This document shows positions 1 to 64,000 of a DNA stretch of 64,000 bases, one piece after another. This stretch comes from an uncultured Porphyromonadaceae bacterium (GTDB lineage Bacteria > Bacteroidota > Bacteroidia > Bacteroidales > Muribaculaceae): the NCBI GenBank assembly GCA_947643165.1, contig CANRVB010000011.1, positions 1-64,000 of the forward strand, in the 5' to 3' direction. The translations under genes and the position numbers were made by a program. Positions within the stretch are counted from its first letter, which is position 1. Every line of letters begins with the position of its first letter. The notes under the pieces were generated by a model. It did not search any database. It saw nothing but the letters and a program-made list of their open reading frames with translations, and was not told the DNA's origin.

Positions 1-316
1 CAGCGAAACCATACGGCTTGAGCAGATAGTCGACCGCCGACAATTTATAACTCTCCACCGCATAATTGGTAAATGCGCTGATAAACACCACCATAGGTGG
101 TGTGGACAGCGATGCCACAAATTCCATCCCGTCTATATCGGGCATACTTATATCGGTGAAAATCACGTCAATACCGCCGGATGCCACAATTCCTGCCGCA
201 TCAACGGCGCTATGACATTCGCCCACCAACTCAAGAAACGGAGTCTTACTCACATAGCTCTTAAGTTTCTCAAGAGCAATAGGTTCGTCATCTATGATCA
301 ATGTCCTTATTTTCAT
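1..316 (-). CDS. LytTR-type response regulator, N-terminal part only
   Basis: The visible 105 residues start MKIRTLIIDDEP and form a CheY-like receiver. The acidic pair is D9/D10, the phospho-acceptor Asp lies in FTDISMPD, and the conserved Lys is in LLKPYG. The gene leaves the window at base 1, so the output domain is not seen; LytTR is inferred from the LytS-type kinase partner. The ATG at 314-316 overlaps the kinase 3' end by 29 bases, which indicates translational coupling and cognate partners. It should act in the cytoplasm as a transcription regulator phosphorylated by that kinase. The target genes cannot be told from this window. Confidence 0.85.
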   Translation of the reverse strand, partial: MKIRTLIIDDEPIALEKLKSYVSKTPFLELVGECHSAVDAAGIVASGGIDVIFTDISMPDIDGMEFVASLSTPPMVVFISAFTNYAVESYKLSAVDYLLKPYGFA

Positions 317-1373
317 ATTCGGGTAATGTCAGAATTACAGAAAACACCATATCGGTCTTATCAACATCCAGATTGTAGTTATTGCCGTAGATAAGTCGCA
401 GACGCTCAGCGGCATTACTCAATCCTATGCCGCTGCGTCGATTGTCGCTTTCAGAATGAATACTGTTGATACAGCTGAACACAATCTTATCATCAACAGT
501 CTCGACCTTAACCGATACAAACGAATCCTCACGATAGCTGACACCATGCTTGAAAGCATTTTCGATATAGACCAGATAGACCAACGGTGCGATCCTTATG
601 CCTGCAACTGCGTTGTCATCAGGCAGTTCGGCTATGATCCTAACCTTCGATTCTGGGAATCGCTGGCGCATGATAGACAGATAGTTGCGTATGAATGCAA
701 GTTCCTCAGACAACGCTATCATATTCTTAGAGCTATCATAGAGCATATAGCGCATCAGTTTCGACATATCAAGCACCATATCCTGAGCTTTCGCAGGATT
801 TATTTCTATCATTCCATGAATATTGTTGAGCATATTCATGTAGAAATGAGGATTTATCTGAGCCTTCAGATAGTTCAGACTATTCTCGGCGTTGGATTTG
901 AGAAGCCGCTCATGCTCCAGCCTGTCGGCATAGCGCTGAAACAGCAATGCCGTAGCAAGATTGAGCACAACAATGAGCATATCGCATATTAGGTCGATGA
1001 ATACTGGGAGCGCGATGAGCGGAGTGAACCGGGGCGGCATATGCGGTCCGTGGCTGTGTCTCGACACTTCATAGATGAACTGCATGTACTGGCAACCCCA
1101 CACGCACATCAGGACTATTATAGTCAGAATGAAATATTGCGTGTATTTGTTCCGGAGGAGGAGCCGTGGTATGAGCAGACAGTTGTTTATGAGAAACAGG
1201 ACTACCAGATAGATCAACTGGATGCCACGATGAACCACAACCTCCCAATCGAGAGGTGTATTCCATGAAAAGTTTCTCGACCGCAACGCATCGAGAACCA
1301 ACAGTGCCACAACGACTGTCCAAGTGATAATATAGACAATTGTCTCAGTTTTCCGACCCTTGTTTATAGCCAT
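288..1373 (-). CDS. LytS/YehU-type membrane sensor histidine kinase
   Basis: 361 residues. Four hydrophobic segments lie near residues 10-29, 52-69, 80-97 and 118-144, with no sizeable periplasmic domain. They are followed by a His_kinase block in which NPHF (174-177) carries the likely phosphorylated His176 and then MNMLNN. A GHKL ATPase follows with an N-box around ENAFKHG and a G-box at GIGLSNAAERL. This is the architecture of LytS-class kinases that pair with LytTR regulators, and the overlapping downstream regulator fits. The signal is unknown. The ATG at 1373 is the first in frame, with a promoter-like -7 box just upstream. Confidence 0.88.
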   Translation of the reverse strand: MAINKGRKTETIVYIITWTVVVALLVLDALRSRNFSWNTPLDWEVVVHRGIQLIYLVVLFLINNCLLIPRLLLRNKYTQYFILTIIVLMCVWGCQYMQFIYEVSRHSHGPHMPPRFTPLIALPVFIDLICDMLIVVLNLATALLFQRYADRLEHERLLKSNAENSLNYLKAQINPHFYMNMLNNIHGMIEINPAKAQDMVLDMSKLMRYMLYDSSKNMIALSEELAFIRNYLSIMRQRFPESKVRIIAELPDDNAVAGIRIAPLVYLVYIENAFKHGVSYREDSFVSVKVETVDDKIVFSCINSIHSESDNRRSGIGLSNAAERLRLIYGNNYNLDVDKTDMVFSVILTLPEYENKDIDHR

Positions 1374-1389
1374 ATCGAACGATTTTATG

Positions 1390-1397
1390 CAAAAGTA
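1390..1397 (-). promoter_or_regulatory. -7 box of the kinase/regulator operon
   Basis: TACTTTTG on the minus strand, 17 bases before the kinase ATG, matches the Bacteroidetes -7 element TAnnTTTG. No TTTG is seen at the right distance for a -33 box, so this is moderate support only. Confidence 0.45.
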
Positions 1398-1540
1398 ATT
1401 CTAATGACTAAAAAATCAATAAATATTCAGCGAATATGCTCTGGCGATCAATAAACCGCGCCATACACTCCGCCGGAGAGCGTGCCTAAGGCCGGAGTTA
1501 TCGTCAAAAATGAATGTTATGGCAAAATCAGATAACGGCA

Positions 1541-1572
1541 TTTGCCGAATTGACAGCAATGTATTAATTTTG
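1541..1572 (+). promoter_or_regulatory. Bacteroidetes-type promoter before the SIS gene
   Basis: TTTG at 1541-1544, a 20-base spacer, then TAATTTTG at 1565-1572. This is a full match to the -33/-7 consensus used by the primary sigma factor of Bacteroidetes. It sits 26 bases before the ATG at 1599 and probably drives the 1599-4774 gene group. Confidence 0.75.
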
Positions 1573-1598
1573 TAAAACAATTTTTTAGACTATCCTAT

Positions 1599-2207
1599 AT
1601 GACAATCAAGGAGTCGATGCGCGACATCATCGCCGCCGAATGTGCCGCAGTCGCCGCTATCCCTTACACCGAGGGATATGACCGCGCCATAGAGTTAATA
1701 ATCGAGCACGTCCACAACCGCGGCGGTAAACTTGTGACATCCGGAATGGGTAAAGCCGGACAGATCGCAATGAATATTGCCACAACCTTCTCTTCAACCG
1801 GAACACCGGCCGTCAATCTTCATCCCGGAGAGGCCCAGCACGGTGACCTTGGTGTGCTTCAGCCGAATGATCTGCTGCTACTCATAAGCAACAGCGGCAA
1901 GACTGCCGAGATTGTAGACCTTGTGACTTTGGCCAAGAATCTATATCCGCAGATACCGGTGATTGTCATAACAGGTGCTCCCGACAGCATCCTCGCAAGC
2001 CAGGCCGATGCAGTGCTTCCTACCGCAAAGGCTCCAGAAGTGTGCACGCTTGGCCTGACTCCAACCACATCGACGACAATGATGACAGTGATAGGTGATA
2101 TCCTTGTAGTAAATGTGATGAGAATCACCAATTTCACGCGCGAACAGTATGCACTGCGCCATCACGGAGGCTATCTGGGACGTAAGTCGAGGGGAGACGA
2201 GCAATAA
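1599..2207 (+). CDS. Single-domain SIS sugar-phosphate isomerase (arabinose-5-phosphate isomerase type)
   Basis: 202 residues, one SIS domain. Typical sugar-phosphate contacts are VTSGMGKAGQIA (near 46-57), the STGTPAVNLHPGEAQHGDLG loop (near 67-86) and ISNSGKTAEI (near 96-105). The HPGEAQHGDLG segment is characteristic of KpsF/KdsD/GutQ enzymes that interconvert ribulose-5-phosphate and arabinose-5-phosphate for Kdo synthesis. E. coli KdsD is about 330 residues with two C-terminal CBS domains; these are absent here, so the protein is a short single-domain form. A role in lipopolysaccharide Kdo supply is inferred from the family. A full promoter lies just upstream, and a PfkB-fold gene starts 105 bases downstream. 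Confidence 0.82.
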   Translation: MTIKESMRDIIAAECAAVAAIPYTEGYDRAIELIIEHVHNRGGKLVTSGMGKAGQIAMNIATTFSSTGTPAVNLHPGEAQHGDLGVLQPNDLLLLISNSGKTAEIVDLVTLAKNLYPQIPVIVITGAPDSILASQADAVLPTAKAPEVCTLGLTPTTSTTMMTVIGDILVVNVMRITNFTREQYALRHHGGYLGRKSRGDEQ

Positions 2208-2312
2208 TTTTTTAGAGACCAAACATCCGAGCCGTTCCTATCGTTTGACTAATAGACAAACTGATGTCTGTTATTGCTCACGTTTTCTTTCCAACACTCA
2301 ACTAACACTTTT

Positions 2313-3239
2313 ATGAGACGTATCATAATGATGGGCGAATGTGCTCTTGACATTGTTTTCCCACCGACACAGAATAATTATCCACTTTCAACTCTCAGCA
2401 ATCTGAGAGCCACTCCCGGTGGCCGCATACTCAACGCCGCCGCACTGCTTGGTACTCTTCACGAAGGTGTGAGCTATGTGAGCGAGGCTGCCCGCGACCG
2501 CATAGGCGACATGATTGTATCTTTTCTCCAGGCCAACAATGTAAATGTCGGATCCATAGACAGATATGTTGACGGTGATACACCCGCCAATTTGTTTTTC
2601 CCTATCGACGAGGATCATCTGACTGAGTCGATAATGATATACCGCCGCTATCCGGAAGAGTGTTTCGACGTAAAATGGCCCGATGTAGATGAAGATGATA
2701 TTGTTGTGTTCGGCTCTTATTTTGCCATAGATCCGAGAGTAAGGCCACGCCTGCAGGAGCTGCTCAAACACATCATTGACCGGAAAGCGCTAATAGTCTA
2801 TGTGCCTGGCTTCCTGAGCCGTCAGGTTCCGAGAGTGACCCGTGTCATGCCGGCCTTGCTTGAAAATCTTGAGATAAGCGATCTGATAGTTACCCGCACA
2901 CGCGATCTGCGCAAAATTTTTGAAGATGAGGATCCGCAAAGAGTCTATGACGAGCATATCAAATTTTATTGCAGATCGATGGTAAATATCGACAATGCGA
3001 CCCGTAAGATGTGCTTCTATCACGATGACTCTGTAATATCCACACCCATATCGCGCCCGCCAATCTCACTTATGTGGAACGCAGGTGCCCTGGCCGGCAT
3101 AATCTCCAGTCTTATTGATCTCGGCATTACCCGCAAGAAGCTCAAGGAGCTTGACCATGCTACTCTCTCAGACATTATCACCGAAGCAAACTCAATGGCC
3201 GACAATGCCGTTGACAAAGCCCGTGTAGACCACTTGTAA
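2313..3239 (+). CDS. PfkB-fold protein, probably catalytically inactive
   Basis: 308 residues from the ATG at 2313 (MRRIIMMGECALDI), preferred over an upstream in-frame ATG at 2274 because the ribokinase fold starts with this beta strand. The N-terminal substrate motif PGGRILNAAALLG (near 37) is present. The C-terminal anion-hole motif, normally DTxGAGD with the catalytic Asp, reads MWNAGALAGI here, so the Asp is replaced. The protein may bind a sugar or nucleoside without phosphorylating it, or have lost activity. The stop is 14 bases before the TPR gene, which suggests cotranscription. The family assignment is firm; the function is not known. Confidence 0.75.
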   Translation: MRRIIMMGECALDIVFPPTQNNYPLSTLSNLRATPGGRILNAAALLGTLHEGVSYVSEAARDRIGDMIVSFLQANNVNVGSIDRYVDGDTPANLFFPIDEDHLTESIMIYRRYPEECFDVKWPDVDEDDIVVFGSYFAIDPRVRPRLQELLKHIIDRKALIVYVPGFLSRQVPRVTRVMPALLENLEISDLIVTRTRDLRKIFEDEDPQRVYDEHIKFYCRSMVNIDNATRKMCFYHDDSVISTPISRPPISLMWNAGALAGIISSLIDLGITRKKLKELDHATLSDIITEANSMADNAVDKARVDHL

Positions 3240-3253
3240 TCATACATTGAAGG

Positions 3254-4270
3254 ATGAACGCAAATTCACTCGAACCACTTTTCATACCTCCGACCTCCGA
3301 TCCCGGTCCATTGGCCGAACTTGCACGCGATAAAGCTGCTTTAGGTGAATTGCGCAGAGCTGTCGACTCAGTTCCTTTCAATACAGTATACGATTTCATG
3401 CGCTCGGCCGCACTCGACATGGCCAACCGCGGAATGACAGACAAAGCGGTCGGCTATATTTCAGATTTTGATGAAATGTTGACACGCGCCGGCGATTCCA
3501 ATATCCGGTCGCTCGACATACATGCCGCCATGATGCAGATAAAGAGCGCGTTGCTTGCCATGGCAGGTGATTTCGATGAGGCACTCTCTACCGCAGCAGC
3601 CACTCTCAGACTACTTGCACAGGAACCAAAACGCAAGGATGAACCATTTCTGAGCGTACTCGCATCGCTACTTTACGACATAGCCTTGATACACAATGAG
3701 CGAGGTGAGTACAAGCAGGCCGAACGCTCACTTGAAAAATCAACAAAACTGTTTGACAGACTGGCCCGTATAGATGCCGCACGATATGGAGCGCCGCATA
3801 TACTCTCGGTAAGTGCTGTCACAACCGTATACCGCAGCCGTTCAAAACAGGCTGAGGCACTGGCCGCTATCCAGGAACAAACCGCCAAATACATCGAGGA
3901 GGTGCAAAGCGGCGCCGAAGACGCAACAGTAAAACTCATAGATGCTTTGGCTGAAGAGGGACGCACACTCGCCAAGATGGGCAAGAACCGCGAGGCCATA
4001 CAATATTTTTCAAAAGCCATGCGATCGCTCACACGTATAGAACCCGATCTGACCATGCGTGGCCTTGAAATATCCGTTGACCTCGGTATAGCCCTGTTGT
4101 CGCAGAAAGCCACACGGGAGAAAGGTGTGCACCTGCTCAATACAATGCTGCATAAAGCAACAAAACTGCGTGCAAGCGATCAGTATGAACGTATATGCGA
4201 GGCGCTATCGCACGATAAAGAGGGTACTTTTGACATTCTCTCTATCTGGCACAAGATATTTCCACGCTGA
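3254..4270 (+). CDS. TPR-repeat protein of unknown role
   Basis: 338 residues, largely alpha-helical and rich in Ala, Leu and Glu. TPR-like helix pairs are visible, for example ALIHNERGEYKQAERSLEKS near 136-155 and LAKMGKNREAIQYFSKAMR near 236-254. No signal peptide or membrane segment is seen, so a cytoplasmic scaffold is likely. It starts 14 bases after the PfkB-fold gene and ends 30 bases before ribH, so it is probably in the same transcript. No enzymatic motif is recognised. Confidence 0.7.
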   Translation: MNANSLEPLFIPPTSDPGPLAELARDKAALGELRRAVDSVPFNTVYDFMRSAALDMANRGMTDKAVGYISDFDEMLTRAGDSNIRSLDIHAAMMQIKSALLAMAGDFDEALSTAAATLRLLAQEPKRKDEPFLSVLASLLYDIALIHNERGEYKQAERSLEKSTKLFDRLARIDAARYGAPHILSVSAVTTVYRSRSKQAEALAAIQEQTAKYIEEVQSGAEDATVKLIDALAEEGRTLAKMGKNREAIQYFSKAMRSLTRIEPDLTMRGLEISVDLGIALLSQKATREKGVHLLNTMLHKATKLRASDQYERICEALSHDKEGTFDILSIWHKIFPR

Positions 4271-4300
4271 CAAATCACAATAATCAACAAATTCATTATC

Positions 4301-4774
4301 ATGTCGACCAATACTCCAGCCACCCCGATCCCAGTTGTTGAAAACGCCCGAGTTGCCATTATCACCGCCGAATGGAATGGCCACATCACTAATGAACTTG
4401 CTGATGGCGCATACAGAACCCTGACAGCCAACGGCTTCAGTAAGGAAAACATCGAGACATATCATGTTCCGGGTGCCGTAGAGCTCACATTTGCAGCACG
4501 TTGTGCCATAGATCGTAGAAATGTAGATGCAGTGATAGTGTTTGGTGCTGTTGTACGCGGCGACACACCTCATTTCGATTATGTCTGCCAGAGTGTAACG
4601 CAAGGTATCTCCATACTCAATTCCGAAGGCAAAATTCCGGTCATATTCGGCCTTCTCACTGTAGATACCGAGCAGCAAGCCATTGACCGTATCGGTGGTC
4701 CTGCCGGACATAAGGGTATAGAAGCGGCTGAGACTGCCATACGCATGATAGCTTTCAACCGCAGCTGCCGCTGA
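4301..4774 (+). CDS. ribH: 6,7-dimethyl-8-ribityllumazine synthase
   Basis: 157 residues, the normal length. The enzyme joins 5-amino-6-ribitylamino-uracil and dihydroxybutanone phosphate in riboflavin synthesis and assembles in the cytoplasm as a pentamer or icosahedron. Diagnostic segments are the substrate loop AEWNGHIT, VPGAVELTFAA, FGAVVRGDTPHFDYV with the catalytic His (near 97), FGLLTVDTEQQA and GHKGIEAAE. It is the last gene of the group starting at 1599. In many Bacteroidales ribH also follows a TPR-protein gene, a recollection I could not check here. Confidence 0.95.
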   Translation: MSTNTPATPIPVVENARVAIITAEWNGHITNELADGAYRTLTANGFSKENIETYHVPGAVELTFAARCAIDRRNVDAVIVFGAVVRGDTPHFDYVCQSVTQGISILNSEGKIPVIFGLLTVDTEQQAIDRIGGPAGHKGIEAAETAIRMIAFNRSCR

Positions 4775-4876
4775 CAGGCACTTCTCACCGGTTCTTCTTT
4801 ACATTTCCTGTCAATAAGTATGTAAACAGCCACTCCGACTGCTTACGCTTTTCTATTATCCTGTTTATCCAACCAA

Positions 4877-6367
4877 ATGAATTTCATTACATCCGAAAAT
4901 ATTCTTCTGATAGGGTCATCCATTCTCATAGCGGGTGTCCTTATTGGCAAAACCACTTACAGAATAGGACTGCCGTTGCTGCTTATATTTCTACTGGTAG
5001 GCATGGGATTCGGTTGTGACGGGCTGGGCATACAATTCAGCGATATGCACACTGCCCAATTCATAGGCATGGTGGCTCTGTGCATCATTCTATTTTCGGG
5101 AGGTATGGATACAAGCATATCAGCCATACGTCCGGTTCTTGTGCCTGGTCTGGTACTGTCGACCGTCGGAGTGCTACTTACAGCGCTCCTGACGGGAACA
5201 TTCGTATGGTGGCTGTCGGGAATGTCATGGACAAACATTCATTTTGCGTTCCTGCCGTCATTATTGCTGGCAGCCACAATGTCGTCGACCGATTCGGCAT
5301 CTGTATTCGGAATTCTGGGTACTCAGAAAGTAAACATACGCGAGAATCTGCGTCCCATGCTCGAACTTGAGAGCGGCTCAAACGATCCAATGGCTTATAT
5401 GCTGACAATAATCCTCATCGAGGCGATAACCATGGATGGCCGTCTGTCGATATCATCACTTGTGGTACAGCTTATAATGCAATTCGGCATAGGAGCTATA
5501 GGCGGCATGCTTATGGGTCGCCTTACCCTGTGGCTTATAAGATGTTATAAATCGATAGGAAGCAACAATGGGGCCAAAGAGGATGCCGGACAGGCACTTT
5601 CAATGATCTCGATACTAATCCTGGCATCTGTCTTCTTCACATTTGCCGTAACCACCGCCCTACATGGCAACGGCTACCTGGCCGTATATATCTGCGGAAT
5701 GGTAATCGGCAATGCCAATCTGGCGGGTCGCAGGGGCATAGGTAAATTTATGAGCAGCATGACGTGGCTCGCCCAAATCGTAGTTTTCCTAATGCTCGGT
5801 CTGCTTGTCAATCCTCATGAAATGATAGACGTTGCAGCAGTATCAATACTCATAGGTATATTCATGATAGTGGTTGGACGGCCGGTCAGCGTATTTCTAT
5901 CACTATGGCCTATCGGAAAAATATCCATGCGGGCAAGGTGTTTCATATCGTGGGTAGGTCTCCGCGGTGCCGTGCCTATTATTTTCGCAACATATCCTGT
6001 GGTATCGCAGATCGAAGGAGCATCACAGATTTTCAACATAGTATTTTTCGTAACCCTTCTGTCGCTTATAATCCAAGGTACAACAGTGATCCGCAGCGCA
6101 CGGGCCCTGCATCTGATCGGCCCGGATACAAACGATGATGAGGAATTTGGCGTTGAACTCGCCGATGAACTTCCAACCTCACTCCAGACTATCACACTAA
6201 CTGAACGTATGCTTCAGGAAGCTGATAATCTGCGCGATATGCAGCTTCCGGCAGGATCACTTGTTATGATGATAAAACGCGGAGAAAAGTATATAGTACC
6301 CAACGGCAGGCGAAAACTGCGGTGCGGCGATGTGCTGTTGATAATAAAAGAGGATGTGGAATCATGA
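4877..6367 (+). CDS. CPA1-family cation/proton antiporter with C-terminal TrkA-C-like domain (K+/H+ type)
   Basis: 496 residues with about 12 hydrophobic segments through residue 400. The ion-site region reads SSTDSASVFGIL (near 136-147) and ELESGSNDPMAYML (near 163-176), as in NhaP/CvrA exchangers. Residues about 410-496 leave the membrane and resemble a TrkA-C (RCK-C) ligand domain (LPAGSLVMMIKRG, RCGDVLLIIKED), as in the K+/H+ antiporter NhaP2/CvrA. It probably exports K+ or Na+ from the cytoplasm in exchange for protons. Ion preference cannot be fixed from sequence. A 102-base gap separates it from ribH, so it may have its own promoter. Confidence 0.88.
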   Translation: MNFITSENILLIGSSILIAGVLIGKTTYRIGLPLLLIFLLVGMGFGCDGLGIQFSDMHTAQFIGMVALCIILFSGGMDTSISAIRPVLVPGLVLSTVGVLLTALLTGTFVWWLSGMSWTNIHFAFLPSLLLAATMSSTDSASVFGILGTQKVNIRENLRPMLELESGSNDPMAYMLTIILIEAITMDGRLSISSLVVQLIMQFGIGAIGGMLMGRLTLWLIRCYKSIGSNNGAKEDAGQALSMISILILASVFFTFAVTTALHGNGYLAVYICGMVIGNANLAGRRGIGKFMSSMTWLAQIVVFLMLGLLVNPHEMIDVAAVSILIGIFMIVVGRPVSVFLSLWPIGKISMRARCFISWVGLRGAVPIIFATYPVVSQIEGASQIFNIVFFVTLLSLIIQGTTVIRSARALHLIGPDTNDDEEFGVELADELPTSLQTITLTERMLQEADNLRDMQLPAGSLVMMIKRGEKYIVPNGRRKLRCGDVLLIIKEDVES

Positions 6368-6401
6368 CCAAATAATATTCAGTCCGTTTTTATTCTGATT
6401 C

Positions 6402-6432
6402 TTTGCAGTGCGTTTGTTTTTATATACTTTTG
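6402..6432 (+). promoter_or_regulatory. Bacteroidetes-type promoter of the TlpA-like gene
   Basis: TTTG at 6402-6405, 19-base spacer, TACTTTTG at 6425-6432. The match to the -33/-7 consensus is full. It lies 39 bases before the ATG at 6472 and supports that start over an in-frame codon at 6403, which would sit inside the promoter. Confidence 0.72.
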
Positions 6433-6471
6433 CCTGAGATATATAAAATCAAATATAGACAGATCAACGGA

Positions 6472-7578
6472 ATGAAAAAATCATTTTACATATTGCTCGT
6501 CATACTGTCGGCAGCAATTTCGGCAACAGCCGGCAACATAAAGTGTACGATAAACGGCACTGTTTCCGACACCACTGATATTTGTGAACTCGTGATATGC
6601 ATATATGATGAGGATCCCCAAAACGCACTGATACGTCCTACTATTACCGATGGAAAATTCTCATGTGATATCTCGGTGGCCGAAATTGATAAATACAAAA
6701 TTATAGATTTCGGAAAAATAATGCAGCAGGGTCATACCACGCTCTGGAATGAGTTTTTGATAGAAGATGGAGCCATTATAGATCTTTCGATCGAGAATGG
6801 CAAAATTTCTGTAAAATCGACCGGTGCAGAGCATCTTAACAGCGAAAAGATGAGGAGGATGGAATCCGAATTATTTGAACCGCGTTTTGCAGAACTCGAG
6901 GATATGCCCGACAGTATACAGGCTTCAGCTTACGAAAAACTCAATGACGAATATCAAAAATGGCAACTCGACTATTATGCGGCCAATCCATCCATCGATT
7001 TTCTATTTGTGCTGAGTTCTAAACTATCATCATTCCATTTCACGGATAGCGAGGTCAAACCAATGCTCGACATTTACAACCAGAATAATTTGTCGACTCT
7101 CTATCCACAGCATTCCGTACACAAGAAAATATATGATCTGGCCCAGTCTGGCATTCAGATGATAGGATCGCAATACAATGACTACCCAGCATTTGATCTT
7201 GACGGGAACATAGTCAAAGCGTCCGACTATATCAAAGCCGGAGCTCCTACCGTAATAATTATGTGGGCAACATGGTGTGCTCCTTGTCGACGTGAAGCAC
7301 TTGATATGATTCCGGTGTATCAACATTATGCGGCCAAAGGTGTAAACTTTCTTGGACTTGCCCACGAATTCAAATCGACCGATGCCATAAAGACCGCAAC
7401 AGACCGGGACAAGCACCCCTGGCCCACCATACTCGATCTTGATGACAAATACAGTATTTTCAAAAATCACGGCACATCGAGCAGCGGTATTTATTTGATT
7501 GACGGAAGCGGCAAAATAGTCACGACTGCATACGATTTTAACGACATAAAGCCTGAATTAGACAAACTGATACTTTAA
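6472..7578 (+). CDS. TlpA-like periplasmic thiol-disulfide protein with N-terminal DUF4369-like domain
   Basis: 368 residues. A signal peptide spans 1-21 (MKKSFYILLVILSAAISATA). The next 100 or so residues resemble the beta-rich DUF4369 domain common in Bacteroidetes TlpA proteins, a helical linker follows, and a thioredoxin domain starts near 240 with a CxxC at C269/C272 (WATWCAPCRRE). Such proteins act in the periplasm as disulfide reductases, often with an unknown client. It looks like a single-gene unit: a promoter is just upstream and a riboswitch-led operon follows. Function beyond thiol exchange is not inferred. Confidence 0.85.
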   Translation: MKKSFYILLVILSAAISATAGNIKCTINGTVSDTTDICELVICIYDEDPQNALIRPTITDGKFSCDISVAEIDKYKIIDFGKIMQQGHTTLWNEFLIEDGAIIDLSIENGKISVKSTGAEHLNSEKMRRMESELFEPRFAELEDMPDSIQASAYEKLNDEYQKWQLDYYAANPSIDFLFVLSSKLSSFHFTDSEVKPMLDIYNQNNLSTLYPQHSVHKKIYDLAQSGIQMIGSQYNDYPAFDLDGNIVKASDYIKAGAPTVIIMWATWCAPCRREALDMIPVYQHYAAKGVNFLGLAHEFKSTDAIKTATDRDKHPWPTILDLDDKYSIFKNHGTSSSGIYLIDGSGKIVTTAYDFNDIKPELDKLIL

Positions 7579-7633
7579 TCGTCAGACAAACCTACAGAAA
7601 ACCATAACTTTTTTATTAGTCGGGCTTTTTATG

Positions 7634-7641
7634 TAATTTTG
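7634..7641 (+). promoter_or_regulatory. -7 box upstream of the TPP riboswitch
   Basis: TAATTTTG matches TAnnTTTG and lies 21 bases before the riboswitch. No exact TTTG is found at -33; a T-rich tract sits there instead. Confidence 0.5.
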
Positions 7642-7661
7642 CGCCACAAATCCTAAATTTT

Positions 7662-7748
7662 TAGGGGTGCGTGAGAGATAGCCGTGCGTTTTTCTCTCAA
7701 GCTGAGATCATACCCTCTGAACCTGATCCGGTTAATACCGGCGTAGTG
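7662..7748 (+). ncRNA. TPP riboswitch (THI element)
   Basis: The conserved THI-box blocks appear in order: AGGGGTGC (7663-7670), GCTGAGATCATACCC (7701-7715), TGAACCTGATCCGG (7719-7732) and TTAATACCGGCGTAG (7732-7746). They form the two-arm TPP aptamer. It lies 10 bases before the receptor ATG, so ligand binding most likely hides the start region or attenuates transcription when thiamine pyrophosphate is plentiful. This position and the two genes after it match the known thiamine-uptake arrangement of Bacteroidetes. Confidence 0.95.
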
Positions 7749-7757
7749 AAAAAAACA

Positions 7758-10022
7758 ATGAAAAAGCAATCGTTAGCGATCACGGTTGTTGCAACGGCGT
7801 TGTGCGCGCCTTTACAACCGTTGTCGGCACAGGAGAGAGCCGACAGTGTGAAACAGTCAGCCGATCAAAATGGTCGTGACATGGAGCTTCCTGAAATACA
7901 GGTGATAAGCAACCGTGCCACATCGACAACTCCAGTTGCCTATACCAATATATCGCGCAAGACCATCGAGAAGGTCAACGATGGTAAGGATATACCCTAT
8001 CTGCTGTCAATGGTACCGTCGATGGTGTTCACCTCCGATGCCGGGGCCGGTGTAGGCTACAGCGCCATGCGAGTAAGAGGAACAGACCCATCACGTATAA
8101 ATGTGACGATAAACGGTGTGCCACAGAACGATGCCGAGAGCCATCGTGTATATTGGGTAAATATGCCCGACCTCGCGTCGTCGGTCCGCGACATACAAGT
8201 GCAACGCGGAGCCGGAACAAGTACCAACGGAGCCGGTGCTTTCGGAGCTACAGTCAATATGCTCACAGACATACCTGATGAGGATGCCTATGGCGAACTG
8301 ACGGGTGGATATGGAGCTTACAACACTCACCGCACTACCCTGCGCGTAGGTTCCGGACTGCTGGGCGAACACTGGAACATAGATGCCCGTATAAGCAACA
8401 TAGGATCCGACGGATATATAGACCGCGCGTCATCGAGCCTGTGGAGTTATTTCGGGCAACTGGCCTATAGCAACAGCGGCACAACACTCCGACTTATGAG
8501 CTTCGGCGGTAAAGAAGAAACATATATGGCCTGGGATTATGCATCGAAAGAGGAGATGGAAAAGTATGGCAGACGATATAATCCATGTGGCAAATATACT
8601 GCTGACGACGGTTCGATAGCCTTCTATCCGGATCAGAAAGACCATTATACACAACATAATCTCCAGCTCCACGTAGGACAGCGCCTGAACGAATTCTGGC
8701 GTATTAACATCGCTGCACACTATACACGCGGATTAGGTTATTACCGACAATATAAGACCGACCGCACACTGCGTGAATATGGGCTTGAACCTTACATCGG
8801 TAACGACGGTACTACCGTGACCAAAAGCGATCTGATCCGCCTTAAGCATGACAACAATCACTTTGTCGGTGCAGTCGCCAATGCCGTATACTTCAAGGAT
8901 AACATCAATATGAATCTCGGAGCGGCCGCCAACAACTACCGGGGGCATCACTTTGGCGAAGTAGATTGGGTGAGAAATTATATAGGTCCCATTGATCCGC
9001 TGCAGCGTTTCTATAACAACTTCAGCAGCAAGTTTGACTTCAACATATATGGTCGTGCCAACATAAGTCTCAGCAGAATGTTTTCTGTATTTGCCGACAT
9101 GCAATACAGACATATCAACTACCGGCTTAACGGATCAAACTCCAATTTCGACTACAATATCGATGCCATGCAGCCTCTCGACTATCATGAGCGATACAAT
9201 TTCTTCAATCCCAAAATCGGAGCCAACTACACCAACGGTATCCACCGTCTGTTCGCGTCATGGAGTGTAGCCCACAAGGAACCCACGCGAACCAATTTCA
9301 CCGACGGCGATCCTAACCATATTCCCTCATCCGAACAACTTATCGACTACGAGATAGGCTACACTGTAGCCCACAACATATTCTCTGTAGGAGCCAATCT
9401 CTACTACATGGACTATAAGGATCAGCTGGTGGCTACAGGCCAGCTGTCGGACACAGGAAATCCACTGAGCATAAACGTTCCGCACAGCTACCGGATGGGT
9501 GTGGAGCTGCAGGCCGGACTCAAGCCATGCCGATGGTTCGAATGGCAGATAAACGCAACTCTATCGCGCAACCGTATCAAAGATTTCACCGAATACATAT
9601 ATGAAGACGGCTGGACAAATCCTATAAGCAATTATATAGGATCGACGCCTATAGCATTCTCACCCGATTTCATTCTCAACAACTCGTTTAACTTCGCATG
9701 GCATAATTTCGATGCCACTCTCCAGAGTCATTATGTAGGCAGACAATATCTAAGCAACAGCCATAGCGATGAGGAGATGCTCGATGCTTATTTCGTAAGC
9801 AATCTGTTTCTTGGATATACGTTCGGCAATATCGCCGGACTGAGAGATCTACGCCTTGGAGTTACGGTCAACAATATCTTCAACGAGCGTTATGAGAGCA
9901 ACGGATACTCCGGAGCCGGATACTATATAGACAAAAACGGAGAGAAGATAATATACCGCTATGCCGGTTACGCCGCTCAGGCACCAATAAATATCATGAC
10001 TACTGTCACTGTTAAGTTCTGA
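7758..10022 (+). CDS. TonB-dependent outer-membrane receptor for thiamine or a precursor
   Basis: 754 residues. The ATG at 7758 is chosen because the longer reading frame from 7671 runs through the riboswitch. Signal peptide 1-25 ends in PLSAQ. A plug domain spans about 50-170 (GKDIPYLLSMVPS, MRVRGTDPSRINVTINGVPQ, VQRGAGTSTNGAGAFGATVN). A 22-strand-type barrel runs to a terminal Phe (TTVTVKF). Substrate is inferred from the TPP riboswitch directly upstream and pnuT-like gene directly downstream, as in the characterised Bacteroides thiamine-uptake locus. It should move its ligand across the outer membrane using TonB energy. Confidence 0.9.
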   Translation: MKKQSLAITVVATALCAPLQPLSAQERADSVKQSADQNGRDMELPEIQVISNRATSTTPVAYTNISRKTIEKVNDGKDIPYLLSMVPSMVFTSDAGAGVGYSAMRVRGTDPSRINVTINGVPQNDAESHRVYWVNMPDLASSVRDIQVQRGAGTSTNGAGAFGATVNMLTDIPDEDAYGELTGGYGAYNTHRTTLRVGSGLLGEHWNIDARISNIGSDGYIDRASSSLWSYFGQLAYSNSGTTLRLMSFGGKEETYMAWDYASKEEMEKYGRRYNPCGKYTADDGSIAFYPDQKDHYTQHNLQLHVGQRLNEFWRINIAAHYTRGLGYYRQYKTDRTLREYGLEPYIGNDGTTVTKSDLIRLKHDNNHFVGAVANAVYFKDNINMNLGAAANNYRGHHFGEVDWVRNYIGPIDPLQRFYNNFSSKFDFNIYGRANISLSRMFSVFADMQYRHINYRLNGSNSNFDYNIDAMQPLDYHERYNFFNPKIGANYTNGIHRLFASWSVAHKEPTRTNFTDGDPNHIPSSEQLIDYEIGYTVAHNIFSVGANLYYMDYKDQLVATGQLSDTGNPLSINVPHSYRMGVELQAGLKPCRWFEWQINATLSRNRIKDFTEYIYEDGWTNPISNYIGSTPIAFSPDFILNNSFNFAWHNFDATLQSHYVGRQYLSNSHSDEEMLDAYFVSNLFLGYTFGNIAGLRDLRLGVTVNNIFNERYESNGYSGAGYYIDKNGEKIIYRYAGYAAQAPINIMTTVTVKF

Positions 10023-10024
10023 AC

Positions 10025-10618
10025 ATGAATTTTGACCTCGCACTCGAAATAACAGGATTTCTGATAGGACTCCTGTATCTCTATTGGGAATATCATGCCA
10101 ATCCGCGCATGTGGCTGGCCGGACTTATCATGCCTATGATATCCATGTGGATATATTTCTCCAAAGGATTGTATGCCGACTTTGCCATGAATATCTATTA
10201 TCTGGTGATAGCCATCTACGGATATGTGGCATGGACCTTCAATTTCAAACGCAAGGAAAAAGAGAAGTTGCCCATACGTCATATCACTCCGGTCACACTG
10301 TTGGCGACTACAGGAATCTTCGCCCTCGTATATGCTGCGATAGCTGTATGGCTCGTCACAGCAACCGACAGCACAGTGCCCTACTACGATGCTTTCACAA
10401 CTGCCCTGAGCATAGTGGCTACATGGATGCTTGCCCGCAAATATATAGAGCAATGGATAGCATGGATTCTTGTTGATGCCGTATGCGTCGGCCTGTATAT
10501 CTACAAGGGTATTTACTTCTATGCGGTGCTATACCTCATCTACACTGTCATAGCTTTGCTCGGCTATCGCAAGTGGCTGAGGATAATGTCGACAAACACT
10601 GTTGATAACTGTCAATAA
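10025..10618 (+). CDS. pnuT: PnuC-family thiamine transporter
   Basis: 197 residues, mostly membrane-embedded with about seven helices, Trp- and Tyr-rich as in PnuC proteins (YWEYHANPRMWLAGL, AWILVDAVCVGLYIYKGIY). It starts 2 bases after the receptor stop, so the two are cotranscribed under the TPP riboswitch. This context separates PnuT (thiamine) from PnuC (nicotinamide riboside). It should allow facilitated entry of thiamine across the inner membrane. The thiamine pyrophosphokinase gene often found third in such operons is absent here. Confidence 0.88.
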   Translation: MNFDLALEITGFLIGLLYLYWEYHANPRMWLAGLIMPMISMWIYFSKGLYADFAMNIYYLVIAIYGYVAWTFNFKRKEKEKLPIRHITPVTLLATTGIFALVYAAIAVWLVTATDSTVPYYDAFTTALSIVATWMLARKYIEQWIAWILVDAVCVGLYIYKGIYFYAVLYLIYTVIALLGYRKWLRIMSTNTVDNCQ

Positions 10619-10744
10619 CTTAGTCAACATCGCAGCCACAGATCGGTGTACACTGTTCATAACAGTATTGAAAATATCACCAATCATCCACATAACATAT
10701 TGATATATAATATTTTGCCCATGTTATCAACACAGTGTTGATAA
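10600..10744. other. Cluster of DnaA-box-like 9-mers at a convergent junction
   Basis: TGTTGATAA occurs at 10600-10608 and 10736-10744, its complement at 10724-10732, and TCATCCACA at 10684-10692. Each is one base from the classical DnaA box TTATCCACA (or its complement). The last inverted pair forms the core of the palindrome at 10709-10759. Function is unproven; see findings. Confidence 0.35.
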
Positions 10745-10759
10745 CATGGGCAAAATATT
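10709..10759. repeat. 51-bp perfect palindrome with one central base, between convergent genes
   Basis: Left arm 10709-10733 and right arm 10735-10759 are exact reverse complements of 25 bases around A10734. It lies between the ends of pnuT (+) and cdd (-), and T-rich sequence follows on the plus side (TTTGTTTTTA). It can act as a bidirectional transcription terminator as RNA, or a cruciform or protein site as DNA. Confidence 0.8.
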
Positions 10760-10792
10760 TGTTTTTATCAGCAGTAGCTGTAAACAGCCGTG

Positions 10793-11269
10793 TCAGTTGA
10801 AATCGACAAAAGCCAACGGAAGAAGAGATGCTATGCTCGGAGCTACTACAACTTTGTCGCGGCTGCGAAGCAACACTCTTACCGGTGCACCTGCCAGTTT
10901 TTCATATTCAAGCAGAGCCTGGCGACAAGCTCCACATGGAGCAGTAGCGTTTTCGGTAAGTTCACCGTCGGTACCCCGTGCAGCTATCGCTATGGCGCGG
11001 AAAGCTACACCCGGATATGTCGCACCGGCATAAAAGCAAGCTGAGCGTTCAGCGCACGTTCCCGACGGGTATGCCACATTTTCCTGATTAGCGCCCTCCA
11101 CTATCACGCCGTTGTCAAGACGTATTGCCGCGCCGACACTGAAATGACTGTAAGGGGCATACGAGCGCTCCGTAGCCTTGGTAGCCGCCTCTACAAGTTC
11201 ACGATCGGCAGCATTCAGCTCATCAATATCATATTGCTCAAGCCGCAGGGTGATGTCGGTTGTTTTCAT
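10793..11269 (-). CDS. cdd: Cytidine deaminase
   Basis: 158 residues, the usual size for the tetrameric class. It deaminates cytidine and deoxycytidine to uridine forms in pyrimidine salvage. Substrate-binding YAPYSHFSVGAA (near 37-48) and NQENVAYPS lead into the zinc site CAER (Cys and catalytic Glu) and PCGACRQ (two Cys). The ATG overlaps the stop of the upstream dipeptidase gene by 4 bases (ATGA), so the two are translationally coupled. Confidence 0.95.
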   Translation of the reverse strand: MKTTDITLRLEQYDIDELNAADRELVEAATKATERSYAPYSHFSVGAAIRLDNGVIVEGANQENVAYPSGTCAERSACFYAGATYPGVAFRAIAIAARGTDGELTENATAPCGACRQALLEYEKLAGAPVRVLLRSRDKVVVAPSIASLLPLAFVDFN

Positions 11270-12906
11270 CGCTCTATAGGTTTGACGCGCAGACGCTCGC
11301 CTCCATTCGGATCGTTTACAATAGAACGGAAATAACGCTCGTCATAACCACCGTATACCGGGCTTACAGGCATTCCTGTCTCGCTACGTTCAAACTCTCC
11401 GTTCTTCTCACGTTTGATATTACCGTCTATATACTTGACAAGCAGATACTCACCAAGTTTCTTATAATCGGATGTTGACTTTTCAGCCCAATATGCCGAA
11501 CGGTCGGTGAGCAGCTTGGAAGCCTCGGCCGGAGTCATTCCTGCAACCACAGTCTTCAATGAGTCAGCCTCCATCTGCATAGCCTTTTCAAGACCATTCT
11601 GCACAGGACGTATATCCTCTATCATCTTGTCATACTTGTTGTATGCCTGGTTTGCCACAAAATTGTTAACCCAGAAATTAGCATCCCATGACAGATTGTA
11701 AAGATCTCCGTTGCCTACAGCCAGCTGATGAGGAACAGCTTGTATACCACAGTATATAGGCATATACACACAGGTGTTGGCATCATCCGTACCAAACCAC
11801 AGTATACCCTTCATGGCATCGGGATTTGAGGCATTCATCTGCGACACAAACGAAAAGCCTGTCTGCTGTGTAGCTATCGCGCGTTCGTGCATATACTCCT
11901 CGCCATCAACTTCATAGGTCATCGGACGCCAGCGGTAAGGCACTTTGTAAGGACCGGCACCTATATCGGTTGTCATGTCCATGGGAGTTCCCTCGAAGTG
12001 ATCGCGCATCATCCATTGTATGTCTGACAACGAAACCTGTTTGTCCGGCTTGAACCACAGAGGCATAGGTTCGCCCTTCCCTTCAAGAACCCATGGCAGA
12101 TACTTGTCCATGCCCGATACAAAACGATTGTAGAATGACCACACTCGTCCGTCGCAGCCGCGGAGCGATGTCATGTCGGGAACATCGTAGGCACTTGAAA
12201 ATGAGAAATCCTCATCCTTGCCATTGAAATAACCCTGTTCGCGGGCAAACTTTATGACATCTTTTGCATAACGGGTCTCACCGCTCTTGTCCTTGAGAGG
12301 AAACTTGTGGATACGGCTGAAATTGGCATGACCGGCAATGCAGTCATCAGGCACACGGCGGGCAACCCATACAGCACCCGGATCCTTCTTGCCTTTTCCT
12401 ATAAGCTCCATGATCCACACATTTTCGGGATCGGCGATTGTGAATGATTCGCCACTGCTCGCATATCCGTACTTATCGACAAGCTCTGTCATTACTTTCA
12501 GAGCTTCTTCGGCTGTACGCGCGCGCTGCAAGGTTATATAGATAAGCGAACCGTAGTCTATCAGGCCGGAACCTGCCAGCTCCTCACGTCCGCCCCAGGT
12601 GCTCTCGGCTATGGTAAGACCATGCTCGTTCATATTTCCGTATGTGGCATATGTATGCGACACTTCTGGTATTTCTCCAAGATATTTACCGGTATCCCAT
12701 TCCACAACCTTGCGCATTGTACCGGGCTTATGATCGGCCGCTGGCTGATTGTAGAGTTCACCGTAGAGAGTATGGCTGTCGGCTGCATACGATGCCAAAA
12801 CACTGCCATCTACTGTGGCCTTTTTACCGGCCATGAGGCTTGTGCATGCCATTGCCCCCGACGATGCGGCCAAAAATGCCGCCGCCACTGCTGTCCTTAT
12901 GTTCAT
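11266..12906 (-). CDS. Peptidase C69 family dipeptidase (PepD-like), exported
   Basis: 546 residues. The signal peptide ends at A20 and the predicted catalytic nucleophile C21 becomes the mature N-terminus (MACTSLMAGKKATVDGS), as in the Ntn-hydrolase fold of C69 dipeptidases. Further conserved segments are YGNMNEHGLTIAEST (near 90-104), RARTAEEALKVM and an ExFTIADPENVWIME-type block near 157-172. It should cleave dipeptides in the periplasm or at the surface. The stop overlaps cdd, suggesting shared transcription. Confidence 0.9.
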   Translation of the reverse strand: MNIRTAVAAAFLAASSGAMACTSLMAGKKATVDGSVLASYAADSHTLYGELYNQPAADHKPGTMRKVVEWDTGKYLGEIPEVSHTYATYGNMNEHGLTIAESTWGGREELAGSGLIDYGSLIYITLQRARTAEEALKVMTELVDKYGYASSGESFTIADPENVWIMELIGKGKKDPGAVWVARRVPDDCIAGHANFSRIHKFPLKDKSGETRYAKDVIKFAREQGYFNGKDEDFSFSSAYDVPDMTSLRGCDGRVWSFYNRFVSGMDKYLPWVLEGKGEPMPLWFKPDKQVSLSDIQWMMRDHFEGTPMDMTTDIGAGPYKVPYRWRPMTYEVDGEEYMHERAIATQQTGFSFVSQMNASNPDAMKGILWFGTDDANTCVYMPIYCGIQAVPHQLAVGNGDLYNLSWDANFWVNNFVANQAYNKYDKMIEDIRPVQNGLEKAMQMEADSLKTVVAGMTPAEASKLLTDRSAYWAEKSTSDYKKLGEYLLVKYIDGNIKREKNGEFERSETGMPVSPVYGGYDERYFRSIVNDPNGGERLRVKPIER

Positions 12907-13450
12907 ACGTGTCTGTTTGCGATTGGTTAATTATTTTATGATGTGTACGTTATGTTTTTACAAATGTACGAATTAATTATTATAAACCTCATCTCCGAAG
13001 CCTTAAAAACTACTAACACCATTCATTCATCATACCCTGTTCATATCGTTGTTGATAATTGTAAATAGCGGGTTGATGAAAATAATAAAAATAAAGTTGA
13101 CAATATTGACCGATTTGTATAAGCCGGACATTATAGCCATACTCCAAAAAAGAAAGACATAAGATATATGGCTGTTATCTACCCATTTTTTGACAGAAAC
13201 CATGAGTTTATCTCGGCCAAACTTATTAACTTTGCACTCTATTAACAGAATGTCAATAAAGTGGCTAACTGCATGACTTGACGCTCAAACGGGTGTATAT
13301 AAGTTGTAAAGTCAGAGAACTTGAACGTTGACAACGAAATATGAAAGTTTTTTGTCAGAAAGTTTTCATCGCTATCAACAATGCTTATTGATACTCTTGG
13401 ATTTTATAAAAATATTCTTTCAATCTAAATTATATAATAACAATAAAGAG
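12907..13450. promoter_or_regulatory. 544-bp divergent intergenic region with promoters for the dipeptidase and nadA
   Basis: A minus-strand -7 box, TACATTTG, lies at 12961-12968 (54 bases before the dipeptidase ATG). A plus-strand TAACTTTG lies at 13227-13234 (217 bases before nadA, giving a long leader). Neither has a clean -33 TTTG. One DnaA-box-like TGTTGATAA is at 13050-13058. The rest is AT-rich with no convincing ORF or RNA fold seen by eye. Confidence 0.45.
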
Positions 13451-14455
13451 ATGAACAAGGCTGTTGAAACGAATGGCGAATGCCGGGCAGACTCTGTCAT
13501 GTTGTCCGACGATGCCGTGAAGCTCATCGCCGAGATTGAAGAGCTCAAGAAGCAGAGAGGTGCCCTCATCATGGCCCACTACTATCAGAGGGGAGAGATA
13601 CAGAGTCTTGCCGACTGCATAGGCGACTCGCTTGCTCTGGCACGTCAGGCTGCTCGCACCGACGCTCCGGTCATAGTGATGTGCGGTGTCCATTTCATGG
13701 GCGAGACCGCAAAGCTGCTCAGTCCCGACAAGGTTGTACTTGTGCCCGACATCAATGCCGGTTGCTCGCTTGCCGACAGCTGCCCTGCTCCAGATCTTGA
13801 AGCATTCATAAAGAGTCATCCTGGACACACCGTCATCAGCTATGTCAACACCTCGGCTGCCGTCAAGGCTCTGAGCGATGTCGTCGTCACTTCTGGCAAT
13901 GCCGATAAAATTATAGAGAGTCTGCCCGCCGACGAGAAGATAATTTTCGGTCCGGACAGAAATCTCGGTTCTTATATAAACCAACGCACCGGACGCAATA
14001 TGGTTCTGTGGCCCGGAGCCTGTCATGTGCATGAACGCTTCTCTCTTGAAAAAATACTCGAACTAAAGAAGCAGCATCCCGGAGCGCACATACTTGTACA
14101 TCCTGAATGTCCGGCTCCTGTGCGTCTGGTAGCCGACCGTATCGGATCGACGGCAGCTCTGCTCAAGTATGCGGTGTCTATGCCTGCTGGTTCGGAGTTC
14201 ATAGTCGCTACCGAGAGCGGTATTCTCGTGGAGATGGAACGTATGTGTCCCGACAAGAAATTCATACCGGCACCTCCGACCGACAGCACATGCGGCTGCA
14301 ACGACTGCAACTTCATGAAGCTGAATACTCTCGTGAAACTACGCGACTGTCTGCGCGATATGTCTCCGGCTATAGAGATCGATCCGGCCTTGGCCGACCG
14401 TGCCCGTAAGCCCATCGACAGAATGCTTGAGATAAGCGACCGTCTCGGCATCTGA
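13451..14455 (+). CDS. nadA: Quinolinate synthase A
   Basis: 334 residues from ATG 13451. The frame is open upstream, but homology and the conserved N-terminal helix (KLIAEIEELKKQRGALIMAH) start only here. NadA condenses iminoaspartate with dihydroxyacetone phosphate in NAD synthesis using a [4Fe-4S] cluster. Cluster Cys candidates are in VMCGVHFMGE, WPGACHVHE and the CGCNDCNF stretch near the end. nadB and nadC are not adjacent. It sits 56 bases before leuS. Confidence 0.95.
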   Translation: MNKAVETNGECRADSVMLSDDAVKLIAEIEELKKQRGALIMAHYYQRGEIQSLADCIGDSLALARQAARTDAPVIVMCGVHFMGETAKLLSPDKVVLVPDINAGCSLADSCPAPDLEAFIKSHPGHTVISYVNTSAAVKALSDVVVTSGNADKIIESLPADEKIIFGPDRNLGSYINQRTGRNMVLWPGACHVHERFSLEKILELKKQHPGAHILVHPECPAPVRLVADRIGSTAALLKYAVSMPAGSEFIVATESGILVEMERMCPDKKFIPAPPTDSTCGCNDCNFMKLNTLVKLRDCLRDMSPAIEIDPALADRARKPIDRMLEISDRLGI

Positions 14456-14511
14456 TTTTTTCTCCACTCTTCTATTGATAATCGAAAATATATATTCATC
14501 CTTCAACATAT

Positions 14512-17283
14512 ATGGAATACAATCACCATGACATTGAGAGCCGTTGGCAGAAGTATTGGCGCGACAACCACACCTATCGTGCCGGCATTGATACTTCACG
14601 TCCCAAATTCTATGTGCTCGATATGTTTCCTTATCCCTCGGGTGCCGGACTTCATGTAGGTCATCCCCTGGGTTATATAGCTTCCGACATATATTCCCGC
14701 TACAAGCGTCTCCAAGGTTTCAACGTGCTTCATCCCATGGGATATGATGCCTATGGTCTGCCGGCCGAGCAATATGCCATACAGACAGGCCAGCACCCTG
14801 AGGTGACTACACGTCAGAATATCGACCGTTACCGCAGCCAGCTCGACAAGATAGGTTTCTGTTATGACTGGGAACGTGAGGTGCGTACTTGTGATCCTGG
14901 TTTCTACAAGTGGACACAGTGGGCTTTCATACGTATGTTTGAGAGTTACTACGACAACACGCTCCAGAAAGCTATGCCTGTTGCCGATCTGGTAAGCCAT
15001 TTCGAGAAATCGGGCACAGAAGGCGTAAACGCAGCTTGTTCGCGTGAGATGTCGTTCACGGCCGACGAGTGGAAGGCCATGGACGGGAAAGAGAAGAGCG
15101 ACACTCTTATGAATTACCGTATAGCCTATCTTGGCAATACTATGGTTAACTGGTGTCCCAAGCTCGGTACAGTACTTGCCAACGATGAGGTCAGCGAGGG
15201 CCTGAGTCTGCGTGGTGGATATCCGGTGGAGCAGAAACTCATGTATCAGTGGTGTCTGCGTGTTTCAGCCTATGCGCAGCGTCTGCTTGATGGTCTTGAC
15301 ACTATCGACTGGACTGATTCGTTAAAAGAGACTCAGCGCAACTGGATAGGACGCTCGGAGGGTGCCGAGATGAAATTCCGCATAGCTGGCAGTGATGTGG
15401 AGCTCGAGATATTCACCACTCGTGCCGACACTGTGTTTGGTGTTACATTCATGGTACTTGCCCCTGAGAGCGCTTATGTGCAGCAGATCACCACTCCCGA
15501 TCAGAAAGCCGCTGTCGAGGCTTATCTTGACAATGTGAAGCATAAGACTGAGCGCGAGCGTATGATTGACAAACAAGTCTCTGGTGTGTTTACCGGAGCT
15601 TATGCCATCAATCCACTTACCGGCAAGAATATACCGGTATGGGTGAGCGACTATGTCCTTGCAGGCTATGGCACAGGAGCCATCATGGCGGTTCCGGCCC
15701 ATGACAGCCGCGACTATGCGTTTGCCAAGCATTTCGATCTGCCTGTCATTCCTCTTATCGAGGGTGCCGATGTGTCGGAGCAGAGCTTCGATGCCAAGAG
15801 TGGCCGTATGATCAACAGTGCTTCGGGCGAGCTTGATCTCAACGGCATGGAGGTTAAGGATGCTATAGCAGCCACAAAGCGTTTCATAGAAGAAAAAGGT
15901 ATCGGCAAGGTAAAGGTTAACTTCCGTCTGCGCGACGCCATTTTCAGCCGTCAGCGCTACTGGGGCGAGCCGTTCCCAGTTTACTATAAGGACGGAATAC
16001 CTCACATGATGGATCTCGACAAGTTGCCGCTGCTGCTGCCCGAGGTCGACAAATTCCTCCCCACCGAGACTGGTGAGCCGCCGCTTGGCCGCGCCAAGAA
16101 CTGGCAGACTCCCGAAGGCTATCCCATAGAGCTGAACACTATGCCGGGTTTCGCCGGATCATCCGCCTATTACCTGCGTTATATGGATCCTCATAATGAA
16201 GAGGCGCTTGTTAGCAAGGAAGCCGACGGCTACTGGCGCAACGTCGATCTTTATATAGGAGGTACCGAGCATGCCACAGGCCATCTCATCTACTCACGCT
16301 TCTGGAACAAGTTCCTTTATGATCTTGGTGAGGTTGTCGAGCCTGAACCCTTCAGGAAACTTATAAACCAGGGTATGATACAGGGTCGAAGCAACTTCGT
16401 TTACCGTATAAAGGATACCAATACCTTTGTCAGCGCCGGACTCCGTAAAGATTATGATGTCACTCCTATCCACGTCGACGTAAACATTGTGAGCAACGAT
16501 ATTCTCGATACCGACAAGTTCCGTGCATGGCGTCCTGAATTCAATGATGCTGAGTTTATCCTTGAAGATGGAAAATACGTGTGTGGCTATGCTGTTGAGA
16601 AGATGTCGAAATCTATGTTCAATGTTGTCAATCCCGACGACATTGTCGACCGTTATGGTGCGGATACTCTCCGTCTGTATGAAATGTTCCTCGGTCCGTT
16701 GGAACAGAGCAAGCCGTGGGATACCAACGGTATTGATGGCGTAAACCGATTCCTCAAGCGTTTGTGGAATCTTTTCTACAAAGGTGATACTTTCCTTGTC
16801 GATGACTCCAAAGCGTCGCCTGAGGCCCTTAAATCGGTCAATAAGCTCATAAAGAAAGTGACCGCTGATATCGAGGCTTTCAGTTACAACACTTCGATAG
16901 CTGCGTTCATGATCTGTGTTAACGAACTCACATCGCTCAAATGTCACAGCCGTGAGGTTCTCGAACCTCTGTTGGTTGTGCTTGCTCCTTTTGCTCCGCA
17001 TATCACTGAGGAGCTTTGGCATGCTCTTGGTAACGATACTACTATCTGTGATGCGAAGTGGCCTGAAGCCAATGAGGAATATCTCAAGGAAGATAATGCC
17101 CGCTATGCCGTGAGCTTCAATGGTAAGGCACGCTTCAATATCGAAGTACCTGCCGACATGCCTGCCAAAGAGGTTGAGGCGTATGCTCTCGGTCACGAAA
17201 GCGCTGCCAAGTGGCTTGAAGGAAAGACTGTGAGAAAGGTCATAGTAGTTCCCGGCAAGATTGTCAACATTGTTGTTGGTTGA
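14512..17283 (+). CDS. leuS: Leucyl-tRNA synthetase
   Basis: 923 residues, class I synthetase that charges tRNA-Leu in the cytoplasm. The HIGH motif is HVGH in [12 protein letters not shown] (near 43-54). The CP1 editing domain is visible as [18 protein letters not shown] (near 385-402). The KMSKS loop is [10 protein letters not shown] (near 697), followed by the anticodon-binding helices. Full length and intact. A strong terminator follows. Confidence 0.97.
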
Positions 17284-17315
17284 TAATTCTTCGTAGGTAC
17301 TAATATCGGTAATAT

Positions 17316-17357
17316 AGGTCAGGCTACGGGATAACAAACCAAAGCCTGACCTTTTTA
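17316..17357 (+). terminator. Rho-independent terminator after leuS
   Basis: Perfect 10-bp stem AGGTCAGGCT (17316-17325) with AGCCTGACCT (17343-17352), followed by TTTT. Confidence 0.88.
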
Positions 17358-17388
17358 TTTATTTTATTTTAAAATTATAAATGGTCCG

Positions 17389-18405
17389 ATGTCCCGTTAT
17401 TCTGTATTGACTCTGCTGTTGTCCGGTTTGGTTGTCATGTTCATCTCAGCTTGTAGCAAGGTTGATAATGAGCCCGACAGCCGTCTGGCTGTTGTTCACG
17501 ACAATATATTCTCCGATTCAGCTGACTACATAGTTGTTTTAGGCGATCTTCAGACAATGACCTATTCTCAAGAGTATATAAGTTATCTTGACGCGACGGC
17601 ACGGTGGATTGATATTAATGCCGGCAATATAAGCTGTGTTCTTCAGGTAGGCGATGTTACTGAAACAAATAATCCGCGCGAATGGCAGGCAATGAACGAA
17701 GCCTGTGCAGTTTTTTCGTCCGATGTGCCTTATTTTGTCACTGTTGGCAATCATGATTATGACTGGATGCTCACGTCCGACAACTATTCCGGTATAAGCG
17801 ATCGCAACTCCACTCTCATCAACCGTTACCAGCCTGCCCCTGCTGCCCGCAAGAATTTGGTTGAAGTATACGAGCCTGGTCATATTGAGAATGCTGTCTA
17901 TCGCATACCGATTGCCGGGCGACAGCTATATTTGCTCGTACTTGAGTTTGCGCCGAGGCTGGAGGTTATTGAGTGGGCGGATAAATATGTTAAATCGCAT
18001 CCCGATGACAAGTTTATCCTTATGACACATGAGTTTCTTAATGCCGATGGATCGCTTGTCTATCGCAAATGGAGCCACGCCTATTTCCAGTTTGAATGGA
18101 CTGGTAGCAATTACCTGGCACCCAACGAACTGCTTGAGTCATTTATCGTTCCTAACCCGAATTTGCGGGCTGTTGTGTGCGGGCACAACGGATTCTGCCG
18201 CCACCGCTCCACCACAACCACGTCTGGATACGATGTGACCCAGATCATGTTCAACCTTCAGTATCAGACCAATGGTGGCGATGGTATGGTCATGATATGG
18301 AAAATACCTCACGATTCTGACTCTGTTGAAGTGAGTGTATACAATGTATTGACAGGTTTATTTACATCAGATCCCGAAACCTCATTCAGCTTTCAGATAT
18401 ATTAA
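17389..18405 (+). CDS. Metallophosphoesterase lipoprotein
   Basis: 338 residues. A lipoprotein signal ends at FISAC (C22). Calcineurin-type motifs are in order: GDLQ (near 51), GDVTETN (near 88), GNHDYD (near 120), MTHEF (near 209) and CGHNG (near 264). These bind a dinuclear metal centre and hydrolyse phosphoesters. Location is the periplasmic or outer face of the envelope. The substrate is unknown. It has its own terminator-like hairpin downstream and looks like a single-gene unit. Confidence 0.85.
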   Translation: MSRYSVLTLLLSGLVVMFISACSKVDNEPDSRLAVVHDNIFSDSADYIVVLGDLQTMTYSQEYISYLDATARWIDINAGNISCVLQVGDVTETNNPREWQAMNEACAVFSSDVPYFVTVGNHDYDWMLTSDNYSGISDRNSTLINRYQPAPAARKNLVEVYEPGHIENAVYRIPIAGRQLYLLVLEFAPRLEVIEWADKYVKSHPDDKFILMTHEFLNADGSLVYRKWSHAYFQFEWTGSNYLAPNELLESFIVPNPNLRAVVCGHNGFCRHRSTTTTSGYDVTQIMFNLQYQTNGGDGMVMIWKIPHDSDSVEVSVYNVLTGLFTSDPETSFSFQIY

Positions 18406-18503
18406 AACTGTTTACGCATACACCCATTTTTTACCTGTCAATACAAATTGACAGAAGCTACGGCATATATACATATATATTTACACATAATATTAGAATA
18501 TTA

Positions 18504-18534
18504 GATTCAAAATGGTTGAATCTATCTCGTTTTT
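18504..18534 (+). terminator. Terminator-like hairpin after the metallophosphoesterase
   Basis: 7-bp stem GATTCAA (18504-18510) with TTGAATC (18516-18522), then a T-rich stretch ending in five Ts at 18530-18534. A second 8-bp hairpin without a T tract lies at 18435-18454. Confidence 0.5.
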
Positions 18535-18546
18535 AGTTCTTTTAAC

Positions 18547-18579
18547 TTATTATTATTATTATTATTATTATTATATTTG
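18547..18579 (+). promoter_or_regulatory. (TTA)9 repeat running into a -7 box
   Basis: Nine TTA units at 18547-18573 run directly into TATATTTG (18572-18579), a -7 match. The ATG of the outer-membrane barrel is at 18609. The repeat fills the spacer in which a -33 box would be placed, so its length may set promoter strength. Confidence 0.6.
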
Positions 18580-18608
18580 AGGCATACTTTACTATAAAAA
18601 TATATTGA

Positions 18609-21539
18609 ATGAAACGATGTGTTCTACTGATCTGTATGATTGTGTTGACTATCAGTGTTTTCGCCAAACAATATGAGATGCTTGGCAGAATATTTGATGC
18701 CGAGACTGAGCAGCGGCTTATGGATGCCACTGTCACACTGATAAATGCAGATAACAATGAGGTGCTTGGCAGTATTGTTGATGAGTCTTTTGGCCTGAAG
18801 GCTGACAAGAATAATTGGTTTCTGTTGAAATTTAATGCGAAGGCTTCGGATACATTCAGGATGAAGCTTAGTGTTGAGTTGCCGGGTTATAAACCAAGGA
18901 CACTGTTTATGGATTTCAATAAGGATTTTCCACAGCGCAAGCAGATAGAAGAACCAATATGGGTGGTGAAAGAGGATTGTGACATGAGCCCGGAAATGAT
19001 GCGCAGTCTTAAGGAGGTGACTGTGACCGCTACAAAGATCAAGATGGTGATGAGGGGTGATACGATTGTGTACGACGCATCGGCCTTTCAGCTCAGCGAG
19101 GGATCGATGCTCGATGCGCTTGTAAGTCAGCTGCCTGGTGTGGAACTGAACACTAACGGTCAGATAACTGTTAACGGCAAATTTGTCAACTCACTGCTTG
19201 TCGACGGCAAGGATTTCTTTTCGGGAGATCCAAATGTGGCTCTCCGTAATCTGCCGGCCTATATAGTCAAAAATATCAAGGTATATGACCGTAATGATGA
19301 GGAGAGCAAACGTCGTAAGACCGATATGACAGCCGAGGATATCGTGATGGATGTGAGACTGAAGAAACAGTATCAGCAGGGACTGCTTGGCAACATAGAG
19401 GGCGGATATGGTAGTGCAGGCAGTTATATGGGACGCCTGTTCGCTCTTGAATATGCCAGGAACGGACGTGTAAGTGTTTTTGCCAATCTCAACAACATCA
19501 ATAATGATTCACGTGGCCCGGGCATATTTGGAAACGACTGGCAGGACGGACAACTTGACAATAACGGTGAGCGACGTCTTCTGAAGGCGGGTGTGGACTG
19601 GCAATGGGTATTTTTGGAAAAACAGACGGAAAGCGGTAGACGAAGGCATTTAAGTATGGACGGTAATGTGGAATACTCAAATGTACATACGGATCTGACT
19701 ACCTTAAAAGCCGGAACACAATTTCTGTCGCAAGGCGACCGCTATACGCGCAGCCGTACAATCGAAAACAACCGTGACGAACAGCTGACAGCACGGCTAT
19801 ATATCGGTGCCGTGACAAGCAACTGGCTGTACATGGCCCTGAATCCCCGGTTCAGTTACAACACAGGACGATTCGCACACGAGGGTACGAGCGGTCAGTT
19901 CGCACACGATCCTCAGGAAAAAGAGCGTGGTGAAGCGATTGATTCGATACGTAACTCTATTTCGGGGCCATATGCCACTGCTACGCGCCTGATATACCGC
20001 AATGAGGAAGATGGCAATAACAAGCGAAAAGAGATCTCTACATCGGGAAACCTGAATATCTCGATCAGTAACTTTAATGTTGATCCCAATCATGGACTGA
20101 ACCTGTATTTTGACTGGACAACGCGCAACAGGCACTATGATGCCCATGAAAACCGGTGTATAGACTACAGGGAGGATCCGCTTGCAGCCATAAGACAGTA
20201 TCAGTTCACCAAATATCCGGAAAAATCGTGGAGTGTATCGCCTGCTGTGAGAGGTTTCATACGTTTCAACGAAAACTCCAACAGCCGGTTGTGGCTGACA
20301 TACAGACTGACCAACGCATATGACCGTGGGGTTAAGGATGTGTATGACCTCAGTGATCCTTTTGCTACGGTTGAAGAAGCCCGTCTTGATGCAGTCAATT
20401 CATTTTTCTCGCGGCTGAGGAGTCTCAAAAATAATGTACGCGGTGAGTTCAGCATGAGTCCGGAGATAGCAGAAGATTGGCGGCTTGACATAAAGGCCAA
20501 TGCGGAGATAGAACTTATAAGACGCAAGCTGGCCTATGAACGCAATGTGATCGATACTGTGTTAATGCGCGATAATTTCACAATCAAGCCGGATGTAAGC
20601 TTCAGGTTTATCAATGATTCGAAACTGATAAGAAGCTATGAAATTCAATTCCTGGCTACACCAAAGCTTGCTGACATGACCAGGATGCTCAATACATTTG
20701 ACAATGCTGATCCTCTCAACATATACTTGGGCAATCCTGATCTGAAAACATCGGTGACATATCGCGGCAAGCTGGCATTCGAGCAGAAACAACCTGTCTC
20801 CAACCGGGTGCTGACAGCTGAAGCATATTACTACTATTATGCCGACAGAGTATCGGAGATGAAGATATATGATCCGGTATCTGGTGTCAACAGCTACAAA
20901 CCGATAAATATTGATGGTTCGTACAGAGTATACGGAAAGTTGAACTACACGACACCTATAGACCATAAGCGTAATTTTTGGCTTACAACCCAGACTTCGG
21001 CCGACTATATACACAATCCTGACTATATCAGTGAGTCTACGGAATCTGATGCGGTGAAGGAGGTGGTCAACAATCTCAGTCTGTCGGAAAATCTGCGCGT
21101 CACATGGCGTGCGGCACAAGGTTATAACTTTGGGCTGACTCTCGGTGGCACATGGCGCAACGCCTGTTCGGCAAGCAGTTGGTTCAGCACCATCAACGCC
21201 GCCGATCTGAAGGGCGGCCTCACGGCCAATCTTGAGCTACCCGGATCCATAACACTCGCCACCGACTTCATGGTATATAAGCGTGTAGGCTATGATGATG
21301 AGTCGCTCAACACAACCGATTGTGTGTGGAACGCCCGTGTGGAGCGTTCGTTCTTCAATGGTAAGCTCACCGGCCGTATAGATGCATACGACCTGTTGGG
21401 TCAATTGTCGAATGTCACCACGGCCATCAACTCGCTTGGCCGCATGGAGACATGGACCAACTCGATGCGGCGCTATGTGCTTGTATCACTGGTCTATAAG
21501 TTCAACATCATCCCCTCCGTTGCTCCCACTATCAACTGA
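18609..21539 (+). CDS. TonB-receptor-like outer-membrane beta-barrel protein
   Basis: 976 residues. Signal peptide 1-19 (ending VFA). A carboxypeptidase-regulatory-like domain spans about 24-110 (GRIFDAETEQRLMDATVTLI). A plug-like domain follows (LKEVTVTATKIK near 138, VSQLPGVELNTNGQITVNGK near 174-193, SLLVDGKDFF). The remainder is a large barrel. It belongs to the Bacteroidetes barrel group that resembles TonB receptors but has no SusD partner beside it. Ligand is unknown. The promoter carries a TTA repeat, and a strong terminator ends the gene. Confidence 0.85.
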   Translation: MKRCVLLICMIVLTISVFAKQYEMLGRIFDAETEQRLMDATVTLINADNNEVLGSIVDESFGLKADKNNWFLLKFNAKASDTFRMKLSVELPGYKPRTLFMDFNKDFPQRKQIEEPIWVVKEDCDMSPEMMRSLKEVTVTATKIKMVMRGDTIVYDASAFQLSEGSMLDALVSQLPGVELNTNGQITVNGKFVNSLLVDGKDFFSGDPNVALRNLPAYIVKNIKVYDRNDEESKRRKTDMTAEDIVMDVRLKKQYQQGLLGNIEGGYGSAGSYMGRLFALEYARNGRVSVFANLNNINNDSRGPGIFGNDWQDGQLDNNGERRLLKAGVDWQWVFLEKQTESGRRRHLSMDGNVEYSNVHTDLTTLKAGTQFLSQGDRYTRSRTIENNRDEQLTARLYIGAVTSNWLYMALNPRFSYNTGRFAHEGTSGQFAHDPQEKERGEAIDSIRNSISGPYATATRLIYRNEEDGNNKRKEISTSGNLNISISNFNVDPNHGLNLYFDWTTRNRHYDAHENRCIDYREDPLAAIRQYQFTKYPEKSWSVSPAVRGFIRFNENSNSRLWLTYRLTNAYDRGVKDVYDLSDPFATVEEARLDAVNSFFSRLRSLKNNVRGEFSMSPEIAEDWRLDIKANAEIELIRRKLAYERNVIDTVLMRDNFTIKPDVSFRFINDSKLIRSYEIQFLATPKLADMTRMLNTFDNADPLNIYLGNPDLKTSVTYRGKLAFEQKQPVSNRVLTAEAYYYYYADRVSEMKIYDPVSGVNSYKPINIDGSYRVYGKLNYTTPIDHKRNFWLTTQTSADYIHNPDYISESTESDAVKEVVNNLSLSENLRVTWRAAQGYNFGLTLGGTWRNACSASSWFSTINAADLKGGLTANLELPGSITLATDFMVYKRVGYDDESLNTTDCVWNARVERSFFNGKLTGRIDAYDLLGQLSNVTTAINSLGRMETWTNSMRRYVLVSLVYKFNIIPSVAPTIN

Positions 21540-21570
21540 CACAGATAACAAATATCGATATAAACCATAC

Positions 21571-21612
21571 GCAGCCCCTGATTCATTCAGATATCAGGGG
21601 CTGCGCATTTTT
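21571..21612 (+). terminator. Rho-independent terminator
   Basis: Perfect 12-bp stem GCAGCCCCTGAT (21571-21582) with ATCAGGGGCTGC (21593-21604), followed by GCATTTTTA. It lies between convergent genes and may also serve the minus strand. Confidence 0.88.
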
Positions 21613-21629
21613 ATCTATGTTACTAAATA

Positions 21630-22760
21630 TCAGAGCTTGCGGCGGTATGCGCGGCGGCGGCGGTGAAGTCGGCGGTCAAAATACTGCCACTGCAGTTGCA
21701 CGGCGGCATTGTCCTCAAGTTCAAGATTGCTCTCGGCATATTTGAAGCCGTTACGTATGTAAGCCGGGATGAGGTCGGCAAACAGAAGAGCATTCACGCC
21801 CTTGTTCTGATATTCTGGACTTATGGCCACAAGCATCAGATCCACCACATCATTTTTACCTTTCAGAGCCTTGAGTATGTGGATCCAGCCAAATGGAAAT
21901 AGTTTACCGCGCGAGGCCTGAAGCGCTTTGCTGAACGACGGTATGGATATGCCTACACCTACAAGTTTGTCATCCTTGTCTACTATCACGCTCACGCAGT
22001 CGAGACGCAGTATACCGAGGTATTTGTCTATATAATATTGGATCTGGCGGTCAGACAGAGGTGAGTAACCGTAAAGTTCGTCATAGGCATTGTTGATGAG
22101 CTTGAACAGAGCTTCTCCATACTGTTCCTTGAGCTTCTTGCGGTTGGTGAAGTGCAGGCATCGTAAATTGTATTTGCGCTTCACTATATCAGCTATGCGC
22201 TGATATTTTTCTGGTACGGCATCAGGTACTGTCATGAGATATTCCACCCAGTCGGCATCTTTCTCATAACCACGACGTTCCATGTGTGTGGGATAATACG
22301 GGTGGTTGTAGATAGTGGCCATTGTGCCTATCTCATCGAAACCTTCTATCAGCATGCCTTCATGATCCATGTCGGTGAATCCCATCGGGCCTATCATCTC
22401 AGTCATTCCTTTGGATCGGGCCCAGCTCTCGGCTGCATCCATCAGAGCGTCATATACCTCATTGTTGTCAATAAAGTCGATGCAGGCGAAACGTGCTTCC
22501 TTACGTCCGCTACGCTCGTTCACTTTATGGTTGATGATTGCTGCGATACGTCCTACTGGCTTACCGTCTATGTGAGCCATAAATAGCTGGGCCTCACAGT
22601 ATTCGAAGGCCGGATTCTTGTCTGGCAGGAAAGTCTCGATCTCATCGAATATAAGTGGCGGAACAAAGCAGTTGTTTCCCTTATATATGTCGATACCGAA
22701 TTTAACGAATTTCTTAAGATCTTTTCGGTTTGGTACAACCGGTGTTATCTCTACTTTCAT
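21630..22760 (-). CDS. GNAT-like N-acetyltransferase family protein
   Basis: 376 residues. The N-terminal third includes GKPVGRIAAIINHKVNE (near 66-82) and FACIDFIDNNEV, as in acyl-transferase folds. The C-terminal part has VDLMLVAISPEYQNKGVNAL (near 307-326), a typical acetyl-CoA-binding strand and loop. The extreme C-terminus is a run of Arg and Lys residues. This matches a conserved Bacteroidetes family annotated only as N-acetyltransferase or hypothetical. Substrate is unknown. It is 21 bases downstream of the pseudokinase, so the two form an operon. Confidence 0.7.
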   Translation of the reverse strand: MKVEITPVVPNRKDLKKFVKFGIDIYKGNNCFVPPLIFDEIETFLPDKNPAFEYCEAQLFMAHIDGKPVGRIAAIINHKVNERSGRKEARFACIDFIDNNEVYDALMDAAESWARSKGMTEMIGPMGFTDMDHEGMLIEGFDEIGTMATIYNHPYYPTHMERRGYEKDADWVEYLMTVPDAVPEKYQRIADIVKRKYNLRCLHFTNRKKLKEQYGEALFKLINNAYDELYGYSPLSDRQIQYYIDKYLGILRLDCVSVIVDKDDKLVGVGISIPSFSKALQASRGKLFPFGWIHILKALKGKNDVVDLMLVAISPEYQNKGVNALLFADLIPAYIRNGFKYAESNLELEDNAAVQLQWQYFDRRLHRRRRAYRRKL

Positions 22761-22781
22761 TTGTTTAAATCTTTAGTAAGA

Positions 22782-23537
22782 TCAGATGGCAGGACGTGGT
22801 GCCAATCCTGAGTTGAGCCATACGAGGATGGCGATGACAATAACGAGAAAAGATATTATGATGATATAAAGTCGGCTGTTAGTACGGTGGGCAAGAGCCA
22901 TTCTCAGCTCATGCACACTGTGATAGCGTGCTTTGGGATCGGTCGCGGTACAGCGGTCGGCTATTTTGGTGAGATAAGCTGGAGCACCGGGTACTTTTGA
23001 TGCTACTTCCTTGAGTATCTTGCCATAACACAGCAGATCATCACATGCATCAGCCGGCGTAAGTTCCTCCCGTTGGTCAAAACCGACATCAATTAGTTTC
23101 AGATTCTCGATATTTTCGGTGAATATGACAGTTTCGGGCCTGATGGGGAAATGCACCAGATGATTTGTCTGTATATAATCTATGGCATCTACGAGATTTG
23201 TACATATTTTGTCAAGATGCGACGGTTTTAGTTCGCCGGAATCGATGATGCTTCGCAGCGATTTGCCATATACATCGTCAGTTATGATACATCGGCCTAT
23301 GCCTGGAACGTCGTCAAGGTCGTTTATCATGATGATGTTTGGGTGAGCGAGATTGTAGCGGACATCAAATTCGCGCTCCATCATCGATATGAAACGGGGA
23401 TCCTGGTCGAAAGGCTTTTTTAAAGTCTTGAGCATTACCCACTTACCGTGTTTTCGGGCTGTCCATACGTCATAGTATTCCTCATCCCACTGCGGCAGGT
23501 GTTCAATTTCAGTCCATTTCTCGTTTTCGTTATTCAT
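22782..23537 (-). CDS. Membrane-anchored protein-kinase-like protein, predicted pseudokinase
   Basis: 251 residues from ATG 23537; an upstream in-frame Met at 23597 lacks kinase homology. A kinase fold spans about 15-210. The ATP Lys is in WVMLKTLKK (near 36), the alphaC Glu is in EREFDVRYNLAHPNI (near 55), and the DFG-like site reads LIDVGFD. The catalytic loop is HFPIRPETV where active kinases have HRDxxxxN, so the catalytic Asp is Pro and the Asn is Thr. A single helix near 224-243 (LYIIIISFLVIVIAILVWL) anchors the C-terminus in the membrane with the kinase fold in the cytoplasm. It may work as a scaffold or nucleotide sensor. Confidence 0.75.
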   Translation of the reverse strand: MNNENEKWTEIEHLPQWDEEYYDVWTARKHGKWVMLKTLKKPFDQDPRFISMMEREFDVRYNLAHPNIIMINDLDDVPGIGRCIITDDVYGKSLRSIIDSGELKPSHLDKICTNLVDAIDYIQTNHLVHFPIRPETVIFTENIENLKLIDVGFDQREELTPADACDDLLCYGKILKEVASKVPGAPAYLTKIADRCTATDPKARYHSVHELRMALAHRTNSRLYIIIISFLVIVIAILVWLNSGLAPRPAI

Positions 23538-23926
23538 CTGATTATCAGGCTTTCGATTGTGTCTATATCGAATTGAATGCAAAAGTAGTGAAAACATTTC
23601 AAAATATGAGGGTTTTGGGGTGTTTTATGTGTTTTTGTCATGTTATTATCAGGTTATGTACATGGTAAGTGATTGGAAATTAGTGTATTATTGATGTTAT
23701 CTACATGGGTGTTGATAATTGGGTGAAGATAGGTATAAAGTGTTGATAAACTGGTGAAAAATGTAGAAAAATGTGTAGGTTTCGGTGCGTATTTTATTGA
23801 TGTACAATAAGTTATCTCCGAGATCGGGAGGTGTTGATAACTGTTGATAAATATGTGGAGCCCTTTTTGTGAGATATTGGGCTGTAAATGATTATTTTAG
23901 TACTTTTGTAAATAAAATCAGAGATC
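23538..23926. other. AT-rich spacer with five DnaA-box-like 9-mers, candidate origin or DnaA-controlled site
   Basis: TGTTGATAA occurs at 23710-23718, 23741-23749, 23832-23840 and 23842-23850, all in one orientation. TTATCTACA is at 23697-23705. Each is one base from the canonical DnaA box or its complement. Next to the box cluster stand recF and dciA, both replication-linked. A minus-strand -7 box (TACTTTTG, 23580-23587) serves the pseudokinase gene, and a plus-strand TACTTTTG at 23901-23908 lies 18 bases before recF. Confidence 0.5.
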
Positions 23927-25030
23927 ATGCAGCTCAACAGGCTAAATCTATGCAATTTTAAGAATATAGGCGAGGCTTCGCTCGAGTTCTCCGACAAGGT
24001 GAATTGTCTTGTCGGAGACAATGGCATGGGAAAAAGCAATCTGCTTGACGCTATCTACTGCCTCAGCTTTGTGAAGAGCTTTTCGGGAGTGACCGATGCG
24101 ATGCTGATACGTAACGGAGCGGACTGGTCGACGTTGCGTGGTTCGTATATGCGCCGTGATACTCCGGAGGAGCTGACATTGGGTCTGCAGCGTGGCAAGC
24201 GCAAGAGTCTCCGCCGAGGAGGAAAGGAGTATCAGCGTCTAAGCATGCACATAGGATTGTTTCCGCTGGTGATGGTGGCACCACAGGATATCGATATACT
24301 CCGCGGTGCGGGCGACGAGCGTCGCCGGTGGATGGATATGGTGATATCGCAGAGCGACCCTACCTATCTTGACGCCATAATAAGATATGCATCATCGCTG
24401 GAGCAACGCAACCGTCTGCTCAGAGAGGGGTGCGTTGACCACAGCCTATATGAGGCGGTGGAGGCAACGATGGAAGGGCCGGCGCGTACTATCAGCAACA
24501 CTCGTGCGCGCTGGACAGAGGATCTGCGCGAACTGTTCTCGGCGCGTTATGCCGCGATAGCCGGAAGTGAGGCGGGATCGGTGGCTCTGGATTACCGGTG
24601 TTCGCTGGATGCGTCGCCTGACGGATCGTTGGCGGCATTGCTCGATTCGGCACGGCGTCATGATGAGATAGTACGTCATACATCTGTCGGACCACACCGC
24701 GATGACATAGAGATGAGTCTTGACGGGATGCCGGTGAGGCGTACAGGATCGCAGGGTCAGTGCAAGACATTCACAGTGGCACTGCGCATGGCCCAATATG
24801 AGTTCCTGCACCGGTCGGCGGGTCTGAGGCCCCTGCTGTTGCTCGATGATGTTTTCGACAAACTTGATGCCCGCCGAGTGGAGGCGATAATGTCGCTTGT
24901 GACCGGGGATGCCTTCGGTCAGATATTTATAACGGATACCAACCGAAAGCATCTTGACGAGATAGTGGAACGGGCGGGAGGCGACTACCGTTTCTGGAAA
25001 GTTGATTCCGGTAATTTCACGGCCATATGA
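23927..25030 (+). CDS. recF: DNA replication and repair protein RecF
   Basis: 367 residues, normal length. SMC-like ABC ATPase that binds gapped DNA and helps load RecA through RecOR. Walker A is GDNGMGKSN (30-38), the signature is in TGSQGQCKTFT (near 266), and Walker B is LLLLDDVFDKLD (near 303-314). N-terminal MQLNRLNLCNFKNI is the usual first strand. Its stop overlaps the next ATG by 4 bases. It follows a cluster of DnaA-box-like sites. Confidence 0.96.
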   Translation: MQLNRLNLCNFKNIGEASLEFSDKVNCLVGDNGMGKSNLLDAIYCLSFVKSFSGVTDAMLIRNGADWSTLRGSYMRRDTPEELTLGLQRGKRKSLRRGGKEYQRLSMHIGLFPLVMVAPQDIDILRGAGDERRRWMDMVISQSDPTYLDAIIRYASSLEQRNRLLREGCVDHSLYEAVEATMEGPARTISNTRARWTEDLRELFSARYAAIAGSEAGSVALDYRCSLDASPDGSLAALLDSARRHDEIVRHTSVGPHRDDIEMSLDGMPVRRTGSQGQCKTFTVALRMAQYEFLHRSAGLRPLLLLDDVFDKLDARRVEAIMSLVTGDAFGQIFITDTNRKHLDEIVERAGGDYRFWKVDSGNFTAI

Positions 25031-25317
25031 AGCGTACAGATGCCCTGAGTGTGGGTGAAATAATAAACCGGGTAGTGGCGAATGCCGGGTTGACCGATGT
25101 GATGGCGGCGCAACAAGCATGCTATCTCTGGCCTGAAGTTGTAGGCCAGGGAATAAACCGCTATACGTCGCGCCGGTATATAGAGGGCCGGATACTGCAC
25201 GTGTATATCACCTCGGCGGCATTGCGCAATGATCTGGTGATGTTGCGCGACCGGCTTATAGCCGAGCTAAACCGCCGAGCCGGAGGCAATGCCATTGATG
25301 ATATAAAGATACACTAA
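25027..25317 (+). CDS. DciA-like DUF721 protein, probable replicative helicase loader or operator
   Basis: 96 residues. It matches the DUF721 pattern: LSVGEIINRVVANAGL then LWPEVVGQGINRYTS, GRILHVYITSAALRNDL and LIAELNR. DUF721 is the family of DciA, the ancestral protein that works with DnaB helicase at initiation. It overlaps recF by 4 bases (ATGA), an arrangement that ties both to replication. Length is short, lacking the C-terminal extension of some DciA proteins. Confidence 0.82.
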   Translation: MKRTDALSVGEIINRVVANAGLTDVMAAQQACYLWPEVVGQGINRYTSRRYIEGRILHVYITSAALRNDLVMLRDRLIAELNRRAGGNAIDDIKIH

Positions 25318-25333
25318 AGAGAACGACTGAAAG

Positions 25334-26845
25334 ATGAGTATAACACGGTTGATCCGTCCATTCATGATAAGAAAGGCACAACGCGCGCTGGACAGCGCCG
25401 CGGATGCCGAGGATTCGCAGCGCATGCTGCTCACACGGATTCTACAGTCAGCCCGAGGGTGTGAGGCCGTCAAGGGTATGGGACTGCGTGGATCAACCCG
25501 CTATGAAGACTATATACGGGCGAAGGCCGTGACTCCATACGACAGCATACGCGGTGACGTGATGCGGATGATAGCCGGAGAGCGAGATGTGCTGTGGCCC
25601 GGAGCTACGCGCTGGTACGCACAGTCGTCGGGAACGAGCGACGGACGGTCAAAGTATATACCGGTGACCGACATGTCGCTGAGAAACAACCATTACAGCG
25701 GAGCATCGCAGGCAGTGGCGCACTATCTGCTGCATAATCCCGGGAGCCGTATATTCGATGGCCGGGCATTGATATTGGGGGGCAGCTTCAATACAGGCCC
25801 CGAGCCGGCAAGAGCTCCGGGGGTTAATGTGGGCGATCTGTCGGCAACGCTGATACGCCGGATCACACCATTGGCAGAACTGGTGCGTGTGCCATCGCGC
25901 AAAATCGCCCTTATGTCCGACTGGCGCGAAAAGCTGCCTCTACTTGTAAGCAGTGCAGCCAAAGCCAATGTGACAAATCTGTCGGGTGTGCCGTCGTGGA
26001 TGCTGACTGTGGTCCGTGGGGTGCTTGCCGAGACGGGAGCAGACAATCTGAATTCGGTATGGCCGGGATTGGAAGTGTTTTTTCACGGCGGCATAGGTTT
26101 CGAACCCTACAGGTCGCAATATGAAGCGATAACAGACAGTGGGAAGATGCACTTCGTGAATACATACAATGCGTCGGAAGGATTTTTTGCCGTTCAGAAT
26201 GATCCGTCGGACAGATCGATGCTACTGCTGATGGACAATGGAGTGTTCTACGAGTTTCAACCACTTGAAGGTGACCGGGAGCCTGTACCGGCGTGGAACG
26301 TTACGAAGGGAGAGGGGTACAGCCTCATCATAACAGCCATGAACGGATTGTGGCGCTATCCGATAGGCGACACGGTACGCATAGAATCGGTGTCACCGCT
26401 CAAGATCAGCATATCGGGGCGGACAAAGAGCTATATCAATGCCTTCGGGGAGGAGCTGATGGTATATAACGCGGATGCGGCACTGACCAAAACCTGCAAG
26501 GAGCTGGGCTGTGAGGTGACCAATTACACAGCAGCTCCCGTCTATACGACAGAGCGGTCGCACGGGCGTCATGAATGGCTGGTGGAGTTCGCGCGCAGTC
26601 CGCGGTCGATAGATGAATTTGCCGAAACGCTTGACCGGAATCTTCAGGAGGAGAATTCGGATTATGCAGCCAAGCGGGCACATAACATATTTCTTGACCG
26701 GCTGTCGGTGACGGTAGCGCCGGAAGGATTGTTTGACCATTGGCTGGAGCGCAACGGCGGGAAACTCGGCGGTCAGCGCAAGATACCCCGTCTGAGCAAT
26801 GACCGCGATATAATAGAGAGTATGATAAGTACCTACAAACAATAA
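25334..26845 (+). CDS. GH3 auxin-responsive-promoter family protein (acyl-adenylate-forming fold)
   Basis: 503 residues. The GH3 name refers to a plant gene family, not glycosidases. The ATP motif is AQSSGTSDGRSKYIPVT (near 96-112), followed by FHGGIGFEPY (near 252), NASEGFFAVQ (near 275) and the hinge-type segment NGLWRYPIGDTVRI (near 337-350). Members activate a carboxylate with ATP and may conjugate it to an amine. The substrate of the bacterial branch is unknown. It starts 16 bases after dciA, so probably the third gene of that operon. Confidence 0.82.
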   Translation: MSITRLIRPFMIRKAQRALDSAADAEDSQRMLLTRILQSARGCEAVKGMGLRGSTRYEDYIRAKAVTPYDSIRGDVMRMIAGERDVLWPGATRWYAQSSGTSDGRSKYIPVTDMSLRNNHYSGASQAVAHYLLHNPGSRIFDGRALILGGSFNTGPEPARAPGVNVGDLSATLIRRITPLAELVRVPSRKIALMSDWREKLPLLVSSAAKANVTNLSGVPSWMLTVVRGVLAETGADNLNSVWPGLEVFFHGGIGFEPYRSQYEAITDSGKMHFVNTYNASEGFFAVQNDPSDRSMLLLMDNGVFYEFQPLEGDREPVPAWNVTKGEGYSLIITAMNGLWRYPIGDTVRIESVSPLKISISGRTKSYINAFGEELMVYNADAALTKTCKELGCEVTNYTAAPVYTTERSHGRHEWLVEFARSPRSIDEFAETLDRNLQEENSDYAAKRAHNIFLDRLSVTVAPEGLFDHWLERNGGKLGGQRKIPRLSNDRDIIESMISTYKQ

Positions 26846-26974
26846 TGGAACCCCATTACGCCTAAGCATACGGAATTCCATCCAAGGCCGCCATACATTC
26901 ATATTCACATTTATTATCCGCAGGTACTTTGAATTGCTCTGAACATATCAGAGCCAAGAATTGTTTATTTTGTT

Positions 26975-26994
26975 ATCATGGCATACGCCATGAT
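26975..26994. repeat. Small inverted repeat in the 269-bp gap before the SIMPL gene
   Basis: Perfect 8-bp arms ATCATGGC and GCCATGAT around a 4-base loop, without a T tract on either side. It may mark the end of the recF operon. Nothing else is recognised in 26846-27114. Confidence 0.4.
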
Positions 26995-27114
26995 GCAAGA
27001 TATAACGTAAATATCGATTATATAAACAGACATGTGTCCGTATATACCAAATGGGCATATATCGTATTTATCAACCGAATGTATTAAAAAAGAAACTTAA
27101 ATACAATATTCATC

Positions 27115-27819
27115 ATGAAGCTTAACAGTGTGATAGCAGCAGCGGTCATAGCCGTAGGTCTGCTGGCTCTTGGCCTGACAGTGCGCAGCGGTCTGTGCAG
27201 TTTTACAGAGAACCAGCGGTCGGTAGAGGTGCGTGGTCTTGCCGAGCGTGAGGTGCCGGCCAACAAGGTGACCTGGCCTATAGTGTTCAAGATGACAGGA
27301 GACAATCTGCCCTCGGTCTATGCACAGGTAACAGCAACAAACAGCAAGGTGGAGCAATTTCTGACGTCGAACGGAATATCGACCGACGAGATAAGCATAG
27401 GCGCACCGAAGATGGAGGATCAGAGCGAGAACTACAATTATAAACCCGGTATCACGGCACGATATGCCATCACGTCGATAGTGACGGTAAGCTCGTCGAA
27501 AGTAGATCAAGTGAGAGGACTGATAAACCGTCAGGGCGAGTTGCTGAGTCAAGGGATACCGGTAGTGGCAGAGAACTACAGCAACTCGATCAGCTATGAA
27601 TTCACAGGACTTAACGATATCAAGCCGGAAATGATAGCCGAGGCCACCAAATCGGCCCGAGAGGCGGCAAAAAAGTTTGCGGATGACAGCGAGAGCCGTC
27701 TTGGCAAGATAAAGAATGCGCGTCAGGGGCAGTTCTCGATAGAGGACCGAGACAACTACACGCCGTATATCAAGCGTGTGAGAGTAGTGACATCGCTGAC
27801 GTATCTACTTCAGGATTGA
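27115..27819 (+). CDS. SIMPL-domain (DUF541) envelope protein
   Basis: 234 residues. An N-terminal hydrophobic segment (8-27) is an uncleaved anchor or signal. The rest fits the SIMPL/DUF541 pattern: EVRGLAEREVPANKVTW (near 39-55), ISIGAPKMED (near 95-104), ARYAITSIVTVSSSKVDQVRG, an EATKSAREAAKKFADDSESRLGKI-like helix and a closing RVVTSLTYLL strand. Family members are periplasmic or surface proteins of ill-defined role, some tied to stress. No operon partner is evident. Confidence 0.82.
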   Translation: MKLNSVIAAAVIAVGLLALGLTVRSGLCSFTENQRSVEVRGLAEREVPANKVTWPIVFKMTGDNLPSVYAQVTATNSKVEQFLTSNGISTDEISIGAPKMEDQSENYNYKPGITARYAITSIVTVSSSKVDQVRGLINRQGELLSQGIPVVAENYSNSISYEFTGLNDIKPEMIAEATKSAREAAKKFADDSESRLGKIKNARQGQFSIEDRDNYTPYIKRVRVVTSLTYLLQD

Positions 27820-27882
27820 CGCACGAGATAAAGATATATGCTTTATTTTAAGCGTTTTGTTGGGAGTTATCTGAGTTTGTTG

Positions 27883-27939
27883 TAACTTTGCAGTCCGTAA
27901 TCCCAATAACTCATCCGCTTATTTGATGATAAATAGCGG
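27883..27939 (+). promoter_or_regulatory. Promoter -7 box and leader hairpin of the capsule core
   Basis: TAACTTTG at 27883-27890 is a -7 match; TTTG at 27856-27859 is 23 bases upstream, slightly too far. A leader hairpin lies at 27915-27939 (CCGC and TATTT pairing with AAATA and GCGG, one bulged T). The mRNA leader to ATG 28012 is about 115 bases. No invertible-promoter repeats are visible around it. Confidence 0.5.
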
Positions 27940-28011
27940 CAACGGTTACATATTAATGTTAACAAGACATCAGCTAACCGGATATTCAGATTTGTAACAT
28001 AAGGTGCTTTT

Positions 28012-28809
28012 ATGGAAAAAAAGATTTTAAAGTCATTCATTGCATGCGTATTGCTGGCCCTGTGGAGCTGTTCTACACCGAAAGACATCACATACATGCA
28101 GGGTTTCAATGACTTGGCCTCGCAGGAGGTGACGATGCCGAGCCGCATCACCGTACAACCTGATGATAAGATCTCTATCATCGTCACATCGAAGGATCCG
28201 GCGCTTGCCGAGGTCTTCAACCTTGCCATTGCCCAGTATCGCATAGGCACCACCCAGGGTTATACGAGTGAGTCGAAAGTAGGCTCGTTCACAGTAGATC
28301 CTTCGGGCAATATAGACTATCCACTGCTTGGTTCGCTCCATCTATCGGGCATGACGCGTCATGAAGTGGCCGATATGGTGAAGCACCGTATCATCACCGC
28401 CAACCTGCTCAAGGATCCTATTGTGACAGTAGAATTCCTGAATGCGAGCGTATCGGTACTCGGCGATGTGAACAAGCCGGGCGAATATCCGATAGACCGA
28501 GATGACATGACCATACTTCAGGCCATAGCGAAGGCGGGCGACCTGCAGATAACAGGTATGCGCAACAATGTGCTGGTGGTCCGCGAGGAGGATGGCCGCG
28601 ACGTGGCATACCGCATAGACCTGACCAACACGGCATCGATCATGGAGTCGCCTGTCTATTACCTGAGACAGAACGACGTGGTATATGTAGAACCGAACAA
28701 TACCCGCAAGCGTCAGGCTACGGCAAACGGTAACACAGCCCTCAATCCTTCGTTCTGGCTGTCGTTTATCTCGGTAGTGACAACTGTTTGTGTGCTTATA
28801 TTCAAGTAA
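28012..28809 (+). CDS. Wza-like polysaccharide export lipoprotein
   Basis: 265 residues. Lipobox LALWSC gives acylated C20. The Poly_export domain is visible as ITVQPDDKISIIVTSKDP (near 45-62), FTVDPSGNIDYPLLGSLH (near 93-110), then an SLBB-like domain VSVLGDVNKPGEYPIDR (near 147-163) and LRQNDVVYVEPN (near 220). A hydrophobic C-terminal helix (FWLSFISVVTTVCVLIF) ends the chain. It forms the outer-membrane channel for capsular or exopolysaccharide with the Wzc protein encoded 30 bases downstream. Confidence 0.92.
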   Translation: MEKKILKSFIACVLLALWSCSTPKDITYMQGFNDLASQEVTMPSRITVQPDDKISIIVTSKDPALAEVFNLAIAQYRIGTTQGYTSESKVGSFTVDPSGNIDYPLLGSLHLSGMTRHEVADMVKHRIITANLLKDPIVTVEFLNASVSVLGDVNKPGEYPIDRDDMTILQAIAKAGDLQITGMRNNVLVVREEDGRDVAYRIDLTNTASIMESPVYYLRQNDVVYVEPNNTRKRQATANGNTALNPSFWLSFISVVTTVCVLIFK

Positions 28810-28839
28810 TAACCGGACATACCGCCAAATTTAGCAGAC

Positions 28840-31218
28840 ATGAGCGAACAAGAAAAGGATTTTGAGGAGAACGGCAGTCAGGTGAGCATAGCCAACGTGC
28901 TGTATATCACACTGCGCCACTGGCCGTGGATACTGGTATCGCTGGCCGTGTGTGTCGGTCTTGCAGTGGCCTATCTGCTGCGCACGCAGCCCGTATATAC
29001 CCGTTCGGCCTCGTTGGTGATCAAGGATGAGTCGAAAGGCAAATCGGTGACATCGGAACTTGACGCATTCTCGGACATGGGTCTTATCTCATCGAACAAC
29101 AATATAAACGATGAGATAAACAAACTGCAGTCGAATGACGTAATGCTTGCAGTGGTACGCCGTCTCGGGCTGCAGATGAACTACTCTGTGCCGGGCCGTT
29201 TTCACCGTGACTATATATATGGCGCCACCCTGCCAGTAAATGTAAACTTCATATCGCTGCTTGACGAAGAGAGCGCGTCGGCCAATCTGTCGTTTGACAA
29301 GGACGGAAAGAGCTACAAGCTCACCGACCTGAAGCGCGATGGCGAGAGCATAGACTGGGCACCGGAAAAGCCAATGCAGTTCGGCGATACCATCAATACA
29401 CCTGTCGGCGCGGTATGCGTGTCGAAGACCGATTATTTCCGTCCCGGAAATGTAGAGGAGATACTTGTGAGCCGCTCACCGATGAGCAACACAGTGTCGA
29501 AGTATGAGCATGAGCTGTCGATATCGCACAAAAACGACAAGAGCAATACCATCGACATAACAGTGAACGATGTACTGCCGCAGCGAGCCGAAGATCTGAT
29601 CAACACCATAATCGATATATATAACGAGAACTGGATAGACAACCGCAACCAGATATCGGTAAGCACATCGAATTTCATAAACGAGCGTCTGGCAGCGATA
29701 GAGCGGGAACTGGGCACTGTGGACAACGACATATCGTCGTATCAGAGCGCCAACCTGATTCCTGACGTACAGCAGGCGGCCAGCATATATATGGCCGAGA
29801 ACCAGGCTGCCAACGCCCAGATGCTTGATCTGAACAACCAACTGCAAATGACCCGCTACATGCGTGAATATCTGACCAACGCGTCGAACCGCAATCAGGT
29901 GCTTCCCGCAAACTCGGGTATAAACAATGCGGCCGTAGAGCAGCAGATAGCGGAATACAACGAAAAGCTGCTCCAGCGCAACAAGTATGCGGACAACAGT
30001 TCGGAGACACACCCGATGGTTGTGGACATGGATGCGGAGATAGCCGGCATGAGAGGTTCGATCATATCGTCGATCGACAACCAGATCGTGGCACTCAACA
30101 CTCAGATGCGCAACCTTCAGGGCAGCAAGAGCCGCACCCAGGCGCAAATAGCCAGCAATCCTACGCAGGCCAAATATCTGCTGTCGGTGGAACGTCAGCA
30201 GAAGGTAAAAGAGGCTCTGTATCTGTTCCTGCTCCAGAAGCGTGAGGAGAATGAGCTCTCGCAGGCCTTCACCGCCTACAACACCCAGCTGATAGCACGT
30301 CCTCACGGCCCGCTGAAGCCCATAGCTCCGCGGACCATGATGATTCTGGCGGTCGCCTTCATAATAGGTCTGGCAATACCGTTCGGCGTGACATTCCTCC
30401 GCGAGACCCTGAACACCCGTGTACGCGGCCGCAAGGATCTCGAGGGCATCAGCGTACCGCTGGTAGGTGAGGTGCCGCTGGATGATTCGGTGAAGGGCCA
30501 GAAAGAAAGCTCGATCATCGTGAGCCAGGGCAACCGCAATATAGTCAACGAGGCATTCCGCGTGATCCGTACGAACTTAGGCTTCATGACTCCGAAGGAC
30601 GGACGTTGCACAGTGGTAATGGTGACATCGTTCAACGCAGGCTCGGGTAAGAGTTTCGTAGTGCTGAATCTTGCGATGAGTATGGCGCTGCGCGGCAAGC
30701 GGGTGCTCGTGATAGACGGTGACATGCGCCACGCATCGACCTCGATGGTAGTAGATTCGCCCAAGAAAGGTATGAGCAACTATCTTGCAGGCAAAGTGGA
30801 CGACATAGACGGCATAATAGTGCGCGACCGCTACTTCAAAGGCTTCGACATACTGCCTGTAGGTACGATACCTCCGAACCCGACCGAGCTTCTGGAGAGC
30901 GAGCGTTTCAGCGAGATGATAGATACGCTGCGCAGCTACTATGACTATATATTCATAGACTGTCCTCCTGTAGAGATGATGGCAGACGCCCAGATAGTGG
31001 GCAAGCTGTCGGACAGAACACTGTTCATAGTGCGTGCCGGATTGCTTGAGCGCTCGATGCTTCAGCAGCTTCAGCGTTACTATGAAGAGAAAAAGCTGCC
31101 CAATATCGGCATAATACTGAACGGAACGTCGATGGACGGCTCGAAGTTCGGATATAAGTACGGATACGGCTTCGGTTATCACTACGGTGAGTACGGAACA
31201 CCGGCATCGGAAGTGTAA
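28840..31218 (+). CDS. Wzc-like polysaccharide co-polymerase and BY-type tyrosine kinase
   Basis: 792 residues. Wzz-type periplasmic domain between helices near 32-51 and 499-519, with coiled coils in between. The cytoplasmic kinase has Walker A SFNAGSGKS (597-605), Walker A' VLVIDGDMRH (near 627) and Walker B YIFIDCPP (near 704). The C-terminal tail holds six Tyr between 772 and 785 (YKYGYGFGYHYGEY), the expected autophosphorylation cluster. It controls chain length and export with Wza. A phosphatase gene follows after 30 bases. Confidence 0.93.
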   Translation: MSEQEKDFEENGSQVSIANVLYITLRHWPWILVSLAVCVGLAVAYLLRTQPVYTRSASLVIKDESKGKSVTSELDAFSDMGLISSNNNINDEINKLQSNDVMLAVVRRLGLQMNYSVPGRFHRDYIYGATLPVNVNFISLLDEESASANLSFDKDGKSYKLTDLKRDGESIDWAPEKPMQFGDTINTPVGAVCVSKTDYFRPGNVEEILVSRSPMSNTVSKYEHELSISHKNDKSNTIDITVNDVLPQRAEDLINTIIDIYNENWIDNRNQISVSTSNFINERLAAIERELGTVDNDISSYQSANLIPDVQQAASIYMAENQAANAQMLDLNNQLQMTRYMREYLTNASNRNQVLPANSGINNAAVEQQIAEYNEKLLQRNKYADNSSETHPMVVDMDAEIAGMRGSIISSIDNQIVALNTQMRNLQGSKSRTQAQIASNPTQAKYLLSVERQQKVKEALYLFLLQKREENELSQAFTAYNTQLIARPHGPLKPIAPRTMMILAVAFIIGLAIPFGVTFLRETLNTRVRGRKDLEGISVPLVGEVPLDDSVKGQKESSIIVSQGNRNIVNEAFRVIRTNLGFMTPKDGRCTVVMVTSFNAGSGKSFVVLNLAMSMALRGKRVLVIDGDMRHASTSMVVDSPKKGMSNYLAGKVDDIDGIIVRDRYFKGFDILPVGTIPPNPTELLESERFSEMIDTLRSYYDYIFIDCPPVEMMADAQIVGKLSDRTLFIVRAGLLERSMLQQLQRYYEEKKLPNIGIILNGTSMDGSKFGYKYGYGFGYHYGEYGTPASEV

Positions 31219-31248
31219 TAGTGAAGTATCTGTAAAAAAGGACCATAT

Positions 31249-31962
31249 ATGGGCTTTTTCGGAAAACTGTTTGGAAAAAACAAGGCGCCACAGGGCCCCA
31301 GAAGGGGTCCTGTGCCTGACGCCGGATCGTACAGCGGATTCATAGACCACCACAGCCACATACTTCCAGGAGTGGATGACGGCATAGGCACTATAGAGGA
31401 TTCGCTGAAGTGTCTGTCGATATACGAGACATTGGGATTCTCGAAGATCTGGCTCACTCCGCACGTAATGGAGGATTATCCCAACACTACCGAAAGCCTG
31501 CGCGATAGGTTCGGAGAACTGAAGGAAGCATACAGCGGAAATATAGAGCTTAAGCTGGCGTCGGAGAATATGCTCGACCTGCTGTTTGCGGAGCGTCTAG
31601 AGGCAAATGATTTTCTCCCAATGGGTGATCATCTGCTCGTGGAGACGTCGTATTTCGATGGTCCGGAAAATCTATATGATCTCCTTGAGGAGATAATGCA
31701 CAAGGGCTACCGCCCTCTTCTTGCCCACCCCGAGCGTTACCGGTATATGGATATGTCGGATTACCGTCGACTGAGGGATATGGGTGTGGATCTACAACTC
31801 AATCTGTTCAGTCTAAGCGGCCTATACGGACGCCAAGCCGAGGAAAAGGCCCGGGTGATGATTGCCGCAGGAATGTACAGAACATCAGGAACTGATATAC
31901 ATGATCCGAGGCAGGCTTGTTATCTACCTCAAGTTCCACCTGTCGCCACTTCGCTTGAATGA
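31249..31962 (+). CDS. PHP-type protein tyrosine phosphatase (CpsB/YwqE-like)
   Basis: 237 residues. The metal-binding PHP motif is HHSHILPGVDDG (34-45), then LTPHVM (near 77), ASENM, LAHPERYRY (near 160) and SGTDIHD (near 211). Members dephosphorylate the tyrosine tail of BY-kinases in capsule control, which fits the kinase gene directly upstream. The C-terminus after TDIHD is short and Pro-rich; I found no better continuation in another frame. Confidence 0.9.
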   Translation: MGFFGKLFGKNKAPQGPRRGPVPDAGSYSGFIDHHSHILPGVDDGIGTIEDSLKCLSIYETLGFSKIWLTPHVMEDYPNTTESLRDRFGELKEAYSGNIELKLASENMLDLLFAERLEANDFLPMGDHLLVETSYFDGPENLYDLLEEIMHKGYRPLLAHPERYRYMDMSDYRRLRDMGVDLQLNLFSLSGLYGRQAEEKARVMIAAGMYRTSGTDIHDPRQACYLPQVPPVATSLE

Positions 31963-32016
31963 CGCTTAAAAAGCGTGTATGCGGTCTGAAAAATATTTTT
32001 TATTGTTGTCTCTCTT

Positions 32017-33945
32017 ATGAAATCTTTGAAATCCCTTGCCAATGATTATTTCTCCAAACGCACTCTTCCGTATTGGAGCATACTATTGATGGATTGCATG
32101 TTTATCGTCGCGGCAGGATTCGCGTCGTATTGCATAAATCATGGCACAACTTATTCTCTCTCAATGTTCTGGCCGCTGATAGGCACGCTGTGTGTGTATC
32201 TGGTGTGCTTTATCGTGGCATTCCGACTGTTTCACACATATTCGGGAGTGATCAGGTACTCATCGTTCATCGACCTGCAGAGAGTGGGTCTGGCGGTGAT
32301 ATGCGGAGTCGTGTTCGTACTGGTACTGCAGTGGGCGTTCACGCTGAACCGCTGGCTACCGGAGCTGATAGTGGCCGATCTGGTGCTGCTCGGTCTGATA
32401 GCGATAGCGCTGATGTGGGCATCGCGCATCTGGGTGAAGACGCTGTATGACGGAGTGACGCGGGCAAAGTCGAGCGTGAGATGCTTCATATACGGAGTGA
32501 GAGAAGGTGGTGTGGCACTGGCTAAGGACCTGAAGGCACAGACCAACTCGAAGTATAAGATAGTAGGATTCATAACGGATTGTGAAGATATAGTAAACAA
32601 GCAACTGCTGGGCGCGAAGGTTTATCCGAACAATGACAAGCTGGTGGACCATATGCGCAAGGCAGGCGCGGATACGCTGGTGGTATCGCCGTATAAGACA
32701 GATCTGCTGCGCAACAACGAGGAGATGGTCAGCGCGCTTATCGACAATAATATCAAGATAATGATATTCTCGCGCGGCAAGGAGTGGGACGGCAAGTCGG
32801 ATCTGAAGATCTCGGAGCTGAAAGAGGTGAATGTGGAGGATCTGCTTCCGCGCGACAAGATAGAGATAGACATGGAGTCGGTGGGCCAGCTGCTGCGCGG
32901 CCGGAGGATACTGATAACGGGAGCGGCGGGCAGCATAGGCAGCGAGATGGTGCGCCAGATAGCGCCCTACGCGCCGGCAGAACTTCTGCTCGTTGACCAG
33001 GCTGAGACACCGCTGCACGACATGCGGCTGTATATGACGCGTGAGTATCCGAACGTGACCACATATACGGTAGTGGCGGATATATCGAACAAGCGACGTA
33101 TGGAGGAGCTGTTCGGTGAGCATAATCCGGAGTATGTGTTCCACGCGGCGGCGTACAAGCATGTTCCGATGATGGAGGACAATCCTGGCGAGAGCATCTG
33201 CAACAATGTGGACGGCACACGAATCATAGCTGACCTTGCGGTGAAGTACGGCACAAAGAAGTTTGTGATGGTATCGACGGACAAGGCGGTTAATCCCACG
33301 AATGTGATGGGCGCGTCGAAGCGTATATGCGAGATATATGTGCAGGCACTCGACAAGGCTATCAAGGAGGGACGAGTGAAGGGCTCAACCCAGTTTGTGA
33401 CCACGAGATTCGGCAATGTGCTGGGATCGAACGGTTCGGTAATACCTTTGTTCAAGGAGCAGATAAAGCGAGGGGGTCCTGTGACAGTGACACATCCCGA
33501 TATCATCAGGTATTTCATGCTGATACCGGAGGCTTGCCGTCTGGTGCTTGAGGCAGGCACCATGGGCAACGGTGGCGAGATCTACGTGTTTGACATGGGT
33601 AAGCCGGTTAAGATAGCCGATCTTGCCCGCCGAATGATAAAGATGAGCGGCGCGAAGGACATAGAGATCAGATTCACGGGCCTTCGCGACGGCGAGAAGC
33701 TGTATGAGGAGGTATTGAACGAGCGTGAGCTGACACTGCCGACGTTCCATCCGAAGATCAAGATAGCGAAGGTGCGCGAGTATGACTACAAGGATGTAGC
33801 CGTGAATGTGGGCAAGCTTGTGGATATGGCCTGTGACGACGATATGCGGATCGTTGCGATGATGAAGTATATCGTTCCGGAGTTCAAGAGCCAGCATTCG
33901 CGCTATGAGGTGCTTGACAAGGCAATGGACAAGATCCAGGCTTGA
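32017..33945 (+). CDS. FlaA1/WbpM-type membrane nucleotide-sugar 4,6-dehydratase
   Basis: 642 residues. Four to five helices in 1-140 (YWSILLMDCMFIVAAGF and others), a CoA-binding-like Rossmann domain near 145-260, and a second NAD-binding SDR domain starting LITGAAGSIGS (299-309). Active-site region YKHVPMMEDNP (380-390) and STDKAVNPTNVMGASKR follow. Such enzymes convert UDP-GlcNAc to a 4-keto-6-deoxy sugar for glycan synthesis. Exact substrate is inferred. A terminator follows the stop. Confidence 0.92.
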   Translation: MKSLKSLANDYFSKRTLPYWSILLMDCMFIVAAGFASYCINHGTTYSLSMFWPLIGTLCVYLVCFIVAFRLFHTYSGVIRYSSFIDLQRVGLAVICGVVFVLVLQWAFTLNRWLPELIVADLVLLGLIAIALMWASRIWVKTLYDGVTRAKSSVRCFIYGVREGGVALAKDLKAQTNSKYKIVGFITDCEDIVNKQLLGAKVYPNNDKLVDHMRKAGADTLVVSPYKTDLLRNNEEMVSALIDNNIKIMIFSRGKEWDGKSDLKISELKEVNVEDLLPRDKIEIDMESVGQLLRGRRILITGAAGSIGSEMVRQIAPYAPAELLLVDQAETPLHDMRLYMTREYPNVTTYTVVADISNKRRMEELFGEHNPEYVFHAAAYKHVPMMEDNPGESICNNVDGTRIIADLAVKYGTKKFVMVSTDKAVNPTNVMGASKRICEIYVQALDKAIKEGRVKGSTQFVTTRFGNVLGSNGSVIPLFKEQIKRGGPVTVTHPDIIRYFMLIPEACRLVLEAGTMGNGGEIYVFDMGKPVKIADLARRMIKMSGAKDIEIRFTGLRDGEKLYEEVLNERELTLPTFHPKIKIAKVREYDYKDVAVNVGKLVDMACDDDMRIVAMMKYIVPEFKSQHSRYEVLDKAMDKIQA

Positions 33946-33969
33946 ATTGAGGCATAATAGGGAATATCC

Positions 33970-34010
33970 AGCCGGTGAGACTATATGATGGTCTTACCGG
34001 CTGATTTTTT
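33970..34010 (+). terminator. Rho-independent terminator of the capsule core
   Basis: 12-bp stem AGCCGGTGAGAC (33970-33981) with GTCTTACCGGCT (33991-34002), one G-T pair, followed by a run of Ts. It shows that transcription stops after only four capsule genes. Confidence 0.9.
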
Positions 34011-34045
34011 TGAGGTTTTTGAGTGGGATATATGGAAATAATGAT

Positions 34046-34053
34046 TAATTTTG
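34046..34053 (+). promoter_or_regulatory. -7 box of the GH109 gene
   Basis: TAATTTTG. A TTTG at 34018-34021 is 24 bases upstream, a little too far for a standard -33 box. The leader to ATG 34161 is about 100 bases. Confidence 0.5.
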
Positions 34054-34160
34054 TGCAATAATATGGTTTGAAATGGCGGTCGGTGGATTATGTTCCGTAC
34101 GGATTGCCAGAAATACCTTAAGCGAGATATCATCATTAACCAATCGATACCTAACTTTTT

Positions 34161-35810
34161 ATGAAACTAAACAGAATCCTGGCGGCTGCCCTTCTCAGCG
34201 TGGTGGCCATTGGTGGTGCTGTGTCAGCAGCGGCTCAGTCGCTGTCTCCCTCGACAAAGTGGCATTGGGACAAGGGCACAATAGTAGTAGACACCCCACA
34301 GCGTGAAGCCGGACAAGAGAATGTGATCGGTCTGACCGCCCCGAAGATGGACAAGGTGCGTGTAGGCTTCGTGGGCCTTGGCATGCGCGGTCCGTGGGCA
34401 GTAAACCGTTTTGCAAATATACCTGGCGTAGAGATCGTTGCTCTGTGTGACTACGAGCCCGAGCGTGCGGAGAAGTGCCAGAAGTTCCTGAAGGACGCCG
34501 GCCTGATGCCTGCAACAATATATTCGGGCGAGAAGGGCTATGAGGAGCTTTGCGCCCGTCCGGACATCGACCTGGTGTATGTAGCAACAGACTGGGATCA
34601 CCACTTCCCGGTAGCGAAGTGCGCTCTTGAGAATGGCAAGCACACAGCTATAGAGGTTCCGTCGGCCATGAACCTTGAGCAGTGCTGGGAGCTGATCGAT
34701 CTGTCGGAGAAGACCCGCAAGCATTGCATGATACTTGAGAACTGCTGCTATGACTATTATGAGCTTAACGCTCTGGAGATGGCTCAGGCAGGAGTGTTCG
34801 GAGAGGTGCTCCGCGCAGAGGGCGCTTATATCCACAATCTTGATGACTTCTGGGATGCCTACTGGAAGAATCCGAGCGATGATCCCGAAGGTCTGGGCTG
34901 GCGCATGAAGTATAATAAGGAGAACCGTGGTGACGTTTATGCCACACACGGCCTCGGCCCGGTAGCCCAGGTGCTCAATATACACCGTGGTGACCGCTTC
35001 ACGACTCTGTCGGCCATGGATACGAAGTCGGTACACGGCAAGGAGTATGTGGAGAAGAAGACAGGCAAGGCCTGCAATGATTTCCGCAACGGTGACCACA
35101 CAACAACGCTGATGCGTACTGCCGACGGCAAGGTTGTGGAGATACAGCACAATGTGATGAATCCCCAGCCCTACAACCGTCTGTATAAGCTGACCGGTAC
35201 AAAGGGCTATGCTACAAAGTATCCGACAGCCCAGATCTCGCTGGACAAGAAGCAGCTCGAGCAGAGCGGTGTGAAGCCCCAGATGGACAATCTGTCGAGC
35301 CACGGCTTCCTTCCCAAGAAGGAGTATGAGGCACTGATGGCCAAGTATCAGAGCCCGATCATCGAGAAGTATGGTGAACTGGGTCGTGAACTGGGTCACG
35401 GTGGTATGGACTTCATGATGGACGCACGTCTGGTGTACTGTCTGCAGAACGGTCTGCCTCTGGATATGGATGTTTATGACCTGGCAGAGTGGTGCTCGCT
35501 GGCAGAGCTCGGTTCGCTGTCGATGGACAACAACTCGGCTGCCGTAGAATTCCCCGACTTCACCCGCGGTCACTGGAACGACGTGAAGGGCTACAAGCAT
35601 GCATACGCTCCCGCTGACGAGGAAGCTGCCGCAGAGGCTGCTGCCAAGGCATTCACCGCCGCTCAGAAGGAAGTAGTAGCCGCCAACAATCTGTGGGCTC
35701 TGTATGACGCTATGCAGGCTGCTGAAGGCAAGGCTAAGGTGAAGGCTACAAAGGCTTACAACAAGGCTCTGACAAAGGCTCAGGCTCAGCTCGCCAAGAA
35801 CAAGAAATAA
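34161..35810 (+). CDS. Gfo/Idh/MocA family oxidoreductase, GH109-like glycosidase
   Basis: 549 residues. Signal peptide 1-25 (ending AAAQ). NAD-binding motif FVGLGMRGPWA (near 70), VALCDYEPERAEKC, then VYVATDWDHHFPVAKCAL (near 137-154) and AIEVPSAM. The pattern fits GH109, where NAD-dependent chemistry cleaves alpha-N-acetylgalactosamine; other Gfo/Idh activities remain possible. The last 70 or so residues are an Ala/Lys-rich helical extension not expected in the family. It would act in the periplasm, perhaps on mucin-type glycans. Confidence 0.85.
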   Translation: MKLNRILAAALLSVVAIGGAVSAAAQSLSPSTKWHWDKGTIVVDTPQREAGQENVIGLTAPKMDKVRVGFVGLGMRGPWAVNRFANIPGVEIVALCDYEPERAEKCQKFLKDAGLMPATIYSGEKGYEELCARPDIDLVYVATDWDHHFPVAKCALENGKHTAIEVPSAMNLEQCWELIDLSEKTRKHCMILENCCYDYYELNALEMAQAGVFGEVLRAEGAYIHNLDDFWDAYWKNPSDDPEGLGWRMKYNKENRGDVYATHGLGPVAQVLNIHRGDRFTTLSAMDTKSVHGKEYVEKKTGKACNDFRNGDHTTTLMRTADGKVVEIQHNVMNPQPYNRLYKLTGTKGYATKYPTAQISLDKKQLEQSGVKPQMDNLSSHGFLPKKEYEALMAKYQSPIIEKYGELGRELGHGGMDFMMDARLVYCLQNGLPLDMDVYDLAEWCSLAELGSLSMDNNSAAVEFPDFTRGHWNDVKGYKHAYAPADEEAAAEAAAKAFTAAQKEVVAANNLWALYDAMQAAEGKAKVKATKAYNKALTKAQAQLAKNKK

Positions 35811-35832
35811 CTGATAGATAAATAGAAAACAG

Positions 35833-35866
35833 GCGGCTCACCATCGAGGTGGGCCGCTCGTTTTTT
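35833..35866. terminator. Bidirectional terminator between convergent genes
   Basis: 10-bp stem GCGGCTCACC (35833-35842) with GGTGGGCCGC (35848-35857), one G-T pair, then CG and six Ts on the plus side; T-rich sequence also follows on the minus side. Confidence 0.88.
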
Positions 35867-35914
35867 ATATGCGCTCGTTCTTTTTTATCGGAGTGTCGGG
35901 GAGAGGTTATGCCG

Positions 35915-37087
35915 TCAGAGGGTGTTTTTGTTGAGTGTGGCGAGGGCTTTGTAGTAGTCGCTGCGGAGTTTGAGGTATGTCTGCCACTTCTCGTAGATCT
36001 TGTCGGCCTCGAGGTAGTATTCGGTGATCGACATATTGCCGTGGTCGACGGATTTACCCATGAGAATGAGAGTCTGCTCCATCAGGGGGATGTCGTAAGC
36101 GTCCATCGACTTGCGGAGGGAGCTGACGCGGTTGACGGCGGAAGTGATGTCGGCTTGTGCGCGGGCAATGGCATCGTCGAGCTGCAGGCGCGACTGCGTG
36201 GCTCTGGCTTTGGATGCGCGGATACCGGTTGAGGCTGAGTAGAGCGGGAAAGAGGCACCGACCATGAAACCGTTGCTTGATTCTTTCATCTCAGTGTTGC
36301 GGCGGTATCCGATGCTCAGACTCGGGAGCCAGCTCTGTTTGCTGATGCTCACCTGGCGCTCAGAGGCGCTGAGGGCCGCTCTGGCCGCATTGACGGTCTT
36401 GTCGGAGTCGAGATAGCCGGAAGCGTCGAAAGCGGCGAGAGGGGTTCCTGCGGCGGGATATGACAGGCCGTCGAGATCAGGATGAATATCGCCGTTGATG
36501 GCTTTGAGAGCGGCGGCAATTTCGGCCTGGGATGAGTTGATGTCGACAAGAGCAGTGCGGAGGTTCATCTGCTCGAGTTTGATGCGATTAAGGTCGAGTA
36601 TGGTGGCGTCGCCGTTAGCGAGACGTCGCTCATACAGATGAAGGAGGCTGTCGGCAATAGCTATGCGCTTCTCCATGAGGCTCCTGGTCTCGTCCAGGCT
36701 TATGTAGTCGATGGTGCTGAGGCAGGCCGATAGGAGCACCTGCTGCCGTGCGACCTGATATCCGGCCTGTATGGCGGCAGACTGATGGCGACGGGCTTTG
36801 TTACGCTCAATGTAGAGTGTGGGGAAGTCGAATTCCTGCGACACTATGAGTTCGGAGCTTGCGATGCCTGATGTGCCGCTGCGGTAGAACGGACTGTACT
36901 CAACAGAAGGACCGGCGGGGAGGTTGGCGGCCTTGAGATCGTAGATGTCGGCTTTATTGCCGGCGGCTACCGCGCGAAGCTCAATGTTGTTGGTCTCGAT
37001 ATCGCGGAGCAGGTCGGAGATATCGCGTGCGGAGGCTGATAGACATATTCCGACCATGGCCAGAGCTGTCAGTATGGTATGTTTCAT
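35915..37087 (-). CDS. TolC-family outer-membrane factor of a metal-efflux system
   Basis: 390 residues from ATG 37087. The start overlaps the stop of the RND gene by 4 bases (ATGA); the longer open frame has no signal peptide at its front. Signal peptide 1-20 (ending SASA). Two OEP repeats of long helices with intervening strands (VEYSPFYRSG; LSIGYRRNTEM). It provides the outer-membrane exit duct of the CusBA/CzcBA-like pump encoded upstream. Confidence 0.88.
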   Translation of the reverse strand: MKHTILTALAMVGICLSASARDISDLLRDIETNNIELRAVAAGNKADIYDLKAANLPAGPSVEYSPFYRSGTSGIASSELIVSQEFDFPTLYIERNKARRHQSAAIQAGYQVARQQVLLSACLSTIDYISLDETRSLMEKRIAIADSLLHLYERRLANGDATILDLNRIKLEQMNLRTALVDINSSQAEIAAALKAINGDIHPDLDGLSYPAAGTPLAAFDASGYLDSDKTVNAARAALSASERQVSISKQSWLPSLSIGYRRNTEMKESSNGFMVGASFPLYSASTGIRASKARATQSRLQLDDAIARAQADITSAVNRVSSLRKSMDAYDIPLMEQTLILMGKSVDHGNMSITEYYLEADKIYEKWQTYLKLRSDYYKALATLNKNTL

Positions 37088-40000
37088 ATAGTTGTTGATG
37101 GGGCCGGTGTCTGATTCTTGATATTCAGACGCTCGTAGATGATTGGAATGATGAAAGCGTTGAGAAGTGTGGATGTGAGCAGACCACCGAGTATCACGAT
37201 AGCCATAGGGCTCTGTATCTCGTTGCCCGGCAGATCGCCACGTGCGGCCAGTGGAATGAGCGCGAGGGCCGAGGTGAGGGCCGTCATGAGAATTGGGTTC
37301 ATACGGTCGGCCGAACCGGCGAGTATACACTGCCGCAGGGGTATTCCGGAGGATTGCAGGAGATTGTATTTGGTGATAAGCAGCATACCGTTGCGCGTAG
37401 CTATTCCGAAGAGCGATATGAAGCCTATGATGGCAGGTATGCTCAGCTCGCCTGATGTGAACCGAAGCACCAGCACTCCTCCAATAAGAGCGAAGGGCAG
37501 GTTGAGCAGTATGACGGCACTTTGGACAGCGTTGCGGAACTGCATATAGAGAAGGAGGTATATCACGATTATGCTGAGCAGGGATGTGAAGAGCAGGGTG
37601 CGGCTTGCAGCGCGTTCGCTCTCAAACTGTCCGCCATACTCTATGTGATAGCCTTCGGGGAGCGTAATCCGGTCGGCTATGCGCTTCTGAATGTCGGTGA
37701 CAACGCTGCCAAGATCGCGGCCGCTTGTGTTGGCCGATATGACGAGTTTGCGCTTCACGTTCTCGCGATTGATTGTGTTTGGTCCGGCAGCGGAAATGAT
37801 GTCGGCCACATCGGCCAGAGGAATCTTGCGGCCGTCGCCTGTGTCGATCAGAAGCCGTCGGATGTCATCGATAGTGCGTCGGCTGTCGTCGTTGGTCCTG
37901 ACCACAAGGTCGAAGCTCTTGTTGCCCTCATAGACCTGTGCTACGGTCTCGCTGGCCATGGCCACGGTGACAAATTCGTTGAACTGCGGCATGGTTATAC
38001 CCTGGCGTGCGAGCATATCGCCGCGTGGAATTATCTTGATTTCCGGGCGCTCGATCTGCTGCTCGACGTTCAGGTCGGCTATTCCCTCGATGTCGTGTAT
38101 CTCGGCCTTGATCATGTTGCCGAGGGCATACATGCGGTTGAGGTCATCGCCAAACAGCTTGATGGCTATGTTGGCCTGGGTGCCGCTCAGCATGGCGTCG
38201 ATGCGGTGACTTATGGGCTGACCTATCTCGATATTGGCTCCGGAGATTGTGGAAAGCTTATGGCGCACATCGTCGAGCAATTCCGCGTGCGAGCGGTTGC
38301 CGAGCGTGAACGGAGCCTCGATCTCCGATACGTTCACTCCGAGAGCATGTTCATCGAGTTCGGCACGGCCGGTCTTTCTTGCCACCGTCTTGATTTCGGG
38401 TATGGTGAGCAGAAGCTCCTCGGCCTGACGGCCTATCTTGTCAGACTCATCGAGCGACACTCCTGGAAGTGTGCTGACGTTGATGGTGAATGATCCTTCG
38501 TTGAACGGCGGCAGGAAGCTGTGACCAAGGGTGAAGAAGAGGCCCAATGTGACCAGAAACAGAGTCGCCGTGGCCGCGATGACCGGTTTGCGGTGGCGCA
38601 GGGTCCATTCCAGCCACCGTGTGTAGTGTTTCTTGATCCATACGGTAAGGAAGGCTTCCTTTGGTACACCTTTGTCAAGGGCACGTGCGCCGAGCATGTA
38701 GCTGCATAGCACGGGAGTGAGGGTGAGCGCTACTACAGTCGATGCGAACAGCGCTACGATGAAGGCTATGCCCAGTGGAATGAGCATGCGTCCCTCCATG
38801 CCGCTGAGAAAGAACAGGGGCATGAAGCTCACAACGATTATGAGCGTAGAGTTGAGGATAGGCATTCTTACCTCGCGTGATGCTTCGAACACTACACGTA
38901 GCGTCGGTTTGCGCTCGTCGGGATGCAGCTGCCGGTTTTCGCGCAGTTTTTTCCAGACATTCTCCACATCGACAATCGCATCGTCGACAAGCGATCCTAT
39001 GGCGATGGCCAGGCCGCCGAGACTCATTGTGTTGATGGTGTGGCCGAGCAGATGCAGCACTATGAGCGACACGAGCAGCGATATGGGTATGGTGACGAGC
39101 GAAATGACCGTCGTGCGCAGGTTGGCGAGAAACAGGAACAGTATGATCACCACAAAAATAGCTCCCTCGGCAAGCGAAGTGCGGACATTGTTAACCGATG
39201 CGTCGATGAAGTCGGACTGCCTGAATATGTCGCTGGAAATGTGTTCTCCCGGCGGAAGATTGCCGCGCAATTCGTCCAGTGTATTGTCGATTTTTTCGGT
39301 CAGCTCGATAGTACCGGTTGCCGGCTGCTTGGTAATGGTGAGAAGTACCGCCGGCTTTCCTCTCTCGGATGCCAGTCCGAGACGTGGTGTCTGGGGACCG
39401 ATGGCTACCTCGGCCACGTCGCCCATAGTGACGGGATAGCCGTCGTCGGTAAGTTTTATAACAGCCCTGGCTATATGGTCGACAGCATCGGTCGGCATGA
39501 CTCCGCGCACTATATATTCGTTGCCATATTCATAGATTACGCCTCCGTTGGTGTTGCGGTTCATGGCGCGGGCCGCATTGAGAATCTCTTCGGTGGAGAC
39601 ACCATAGTGCTTCATTTTTCCCGGGTCGATAAGTATCTGATACTCTTTCAGATCGCCTCCTATCACCGATACTTGCGCCACACCCCCGGTAGACAGCAGT
39701 CGCGGACGCACTACCCAGTCGGCCAGTGTGCGCAGGTCGAGTTGCGACAGACTGTCGGAGGTAAGGCTTATTATCATCAGCTCACCCAGAATAGATGATT
39801 GCGGGCCGAGTGTAGGCTGACCCACATTGTCGGGCAGGGAGCCTGATACTGTGGCAAGTTGTTCCGATACTATCTGCCGCGCAAGGTAGATGTCGGTATC
39901 CCATTCAAACTCCACCCAGATGACAGAGAATCCGGTGGTCGATGACGAACGTACACGTCTCACACCCGTAGCGCCGTTTATGGCTGTCTCGATCGGGAAT

Positions 40001-40197
40001 GTTACGAGCTGTTCCACCTCTTCCGGTGCCATTCCGTTAGCCTCGGTCATTATAACTACCGTAGGTGCGTTGAGGTCGGGAAACACATCGATCTCCGTGC
40101 GGTTGGCTGTATAGATTCCGGCCACTACCAACAGCACGGCACCAACGAGCACCAGCAGGCGGTTGCTCAGCGAAAAGCGTATTATCTTGTCAAGCAT
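37084..40197 (-). CDS. CusA/CzcA-family heavy-metal RND efflux pump
   Basis: 1037 residues, normal for HME-RND proteins. Twelve helices and two large periplasmic loops. Typical N-terminus (NRLLVLVGAVLLVVAGIY), NGMAPEEVEQLVTFPIE (near 53-69) and helix 4 motif SLVDDAIVDVEN (near 406-417) with proton-relay acidic residues. It exports metal ions using proton flow, from periplasm or cytoplasm to the outside. Whether it handles Cu/Ag or Co/Zn/Cd/Ni cannot be decided by eye. Middle gene of a three-gene operon. Confidence 0.93.
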   Translation of the reverse strand: MLDKIIRFSLSNRLLVLVGAVLLVVAGIYTANRTEIDVFPDLNAPTVVIMTEANGMAPEEVEQLVTFPIETAINGATGVRRVRSSSTTGFSVIWVEFEWDTDIYLARQIVSEQLATVSGSLPDNVGQPTLGPQSSILGELMIISLTSDSLSQLDLRTLADWVVRPRLLSTGGVAQVSVIGGDLKEYQILIDPGKMKHYGVSTEEILNAARAMNRNTNGGVIYEYGNEYIVRGVMPTDAVDHIARAVIKLTDDGYPVTMGDVAEVAIGPQTPRLGLASERGKPAVLLTITKQPATGTIELTEKIDNTLDELRGNLPPGEHISSDIFRQSDFIDASVNNVRTSLAEGAIFVVIILFLFLANLRTTVISLVTIPISLLVSLIVLHLLGHTINTMSLGGLAIAIGSLVDDAIVDVENVWKKLRENRQLHPDERKPTLRVVFEASREVRMPILNSTLIIVVSFMPLFFLSGMEGRMLIPLGIAFIVALFASTVVALTLTPVLCSYMLGARALDKGVPKEAFLTVWIKKHYTRWLEWTLRHRKPVIAATATLFLVTLGLFFTLGHSFLPPFNEGSFTINVSTLPGVSLDESDKIGRQAEELLLTIPEIKTVARKTGRAELDEHALGVNVSEIEAPFTLGNRSHAELLDDVRHKLSTISGANIEIGQPISHRIDAMLSGTQANIAIKLFGDDLNRMYALGNMIKAEIHDIEGIADLNVEQQIERPEIKIIPRGDMLARQGITMPQFNEFVTVAMASETVAQVYEGNKSFDLVVRTNDDSRRTIDDIRRLLIDTGDGRKIPLADVADIISAAGPNTINRENVKRKLVISANTSGRDLGSVVTDIQKRIADRITLPEGYHIEYGGQFESERAASRTLLFTSLLSIIVIYLLLYMQFRNAVQSAVILLNLPFALIGGVLVLRFTSGELSIPAIIGFISLFGIATRNGMLLITKYNLLQSSGIPLRQCILAGSADRMNPILMTALTSALALIPLAARGDLPGNEIQSPMAIVILGGLLTSTLLNAFIIPIIYERLNIKNQTPAPSTTI

Positions 40198-40209
40198 GGC
40201 GCAGCACTA

Positions 40210-41340
40210 TCAATGGTTATGTGTATGTCCCGGAATACTGTTGCTTGCCGATGCGAGCTTCACATGAATAGCGCCGTCGGTCACCACCACGTCGCCATCT
40301 TTCAGGCCTGCGGTTATCTCGATGCGCTCGCCGTCGGTCTCGCCGGTCTTGACTTCCTGCTTCCGGTAGCACGTGTCATCGGTCTTGACATATACGAAAT
40401 TGACACCCTGCTCCTCGGTCAGGGCACTCTTGGGCAGACTCAGCACATTTGCGCGCGGTGATGTCAGCAGATAGATCTCGGCGTATGATCCGGCCACAAT
40501 TCCGCCGGCGTTGTTAAACTCGAAGGTCACAGGTATGAATGATCCGGCAGTGCCCGACGATTTTCCGCATGACACGAGCCGTCCGTCAAGATCGGCAAGG
40601 TCGTAAATGCGGTTGCTGTATGCTGTGCGGAATTTTGCCGATGATATATGGCCGAGCGCGTTATAGTCGCGTTCGGGCAACTCGGCTCTGAGATACTGGT
40701 GACGGTTGCGGGTTATTGTCATGATCGGTTGTCCTGTGGCAACATAGTCGCCTGTCTTCACAAACAGCTCCTTGACATATCCGGCAGTGGGGGCAGACAC
40801 TGCCACGCCTCCGCCGCTGCGTCGTCCGGTAGCCTTGTAGGCCAGCTCGGCGGCTTCGAAGGCCGCTTTCTGCGAGCGGTATTCCTTGTCGGTGATAAGC
40901 TGGTCGGCTATCAGAGCTTCGGCGCGTTCATACTCCTTGCGTGCGTTCTCGTAGGCAATGCGTGCACGGTCGGTTATGTCTCCTTCGGGTAGTTTTGATG
41001 AGGATATGCTCACTATTGTGGCTCCTCGCCCTATGGGCATACCTTCGGTGAGCTGTGAGGACAGAGTCACCAGTCCGGGGGCTGTGGCGGCCACGGTGGT
41101 CTCATCGTCGGTGGCCGATAGAATGCGCCCCGAGGTCTTCACTACGCCATAAAACTCTCCGCTTCTGATCGTGTCGGCTGTCACTCCTGCCTGTGCAGCC
41201 TTTTCGGCAGTCAGGACTATCTCGTCGGTATGGGTGGCGCCATCTTCGTCATGGGCCTCATTTTCATGTTGAGAATCGTGTTTGCATCCGGCTGTCATAG
41301 CCATCAGTGCCGCCGTCAGTAGTATGATTGTCTTGTTCAT
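40210..41340 (-). CDS. Periplasmic adaptor (membrane-fusion) lipoprotein of the RND pump, His-rich
   Basis: 376 residues. Lipobox MTAGC gives acylated C19, followed by a His/Asp/Glu-rich stretch (HDSQHENEAHDEDGATH), and the C-terminus ends PGHTHNH. Both are likely metal-binding tails. HlyD-like core: barrel-sandwich VAATAPGLVTLSSQ (near 83) and VSAPTAGYVKELFVK (near 180-194) around a helical hairpin. It bridges CusA-like pump and TolC. First gene of the operon, 12 bases before the pump gene. No regulator gene adjoins. Confidence 0.9.
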   Translation of the reverse strand: MNKTIILLTAALMAMTAGCKHDSQHENEAHDEDGATHTDEIVLTAEKAAQAGVTADTIRSGEFYGVVKTSGRILSATDDETTVAATAPGLVTLSSQLTEGMPIGRGATIVSISSSKLPEGDITDRARIAYENARKEYERAEALIADQLITDKEYRSQKAAFEAAELAYKATGRRSGGGVAVSAPTAGYVKELFVKTGDYVATGQPIMTITRNRHQYLRAELPERDYNALGHISSAKFRTAYSNRIYDLADLDGRLVSCGKSSGTAGSFIPVTFEFNNAGGIVAGSYAEIYLLTSPRANVLSLPKSALTEEQGVNFVYVKTDDTCYRKQEVKTGETDGERIEITAGLKDGDVVVTDGAIHVKLASASNSIPGHTHNH

Positions 41341-41366
41341 TGGGTGTGATTGGTCTTATTCAACTA

Positions 41367-41374
41367 CAAATTTA
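41367..41374 (-). promoter_or_regulatory. -7 box of the RND efflux operon
   Basis: TAAATTTG on the minus strand, 26 bases before the adaptor ATG. A CAAA complement of TTTG at 41400-41403 is 25 bases away, longer than the usual 19-21. Confidence 0.45.
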
Positions 41375-41426
41375 CGGAGCGGTTTATGCAACCCGGTGTC
41401 AAAGTACACATAGGTCAACAGAAATA

Positions 41427-41466
41427 GCAAAGGTGGAATGGCAACCGGTTGCCATTCCACCTTTGC
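41427..41466. repeat. 40-bp perfect palindrome with no spacer
   Basis: Arms 41427-41446 and 41447-41466 are exact reverse complements of 20 bases, centred on ACCGGT. It lies between the end of the PepSY-like gene and the RND operon promoter on the minus strand. It may terminate the upstream gene, though no T tract follows, or be a dimeric regulator site. Confidence 0.8.
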
Positions 41467-41502
41467 GTGGTTCAAATATATCTCAGCTATGTGTTGTTGT
41501 GT

Positions 41503-41958
41503 CTATTTGCGTCCTATGTAGTTTCCGGCAGGATCAAATTTCAGATCCTTGTTGTTGGTGGTCTCCACCTCATATCCGTAACTGGTCTTGGAGATCTCGT
41601 TGATACCGGCTCCGGGATAAGTCACGTTTATGTAGTTTTCTATATTGAACGGAGCTATGCCATAGGGGATCGACATACCGCCGGGGGCCTCTACCTTGAT
41701 CCACTCGCCGTCGATGTCGAATGTCACTTCGTGACCGTTGGCGGTCTTTACGTCGTATACGGTCTGTCCATGCTCCTTGTCGAGCTCAATGCGCGTTATC
41801 TGCATGTCGCCGAAATAGTTCATCAGAAATGTCTGTGCGGCCGACGGAAGCTGATTGGCCGACGGGATAAGCTCGTCATGGTCGTCATCGCTGCAGCTCC
41901 ACGCGGTGAATGCCAGAATTCCTACCATGAGCATCATGATTAATTTGATCTTTTTCAT
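41503..41958 (-). CDS. PepSY-like (DUF2874-type) lipoprotein
   Basis: 151 residues. Lipobox TAWSC with a DDDHDE acidic stretch after C22. Two repeats of about 60 residues follow the DUF2874/PepSY-like pattern: LPSAAQTFLMNYFGDMQI with VYDVKTANGHEVTFDIDG, then INVTYPGAGINEI with YEVETTNNKDLKFDPAG. Members are small periplasmic proteins in Bacteroidetes of unknown role. Its gene lies 48 bases after the EcsC-like gene on the same strand. Confidence 0.78.
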   Translation of the reverse strand: MKKIKLIMMLMVGILAFTAWSCSDDDHDELIPSANQLPSAAQTFLMNYFGDMQITRIELDKEHGQTVYDVKTANGHEVTFDIDGEWIKVEAPGGMSIPYGIAPFNIENYINVTYPGAGINEISKTSYGYEVETTNNKDLKFDPAGNYIGRK

Positions 41959-42006
41959 TGTGTTGTGAGAATTTATTGTGTTGTGTCGGTTGTGATGCTC
42001 ATAGCT

Positions 42007-42756
42007 TTACTTCTGACCATCTGTCTTATCAACACTTATCCCCTTATATTGTTTGGTATAGGCTGTCGTCGACAGCTCGGTCCGCAACCGTCGCGCAAGG
42101 GTCCTGAAGGCGATATAGCTTATCGCACCGGTCAGCGCACCGCCCAGAAGCGGCACTGCCTTGCCGGCAACCTTGCCCGCGCTGTCGCGGGTTATCTTTA
42201 TGCCCAGCCATGCGCCTATGTTGCGCACTATCGGATACCACCGGGTGGCGCGTCCGGCTATTTTAGGCAGGCTGCGGCCCAGATTGCCGGTGGTTTCGCG
42301 TACAACCATCTCCAGAGCCTCTGCTGCGCCTTCAATTCCAAACCCGGCACCCGCCAGCACTGTGAGCTTCTCCAGCCCGTGCTCGTCCATCCGGCCGGGA
42401 TCGGCGCTCAGATCGCTCCAGCCGTACAGGTAGGCCAGTTTCTGGGCCATGACCAGATAGTTGCGGTAGAACTGCACTACGTCGGCCGGAATAGTGCCGA
42501 GCAGAGCCAGTCCTCCGGGCAGTCCCGCAGCAGCCGACAGTAGGGTAGCTTTACGCGTGTATTGCCTTACAACTTTGTCGGCCTCACGCTCTACTGTCTC
42601 CTCACCATATATGCTCACCGGATTCATCACCCTTACATCATCGGGTAGACCGTAGCGGCCGAAGGTAGCCTTCAGAAACTTGTCGCGGTCTACGCGAAAC
42701 GACGGCACCTTCATCAGTGCGTTGAGTATACTGCTCCAAATTGCTGATTTTCCCAT
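42007..42756 (-). CDS. EcsC-like protein of unknown function
   Basis: 249 residues from ATG 42756 (MGKSAIWSS), chosen because upstream codons show no conserved start; Met codons at 42786 and 42822 are alternatives. A Gly/Ala-rich amphipathic region LSAAAGLPGGLALLGTIPAD (near 70-89) is followed by VVQFYRNYLVMAQKLAYLYGW (near 90-110), resembling the EcsC family. A second hydrophobic stretch is VPLLGGALTGAISYIAF near 205-221. Possible membrane association. Family call is tentative. Confidence 0.5.
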   Translation of the reverse strand: MGKSAIWSSILNALMKVPSFRVDRDKFLKATFGRYGLPDDVRVMNPVSIYGEETVEREADKVVRQYTRKATLLSAAAGLPGGLALLGTIPADVVQFYRNYLVMAQKLAYLYGWSDLSADPGRMDEHGLEKLTVLAGAGFGIEGAAEALEMVVRETTGNLGRSLPKIAGRATRWYPIVRNIGAWLGIKITRDSAGKVAGKAVPLLGGALTGAISYIAFRTLARRLRTELSTTAYTKQYKGISVDKTDGQK

Positions 42757-42885
42757 ATATTCGGCTTGTTGATCATGTCTGTACATGTAATTATAACGTC
42801 CGGAATCGCCGGTTTGATGCATCCGTCATGGTGGAGTATGTTATATAACATAACGGCATACGATTCTGGAGATGATTTTTATACA

Positions 42886-42893
42886 TATATTTG
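42886..42893 (+). promoter_or_regulatory. -7 box of the frameshifted TlpA-like gene
   Basis: TATATTTG, 28 bases before ATG 42922. No -33 TTTG at the right distance. Confidence 0.4.
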
Positions 42894-42921
42894 CCTTTCC
42901 TAAATTATAGCATAGAGTGTT

Positions 42922-43611
42922 ATGAACAGTCTTTTCATCCGTCTGCAGGTAGCGTTCTGTATGATTATAACTGGTATGGTAGCGTTTGCCATGCCATCCG
43001 ACTCTCTGACGATAAGTGGCCGCATACGTGGCTACGATCCGGCTTCCGGCGTGCGCCTGATGTCGGTGAATGTAGTGCAGCCTGTCACATACAAAACTCC
43101 TCCGAGAGTGATAAATATCAATCCCGACGGCACATTCAGCCGACGTATCAATGTGGCGATGCCTCAGTACACACAGCTGATTGTAGCGCCCCGGTGCTAT
43201 ATAGATCTGTATATGACTCCATCGACAGATATCAGTCTGGAGTTCGACTTGCAGGAAGTGATCGACGCGGCCGCCCGCGGTGAACGTGAGGTGAAATATG
43301 TAGACTTCGGTGGTGCCCTGGGCCGGCTAAATGAGGAACTCGCCGCTCTGCCTTATTATGGCATCATCCAGACTCATACTTTTTCAGAAGCCATGTCGCC
43401 CGATCAGGCTGCCGACTCTATAATGCGGTTTTACGACCGTCAGCAGGCGGCAATGGAAGAATACATAAAAGAATTGCCGGCCGACAGCGAGGCTCCCGAA
43501 ATTATGCGTGCCGATCTGCTGTGGTCGCGCTATCTCGCTGATCGAGTATGCCGATTACAACGATTCACACCCTTTGTTGCCGGCGGAATATTATTCAGGA
43601 TGCGTGCTTGA
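42922..43611 (+). CDS. N-terminal part of a frameshifted TlpA-like protein
   Basis: 229 residues. Signal peptide 1-23 (ending VAFA), then a beta-rich domain and a helical segment up to about residue 205 (RADLLWSRYL). After that the frame becomes unlike the family and stops at 43611. The natural continuation is found in the +1 frame, starting LIEYADYNDSHPLL. The parts join if one base near 43530-43545 is skipped. See the next entry for the thioredoxin half. Confidence 0.6.
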   Translation: MNSLFIRLQVAFCMIITGMVAFAMPSDSLTISGRIRGYDPASGVRLMSVNVVQPVTYKTPPRVININPDGTFSRRINVAMPQYTQLIVAPRCYIDLYMTPSTDISLEFDLQEVIDAAARGEREVKYVDFGGALGRLNEELAALPYYGIIQTHTFSEAMSPDQAADSIMRFYDRQQAAMEEYIKELPADSEAPEIMRADLLWSRYLADRVCRLQRFTPFVAGGILFRMRA

Positions 43612-44596
43612 TGTGTTTGCGGCTGATCCCTGTCGGATACTCTCCAGCGACTTGGCCCCGATATTGCTCAACCGCATCGCCTTTGCCGGAATGCTCCCAG
43701 GATCTCGTGTTGACGTTAATATCAATGTAGTCAGGCGGATGCTCGACTATATCTCCGGCCACAATCTGGAGATGACCCAGGCGGAGAGGAACACAGTCAA
43801 CAGCCTGATTGATCTGACGTCTGCCGACTCGATCACGACTATCCGTAAACAAGACGGCTATATTCTCACAAGCGCCATATATGGTGCGGTTCTCAGGGGC
43901 GGTCTGATGGATGATTTCAGCAACACCTATCCGTCACACACCATGATGAAGTTAACCGGATATGCCGAAGATCAGCGCCGCAACAACGATTTTATCCGCT
44001 CTTTGGCCGGCAGCGATCAGATGCCCATCGTGTGGCAGCATGCCTTGATGGCACGTGAATTCAATATTATCAAGAACAACGAACAATTCAATCCGGATGC
44101 CTATCAATTGACCGACCGACAATTGATAAGCGATGTCAGTGCAGCCCATATCGCAGCGCGAAGCGACACTGTCGCCCGCGAACTTCCCTACGATGAGGCC
44201 GGAAATCTGATGCGGTCGCTTATCGCGCCGTTCCATGGAAAGTATCTGCTTGTTGATTTCTGGGACACAACCTGCGGCCCATGCCGCGTAGCCATCGAGG
44301 AGAGTCGGGAAATGCGCGAGCGCAACCACGGCAATCCCGAGTTTGCCATACTGTATATAGCCTCCGGTTCTGGTTCACCGCGCTCTGCCTACGACGAATA
44401 TGTGGCCAAGCATCTCGCCGGTGAGAAGGTGATAAGGCTCAACGACGAGAGTATCCAGATGTTTCGCGAGATGTTCAGCTTCGACGGCATTCCCCGCTAT
44501 ATACTTTTCGATCGCGAAGGGCGGGTTGTCAGCGACAACTATTCCATGTTCGATTTCTGGCAACTTCTACGTTCCGAGCAAATTATAGCCGACTGA
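43508..44596 (+). CDS. C-terminal thioredoxin part of a frameshifted TlpA-like protein
   Basis: 362 codons from an in-frame GTG, but the first 12 or so codons are out of the natural frame, so this is not an independent start. The helical middle domain is followed by a thioredoxin fold with CxxC in FWDTTCGPCRVA (near 252-263) and a cis-Pro-type FDGIPRY near 333. Together with the upstream part it encodes a protein of about 555 residues, typical of Bacteroidetes TlpA-like envelope proteins. The break is either a real inactivation or a sequencing error; no slippery homopolymer is present. Confidence 0.6.
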   Translation: MPICCGRAISLIEYADYNDSHPLLPAEYYSGCVLDVFAADPCRILSSDLAPILLNRIAFAGMLPGSRVDVNINVVRRMLDYISGHNLEMTQAERNTVNSLIDLTSADSITTIRKQDGYILTSAIYGAVLRGGLMDDFSNTYPSHTMMKLTGYAEDQRRNNDFIRSLAGSDQMPIVWQHALMAREFNIIKNNEQFNPDAYQLTDRQLISDVSAAHIAARSDTVARELPYDEAGNLMRSLIAPFHGKYLLVDFWDTTCGPCRVAIEESREMRERNHGNPEFAILYIASGSGSPRSAYDEYVAKHLAGEKVIRLNDESIQMFREMFSFDGIPRYILFDREGRVVSDNYSMFDFWQLLRSEQIIAD

Positions 44597-44639
44597 CACT
44601 GAATGACGCAACCGGCCTGTTCTTTCATCCCGCTCCTCC

Positions 44640-45842
44640 TCACAGGGCCCTTACCGTAACCTTGCCATCTTTCAGGCCGGCTGAGCGTGCCGTTATCTTT
44701 ATGGTCTCTTTCACCCCGTTGCCGCTCACCGGTATGAGTGCGCGTCCGTTGTGAGGCGTCACCGAGCCGGTGCGACGGTTCACGCTGTAGTCTATCCTGT
44801 TGGTGGCATCGCGACATACACGCCCGTGCCTGTCAACTATTTCCACAGCTACATATCCCGGACGGAAGTCGCTCGACGATATCTCCGGCTGTTCAGCCGT
44901 CACACGCAATGCCGCCGGTTCTACCCCCGTTGCCGCCTCCTTGTACTGGGCGCCGAAGCTGCGGTCACCGCCCCATTCAGCTTGCAGACGGTAGAAATCA
45001 TCTGTCGGAAATCCCGCTTCATCCATTATCTTCGCCCTCTCGGTCACCATTTCCGCTATCCGTACCACCTTTATCGAGTCGGCGGCATCATTCGCGGCCG
45101 ATTGCGGATTGTTCCACATCACTACCGACGGATGATTAAGGTTGGCCGAAGTGCTGCGGCGTATGTTCATGGCCGTATCAACAACCATTATCCCCTCACG
45201 GTCAGCATAATCAAGCAATTGGATGTCGGATGGCAGCATACGGTCTATCACCAGCATGTTGCCCCCCGCCTTGCTCAGCAGCCTCATCAGACGCCGCCCG
45301 TTCTCATTGCTCCCTATCTCACGCGCATTCACACGCAAGCCCTTCAGTGCCACCTGCCTGCCGTTCACGCTCAGTCCACCGTCGGCGTCGGTCGTGCGCA
45401 GGCCGAGAGTCGTCTGTTGGCGCGAGATCACCTTCTCCCCTTCCACCACCTCGGTCACCAGTGTGTAGAGCGACGGATCATCCGGACTCCACAGCCTCGG
45501 CTTTTCCAACACCACGGCCTGCCCCGCCTTCTTACGTCGCGACGGGCGCATCACCATGCGCGTGCTCCCCTGGGCCACAACCCGTCCGAACGTATCATAC
45601 AGCGTGCTTCGCAGTCCGAGATCCTTCCGTTTGCGGGTCGTGTTCTCAAGTGTGGCTATCACCGTCAGCCTCGCCTCGTCATCAGCTATGAAGTCGGGCT
45701 TCACATACAGACTGTTGGCCACGATGCTCACGCCCGAACCCCTCGGCACTCCGGTCTCCTCGGGCGCGGCAAATCCCACGCCCGTCAACCACACTGCTGC
45801 CAGCACAGCGCTTGCCACTATTGCAGATCTAAGTCTTCTCAT
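44640..45842 (-). CDS. GH2 beta-galactosidase-like protein lacking the catalytic motif
   Basis: 400 residues from ATG 45842 with signal peptide ending VGFA; ATG 45866 is an alternative. GH2 immunoglobulin-like domain features are LENTTRKRKDLGLRSTLYD and LWSPDDPSLYTLVTEV (near 107-122). A barrel-like start follows (LSVNGRQVALKGLRVNA near 147). The barrel is much shortened: HPSVVMW leads into NNPQSAAN where GH2 enzymes have the GNE acid/base motif. A C-terminal domain resembles DUF4982-type sandwiches (VAVEIVDRHGRVCRDATN). GH2 enzymes are usually 600-1000 residues. Probably a carbohydrate-binding or degenerate protein. Encoded 85 bases after cutC. Confidence 0.7.
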   Translation of the reverse strand: MRRLRSAIVASAVLAAVWLTGVGFAAPEETGVPRGSGVSIVANSLYVKPDFIADDEARLTVIATLENTTRKRKDLGLRSTLYDTFGRVVAQGSTRMVMRPSRRKKAGQAVVLEKPRLWSPDDPSLYTLVTEVVEGEKVISRQQTTLGLRTTDADGGLSVNGRQVALKGLRVNAREIGSNENGRRLMRLLSKAGGNMLVIDRMLPSDIQLLDYADREGIMVVDTAMNIRRSTSANLNHPSVVMWNNPQSAANDAADSIKVVRIAEMVTERAKIMDEAGFPTDDFYRLQAEWGGDRSFGAQYKEAATGVEPAALRVTAEQPEISSSDFRPGYVAVEIVDRHGRVCRDATNRIDYSVNRRTGSVTPHNGRALIPVSGNGVKETIKITARSAGLKDGKVTVRAL

Positions 45843-45927
45843 CGGCGCGCGGTCATTATGCCTCACTCTCGTTCTGATTCACTCGTTCGCGTTTTCTCTC
45901 TTCCGCTCTCTTCTTCTCTCTCCTCCT

Positions 45928-46662
45928 TCAGATCGAGTCAATCTGTTCTCTTATTGCCTTGACAATGCGTGCCGAGGTGACCATGCGCGGCGCTCCGTCG
46001 TTCGAGCCCATCTTCACCTTCACCTCCGGCTGATCTTCCACCATAGCCTCACGGGCCGACGCGTGCAGTTCGCCCACGCCGCCACGTGCTATTATGTCGG
46101 CTGCATTGCCGGGCCCTACACCCGCGCCGGCAAGTATTATGATCCGCCCGTCAGCTTGCTTCACGAGTTCCCCAAGCAGTCCGGCACCCTCCTGTGCGCT
46201 CGGAGCCTGCCCCGAGGTCAGCACGCGGTCCACACCAAGCTTTATCAGCAGTTCCAGAGCCTCGTGCGGGTCATTCACACGGTCGAATGCCCGGTGAAAT
46301 GTCACACTCATGCCGTTGGCCGCCTCTATCATGCGCATACAGGCGTCAAGGTCAAGCTCGCCCTCGCTGGTAAGCGCGCCTATCACTACTCCGTCCGCGC
46401 CCGCAAGACGTGCCGCGCAGATATCGCCGATCATGCATTCCACCTCCCGCTCGTCATACACGAAGTCACCCTCGCGTGGACGTATCAGCACGTGCATCCT
46501 GATCTCCTTGGCTATCTTTCTTGCCGAGGCCATGAGCCCGAAGGAGGGGGTCACCCCTCCCTCGCTCAGTGCCGAGCACAGCTCTATGCGGTCAGCTCCG
46601 CCATCTACGGCAGCCTGCACCGACCGCAGATCGCCTGTGCATATTTCCAGTTGTCTTTTCAT
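45928..46662 (-). CDS. cutC: CutC family protein
   Basis: 244 residues, a TIM-barrel family. Conserved N-terminus LEICTGDLRSVQAAVDGGAD and RIELCSALSEGGVTPSFGL (near 25-43), then IRPREGDFVY (near 60), GVVIGAL and TFHRAFD (near 121-127), TSGQAPSA and AGAGVGPGNA. CutC was named for copper homeostasis in E. coli, but its biochemical role is unclear. The start overlaps the fucosidase stop by 4 bases (ATGA), tying it to a glycosidase operon rather than to the nearby RND pump. Confidence 0.93.
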   Translation of the reverse strand: MKRQLEICTGDLRSVQAAVDGGADRIELCSALSEGGVTPSFGLMASARKIAKEIRMHVLIRPREGDFVYDEREVECMIGDICAARLAGADGVVIGALTSEGELDLDACMRMIEAANGMSVTFHRAFDRVNDPHEALELLIKLGVDRVLTSGQAPSAQEGAGLLGELVKQADGRIIILAGAGVGPGNAADIIARGGVGELHASAREAMVEDQPEVKVKMGSNDGAPRMVTSARIVKAIREQIDSI

Positions 46663-47978
46663 TCCGTTGTCAGTTCTATTATGTAGTCGGTTGTCTCGGG
46701 CACAGCATCCAGATGCAGCGTCACGCCGCCCTCCTTCTTGTGGCGGGTGAACTTCACCGGTGCGCCACCCTCAAATGCCTTCGCGCTCTTCACCTTCCTG
46801 TCCATCGGCAGATGTATATCGCCGCTGTCAGCGCTCAGCACGTGCACATAAAGCTTGTTGCCCTTGCGGGTCGACGTGCCCCACGCCTGTGCCGGAAAGT
46901 CACCGGCCTCGGTGCCGTAGATAGTCTCGCCGTTAGCCTTCATCCACTTGCCTATGCCCTTCAGGCGGTCAAGTGCCGCTGCCGGTAGCTGTCCGTTCGG
47001 TTGCGGACCGATATTCAGCAGCAGATTCGCACCCATACCCGCTGTCTTGACTATATATCTTATCAGCTCCTCGGTGCTCTTGTAGTTCTGGTCGGCTATC
47101 TTGTAGCCCCACATGCCGTTCATCGTCTGACATGTCTCCAGTGGCAGCTTGCTCACTGCCTGACCCGACAGTCCCGCCGTATTCTCGCCCGGCAGATCGC
47201 GCTCGAATATCTGTATATCCTCTCCCGCAAATGGCGTCTGATGGTGGTTGTTGCCCACCAGACACGATGGCTGAAGCTTGTGTATCAGCGCATACTGCTC
47301 ATCCAGCTGCCAGTCGAATGGCACCGAATCATTGTCATGGTCCCACCAGCCGTCAAACCATATCGCCCCGATCGGCCCATATTTCGTCAGCAGCTCCGTC
47401 AGCTGAGAGTTCATGAAATTGTAATACGTGTTCCAGTTCACCTTCGTCGAATCGCGGCCCGTGTTCCTGCCGGTCCTCCCTAACGGATATTCCGGACGGC
47501 TCCAGTCCAGATGGCTGTAATACAGATGCAGCTTGACCCCCTGGTCCTGACAAGCCTCCGCAAGCTCACCTATCACATCACGCTTCCAGGGCGTCGCGTC
47601 GACTATATTGAAATCCGACTGGTCCGTGTCCCACATCGAGAAGCTGTCATGGTGGCGCGATGTGAATGTGATATACTTCGCGCCCGAATCCTTTATCGCG
47701 CTCACCCACTCCTGGGCGTCAAACAGAGCCGGATAAAAGCCGCTCGCTGCCTTCGCATACTCATCCGCGTTCAGGCCATAGCTCAGATACCACTCTCCCT
47801 GGCCGAACATACTGTAGATGCCCCAGTGGATGAAGATACCGAATCTCGCGTCCGAAAACTCCTTCTGAGCCTGTTTTATCTCAGCGCTCGGCTCATATAC
47901 CGATGCCGCCGACGCCGTCGTGCAGCCCAACGTCGCCGCCATGCCTAAGCCAAGTGCAAATCTTTTTAGCGTTTTCAT
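46659..47978 (-). CDS. Alpha-L-fucosidase, GH29
   Basis: 439 residues. Signal peptide 1-24. GH29 signatures: RFGIFIHWGIYSMFGQGEWY (near 45-64), FTSRHHDSFSMWDT (near 104-117), nucleophile region AIWFDGWWDHD (near 210-220) and LLLNIGPQPNGQLP. It should release terminal L-fucose from host or dietary glycans in the periplasm. First gene of a three-gene unit with cutC and the GH2-like gene. Confidence 0.94.
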   Translation of the reverse strand: MKTLKRFALGLGMAATLGCTTASAASVYEPSAEIKQAQKEFSDARFGIFIHWGIYSMFGQGEWYLSYGLNADEYAKAASGFYPALFDAQEWVSAIKDSGAKYITFTSRHHDSFSMWDTDQSDFNIVDATPWKRDVIGELAEACQDQGVKLHLYYSHLDWSRPEYPLGRTGRNTGRDSTKVNWNTYYNFMNSQLTELLTKYGPIGAIWFDGWWDHDNDSVPFDWQLDEQYALIHKLQPSCLVGNNHHQTPFAGEDIQIFERDLPGENTAGLSGQAVSKLPLETCQTMNGMWGYKIADQNYKSTEELIRYIVKTAGMGANLLLNIGPQPNGQLPAAALDRLKGIGKWMKANGETIYGTEAGDFPAQAWGTSTRKGNKLYVHVLSADSGDIHLPMDRKVKSAKAFEGGAPVKFTRHKKEGGVTLHLDAVPETTDYIIELTTE

Positions 47979-48027
47979 GATTGGTTAGATTGTTTATTTT
48001 AAGAATTCCTTTTTTGTGTTCATGTTG

Positions 48028-48035
48028 CAAAGTTA
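48028..48035 (-). promoter_or_regulatory. -7 box of the fucosidase operon
   Basis: TAACTTTG on the minus strand, 49 bases before the fucosidase ATG; no clear -33 box. Confidence 0.5.
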
Positions 48036-48089
48036 ACGATTCTCATCCGGCTTTTTTCGCTAAATATCCCCTTTCTCAGCCCTTTTTAG

Positions 48090-48097
48090 TAATTTTG
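48090..48097 (+). promoter_or_regulatory. -7 box of gluQ
   Basis: TAATTTTG ends 6 bases before the ATG at 48104, so the predicted transcript is leaderless or nearly so. Confidence 0.5.
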
Positions 48098-48103
48098 TCA
48101 ATT

Positions 48104-49063
48104 ATGAACACCCCATCGCCCCTGAGAGGCCGTTTTGCCCCCTCCCCCTCCGGACGGATGCACCTCGGCAACATCTTCACAGCCCTCATTTCCTACCTCT
48201 CCGTCAAGTCATCCGGCGGAGCCTGGATTCTACGCATTGAAGACCTCGACCCCCAGCGCTCACGCCTTCAGAATGCCCTGATGATCCAGGACGACCTCCT
48301 CTGGCTCGGTCTGCAGTGGGACGAAGGTGGCCTTGACGACGCCGGACCCTGCGCTCCCTACCGCCAGAGCCTCTGCGACCACATCTACGCCGACGCCCTC
48401 ACCACCATCACCCATACCACCTCCCTCCTTTACCCCTGCTTCTGCACCCGCGCCGACCTCATGGCCTCAAACGCCCCTCACCAGAGCGACGGCCGAATCA
48501 TATATCCCGGCACATGCCGTCCCCCGCAGCCACGCCCCTGGGTCACACCGCCCCGCCCCGCTGCAATCCGACTCCGTGTCCCCGACCGCATCATCTCTTT
48601 CACCGACACAGTCTTCGGACCCGTCTCCTCCAACCTTGCCACCGATTGCGGCGACTTCATCCTCCGCCGCGCCGACGGAGCATGGGCATACCAGCTTGCC
48701 GTCGTTGTCGACGATGCTCGCATGCATATTTCCCAGGTCGTGCGGGGTGCCGACCTCCTCCTCTCCACCGCACAGCAGCTCTACCTATATCAGCTCCTGC
48801 GCCTCCCCCCGCCGCGCTTCGCCCATCTCCCCCTCATCTGCAACTCCCGCGGACAACGCCTCTCCAAGCGCGACTCATCACTCAGCATGCAGGCCCTACG
48901 CCAATCCCACACCCCTCAGCAGATCCTCGGAATCCTCGCCTACCTCGCCGGACTCATCCCCCGGCCCTCCCCCGCAACCATCCCGCAGCTCCTCTCGCTC
49001 TTCAGTTGGGACCGCATAACCCCCCGCGACACCATCATCCTCCCCGACAACCTCCTCTCATAA
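48104..49063 (+). CDS. gluQ: Glutamyl-Q tRNA(Asp) synthetase
   Basis: 319 residues, a shortened glutamyl-tRNA synthetase without anticodon-binding domain. It attaches glutamate to the queuine base of tRNA-Asp. Class I HIGH-like motif is APSPSGRMHLGN (near 12-23), LRIEDLDPQRSR follows (near 44-55), zinc-type Cys are in YPCFCTR, and the KMSKS-like loop is QRLSKRD (near 262). ATG 48104 is chosen; the open frame upstream to 47981 crosses the promoter. Coding strand is strikingly C-rich. Confidence 0.93.
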   Translation: MNTPSPLRGRFAPSPSGRMHLGNIFTALISYLSVKSSGGAWILRIEDLDPQRSRLQNALMIQDDLLWLGLQWDEGGLDDAGPCAPYRQSLCDHIYADALTTITHTTSLLYPCFCTRADLMASNAPHQSDGRIIYPGTCRPPQPRPWVTPPRPAAIRLRVPDRIISFTDTVFGPVSSNLATDCGDFILRRADGAWAYQLAVVVDDARMHISQVVRGADLLLSTAQQLYLYQLLRLPPPRFAHLPLICNSRGQRLSKRDSSLSMQALRQSHTPQQILGILAYLAGLIPRPSPATIPQLLSLFSWDRITPRDTIILPDNLLS

Positions 49064-49099
49064 CCATCCCTCTCCCCACGCCACACCCCATTACCCATC

Positions 49100-49131
49100 G
49101 CGGGGCGGACATACCCTCATGTCCGCCCCGC
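49100..49131. repeat. REP-like palindrome, copy 1
   Basis: 13-bp stem GCGGGGCGGACAT (49100-49112) and its complement (49119-49131) with a 6-base loop, between convergent gluQ and the PorT-like gene. The arms and the flanking CTTATCTATCTATTCT recur at copy 2 (52101-52144). Probably also works as a terminator. Confidence 0.75.
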
Positions 49132-49171
49132 TCCCGTAATCTTATCTATCTATTCTTCTATTTTATTTTAG

Positions 49172-49783
49172 TCAGAACACGTAGGCATAGCTTATCCCGA
49201 CTATATGCTGACGTTCATCATCGCATTCATTCATTCGCGTTATATTGATCGAGTAGGCCGCCTCTATCCTGTGACGTTCGCCTATCTCAACTCCCACACG
49301 TGCATTTCCCCACATCAACCAGCTATATGCGTTCAAGTCATGCCATTTCTCGCCAAGCTTATCCTGTTGCAGTGGACTGTAGCTCACCGATGGACCTATC
49401 AGCCAATATATACCTACATTATTCCCTGTTTCATAGTTTCTTCCTATCATCACAGGTAGCTTCAACCCCAGACGGTAATGCGCTATCCGCGCTGCTTTTG
49501 CGCCCGGATAACCCGGCCCAAGATCGGAGTCATAATTGCCATAGTCCTTCCATCGGTCTAACGACAGCCCGAGCCTGCCCTCGGCCATCCACCCGCCGTC
49601 ACCAAGACCGATATTCATCAGACCATACAACTCTCCTCCCGGTTGCATACGCGATCCACTGTAGTAGCCGCTGGTCATATTCACTCCCGCGCCCACGCCC
49701 AGGCGCACCTTCTCCCTCGTCTGTGCCATGCTGCCGACCCATGTCAGCAACACCGCAACCACCATCAATGTGATTCTTCTCAT
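49172..49783 (-). CDS. PorT-like outer-membrane beta-barrel protein
   Basis: 203 residues. Signal peptide 1-20 (ending SMAQ). Alternating strands typical of the small outer-membrane barrels of Bacteroidetes: VRLGVGAGVNMTSGYY, GELYGLMNIGLGDGGWM, RLGLKLPVMIGRNYE, YWLIGPSVSYS and a C-terminal VGISYAYVF ending in Phe. Probably an eight-stranded barrel in the outer membrane. Role unknown. It ends the gene array described below, 110 bases after the last small lipoprotein. Confidence 0.78.
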   Translation of the reverse strand: MRRITLMVVAVLLTWVGSMAQTREKVRLGVGAGVNMTSGYYSGSRMQPGGELYGLMNIGLGDGGWMAEGRLGLSLDRWKDYGNYDSDLGPGYPGAKAARIAHYRLGLKLPVMIGRNYETGNNVGIYWLIGPSVSYSPLQQDKLGEKWHDLNAYSWLMWGNARVGVEIGERHRIEAAYSINITRMNECDDERQHIVGISYAYVF

Positions 49784-49893
49784 AGATTTTAATGATATAG
49801 GTTTATGTTATGTATTATGCCCTGAAAAGCACTCAAAACGCCCAAGTTATACTCATAAGAGCTGTTTGGATGTTAAGATACACTTATCATTCC

Positions 49894-50325
49894 TTACTTC
49901 CCGTTGTTATATCCGAAATACCACGTTGGAGCCTTCTCATCTACATGGGTAAGTATGACCGTTTCGATATATATGCTGATGGTTTCACCTATTCCCACAT
50001 CTTTCAGACACTCGCTATCATTCATGGGATAAAGCGCTACCGACAAACTGGTGTCAAGCGGGCATAAAACGCTTACACTTTTCCAGTCCGCATACTCTAT
50101 ACTTACAACATACTGTTCTATTACCTCATCATACTTAATGACACCACTGATCTCAGTAAATATTGAGTCTGATTGTGGTATCGTGCAGATATACGATTCC
50201 GGAGACAGCTTTTCCATCTCCTCCTCCTCACTGCAAGCCGTCATCGCCATGCCCGCGATCATCACGCCCACCATCACCATGATGAGCGTCAGCCCGTCTT
50301 TCAAACCATTCTTCATGTTTTTCAT
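49894..50325 (-). CDS. Small lipoprotein of the shared-leader array, member 1
   Basis: 143 residues. The leader MKNMKNGLKDGLTLIMVMVG...TAC is near-identical to that of four neighbours; lipobox MAMTAC gives acylated C31 followed by an acidic EEEEMEK tract. The mature part has a weakly conserved beta pattern: ISGVIKYDEVIEQYVVSIE, then IGETISIYIE (a G-[DE]-T/I strand) near 115. It may be an OB- or sandwich-like domain. Surface or periplasmic location is inferred from the signal. No known family recognised. Confidence 0.7.
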   Translation of the reverse strand: MKNMKNGLKDGLTLIMVMVGVMIAGMAMTACSEEEEMEKLSPESYICTIPQSDSIFTEISGVIKYDEVIEQYVVSIEYADWKSVSVLCPLDTSLSVALYPMNDSECLKDVGIGETISIYIETVILTHVDEKAPTWYFGYNNGK

Positions 50326-50347
50326 CTGTTTGATATATTACGCTCGT

Positions 50348-50796
50348 TCACAACCCGATGTATACACTACTCTCTCCTTCCCTATCTTCCCTCTCTCCGT
50401 TCGAACGTGAATTTACCACCTCCGACAGGATTATGTCATGACATACAGACGTCTTGGTCTCATACACAGGCACAGGGATATAACCTATTATATTGGCGGT
50501 GATAATATCCCCATCCTTATATTTCAGAAAAGAAGGACAACGTACATACTGTTTGATCGAAGAGTCGCTCACCCAGTTATTGTCAACATCAGTCACCTCA
50601 AGCATTACATCAATACTGTCATAACTTACCACACCCGTTATTGTCGCCTCATGTTTAACAAACTGTACCGGAAATGAGCACATATCATCCTCCTCATCAT
50701 TGCTGCACGCCATCATTGCCATGCCCGCGATCATCACGCCACCATCACCATGATGAGCATCAACCCGTCTTTCATACCATTCTTCATGTTTTTCAT
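50348..50796 (-). pseudogene. Small lipoprotein of the array, member 2, broken in its signal peptide
   Basis: The ATG at 50796 opens the shared leader, but a C is missing near 50739-50741 compared with all four sister genes. The leader frame then ends at TGA after 20 codons, and this TGA overlaps an ATG (TGATG) that opens the mature frame. A restart would give only MIAGMAMMAC before the mature part, too short to be a signal peptide. The mature frame (TGVVSYDSIDVMLEV, FLKYKDGDIITANI) is otherwise intact to 50348. Likely non-functional as a lipoprotein. Confidence 0.65.
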
Positions 50797-50819
50797 ATGT
50801 TTGATATTGGTTTATGTTA

Positions 50820-51370
50820 TCTTATTTTCTCTTACAGCCTTGCTTTATCTACCTCACCTGCGTTTCCACTCCCGATAAATGTCGATTAGTCTATCGGTGC
50901 AAATTTCGCGGCGCCGGTTGTTCCTCAAATAGATCCGGAATTTCGCTTCGGCTGTTAATTTCAGTTTGACGTATTTCTGTTATACAAGGAACACGCAGAT
51001 ATTTATTCCCTTCCACTGTAATAGTGTCTGTATAGATAAAAGAGTTAGTGTTACGATCTATACCGATTAAACTCCATATCATTATAGCAGGACCTGCCTC
51101 AATTTCAGACAGTGAGTCAGGTATAATAATGGGATATTCTGTTTCCGGATTATGATCAACTTCACGAAATATCTTTGAATTAATCAAAGAGTCCAGTTCT
51201 ATTATTCCATTACTTTGAATTCTTCCTAAGGGAGGGTCGGACAGTACAGGATTATAGTCAGGCATCTCCTCGTCGCTGCACGCCGTCAGCGTCATGCCTG
51301 CGATCATCACGCCCACCATCACCATGATGAGCATCAACCCGTCTTTAATACGGTCTTTTACATGTTTCAT
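50820..51370 (-). CDS. Small lipoprotein of the array, member 3, relic of a protease-gene duplicate
   Basis: The open frame is 50891-51370 (159 residues). Leader and lipobox (LTAC, C30) are as in the neighbours. Residues 50-135 align by eye with the N-terminal domain of the metalloprotease at 52177-54246 (LDSLINSKIF versus YDSIVSSKIF; IIIPDSLSEIEAG versus VLIPDSVPNMELG). DNA similarity continues past the stop to about 50842 (for example CCTCACCTGCGTTT in both), so this is a truncated copy of that gene that lost the catalytic domain. It may still be made as a lipoprotein. Confidence 0.6.
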
Positions 51371-51418
51371 AGTCTTTTTGATTGGTTTAGGTTTATAACT
51401 CCGCTATAATAGTATATA

Positions 51419-51853
51419 TTATTTCTGGTTAATTTCAGTGATAGGAACGCTCACATAGAATACTCCGTTGCTCTCCATTATTCCGTAACGCCTTGCCATG
51501 GGGATGAATACTGACACCGTGTCCCCGACCGTGTACTTGTCATACGAATTTGCCGGCCGTGGTACTAACGAATAGGTGGATGCTGTCTTGCTGGTTATCT
51601 CACTGACTCCATTCCACTCATCCGCACGCACATCTATCACAACCATTTCAAGACCTGCGTCAAGTCTTGCCACACCGGTTACATTTTGATTGATAGTATC
51701 AAATTGTTCCCCGACAATACACCAGTTGTTCTGCTCATTGCCATTTCCCTCATCTTCGCTGCACGCCGTCAGCGTCATGCCCGCGATCATCACGCCCACC
51801 ATCACCATGATGAGCATCAACCCGTCTTTCAAACCATTCTTCATGTTTTTCAT
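51419..51853 (-). CDS. Small lipoprotein of the array, member 4
   Basis: 144 residues. Same leader (MKNMKNGLKDGLMLIMVMVG), lipobox LTAC, acidic start SEDEGNGNE. Mature part follows the array pattern: VTGVARLDAGLEMVVIDVR, YTVGDTVSVFIP and a closing FYVSVPITEI, which matches KYLRVPCITEI in member 3. First gene of the transcription unit for members 4 to 1, with a -7 box TAATTTTG at 51939-51946 on the minus strand. Confidence 0.72.
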   Translation of the reverse strand: MKNMKNGLKDGLMLIMVMVGVMIAGMTLTACSEDEGNGNEQNNWCIVGEQFDTINQNVTGVARLDAGLEMVVIDVRADEWNGVSEITSKTASTYSLVPRPANSYDKYTVGDTVSVFIPMARRYGIMESNGVFYVSVPITEINQK

Positions 51854-52100
51854 CTGTTTGATATTGGTTTATTTGTTCTATTCGGCTGTCCGCGGCACAG
51901 CACACCCCGTAGAAGCCTGTCCGCGTCCTCGCTCCTTGCAAAATTAGTCAATTTTTACATCACTCAACAACTTTTCCTTATTAAAAATCAATATGTTATA
52001 AAACATCCATTCCTCCATGCAAGATTTTCCCACATCCGCGATTATATAATATTGGCCCCACCCTTTCCCGCAACCCATCCGCCACCCATCCCCCCCATCA
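51854..52100 (-). promoter_or_regulatory. Leader and promoter region of array members 4 to 1
   Basis: TAATTTTG at 51939-51946 (minus) with a weak TTG-like -33, and a leader of about 80 bases containing a repeated GCGGACAG pair. The rest up to the palindrome at 52101 is AT-rich then C-rich, with no ORF that I can support. Confidence 0.45.
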
Positions 52101-52144
52101 CGCATCGCGGGGCGGACACATCTTCATGTCCGCCCCGCGATGCG
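52101..52144. repeat. REP-like palindrome, copy 2; terminator of the metalloprotease unit
   Basis: Perfect 18-bp stem (52101-52118 with 52127-52144; CGCATCGCGGGGCGGACA) and 8-base loop. Its core GCGGGGCGGACA and the flank TTATCTATCTATTCT match copy 1 at 49100. It separates the protease unit from the small-lipoprotein unit. Confidence 0.78.
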
Positions 52145-52176
52145 TAGGCTTATCTATCTATTCTATTTTCATCACA

Positions 52177-54246
52177 TTATATTGCAAAAGGTATCTCCTG
52201 CGTATACCCGTTGCCGTCGCTCACAACAGCCTTATACTCGCCTTTCGGCCAGCCCGCTGTGTTCACCTCAGCCGACATACGCCCATCCGACGCTTCCATC
52301 CGCTTCACCTCATTACCCGAAGCGTCATATACCACAACGCTGCCTATCGACCGCTTCGCCGCTGGTGCCATCTGCTTCCCGCCGGTCGGTGTTGCGCCCA
52401 TCCGCGAATCAAACGTCACACTGCCGTCGGCAACGTTCACGCCGTAATACGCTCCATACACCGTCACCGGTATCGTGAAATACCCGTCCGATGCTCCGCA
52501 GTCATCATACGTCCTCACCTTCAGGAAACCCTGCGAGCAGTCAGCCTTGTTCACAGTCATTGTCTTGCCGCTCAGCACCCTGTTGGCAGCCGTAACTACC
52601 CTGTAGTCAAGCCCCGACAGCGTTGCCCCCGCCATATCAAGATAGCTCAGGTCGAACGTCACATCTCCGCTCACACTCATCGGCTCGCCGTGGCTCATGT
52701 TTGTCGTGACACCATGCTCTCCTCCGGTGCTCTCCCACAGCAGCTGACCCGTAAACGGCGACGGCGCTCCGCTGGTTATCATTACAGTTGGCAGTGTTCT
52801 GCCATGCTGCATCCTCATCACCCTCGGTGTAGCTTCTATTATTTCCGACTTGCTGCTCGATATCGTGATATTTGTGCCATAAAGGGTTTCAGTAGTCTCT
52901 ACAAGCGCACCCTCTTCGGCTCCGGCAGGTGCCGACTTGTGCACTATTGTCCATATCACCGACTCCAGATTGTCATTCTGCTTAAGGGTCAGTGTTGTCG
53001 AGCTTTTGAAATGCTTGCTTGCCGGTCCCGTCACCGCATATTCTGCCAACGTCGACTTTAGAATGCCGTCATTGTTGATATGATACTGCATCGCTGTTAT
53101 CTGCATAGGCGAGAACCGATTGCGGACATTATGGCAATAGCTCATTAGTAGTGTTGGATCAGGATTATAAGACTGTCTTTTTCCGTCAACTAATCCCAAA
53201 GCACTGTTATACTCCACTCCTCCAATCCATTTATTGGGATCTGCAGGCGTATCAGGTATATAATCACCAGCTATCAGGCCATTGCTACCGTCGGCATATT
53301 CTGGAACTCCTGATTCGTTTGGATCCGTGCCATGATGAGTATGATACAGACCTAAGCAGTGACCCATCTCATGTGAAACAGTTGTAGAATTTCTGTTTTT
53401 AAGGCGTACTATTAACGATGTTTCTCCGATATCCTTACTTGTGCCCGCGACTGTAGCATCTGTGATATTTATATCATTTAGCTCATATATATCAATTCCG
53501 TTTCCATGTCCATCAAGACCATATAGCTTGTTGCAAAATTCAGAGTTTGTCAAAGATGACTCCCACTCTCTTTCTGAAACCTTATGTGTTGTTACACCTT
53601 TCAGAATGAAGTATATACCCGAACCGGAATAATACTTATTAAGTTCCGATATGATAGATTCTGCGTTTGTATTCGGGCTGCTTATAGCCGCACTTCCGGT
53701 AAATTCTATCCCGTGATAATACACATTTATTGGGCAGTAGTTATTTTCATCCTCACCTGCGTTTCGGCTTCGGATAAGTGTCGACCAGTTGATTGGAGCG
53801 AAATTAGAGGTCTCAGTTGTGATACCGCAATCTCCCGATTCTATTGAACTTCTGCTTATAGGATATTTTTGATCATATCCTATATATATAACCCGTGTAT
53901 ACGTCTTCCCACCTGCTATAAATGTAGTAGAGTTGTTTTCAATCCATGTTAAGCAAGCCTCACCGAGTTCCATATTAGGAACAGAATCAGGAATCAACAC
54001 CCGATACTCCCTATTTACTGATGAGGTAGTATCATTGACATAAAATATCTTGGATGAAACTATGGAATCATATGTTATTACTCCTCGAAAGTATTGAAAA
54101 TTAATTTCATAACAGATTACGGAGTTATTATTTTCAATCTCCTCCTCGTCGCTGCACGCCGTCAGCGTCATGCCCGCGATCATCACGCCCACCATCACCA
54201 TGATGAGCATCAACCCGTCTTTAATACGGTCTTTTGACTGTTTCAT
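52177..54246 (-). CDS. M43-type (pappalysin/cytophagalysin) zinc metalloprotease with lipoprotein leader
   Basis: 689 residues. Shared array leader with lipobox LTAC (C30). Residues about 45-140 form the domain also seen alone in the small lipoproteins. The catalytic domain has the metzincin site HEMGHCLGLYH (292-302: His292, Glu293, His296, His302) and a Met-turn region with LLMSYCHN near 370, as in family M43. A beta-sandwich region and a C-terminal domain follow; the end (VVVYDASGNEV, WPKGEYKAVVSDGNG) resembles a type IX secretion sorting domain. It should cleave proteins at or outside the outer membrane. 22 bases downstream of the DUF3244-like gene. Confidence 0.82.
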   Translation of the reverse strand: MKQSKDRIKDGLMLIMVMVGVMIAGMTLTACSDEEEIENNNSVICYEINFQYFRGVITYDSIVSSKIFYVNDTTSSVNREYRVLIPDSVPNMELGEACLTWIENNSTTFIAGGKTYTRVIYIGYDQKYPISRSSIESGDCGITTETSNFAPINWSTLIRSRNAGEDENNYCPINVYYHGIEFTGSAAISSPNTNAESIISELNKYYSGSGIYFILKGVTTHKVSEREWESSLTNSEFCNKLYGLDGHGNGIDIYELNDINITDATVAGTSKDIGETSLIVRLKNRNSTTVSHEMGHCLGLYHTHHGTDPNESGVPEYADGSNGLIAGDYIPDTPADPNKWIGGVEYNSALGLVDGKRQSYNPDPTLLMSYCHNVRNRFSPMQITAMQYHINNDGILKSTLAEYAVTGPASKHFKSSTTLTLKQNDNLESVIWTIVHKSAPAGAEEGALVETTETLYGTNITISSSKSEIIEATPRVMRMQHGRTLPTVMITSGAPSPFTGQLLWESTGGEHGVTTNMSHGEPMSVSGDVTFDLSYLDMAGATLSGLDYRVVTAANRVLSGKTMTVNKADCSQGFLKVRTYDDCGASDGYFTIPVTVYGAYYGVNVADGSVTFDSRMGATPTGGKQMAPAAKRSIGSVVVYDASGNEVKRMEASDGRMSAEVNTAGWPKGEYKAVVSDGNGYTQEIPFAI

Positions 54247-54268
54247 AACTCGATTGGTTTATTTTGGT

Positions 54269-54652
54269 TTATAACTCCGCTGCATATACCACTCCCGATG
54301 GCAATGTCAGCTTGATCATCGACAGGTTTGCTCCTACGCTTACGCCCGCTTCAAGCTCTCCGGCAGTCACAACCTGAGTCGTTGTAGCATATCCACCATT
54401 GGCTGTGGTCAGGATATAATCGCCTTCCGCATATTCGCTGCAAACTAACTGTAGCATATCCTCTCCGTCATACAGTCCGTAGACCACAAACGGATTCACG
54501 GCAGGAACTCTCTTGTGTTTGTCTTTCCGCTCCTTCTGCAAAACGATTGGCGAATCGATCGGATCATCACCGCTATCGTTCTCGAAGTCTTCGGCCGATA
54601 CCGTCCCTATGCAAAAGATTATTCCTGCTACTATGCTGAGCAGTTTTCTCAT
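54269..54652 (-). CDS. DUF3244-like secreted protein
   Basis: 127 residues. Signal peptide 1-20 (ending VSA), acidic segment EDFENDSGDDP, then IVLQKERKDKHKRVPAVNP and a small beta-sandwich (LQLVCSEYAEGDYILTTANGG, SMIKLTLPSGVVYAAEL). This resembles the short DUF3244 proteins of Bacteroidetes. Function unknown. It heads the transcription unit that includes the metalloprotease and has a full promoter just upstream. Confidence 0.6.
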   Translation of the reverse strand: MRKLLSIVAGIIFCIGTVSAEDFENDSGDDPIDSPIVLQKERKDKHKRVPAVNPFVVYGLYDGEDMLQLVCSEYAEGDYILTTANGGYATTTQVVTAGELEAGVSVGANLSMIKLTLPSGVVYAAEL

Positions 54653-54680
54653 GATATATTTATGATTGTTTTTTCAATCG

Positions 54681-54712
54681 CAAATTTAAGTCAAATTCAT
54701 CAACCGCCCAAA
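54681..54712 (-). promoter_or_regulatory. Bacteroidetes-type promoter of the protease unit
   Basis: On the minus strand, TTTG (54709-54712), a 20-base spacer and TAAATTTG (54681-54688): a full consensus match, 28 bases before ATG 54652. Confidence 0.78.
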
Positions 54713-54787
54713 TAATTAATCTATCATCCTATTTTGCAATTGTTTATTTTCCAGTGTGTTGCAATGGTACTGAAATGTTAAAATCTA

Positions 54788-54925
54788 TCACGCCTTATTT
54801 TGGCTGTTTTTTTCATCCATCTCTTCAAGCAATCCCTTGTCTATCCGGGCTATCTTGCCCCGCAGTCGCGACCGGCGGTTATACACCACATCATTCTGTA
54901 TTCTGTTCATCATTTTGTTCCTCAT
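54788..54925 (-). CDS. Candidate small basic protein, 45 residues
   Basis: ATG at 54925 is preceded by a strong AGGAGGA ribosome site and by TATATTTG, a -7 match. The frame runs 45 codons to TGA at 54788. The sequence is highly charged, with an Arg/Lys-rich centre (YNRRSRLRGKIARIDKG) and an acidic patch (LLEEMDEKN). No signal peptide. No family recognised; a small DNA- or RNA-binding or regulatory peptide is possible. Predicted only from start signals and codon content. Confidence 0.45.
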   Translation of the reverse strand: MRNKMMNRIQNDVVYNRRSRLRGKIARIDKGLLEEMDEKNSQNKA

Positions 54926-55008
54926 TTCCTCCTGCAAATATACAACATCCCCTTCACCCCTCTCTGCGAATCATCCCCTTTCCCTCAATTTTTTCTCACA
55001 CCTCCCCC

Positions 55009-55983
55009 TCAGCAGACTATTGTCATGAGCATCGTCGTGCCGCTCCCCGACGTCGACAGAATCCTCACATCTCCCCCGTGCAGACGCGCTATCTGCCGGC
55101 TCAGACACAACCCCACCCCGCTCCCCCCGGGCTTCGTGCTGTAGAATGGCTGAAACTGCATTTTCTCCTCAAATCCCATCCCGTTGTCCTCTATCATTAT
55201 CCTCACCTCATTGCCTACTCGCGTCACCCCGAGCCTTACCTCAGGCATCTCTCGGCATGCCGCCGCCTCCAGCCCATTCTTCACCAGATTGCATATCGCC
55301 TGACTCAGCAGCGACACATCCCCGCGTAGCGTCAGATCGTTCGCCACTGTCGCCACAGTCGCGCCCTCATCTATCCCGAGCTCCCGCGCCTCTATCTTCG
55401 CCACACGCATTATCTGCTCGAAGAGCGACCGCCCGTCTATCTTCTCATTCTTTGGCTCAGGCAAGTGGGTCAGCGTGTAGTACGAATCCAAGAAACTCTT
55501 TATTCCGCTGCTCTGGCTCAGTATCACCGACAGCGCCTCCTCCCGCGACTCTCGGTCATAACGCTCGCCATGCTCCAGCATATCCTCCGTCAGAGCTATC
55601 ACTGGAGTTATCGCATTCCTCATCTCATGCGTCATCACTCTGAGTATCCGGTCATAATACAGCTTCCGCGTCTCGAGCTCCATATTGTTGCTCCGGTATA
55701 TCTCCGTTATCCGGTTCATCAGGCGCGTCATCTTTCCCAGCCTGCCCCCGCTCTGCTCGAACAGCATCATCGAGTCGTTCATCTCCAGACCCGTCACAAA
55801 GCGCGTTATCATGCTGATCACCTTGTCCACCAAGCTCCATTCCATCATCACCACTGCTCCCGTCACTACAGCCGCAAGTATCCCCGCCGCCCATAGCCCG
55901 TTGTTCATCAGAACTCCCGTTGCCGCGCCCCCGCCGGCTGCCAATGCCGTCAGAACCCACCATTTCAGCTCAAAATGTCTCAT
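55009..55983 (-). CDS. Sensor histidine kinase without periplasmic domain
   Basis: 324 residues from ATG 55983, which overlaps the regulator stop by 4 bases (ATGA). Two adjacent helices near 8-25 and 29-47 with almost no external loop, then a linker helix region. H-box VMTHEMRNAITPVIAL (near 115-130) with the phosphorylated His, N-box LVKNGLEAA (near 235), G-boxes EDNGMGF and GSGVGLCLSRQIARLHGG. It likely senses an intramembrane or cytoplasmic cue. The partner regulator and divergent efflux operon suggest control of envelope-stress efflux. Confidence 0.88.
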   Translation of the reverse strand: MRHFELKWWVLTALAAGGGAATGVLMNNGLWAAGILAAVVTGAVVMMEWSLVDKVISMITRFVTGLEMNDSMMLFEQSGGRLGKMTRLMNRITEIYRSNNMELETRKLYYDRILRVMTHEMRNAITPVIALTEDMLEHGERYDRESREEALSVILSQSSGIKSFLDSYYTLTHLPEPKNEKIDGRSLFEQIMRVAKIEARELGIDEGATVATVANDLTLRGDVSLLSQAICNLVKNGLEAAACREMPEVRLGVTRVGNEVRIMIEDNGMGFEEKMQFQPFYSTKPGGSGVGLCLSRQIARLHGGDVRILSTSGSGTTMLMTIVC

Positions 55984-56558
55984 TCTCTCTTCAGTATATT
56001 GTATAGTGTCTGACGGTTTACACCTAAATGCTCCGCTGCGGCGGTCAGATTCCCGCCACATTTCTCTATCGTTGCCTGTATATGCTTCCGCTTCATCTCG
56101 TCAAGCGTCATCCGCCCCTGCTCCTCGGCTCTTTTCTCAAGCTCCTTGGCCTTGTCAAGCCTACGCCCATCATCCCGCAGTCTGCGGTTCTTCGATATAG
56201 CCTTCCGGAGCTTCTCTATCAGCTCCCCGTTCTCCCAGGGCTTGGTCACGAAATCCTCGGCCCCGCGTTTCATAGCCTCCACGGCAAGCGGCACATCACC
56301 GAACGCCGTGATCAGCACGACTGCCGGAGCCTGTGCCATACTCTTTATGCGCTCGAGCCAGAACAGCCCGTCGCTCCCGTCCAGTTTCCGGTTGTCGAAA
56401 TTCATGTCAAGCAGCACCGCGTCCACATTCCCCCGGCTCAGTATGGCCGGAAGCAGCGTCGGATCCCCCACAGCCGCTACCTCCTCAAACTCTCCTCCAA
56501 GTACGAGCTTCAGCGTTGTCCGCACGGCTGCGTTGTCATCAACTATCAGTATCTTCAT
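55980..56558 (-). CDS. RegA/ActR-like response regulator (receiver plus Fis-type HTH, no AAA+ domain)
   Basis: 192 residues from ATG 56558 (MKILIVDDNAAVR). Receiver: acidic pair D7/D8, phospho-Asp in LLDMNFD (near 54), TAF and the Lys in VTKPW. After a Glu/Lys-rich linker, the C-terminal helix-turn-helix reads IEKCGGNLTAAAEHLGVNRQ, the Fis/NtrC DNA-binding pattern. The central sigma-54 ATPase found in most Fis-type regulators is missing, giving the RegA-type layout. It probably controls the divergent efflux operon. A -7 box TATTTTTG lies at 56583-56590 (minus). Confidence 0.9.
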   Translation of the reverse strand: MKILIVDDNAAVRTTLKLVLGGEFEEVAAVGDPTLLPAILSRGNVDAVLLDMNFDNRKLDGSDGLFWLERIKSMAQAPAVVLITAFGDVPLAVEAMKRGAEDFVTKPWENGELIEKLRKAISKNRRLRDDGRRLDKAKELEKRAEEQGRMTLDEMKRKHIQATIEKCGGNLTAAAEHLGVNRQTLYNILKRE

Positions 56559-56582
56559 TGATCTGTATATCTGTTTTTTCCA

Positions 56583-56590
56583 CAAAAATA
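56583..56590 (-). promoter_or_regulatory. -7 box of the two-component operon
   Basis: TATTTTTG on the minus strand, 24 bases before the regulator ATG. The divergent region 56559-56738 is the likely place for regulator binding sites. Confidence 0.45.
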
Positions 56591-56725
56591 CTACATTTCC
56601 CTCTATATCCCCCGCCACGCTCCCCTAATCGTGATTTTTGGCCCCGGTTGTCTAATTATTCGACATTTTTCATCCCTCCTCTGCGGTTTTCTTCACGTTT
56701 GCCGCCCCGATCTCAATCCCTCCTG

Positions 56726-56733
56726 TAATTTTG
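56726..56733 (+). promoter_or_regulatory. -7 box of the tolC efflux operon
   Basis: TAATTTTG ends 5 bases before ATG 56739, so a leaderless or near-leaderless transcript is predicted. TTTG at 56697-56700 is 25 bases upstream, longer than usual. Confidence 0.5.
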
Positions 56734-56738
56734 CCCCC

Positions 56739-58076
56739 ATGAAACGCTTATTCATCATATCGCTCGTTCTTCTGGCAGTCGCCGGTGCTCCCCTCGGGGC
56801 GCAGGACACCGCAGCTGTGCGCCCCTTCACCCTCAACGACTGTCTCATATATGCTCGCGACAATTCCCATGCCAACCGGATCAACTCCATCCGCACCCGC
56901 ATGGCTCGCGTCGACAAGCATATCTCCGCAGCATCCCTCATGCCATCCCTCGACCTCCAGGGAAGCGGAAACATCAGTTTCGGACGAAATATCGACCCCG
57001 GGACAAATACCTACGACACACGACGCACCCTCTCCACCGCCTACGGTCTCTACCTCTCCATACCCCTCTTCGACGGCCTCGTCTCCATCAACAATCTCCG
57101 TATATCGCGCATCGCCGAGCTCAAAAGCATCCGCTCCCGCCAGATCCAGCAGGACCTCATCTCCCTCGACGTCATCAAGGCGTTCTACAACGTCGACTAC
57201 TGCCGCGCAATGGTGGCTCAGATGCAGGCACAGCTCCGGCGCGACAGCACCGATCTCGTCGCTACTCGCCGGGGCGAGCAACTCGGCGTCAAGAGCGGAG
57301 CCGACGTCGCCGAATTGGCAGCCGTAGTCGCAACCGACATCTACGAACTCGCCAACCAGCGCAACCTCCTCGACAAGGCCTGGCTGCAACTGCGCGGCGC
57401 CATGGGAATGGAACTCTCGTCAACCCCCTTCCCCCTCGACACATCTTCATCCGACACCTGCTCCTATAACCACATCCCCCTCCCCGCACCGGCTGCGCAT
57501 CCTCGCATTGCCGAAGCCGAGCTGTCCGTATCCCAGAGCGCTCTCGCCCTCCGCGCCGCAAAAGGCGCCTACTCCCCCCGCATCGCGCTCAATGCCGGAA
57601 TCTCATCATCCTACTATCGCCTCGTCGGCGATCAGGCCCCCGTCTCAGGCTTCGGCCGCCAGTTCCGCGACAACATGGGCCAGTATGTCGGAATCTCCGT
57701 CGCCATCCCGATCTTCAACGGCCTCGCCAATGTCAACCGCGTCCGCCGCGCGCGCCTGTCGCTCGCCGAAAGCCGCATCGCCCTCGATCAGACAATCTAC
57801 GAAATCGATAAAGCCACCGCCGAAGCGCGGCTCGACCTTCACGCCGCCATCATCGAATACGACGCCGCGGCCCGCCGGCTCGAGGCCGAAAAAATCGCCT
57901 ATCAGGCCATGCGCCGCAAGTATGATCTCGGCAGCGCTTCGGTCATCGATCTCTACACAACCTCCGCCAAGCTCGCGAATGCCACCGCAAACCTTGAGGG
58001 TAAGCGAGTTAAGTGCATAATCAGCCGCATTGTTCTCGGCTACTACTACGGACACCCTCTCATATCTCGAAGATAA
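56739..58076 (+). CDS. TolC-family outer-membrane efflux protein
   Basis: 445 residues from ATG 56739; the longer open frame crosses the promoter. Signal peptide 1-22 (ending LGAQ). Two OEP repeats: FTLNDCLIYARDNSH (near 29) with LYLSIPLFDGLVSIN (near 103) and, in the second half, VGISVAIPIFNGLANVNR (near 315) with KATAEARLDLHAAI. This is the exit duct for the ABC-type pump encoded by the next three genes, whose start is 12 bases downstream. Confidence 0.9.
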   Translation: MKRLFIISLVLLAVAGAPLGAQDTAAVRPFTLNDCLIYARDNSHANRINSIRTRMARVDKHISAASLMPSLDLQGSGNISFGRNIDPGTNTYDTRRTLSTAYGLYLSIPLFDGLVSINNLRISRIAELKSIRSRQIQQDLISLDVIKAFYNVDYCRAMVAQMQAQLRRDSTDLVATRRGEQLGVKSGADVAELAAVVATDIYELANQRNLLDKAWLQLRGAMGMELSSTPFPLDTSSSDTCSYNHIPLPAPAAHPRIAEAELSVSQSALALRAAKGAYSPRIALNAGISSSYYRLVGDQAPVSGFGRQFRDNMGQYVGISVAIPIFNGLANVNRVRRARLSLAESRIALDQTIYEIDKATAEARLDLHAAIIEYDAAARRLEAEKIAYQAMRRKYDLGSASVIDLYTTSAKLANATANLEGKRVKCIISRIVLGYYYGHPLISRR

Positions 58077-58088
58077 CTACCTGATACA

Positions 58089-59339
58089 ATGGATACTATA
58101 ATACAAAACAACCATTCTCGCCTCAAAAAATACGTCTGGATCGCCGCCATAGCCTTGATCCTCGCAGCCCTCGCCGTCTGGGCCCTCCTGTCATCCCGTC
58201 AGACCGTCTATCATGCTGATCCCGTGTCAGTTATAATCGGCGACGTCACCGAGGGCCAGTTCAACGACTACATCCGCCTCTCAGGCAAAGTCGAGACCGG
58301 AGTCATCGTCCAGATCTCCGCCCTCGAGTCTGGAGTGGTCAGTATCAAGCAGTTAGAGGAAGGCGCAATGGTCTCCGAAGGCGATATTATCCTCACCCTC
58401 CACAACCCCTCCCTCAGGCAGCAGATCCTCGATTCCGAGTCCCAGTTGGCCGAGAAGCAGAACATGCTGCGCGACACCGAGTTAGCTATGGAAAGCAACC
58501 GCCTCCAGCTACGTCAGAACCTCCTCGCCGCACGCACTGAACTCAACCGCGCACAGCGCCTTTTCGATCGCCAGAGCACCCTCTACGCCGAGAACCTCGT
58601 CTCCCGCGAGGAATACCTTAAGGCTCAGGAAGATATGACCCTCGCAAAACAAAATGTCAACCTCCTCGCCGACCGCTTGCGCCAGGATTCCATCTACCGC
58701 ACCGTCCAGATCGACATGATGCGCGAGAGCCTCGACAACATGCGCGAGAATTTTTCCCTCGTCCGCCAAAGAGCCGACAACCTCAACATCCGCGCCTCCC
58801 ATAGCGGACAGCTCGGTAGCCTCAATGCCGAACTCGGTCAGAATATCTCTGCCGGACAGCTGGTAGGACAGATCAATATCACTGATAACTACAAGATTAC
58901 CGTAAATATCGACGAGCATTATATCGACCGCGTCTCGCCCGGTTTGCGTGGCAAAGCGATACGTCAGAACCACCAGATGGACGTCCATGTACGCAAAGTT
59001 TACCCCGAAGTGACCGACGGTACTTTTCGTGCCGACATAATCATTGATGGCGATATGCCCGACAATATACGCGTCGGTCAGACCTATCCTGTTGATTTGC
59101 AGCTCGGTGAATCAACCCAAGCCATTATGGTGCCCAGAGGCTCTTTCTTCCAGACCTCAGGTGGCCAATGGGTGTATGTGGTTGATAATGACGGCAAAAC
59201 AGCGACAAAGCGCTCTGTGCGTATAGGACGTCAGAATCCACGCTTCTACGAAGTCCTTGAGGGCCTGAGTCCTGGCGAACGCATCATCACCAGCTCATAC
59301 AAATCATTTGGCGAAGCCGATAAAATACTAATTGACTGA
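58089..59339 (+). CDS. HlyD/MacA-like periplasmic adaptor
   Basis: 416 residues. Inner-membrane helix near 18-36 (WIAAIALILAALAVWALLS). Barrel-sandwich halves ISALESGVVSIKQLEEGAMV (near 76-95) and IRASHSGQLGSLNAELGQNI (near 236-255) flank a long coiled-coil hairpin (about 110-225). Beta-barrel and membrane-proximal domains complete the adaptor. It should link the TolC protein to the MacB-like ABC transporter. Confidence 0.9.
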   Translation: MDTIIQNNHSRLKKYVWIAAIALILAALAVWALLSSRQTVYHADPVSVIIGDVTEGQFNDYIRLSGKVETGVIVQISALESGVVSIKQLEEGAMVSEGDIILTLHNPSLRQQILDSESQLAEKQNMLRDTELAMESNRLQLRQNLLAARTELNRAQRLFDRQSTLYAENLVSREEYLKAQEDMTLAKQNVNLLADRLRQDSIYRTVQIDMMRESLDNMRENFSLVRQRADNLNIRASHSGQLGSLNAELGQNISAGQLVGQINITDNYKITVNIDEHYIDRVSPGLRGKAIRQNHQMDVHVRKVYPEVTDGTFRADIIIDGDMPDNIRVGQTYPVDLQLGESTQAIMVPRGSFFQTSGGQWVYVVDNDGKTATKRSVRIGRQNPRFYEVLEGLSPGERIITSSYKSFGEADKILID

Positions 59340-59355
59340 TACTTCACTTTCTGTT

Positions 59356-60039
59356 ATGAACATCATTATCAAAAATCTTGAAAAGATCTTCCGCACCGAT
59401 ACCGTGCAGACACGCGCCCTCAACAATGTTAGTCTTTCTGTGGCCGACGGTGAGTTTGTCGCCATCATGGGACCATCGGGCTGCGGCAAGTCAACGCTGC
59501 TCAATATTCTCGGGCTTCTCGACAACCCCACATCTGGCAGCTATACGCTTGATGGTGAGGAGGTTTCGACGCTTGGCGAGAGCGGACGGACGGCGTGGCG
59601 TAAAGGACGCATAGGGTTTATCTTCCAGTCTTTCAACCTGATAGAGGAGATGAACATACACGATAATATCATGCTTCCTCTCAACAATCTGAGCCTGTCG
59701 CGCAGCGAAAAGGAACAGCGTGTTGATGAGGCACTTAGGCGCATGGGCATAGCGCACCGCAGCAACCACTATCCCTCACAGCTGTCGGGTGGTCAGCAGC
59801 AGCGCGCTGCAATTGCACGCGCCATTGTGGCGAGACCCGGACTTATCCTTGCCGATGAGCCTACCGGAAATCTTGACTCGGTAAATGGTGCCGAGGTGAT
59901 GAAACTTCTCAACGAACTCCATAAGGAGGGTGCTACCATTGTGATGGTCACCCACTCCCACAAGGATGCCGTGAATGCCGGGCGCATCATCAATCTGTTT
60001 GATGGACAGATAGTTGAAACTCTTAATGACCGAATGTGA
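59356..60039 (+). CDS. MacB/LolD-type ABC transporter ATP-binding protein
   Basis: 227 residues from ATG 59356 (MNIIIKNLEKIF); an in-frame codon at 59332 would overlap the adaptor gene. Walker A GPSGCGKST (near 37-45), Q-loop FQSFN, signature LSGGQQQR (near 138), Walker B LILADEPTGNLD and switch His in VTHSH. It powers the FtsX-type permease encoded next, whose start region overlaps its stop. Confidence 0.94.
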   Translation: MNIIIKNLEKIFRTDTVQTRALNNVSLSVADGEFVAIMGPSGCGKSTLLNILGLLDNPTSGSYTLDGEEVSTLGESGRTAWRKGRIGFIFQSFNLIEEMNIHDNIMLPLNNLSLSRSEKEQRVDEALRRMGIAHRSNHYPSQLSGGQQQRAAIARAIVARPGLILADEPTGNLDSVNGAEVMKLLNELHKEGATIVMVTHSHKDAVNAGRIINLFDGQIVETLNDRM

Positions 60040-60041
60040 AA

Positions 60042-62405
60042 ATGTTACGTTTTTTTACTTCAGATATCCGCCGCAATCTCATCAAGATACTATGTCTGAC
60101 GGTGGGTTTCGCTGTCGGATTCCTTCTCGTCGCCAAAGTCTATTTCGAGAAGACCTACGACTCGTTTTTCCCCGACTCCGACCGCATATACTACGTCTCG
60201 GAGTGTTTCACGATCAATGGCGAATATGAGGAATATTCCGCGACTCCCGGTGGTATTGTCCCCGGACTGTTGGCGTATGTGCCACAGATAGAGACCGCTA
60301 CCCGCTACACGTCTCTGATCGGAGAGGGCAACATTGCCCTTGATGATGAACGCACATTTGCCATTGAGGGCATAAATATGGCCGATACTTGCTTCTTCGA
60401 TGTATTCTCCACTCCGATCCTGGTCGGTGATCCTCATCAGGCTCTTGCTGTTACCGACCAAGTGTTTATTCCCCGGTCATTGGCCGATAAAATCGGTGGT
60501 GATCCCGTAGGATTACGTATTTGTGTCCCCGAATTCTCACGAGACTATAAAGTTACCATTGCCGGTATATATGAGGATTTTCCGCTCAATTCCACCATAC
60601 CCAACAGGATCTATCTCAGTCTGTCATCAATAGGCAACTTCACCTATGACGGAACCCGCAATTGGGTTGGAAATGACCGATATATCTCATTCGCCAAGAT
60701 AGCCCGAGGGACTTCTCCCGATGATATGAAGCCATATATCGAGACGATGCTTCGGGAGAATGTCGACTCTGAGACACTCGATGTTTTCCATTTCAACATC
60801 AATGTCAGCACTCCTCTTGTCGGCAGCTATACCTCGCGCGACGGTGTACGTATCATGATGTGGACGCTCTCGCTTCTCGCCGTCATAATGATACTGAGCG
60901 CGAGTCTCAACTATCTGCTTATCGTGATCGGCCAGATGGGACGCCGCAGCAAGGAGATGGCTATAAGGAAGTGCTACGGTACAAGCAACATACGCCTGTT
61001 TGCCAGAGTGCTGTGTGAAAGTGCTTTTTATCTGATTGTGTCGCTTCTGCTCGCCGTTCTGCTTATATTCTGCTGCTCTGATCTATGCACCGCCATTCTC
61101 GGTTATACGCCGGTCCAGCTCCTGTCGGTCGGCCACATCTGGGTTATCGAAGTCGCGATATGTCTTGTCATTCTGGTCATTACCGGTATAATTCCGGCAT
61201 GGATATATTGTCGCACACCGGTTGCGGCAGCTTTCCGCCGCAGTCCTGTCAATCGCCGTGGCTGGAAACTCGCGTTGTTGTCAATACAGTTTTTCGCGTC
61301 AGGTCTGTTGTTGTGTCTGCTCGTGTTGATCGGTCGTCAGTACAGGTTGATCACAGATGTCAATATGGGCTTTGAATATGAGAACATTGGCCGTGTCAAC
61401 CTTTCCGGAGTCCCTTACAATGTCAGGTCGACAATTGTCGGCGAGCTTCGTCGTCTTGGATGCGTTGAGGGTGTAAGTTCATCCGATCACGACTACTTCT
61501 TCAATGGGTCAGGCAATAATGTCTGGGTAGATGGTCGTTGGGAAGATCATGTGAATGTGACCGATCTATATTATGCCAACGCTGACATATTGGATGTGAT
61601 GGGCATGAAGCTTACACAGGGACAGACATTCCTCGAAAATGCTGACAGTGTGACCCATCAGGTCATCGTTGAAGAACGATTTGCGGATGTCCTGGCTAAA
61701 TTAGGTGTTGATACAACCGACAACATCGTCGGACAGCATTTCTATATTACGGGTCATGACGGGCCGGCCGAAGTCACTATATGCGGGGTGATCGGCAATA
61801 TGCGCCGCGGAGGATTTGAGTCGGATGCCATTGACAAACGTGCCGCTGTATTCTTTCCGGCATCTTCGGTGAGAGACAACCTGTATGTTCGTTTCAATCA
61901 TCTCACATCAGCAGCTCTCGCTGAAGCACAGACGGTGATCGATGGGATCGGTTATACCGATCCTCTTTACATAACACCTTACCGGGAGAGGATGAATATA
62001 CTTACCGAGCCCGTGAGAAGGTTCGGTACCTCCGTGATGATCGTGGGTGTGGCCATTCTTGTTATTGCCATGGTTGGCCTTGTAGGCTACACATCGGATG
62101 AAGTCATACGCCGTGCCAAGGAAATTGCCATACGCAAAGTGACCGGAACGACTACCGGACAGATCGTACGCATATTCTGCAAGGATATACTTATCGTGGC
62201 GCTACCCTCACTTGCCGCTGGTGCGGCAGTAGCGATGATAGTTGGCCGTAAATGGATATCTCAATACTCCGATCAGGTGTCCTTGTCGCCCGTATATATG
62301 CTTGTGTGTGTTTTGGTTATCCTCATCTTGTTGTTATGTGTTGTGGCCGCTAATAGTCTCAGCATAGCCCGGAGCAATCCGGTGGTCTATCTTCGCAACG
62401 AGTAA
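60042..62405 (+). CDS. MacB-like FtsX-domain ABC permease
   Basis: 787 residues from ATG 60042; a GTG at 60036 overlapping the ABC stop (GTGA) is an alternative. First helix near 17-32, a large periplasmic domain, then FtsX helices near 275-400 including the coupling segment GRRSKEMAIRKCYGTS (near 300). A second MacB-type half follows with ANAxx-like periplasmic domain and closing FtsX domain (DEVIRRAKEIAIRKVTGTT near 685, then three helices). Eight-helix double-FtsX layout seen in Bacteroidetes. It probably exports antimicrobial peptides, lipids or drugs through TolC. Confidence 0.9.
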   Translation: MLRFFTSDIRRNLIKILCLTVGFAVGFLLVAKVYFEKTYDSFFPDSDRIYYVSECFTINGEYEEYSATPGGIVPGLLAYVPQIETATRYTSLIGEGNIALDDERTFAIEGINMADTCFFDVFSTPILVGDPHQALAVTDQVFIPRSLADKIGGDPVGLRICVPEFSRDYKVTIAGIYEDFPLNSTIPNRIYLSLSSIGNFTYDGTRNWVGNDRYISFAKIARGTSPDDMKPYIETMLRENVDSETLDVFHFNINVSTPLVGSYTSRDGVRIMMWTLSLLAVIMILSASLNYLLIVIGQMGRRSKEMAIRKCYGTSNIRLFARVLCESAFYLIVSLLLAVLLIFCCSDLCTAILGYTPVQLLSVGHIWVIEVAICLVILVITGIIPAWIYCRTPVAAAFRRSPVNRRGWKLALLSIQFFASGLLLCLLVLIGRQYRLITDVNMGFEYENIGRVNLSGVPYNVRSTIVGELRRLGCVEGVSSSDHDYFFNGSGNNVWVDGRWEDHVNVTDLYYANADILDVMGMKLTQGQTFLENADSVTHQVIVEERFADVLAKLGVDTTDNIVGQHFYITGHDGPAEVTICGVIGNMRRGGFESDAIDKRAAVFFPASSVRDNLYVRFNHLTSAALAEAQTVIDGIGYTDPLYITPYRERMNILTEPVRRFGTSVMIVGVAILVIAMVGLVGYTSDEVIRRAKEIAIRKVTGTTTGQIVRIFCKDILIVALPSLAAGAAVAMIVGRKWISQYSDQVSLSPVYMLVCVLVILILLLCVVAANSLSIARSNPVVYLRNE

Positions 62406-62412
62406 ATCGATA

Positions 62413-62439
62413 GGCCGGGTACTTCTCCGGTGCCCGGCC
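62413..62439 (+). terminator. Hairpin after the efflux operon
   Basis: 10-bp stem GGCCGGGTAC (62413-62422) with GTGCCCGGCC (62430-62439), one G-T pair. The next T tract (GTTTTTA) is about 20 bases away, so terminator function is probable but not certain. Confidence 0.5.
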
Positions 62440-62546
62440 ACTACTTGTCGCACTCTGTTTTTACCCTCTTCCCCGTGCGAATTTGTCCCCAAAAGCAATC
62501 TCAAATTATTTTTTTTGATCTTTTTCAAAAAAAATCCATCAAAAAT

Positions 62547-62577
62547 TTTGCAGGTTCAAAAATTACCCTTAACTTTG
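62547..62577 (+). promoter_or_regulatory. Promoter of tRNA-Lys
   Basis: TTTG (62547-62550), a 19-base spacer and TAACTTTG (62570-62577). Full consensus match, 17 bases before the tRNA. Confidence 0.82.
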
Positions 62578-62594
62578 CATCGCAATTGAGAAAT

Positions 62595-62667
62595 GACTCC
62601 GTAGCTCAGTTGGTAGAGCAAATGACTCTTAATCATTGGGTCGAGAGTTCGAGCCTCTCCGGGGTCA
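62595..62667 (+). tRNA. tRNA-Lys (anticodon CTT)
   Basis: 73 bases. Acceptor GACTCCG pairs with CGGGGTC, D arm has TAGCTCAGTTGGTAGAGC, anticodon stem AATGA/TCATT closes loop CTCTTAA with anticodon CTT, and the T arm is GAGAGTTCGAGCCTCTC. CCA is not encoded. Isotype read from the anticodon, codon AAG. Confidence 0.95.
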
Positions 62668-62670
62668 CAA

Positions 62671-62698
62671 AAGCCGAAGCATATGCTTCGGCTTTTTT
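62671..62698 (+). terminator. Rho-independent terminator of tRNA-Lys
   Basis: 10-bp stem AAGCCGAAGC (62671-62680) with GCTTCGGCTT (62685-62694), loop ATAT, followed by Ts. Confidence 0.92.
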
Positions 62699-62721
62699 CA
62701 TGTATGACGGACTGCACCGGT

Positions 62722-62898
62722 GAGGAACGTCCCCGTTATTTCAACACTGATAATTTCGTCCGCATCATCTTCAAGCGCCCCGATATGTCGAAGTGGACTC
62801 ATGATGGCTTTGTCAATTACACAGTAGCCACAGAAAATGACATAGTAGGAGTAAGTAGAATACAAGTAGGAGTATGTAGGGTACAAGTAACAGCCTAA
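62722..62898 (+). pseudogene. Remnant of an ATP-binding/AlbA-domain-type gene, 3' part only
   Basis: An open stretch encodes EERPRYFNTDNFVRIIFKRP and then loses similarity. The pattern of a short strand with VxIxFKRP resembles the region near the C-terminus of Bacteroidetes AlbA_2/HATPase_c_4 proteins (putative DNA-binding or transcriptional regulators). No start codon or upstream part of such a gene is present, so this is a fragment left directly behind the tRNA. Family call is tentative. Confidence 0.35.
62845..62886 (+). repeat. Two tandem copies of a 21-bp unit
   Basis: Units at 62845-62865 and 62866-62886 share GTAGGAGTA, GTAG and TACAA and differ at three positions. A third partial GTA follows. 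The repeat encodes VGVSRIQ/VGVCRVQ in the remnant frame. Confidence 0.7.
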
Positions 62899-63265
62899 GT
62901 TGTACCCTTGGTTATGAGGTGGTAGTCTGTAGTAATTTTTAACGCCAGAAATAGCCGTGAATCAGACTATTATTGCTATCCTTGAGTTATAGATATACGA
63001 AATCCGAAGGATTAGACGTAGTCAACAACATTGAAATGTCCGGGTGTGCAAAAAGGGAACAGCCGTGATTTTCGGAATTCTAAAGTGTTGATAGGCAAGA
63101 TATTTAATCCCGCCGCAGATAAATCTCACTGGGGTACTGAGGCCAATTGATATTGCTTACTGATAAAGGTGTGTGTCGTACAATAATACGCAGGTAGCCC
63201 CGGCATCGCGCCGGGGCTGCTTGCTGTTTTATGAAAAGCTGTGTCTACTCTGTGTCACTTGTTGG
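62899..63265. other. Intergenic region without a recognised gene
   Basis: 367 bases. Only one feature stands out: a 15-bp hairpin at 63190-63224 (arms 63190-63204 and 63210-63224, two G-T pairs), which probably terminates the minus-strand unit ending at 63266 or is a remnant terminator. No ORF with start signals is seen. Confidence 0.5.
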
Positions 63266-63586
63266 TCATAGAGCCGATGAACGTACTTTACTTGATAGCG
63301 TATCAAGTTCGGAAGATGTCAGTTGATGAGGCTTCTTGTGATTGGATTTCTTTTCCTTCGCCACGTTTCTTTGAAACTCTTTTTTCTCACGAAGATACTC
63401 TTGACGGAGTTCTTCGTATTCCTTGTGGAGTTCGGCCTGTTCCTCTGCAAGTTCCTGCCTCTCTTTGGCTAATTCGGTTTGCTCTGCTACAAATTCTTCC
63501 TTTTCGATTTCATAGTCTGATTTTGTAGAACAAGAGGTTGCAATACATGTAGCCAAGACTATAATGATGTATGTTGTCCTTTTCAT
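63266..63586 (-). CDS. Coiled-coil lipoprotein
   Basis: 106 residues from ATG 63586; the longer frame to 63661 overlaps the upstream gene. Lipobox CIATSC gives acylated C19 (count from MKRTTY). Residues about 24-80 are nearly all Glu, Lys, Gln, Arg and Leu in heptads (EEFVAEQTELAKERQELAEE), a continuous coiled coil. The tail is basic then neutral. It could be a Braun-type or spacer lipoprotein. It starts 4 bases after the barrel gene's stop, so they share a transcript. Confidence 0.65.
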   Translation of the reverse strand: MKRTTYIIIVLATCIATSCSTKSDYEIEKEEFVAEQTELAKERQELAEEQAELHKEYEELRQEYLREKKEFQRNVAKEKKSNHKKPHQLTSSELDTLSSKVRSSAL

Positions 63587-63590
63587 CTCA

Positions 63591-64000
63591 TTATCGGTTA
63601 TCTTTGGTTTCGCGATATTCCTGTATGCCGTCCACAACGTCAACATTGACTTTCTTGCCACCGGAGAAATTCCAAGCTACGGATATGCCTATGTATTGAA
63701 CGGGGGTGGTGTATTTGTACGATACTTTGTTTGCACCGACCTGGCGGTCAAGTTTGCGACGGTTGCCAACGGCTGTAAAGTCAAGAGCGACTTGTAGATT
63801 ATCACCGAGGAATGTTTTGTAAATTTGTCCGCTTACATTGTAAACCGCGTGGTATGTGCGGTCGAGAGTGCGGAATGTAGGCTCAAAGTTGGCGTTCAAC
63901 ATACCTCCCCAGCCATTGGAGAAAGTAAAGTTGTTGTTGAAATAGAAATACTCCTTAAAACGGGTCTTGTTATATAAAACGCCGTCGATAGTGGTATTTT
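63591..64000 (-). CDS. C-terminal part of an outer-membrane beta-barrel (TonB-receptor-like) protein
   Basis: The frame is open to the window edge. The last 136 residues show alternating amphipathic strands such as RFKEYFYFNNNFTFSNGWGG, TYHAVYNVSGQIYKTFLGDN, LQVALDFTAVG and QYIGISVAWNFSGGKKVNV, typical of the closing barrel of Bacteroidetes OMP/TonB-like proteins. The N-terminus lies outside the window, so type and ligand cannot be stated. Confidence 0.72.
   Translation of the reverse strand, partial: NTTIDGVLYNKTRFKEYFYFNNNFTFSNGWGGMLNANFEPTFRTLDRTYHAVYNVSGQIYKTFLGDNLQVALDFTAVGNRRKLDRQVGANKVSYKYTTPVQYIGISVAWNFSGGKKVNVDVVDGIQEYRETKDNR

Follow-up and report, generated by a model that had tools for sequence, protein, structure and literature searches.

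The locus occupies positions 49894-54652 of a 64,000-nucleotide stretch of DNA from an uncultured Bacteroidales bacterium (hereafter, the window), and the ORF listing places its genes, all on the minus strand like every feature below, where the initial annotation had them. The locus, originally described as five genes, also holds a sixth, E (54269..54652), which encodes a small secreted protein of 127 residues with a signal peptide unlike that of A-D and the protease P1, and for which a Pfam search returned no family. Gene E is preceded by a promoter-like site (54681..54712) that fits the Bacteroidales-type promoter consensus; there are six matches to this consensus in the window versus 0.57 expected by chance, the site before E being one of them. 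P1 itself (52177..54246; 689 residues) starts with a lipobox-bearing leader (54151..54246), common to A, C, D, and the second protease of the genome, P2. This is followed by an N-domain (53842..54150) homologous to C and A, an aligned Cys-Gly that is presumably a cysteine switch (53824..53829; role after excerpts of PMC6949598), a catalytic zinc motif, HEMGHCLGLYH (53341..53373), and a constant C-terminal part (52180..52590) with 97% DNA identity to its P2 counterpart. Beyond a GC-rich, terminator-like hairpin in the gap between P1 and D (52107..52138) lie lipoprotein D (51419..51853; 144 residues), lipoprotein C (50891..51370; 159 residues), a protease relic 3' of the C stop that matches P1 near 53820-53744 (50845..50890), the leader DNA of B (50738..50796), a D-related domain assigned to B from the ORF list and local scores (50348..50737), and lipoprotein A (49894..50325; 143 residues). 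Since the hairpin between P1 and D-A is strong (z -9.8), a single transcript for P1 and A-D is doubtful, and the proposal that they are cotranscribed is unsupported.

The five genes were thought to share one leader, and leader DNA is indeed found at all five (A, B, C, D, and P1), the other four being 86-98% identical to the leader region of D. Only one further copy exists in the genome, at P2. By eye, A, C, and D have the leader with its lipobox Cys in frame. In this assembly, however, the leader of B is out of frame with its domain, and the listed ORF starts inside it. C is a truncated copy of a P1-like protease. Similarity between the domains, previously judged by eye, was assessed by local alignment with 500 shuffles per pair. 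No shuffle was as good for C-P1 (score 117), A-D (79), B-D (57), or A-P1 (56). The numbers rose to 13 and 14 of 500 for A-B (46) and B-P1 (44), 81 for D-P1 (34), 134 for A-C (31), 124 for C-D (31), and 260 for B-C (28). Leave-one-out profiles recovered A (3e-4 vs. 0.04 for the best shuffle) and D (5e-4 vs. 0.026) clearly and P1 marginally (0.0016 vs. 0.0023), with B (0.11 vs. 0.089) and C (0.049 vs. 0.053) at the level of shuffles. An hhalign comparison of free copies with fused domains was set aside: with A almost the same sequence as the P2 domain, the two sides are not independent. In substance, the original view holds, A-D and P1 having leader DNA in common as well as a homologous ~100-residue domain.

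P2 lies in the same genome on a contig other than that of P1 (C6:73876-75969) and is likewise preceded by a DNA block with E, 87% identical. The two proteases are 50% identical, with constant ends and a variable middle; their last 149 residues show 90-100% DNA identity. The identification of P1 as an M43 metalloprotease is borne out by its identity to P2 and by the zinc motif of that family, HExxHxxGxxH. Its Pfam score (18.4 bits) is nevertheless below the cut-off of 23, which its paralogue P2 exceeds (39.7 bits). Across an alignment of 15 rows, the Cys preceding the catalytic domain hardly varies; it is followed by Gly in P1 and by Tyr in P2. Both proteins end in EIPFAI rather than KLIKK, and the match to a type IX secretion tail reaches 20.7 bits versus a cut-off of 23; SprA of the type IX secretion system is encoded in the genome.

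That some of these genes are stand-alone copies of a noncatalytic protease domain, as initially suggested, is supported by DNA identity between A and P2 and between C and P1, and by recurrence of the arrangement in other Bacteroidales. A matches the N-domain of P2 with 95% DNA identity (107 of 111 residues), and homology of C to a P1-like protease continues past the C stop, down to 50845. On this homology, C is the 5' piece of such a protease. Alternatively, the small ORFs could be functionless 5' ends of duplicated proteases left by deletions, as the decayed protease sequence after C, the few codons by which the A/P2 match outruns the A stop, the out-of-frame leader of B, and the broken proteases seen in relatives would all suggest. 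We consider this unlikely for the array as a whole, although B and C may still be such remnants. Other species have free copies too, and A differs from the P2 domain by 11 synonymous changes, three nonsynonymous ones in codons with a single change, and one codon with two changes, while ~22 nonsynonymous changes would be expected if A drifted freely (P 2e-5). A is under purifying selection and therefore not mere debris. The same data bear on a second idea, that the free copies form a store of cassettes donating N-domains by recombination into expressed proteases. The constant ends and variable middle of P1/P2 would fit it, as would the mosaic nature of A, in which a leader 94% identical to that of D, but only 78% to that of P2, precedes a P2-like domain. 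Yet this is the single mosaic seen and A is selected in its present form, which makes a cassette store improbable.

Relatives of the arrangement were found in other Bacteroidales. When 397 family genomes were searched with the six window domains, real matches came from the own genome only, the eight further matches (E 0.007-0.033) being chance-like. Scanning genome contigs with a P1/P2 alignment yielded no relative, scanning them with four catalytic domains yielded 42 loci, and viral contigs contained no relative. A fused domain together with a free copy accompanies M43-type proteases of Bacteroides heparinolyticus and of a sheep-gut Bacteroidaceae, and this combination is seen at loci L042 and L044. 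At L045 and L048 (the latter assigned by eye), free copies are upstream of a protease without the domain, and L051 has two units. The rule for calling an adjacent lipoprotein was loosened after misses were noticed, the control being treated alike, and still missed L042. The possibility that relatives of the small lipoproteins never occur near an M43 protease was checked in these genomes and does not apply. An order-level search gave a catalytic match in 49 of 384 genomes (own included). Of its loci, 15 were examined. The motif identified the protease ORF in 11, and just one of these (L130) has, by eye, a small lipoprotein next to it; more distant proteases mostly stand alone. In a tree of catalytic domains, fused and separate architectures are intermixed (four changes). 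Good support is confined to a single inner branch out of 17, and we therefore do not claim repeated fusion.

As for the domain itself, relatives point to a known inhibitor. A mature-only profile of 15 domains has a sole PDB match at E ≤10, potempin A (5e-4 to 1e-3), and so do the four relatives alone (again E ≤10, 5e-4 to 1e-3). Run over 393 genomes, the four-relatives profile also retrieves, from a single one, an orthologue that matches potempin A at 2e-21 and is encoded beside a matrixin ORF. A profile that included leaders reached potempin A at 6.6e-7, but we relied on mature-only profiles because leaders inflate scores. For the window's own copies, the link to potempin A is weak and comes from column shuffles and a nine-column block. 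Shuffles were as good in 1 of 60 and 0 of 60 cases when the six window domains were compared with the potempin-type group, versus 27 of 60 for a control family against the window domain. The nine-column block is absent from D and from its expected place in C. A window-only profile matched nothing in the PDB at E ≤10, an hhalign comparison between nine relatives and four rows from the window gave E 0.38, a profile built without the window recovered none of the window ORFs, and external profiles scored the P2 and A domains no better than the best shuffles. Separately, ELKYGD-type lipoproteins that occur beside proteases without an N-domain were considered and rejected, as they showed no link to potempin A, nor to the window domain, for which they gave the 27 of 60 quoted above for the control family.

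Pfam and NCBIfam searches with the small lipoproteins gave nothing above cut-off. An alternative is that the N-domain is no inhibitor and serves as a tether, exosite, or substrate-binding domain, with the free copies being adhesins, decoys, or surface lipoproteins of an ordinary kind, such as ones resembling the NigD1/NigD2 family of Bacteroidales lipoproteins. D matches this family very weakly (E 0.07, 12.9 bits of the required 60 in NCBIfam) and no other copy does, while A weakly matches DUF5088 (E 0.0019, 18.4 bits, cut-off 29.4). With both matches below cut-off, and with the relatives' profile matching a single PDB family, which is one of inhibitors, we regard such roles as quite unlikely.

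The likeness of the domain's relatives to potempins, known bacterial protease inhibitors, makes it probable that the free copies inhibit such proteases or serve as their protective partners. This favors the inhibitor or immunity partner among the roles first listed, inhibition itself being what we infer from the relatives. We lean slightly toward a system similar to that of potempins and KLIKK proteases in Tannerella, in which protease and inhibitor-type domain have become fused. Together, the N-domains of P1/P2 and the small lipoproteins would form one family of membrane-anchored domains, presumably of potempin fold and exposed at the surface, that bind metzincin-type proteases. Lying after the lipidated N-terminus and ahead of the segment presumed to hold the cysteine switch, the fused domain would act in cis and keep the zymogen at the membrane; cutting of the switch segment would leave it as a lipid-anchored fragment. 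In trans, the role of inhibitor or immunity protein would fall to the free copies, A pairing with P2 and C-type copies with P1. More tentatively, the arrangement might represent a self-inhibited, lipid-anchored protease whose built-in potempin-type inhibitor stays active on the membrane after the zymogen is cut, repeated copying of this inhibitor having given free immunity proteins that neutralize paralogous proteases in trans. If the potempin-like reading is true, the potempin/protease system, reported from Tannerella, extends to other Bacteroidales, and more than one lineage combines inhibitor-type domain and protease in a single polypeptide. The matched pairs (A/P2 and C-type domains/P1) would then permit a direct test of inhibition in cis versus trans.

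The statement that no described system has this layout was too strong. In excerpts of PMC4404884, a small lipoprotein gene precedes each KLIKK protease of Tannerella, and excerpts of PMC7296668 state that these lipoproteins inhibit their protease. In the literature searched, which covered the principal potempin study (Chem Sci 2023) by its citation only, we found no description of an inhibitor-type domain fused to a protease. Gene order differs as well and counts against a potempin-like reading: potempins are separate proteins encoded directly 5' of their protease (PMC7296668 and PMC4404884, in excerpt), while in the window the domain is also fused and the free copies A-D lie 3' of P1 behind the hairpin, upstream placement being seen only at L045 and L048. 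Also counting against it, P2, the counterpart of A, is on another contig. P1 and P2 further depart from KLIKK proteases by their EIPFAI end, by a lipoprotein leader (lipobox by eye) where those enzymes have a classical signal peptide, and by the additional N-domain, the latency segment of mirolysin being 34 residues long (excerpts of PMC6949598). On the other hand, PMC4404884 and PMC6949598 describe KLIKK proteases, including the M43 pappalysin mirolysin, that likewise have neighboring small lipoproteins and include paralogues with near-identical C-terminal parts, as in P1/P2, and P1 resembles mirolysin in its pappalysin-type catalytic domain and putative Cys-Gly switch. Potempin A and the matrixin karilysin of Tannerella forsythia (PDB 8b2m, 8b2n, and 8b2q) similarly pair a small surface lipoprotein, of similar length, with a neighboring metzincin protease.

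The minus-strand locus opens with gene E (54652-54269), encoding a small secreted protein, followed by the protease P1 (54246-52177), in which an N-terminal domain (N-domain) precedes an M43-type catalytic domain. A strong hairpin (52138-52107) separates P1 from lipoprotein D (51853-51419), and then come lipoprotein C (51370-50891), the ORF B (50737-50348), lipoprotein A (50325-49894) and an outer-membrane barrel gene. A common leader opens A, C, D and P1, and its DNA is also present at B, out of frame in this assembly. Together with the hairpin, a promoter-like site upstream of E and a TAATTTTG box identified by eye before D (51946-51939) suggest two transcription units, E-P1 and D-C-B-A. One further leader copy exists in the genome, at the start of the paralogous protease P2 (L024:7877-9973, 698 aa) on contig C6, with a copy of E upstream of P2. 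The same GC-rich hairpin (GGGGCGGACA...TGTCCGCCCC) is found 3' of three transcription units (49100-49131 and 52107-52138 in the window, L024:10010-10065 after P2). The window also holds a TPR/HTH-type gene relic (54994-54671, minus strand), whose pieces (54994-54900 and 54896-54671) correspond to the two ends of the intact TPR/HTH gene before P2 (L024:5587-7347), with about 1.6 kb absent between them.

The initial annotation took the small lipoproteins for copies of the N-domain of neighboring P1. This holds for C, the P1 counterpart, which shows 53% identity across P1 residues 1-110, leader included; the homology extends past the stop of C (score of 67 vs. at most 48 in 1000 shuffles). It does not hold for A, which is 95% identical in DNA to the P2 N-domain over 111 codons. 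The match stops within a few codons of the stop of A, where P2 continues towards its catalytic domain, so A is a free copy of the N-domain of P2 rather than of P1. D and B are further members of the domain family, and no full-length counterpart of them was found in the genome. Since the leader of A is closer to that of D (94%) than to that of P2 (78%), A is a mosaic. In P1 and P2, the ends are constant and the middle is variable.

The differences between A and the P2 domain point to selection on the protein. Of 16 base differences in the ungapped comparison, 14 fall at third codon positions (counted by hand), while the gapped comparison gives 1, 3, and 14 differences at codon positions 1, 2, and 3. 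Counted by codon, single changes are synonymous in 11 cases and nonsynonymous in 3, and one further codon carries two changes, far fewer nonsynonymous changes than the ~22 expected had A drifted freely over half the divergence (P 2e-5). A, to which alone among A-D the result applies, is a constrained protein.

The protease is rare near home, being found in none of the 33 other genomes of the genus and in 4 of 396 other genomes of the family. Scanning contigs with the catalytic domain yielded 42 loci. Bacteroides heparinolyticus (L042) has a protease with the N-domain and, downstream of it, a free copy whose mature part is 85% identical. In Bacteroidaceae RGIG5379 (L044), a free lipoprotein lies downstream of an N-domain protease; the two leaders are near-identical, and the domain of the lipoprotein most resembles the one in B. 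heparinolyticus. Upstream of this protease, a DUF3244-like and a TPR/HTH protein are encoded in the same order as at P2; the TPR/HTH proteins of the two loci are related (9e-11), and E is hardly related to the DUF3244-like protein (0.01). P. massiliensis (L045) has a protease without the domain and a free domain immediately upstream, two lipoproteins of this kind, assigned by eye, occur in an uncultured Bacteroides (L048), and a Muribaculaceae contig (L051, taken as the same contig as L036) has two units with their own leader. Proteases are split into overlapping or adjacent ORFs at L037:8068-9889, L045:7770-9538, and L036:1947-5294; either breakage seems common in this family or these loci contain assembly errors.

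Under one fixed rule for small lipoproteins applied to the 42 loci, which misses L042, an adjacent lipoprotein is found at 11 of the 16 closest loci vs. 10 of 139 other genes across all 42 loci, and at 4 of the 26 more distant loci. Four of the 11 adjacent cases (L044, L045, L048, and L051) carry this domain type, L042 being a fifth outside the rule. As the other seven (five of an ELKYGD type, L041, and L054) are of other types, adjacency is broader than this one domain. The ELKYGD-type lipoproteins (L039:4509-5072, L043:3963-4577, L046:7247-7846, L047:130-741, and L053:7184-7792), of ~190-205 aa, lie immediately 5' of M43-type proteases without the N-domain; they had no PDB match below E 0.5 and are possibly another inhibitor family. 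At four of the 26 distant loci (L055, L059, L075, and L080), the gene immediately 3' of the protease encodes a small lipoprotein (131-139 aa) that starts with G-x-W-K. In genome G538, the gene of a 144-aa lipoprotein (L130:3694-4128) shares its last 4 bases with the beginning of an M43-type protease gene (4125-5834).

When 15 mature domains, including five from the window, were combined into a profile and searched against the PDB, three matches came up at E up to 10 (5e-4 to 1e-3), all of them to potempin A, a Tannerella forsythia surface lipoprotein that is the partner of the matrixin karilysin. A profile of four relatives alone gave the same result, so the window rows are not needed for the match. 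Against 393 genomes of the order, this four-relative profile found one match, a protein that itself matches potempin A at 2e-21: an orthologue (L083:817-1173, genome G587) beside a 103-aa matrixin ORF (381-692), both on the minus strand, a pair of the potempin A/karilysin type. The window copies may be linked to potempin A by an equivalent position in a protease of that type and by weak sequence signals. Window domains alone had no PDB match, four window rows gave E 0.38 in hhalign, and a profile built without window domains retrieved none of the window's ORFs. External profiles scored the P2 and A domains at 0.026-0.23, about equal to the best shuffles. With six window rows, the hhalign score was matched by 1/60 and 0/60 column shuffles (control, 27/60). 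A nine-column block is found in A, B, and P1 (p 0.016-0.04); it was not found in D, and C has it only at a different position. Eight control proteins gave p 0.13 or more.

A Cys located between the N-domain and the catalytic domain is nearly invariant across the aligned proteases, and the latency of mirolysin is ascribed to a Cys-Gly switch within a 34-residue segment (PMC6949598). A cut after such a switch would release the catalytic part and leave the lipid-anchored N-domain in a form just like that of the free lipoproteins. The likeliest purpose of the domain would be inhibition in cis and trans, in a bacterium that, as one of the Muribaculaceae, is probably gut-dwelling.

The closest known system is described in Tannerella, where each KLIKK protease sits behind a small lipoprotein gene, the C-terminal domains of the proteases are near-identical, and the six lipoproteins are reported to have no significant mutual similarity (PMC4404884). 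These lipoproteins, the potempins, are said to inhibit the co-expressed protease, on data then unpublished (PMC7296668), and potempin A is termed a cell-surface protease inhibitor (PMC10909966). Among the matches listed, titles and abstract starts in an open-licence collection without the main potempin paper mention no potempin-type domain fused to its protease. The arrangement would work like potempin/KLIKK, yet we do not class it as a member, because P1 and P2, unlike KLIKK proteases, have a non-KLIKK C-terminus and a lipoprotein leader, and A-D, unlike potempins, do not lie immediately upstream of P1.
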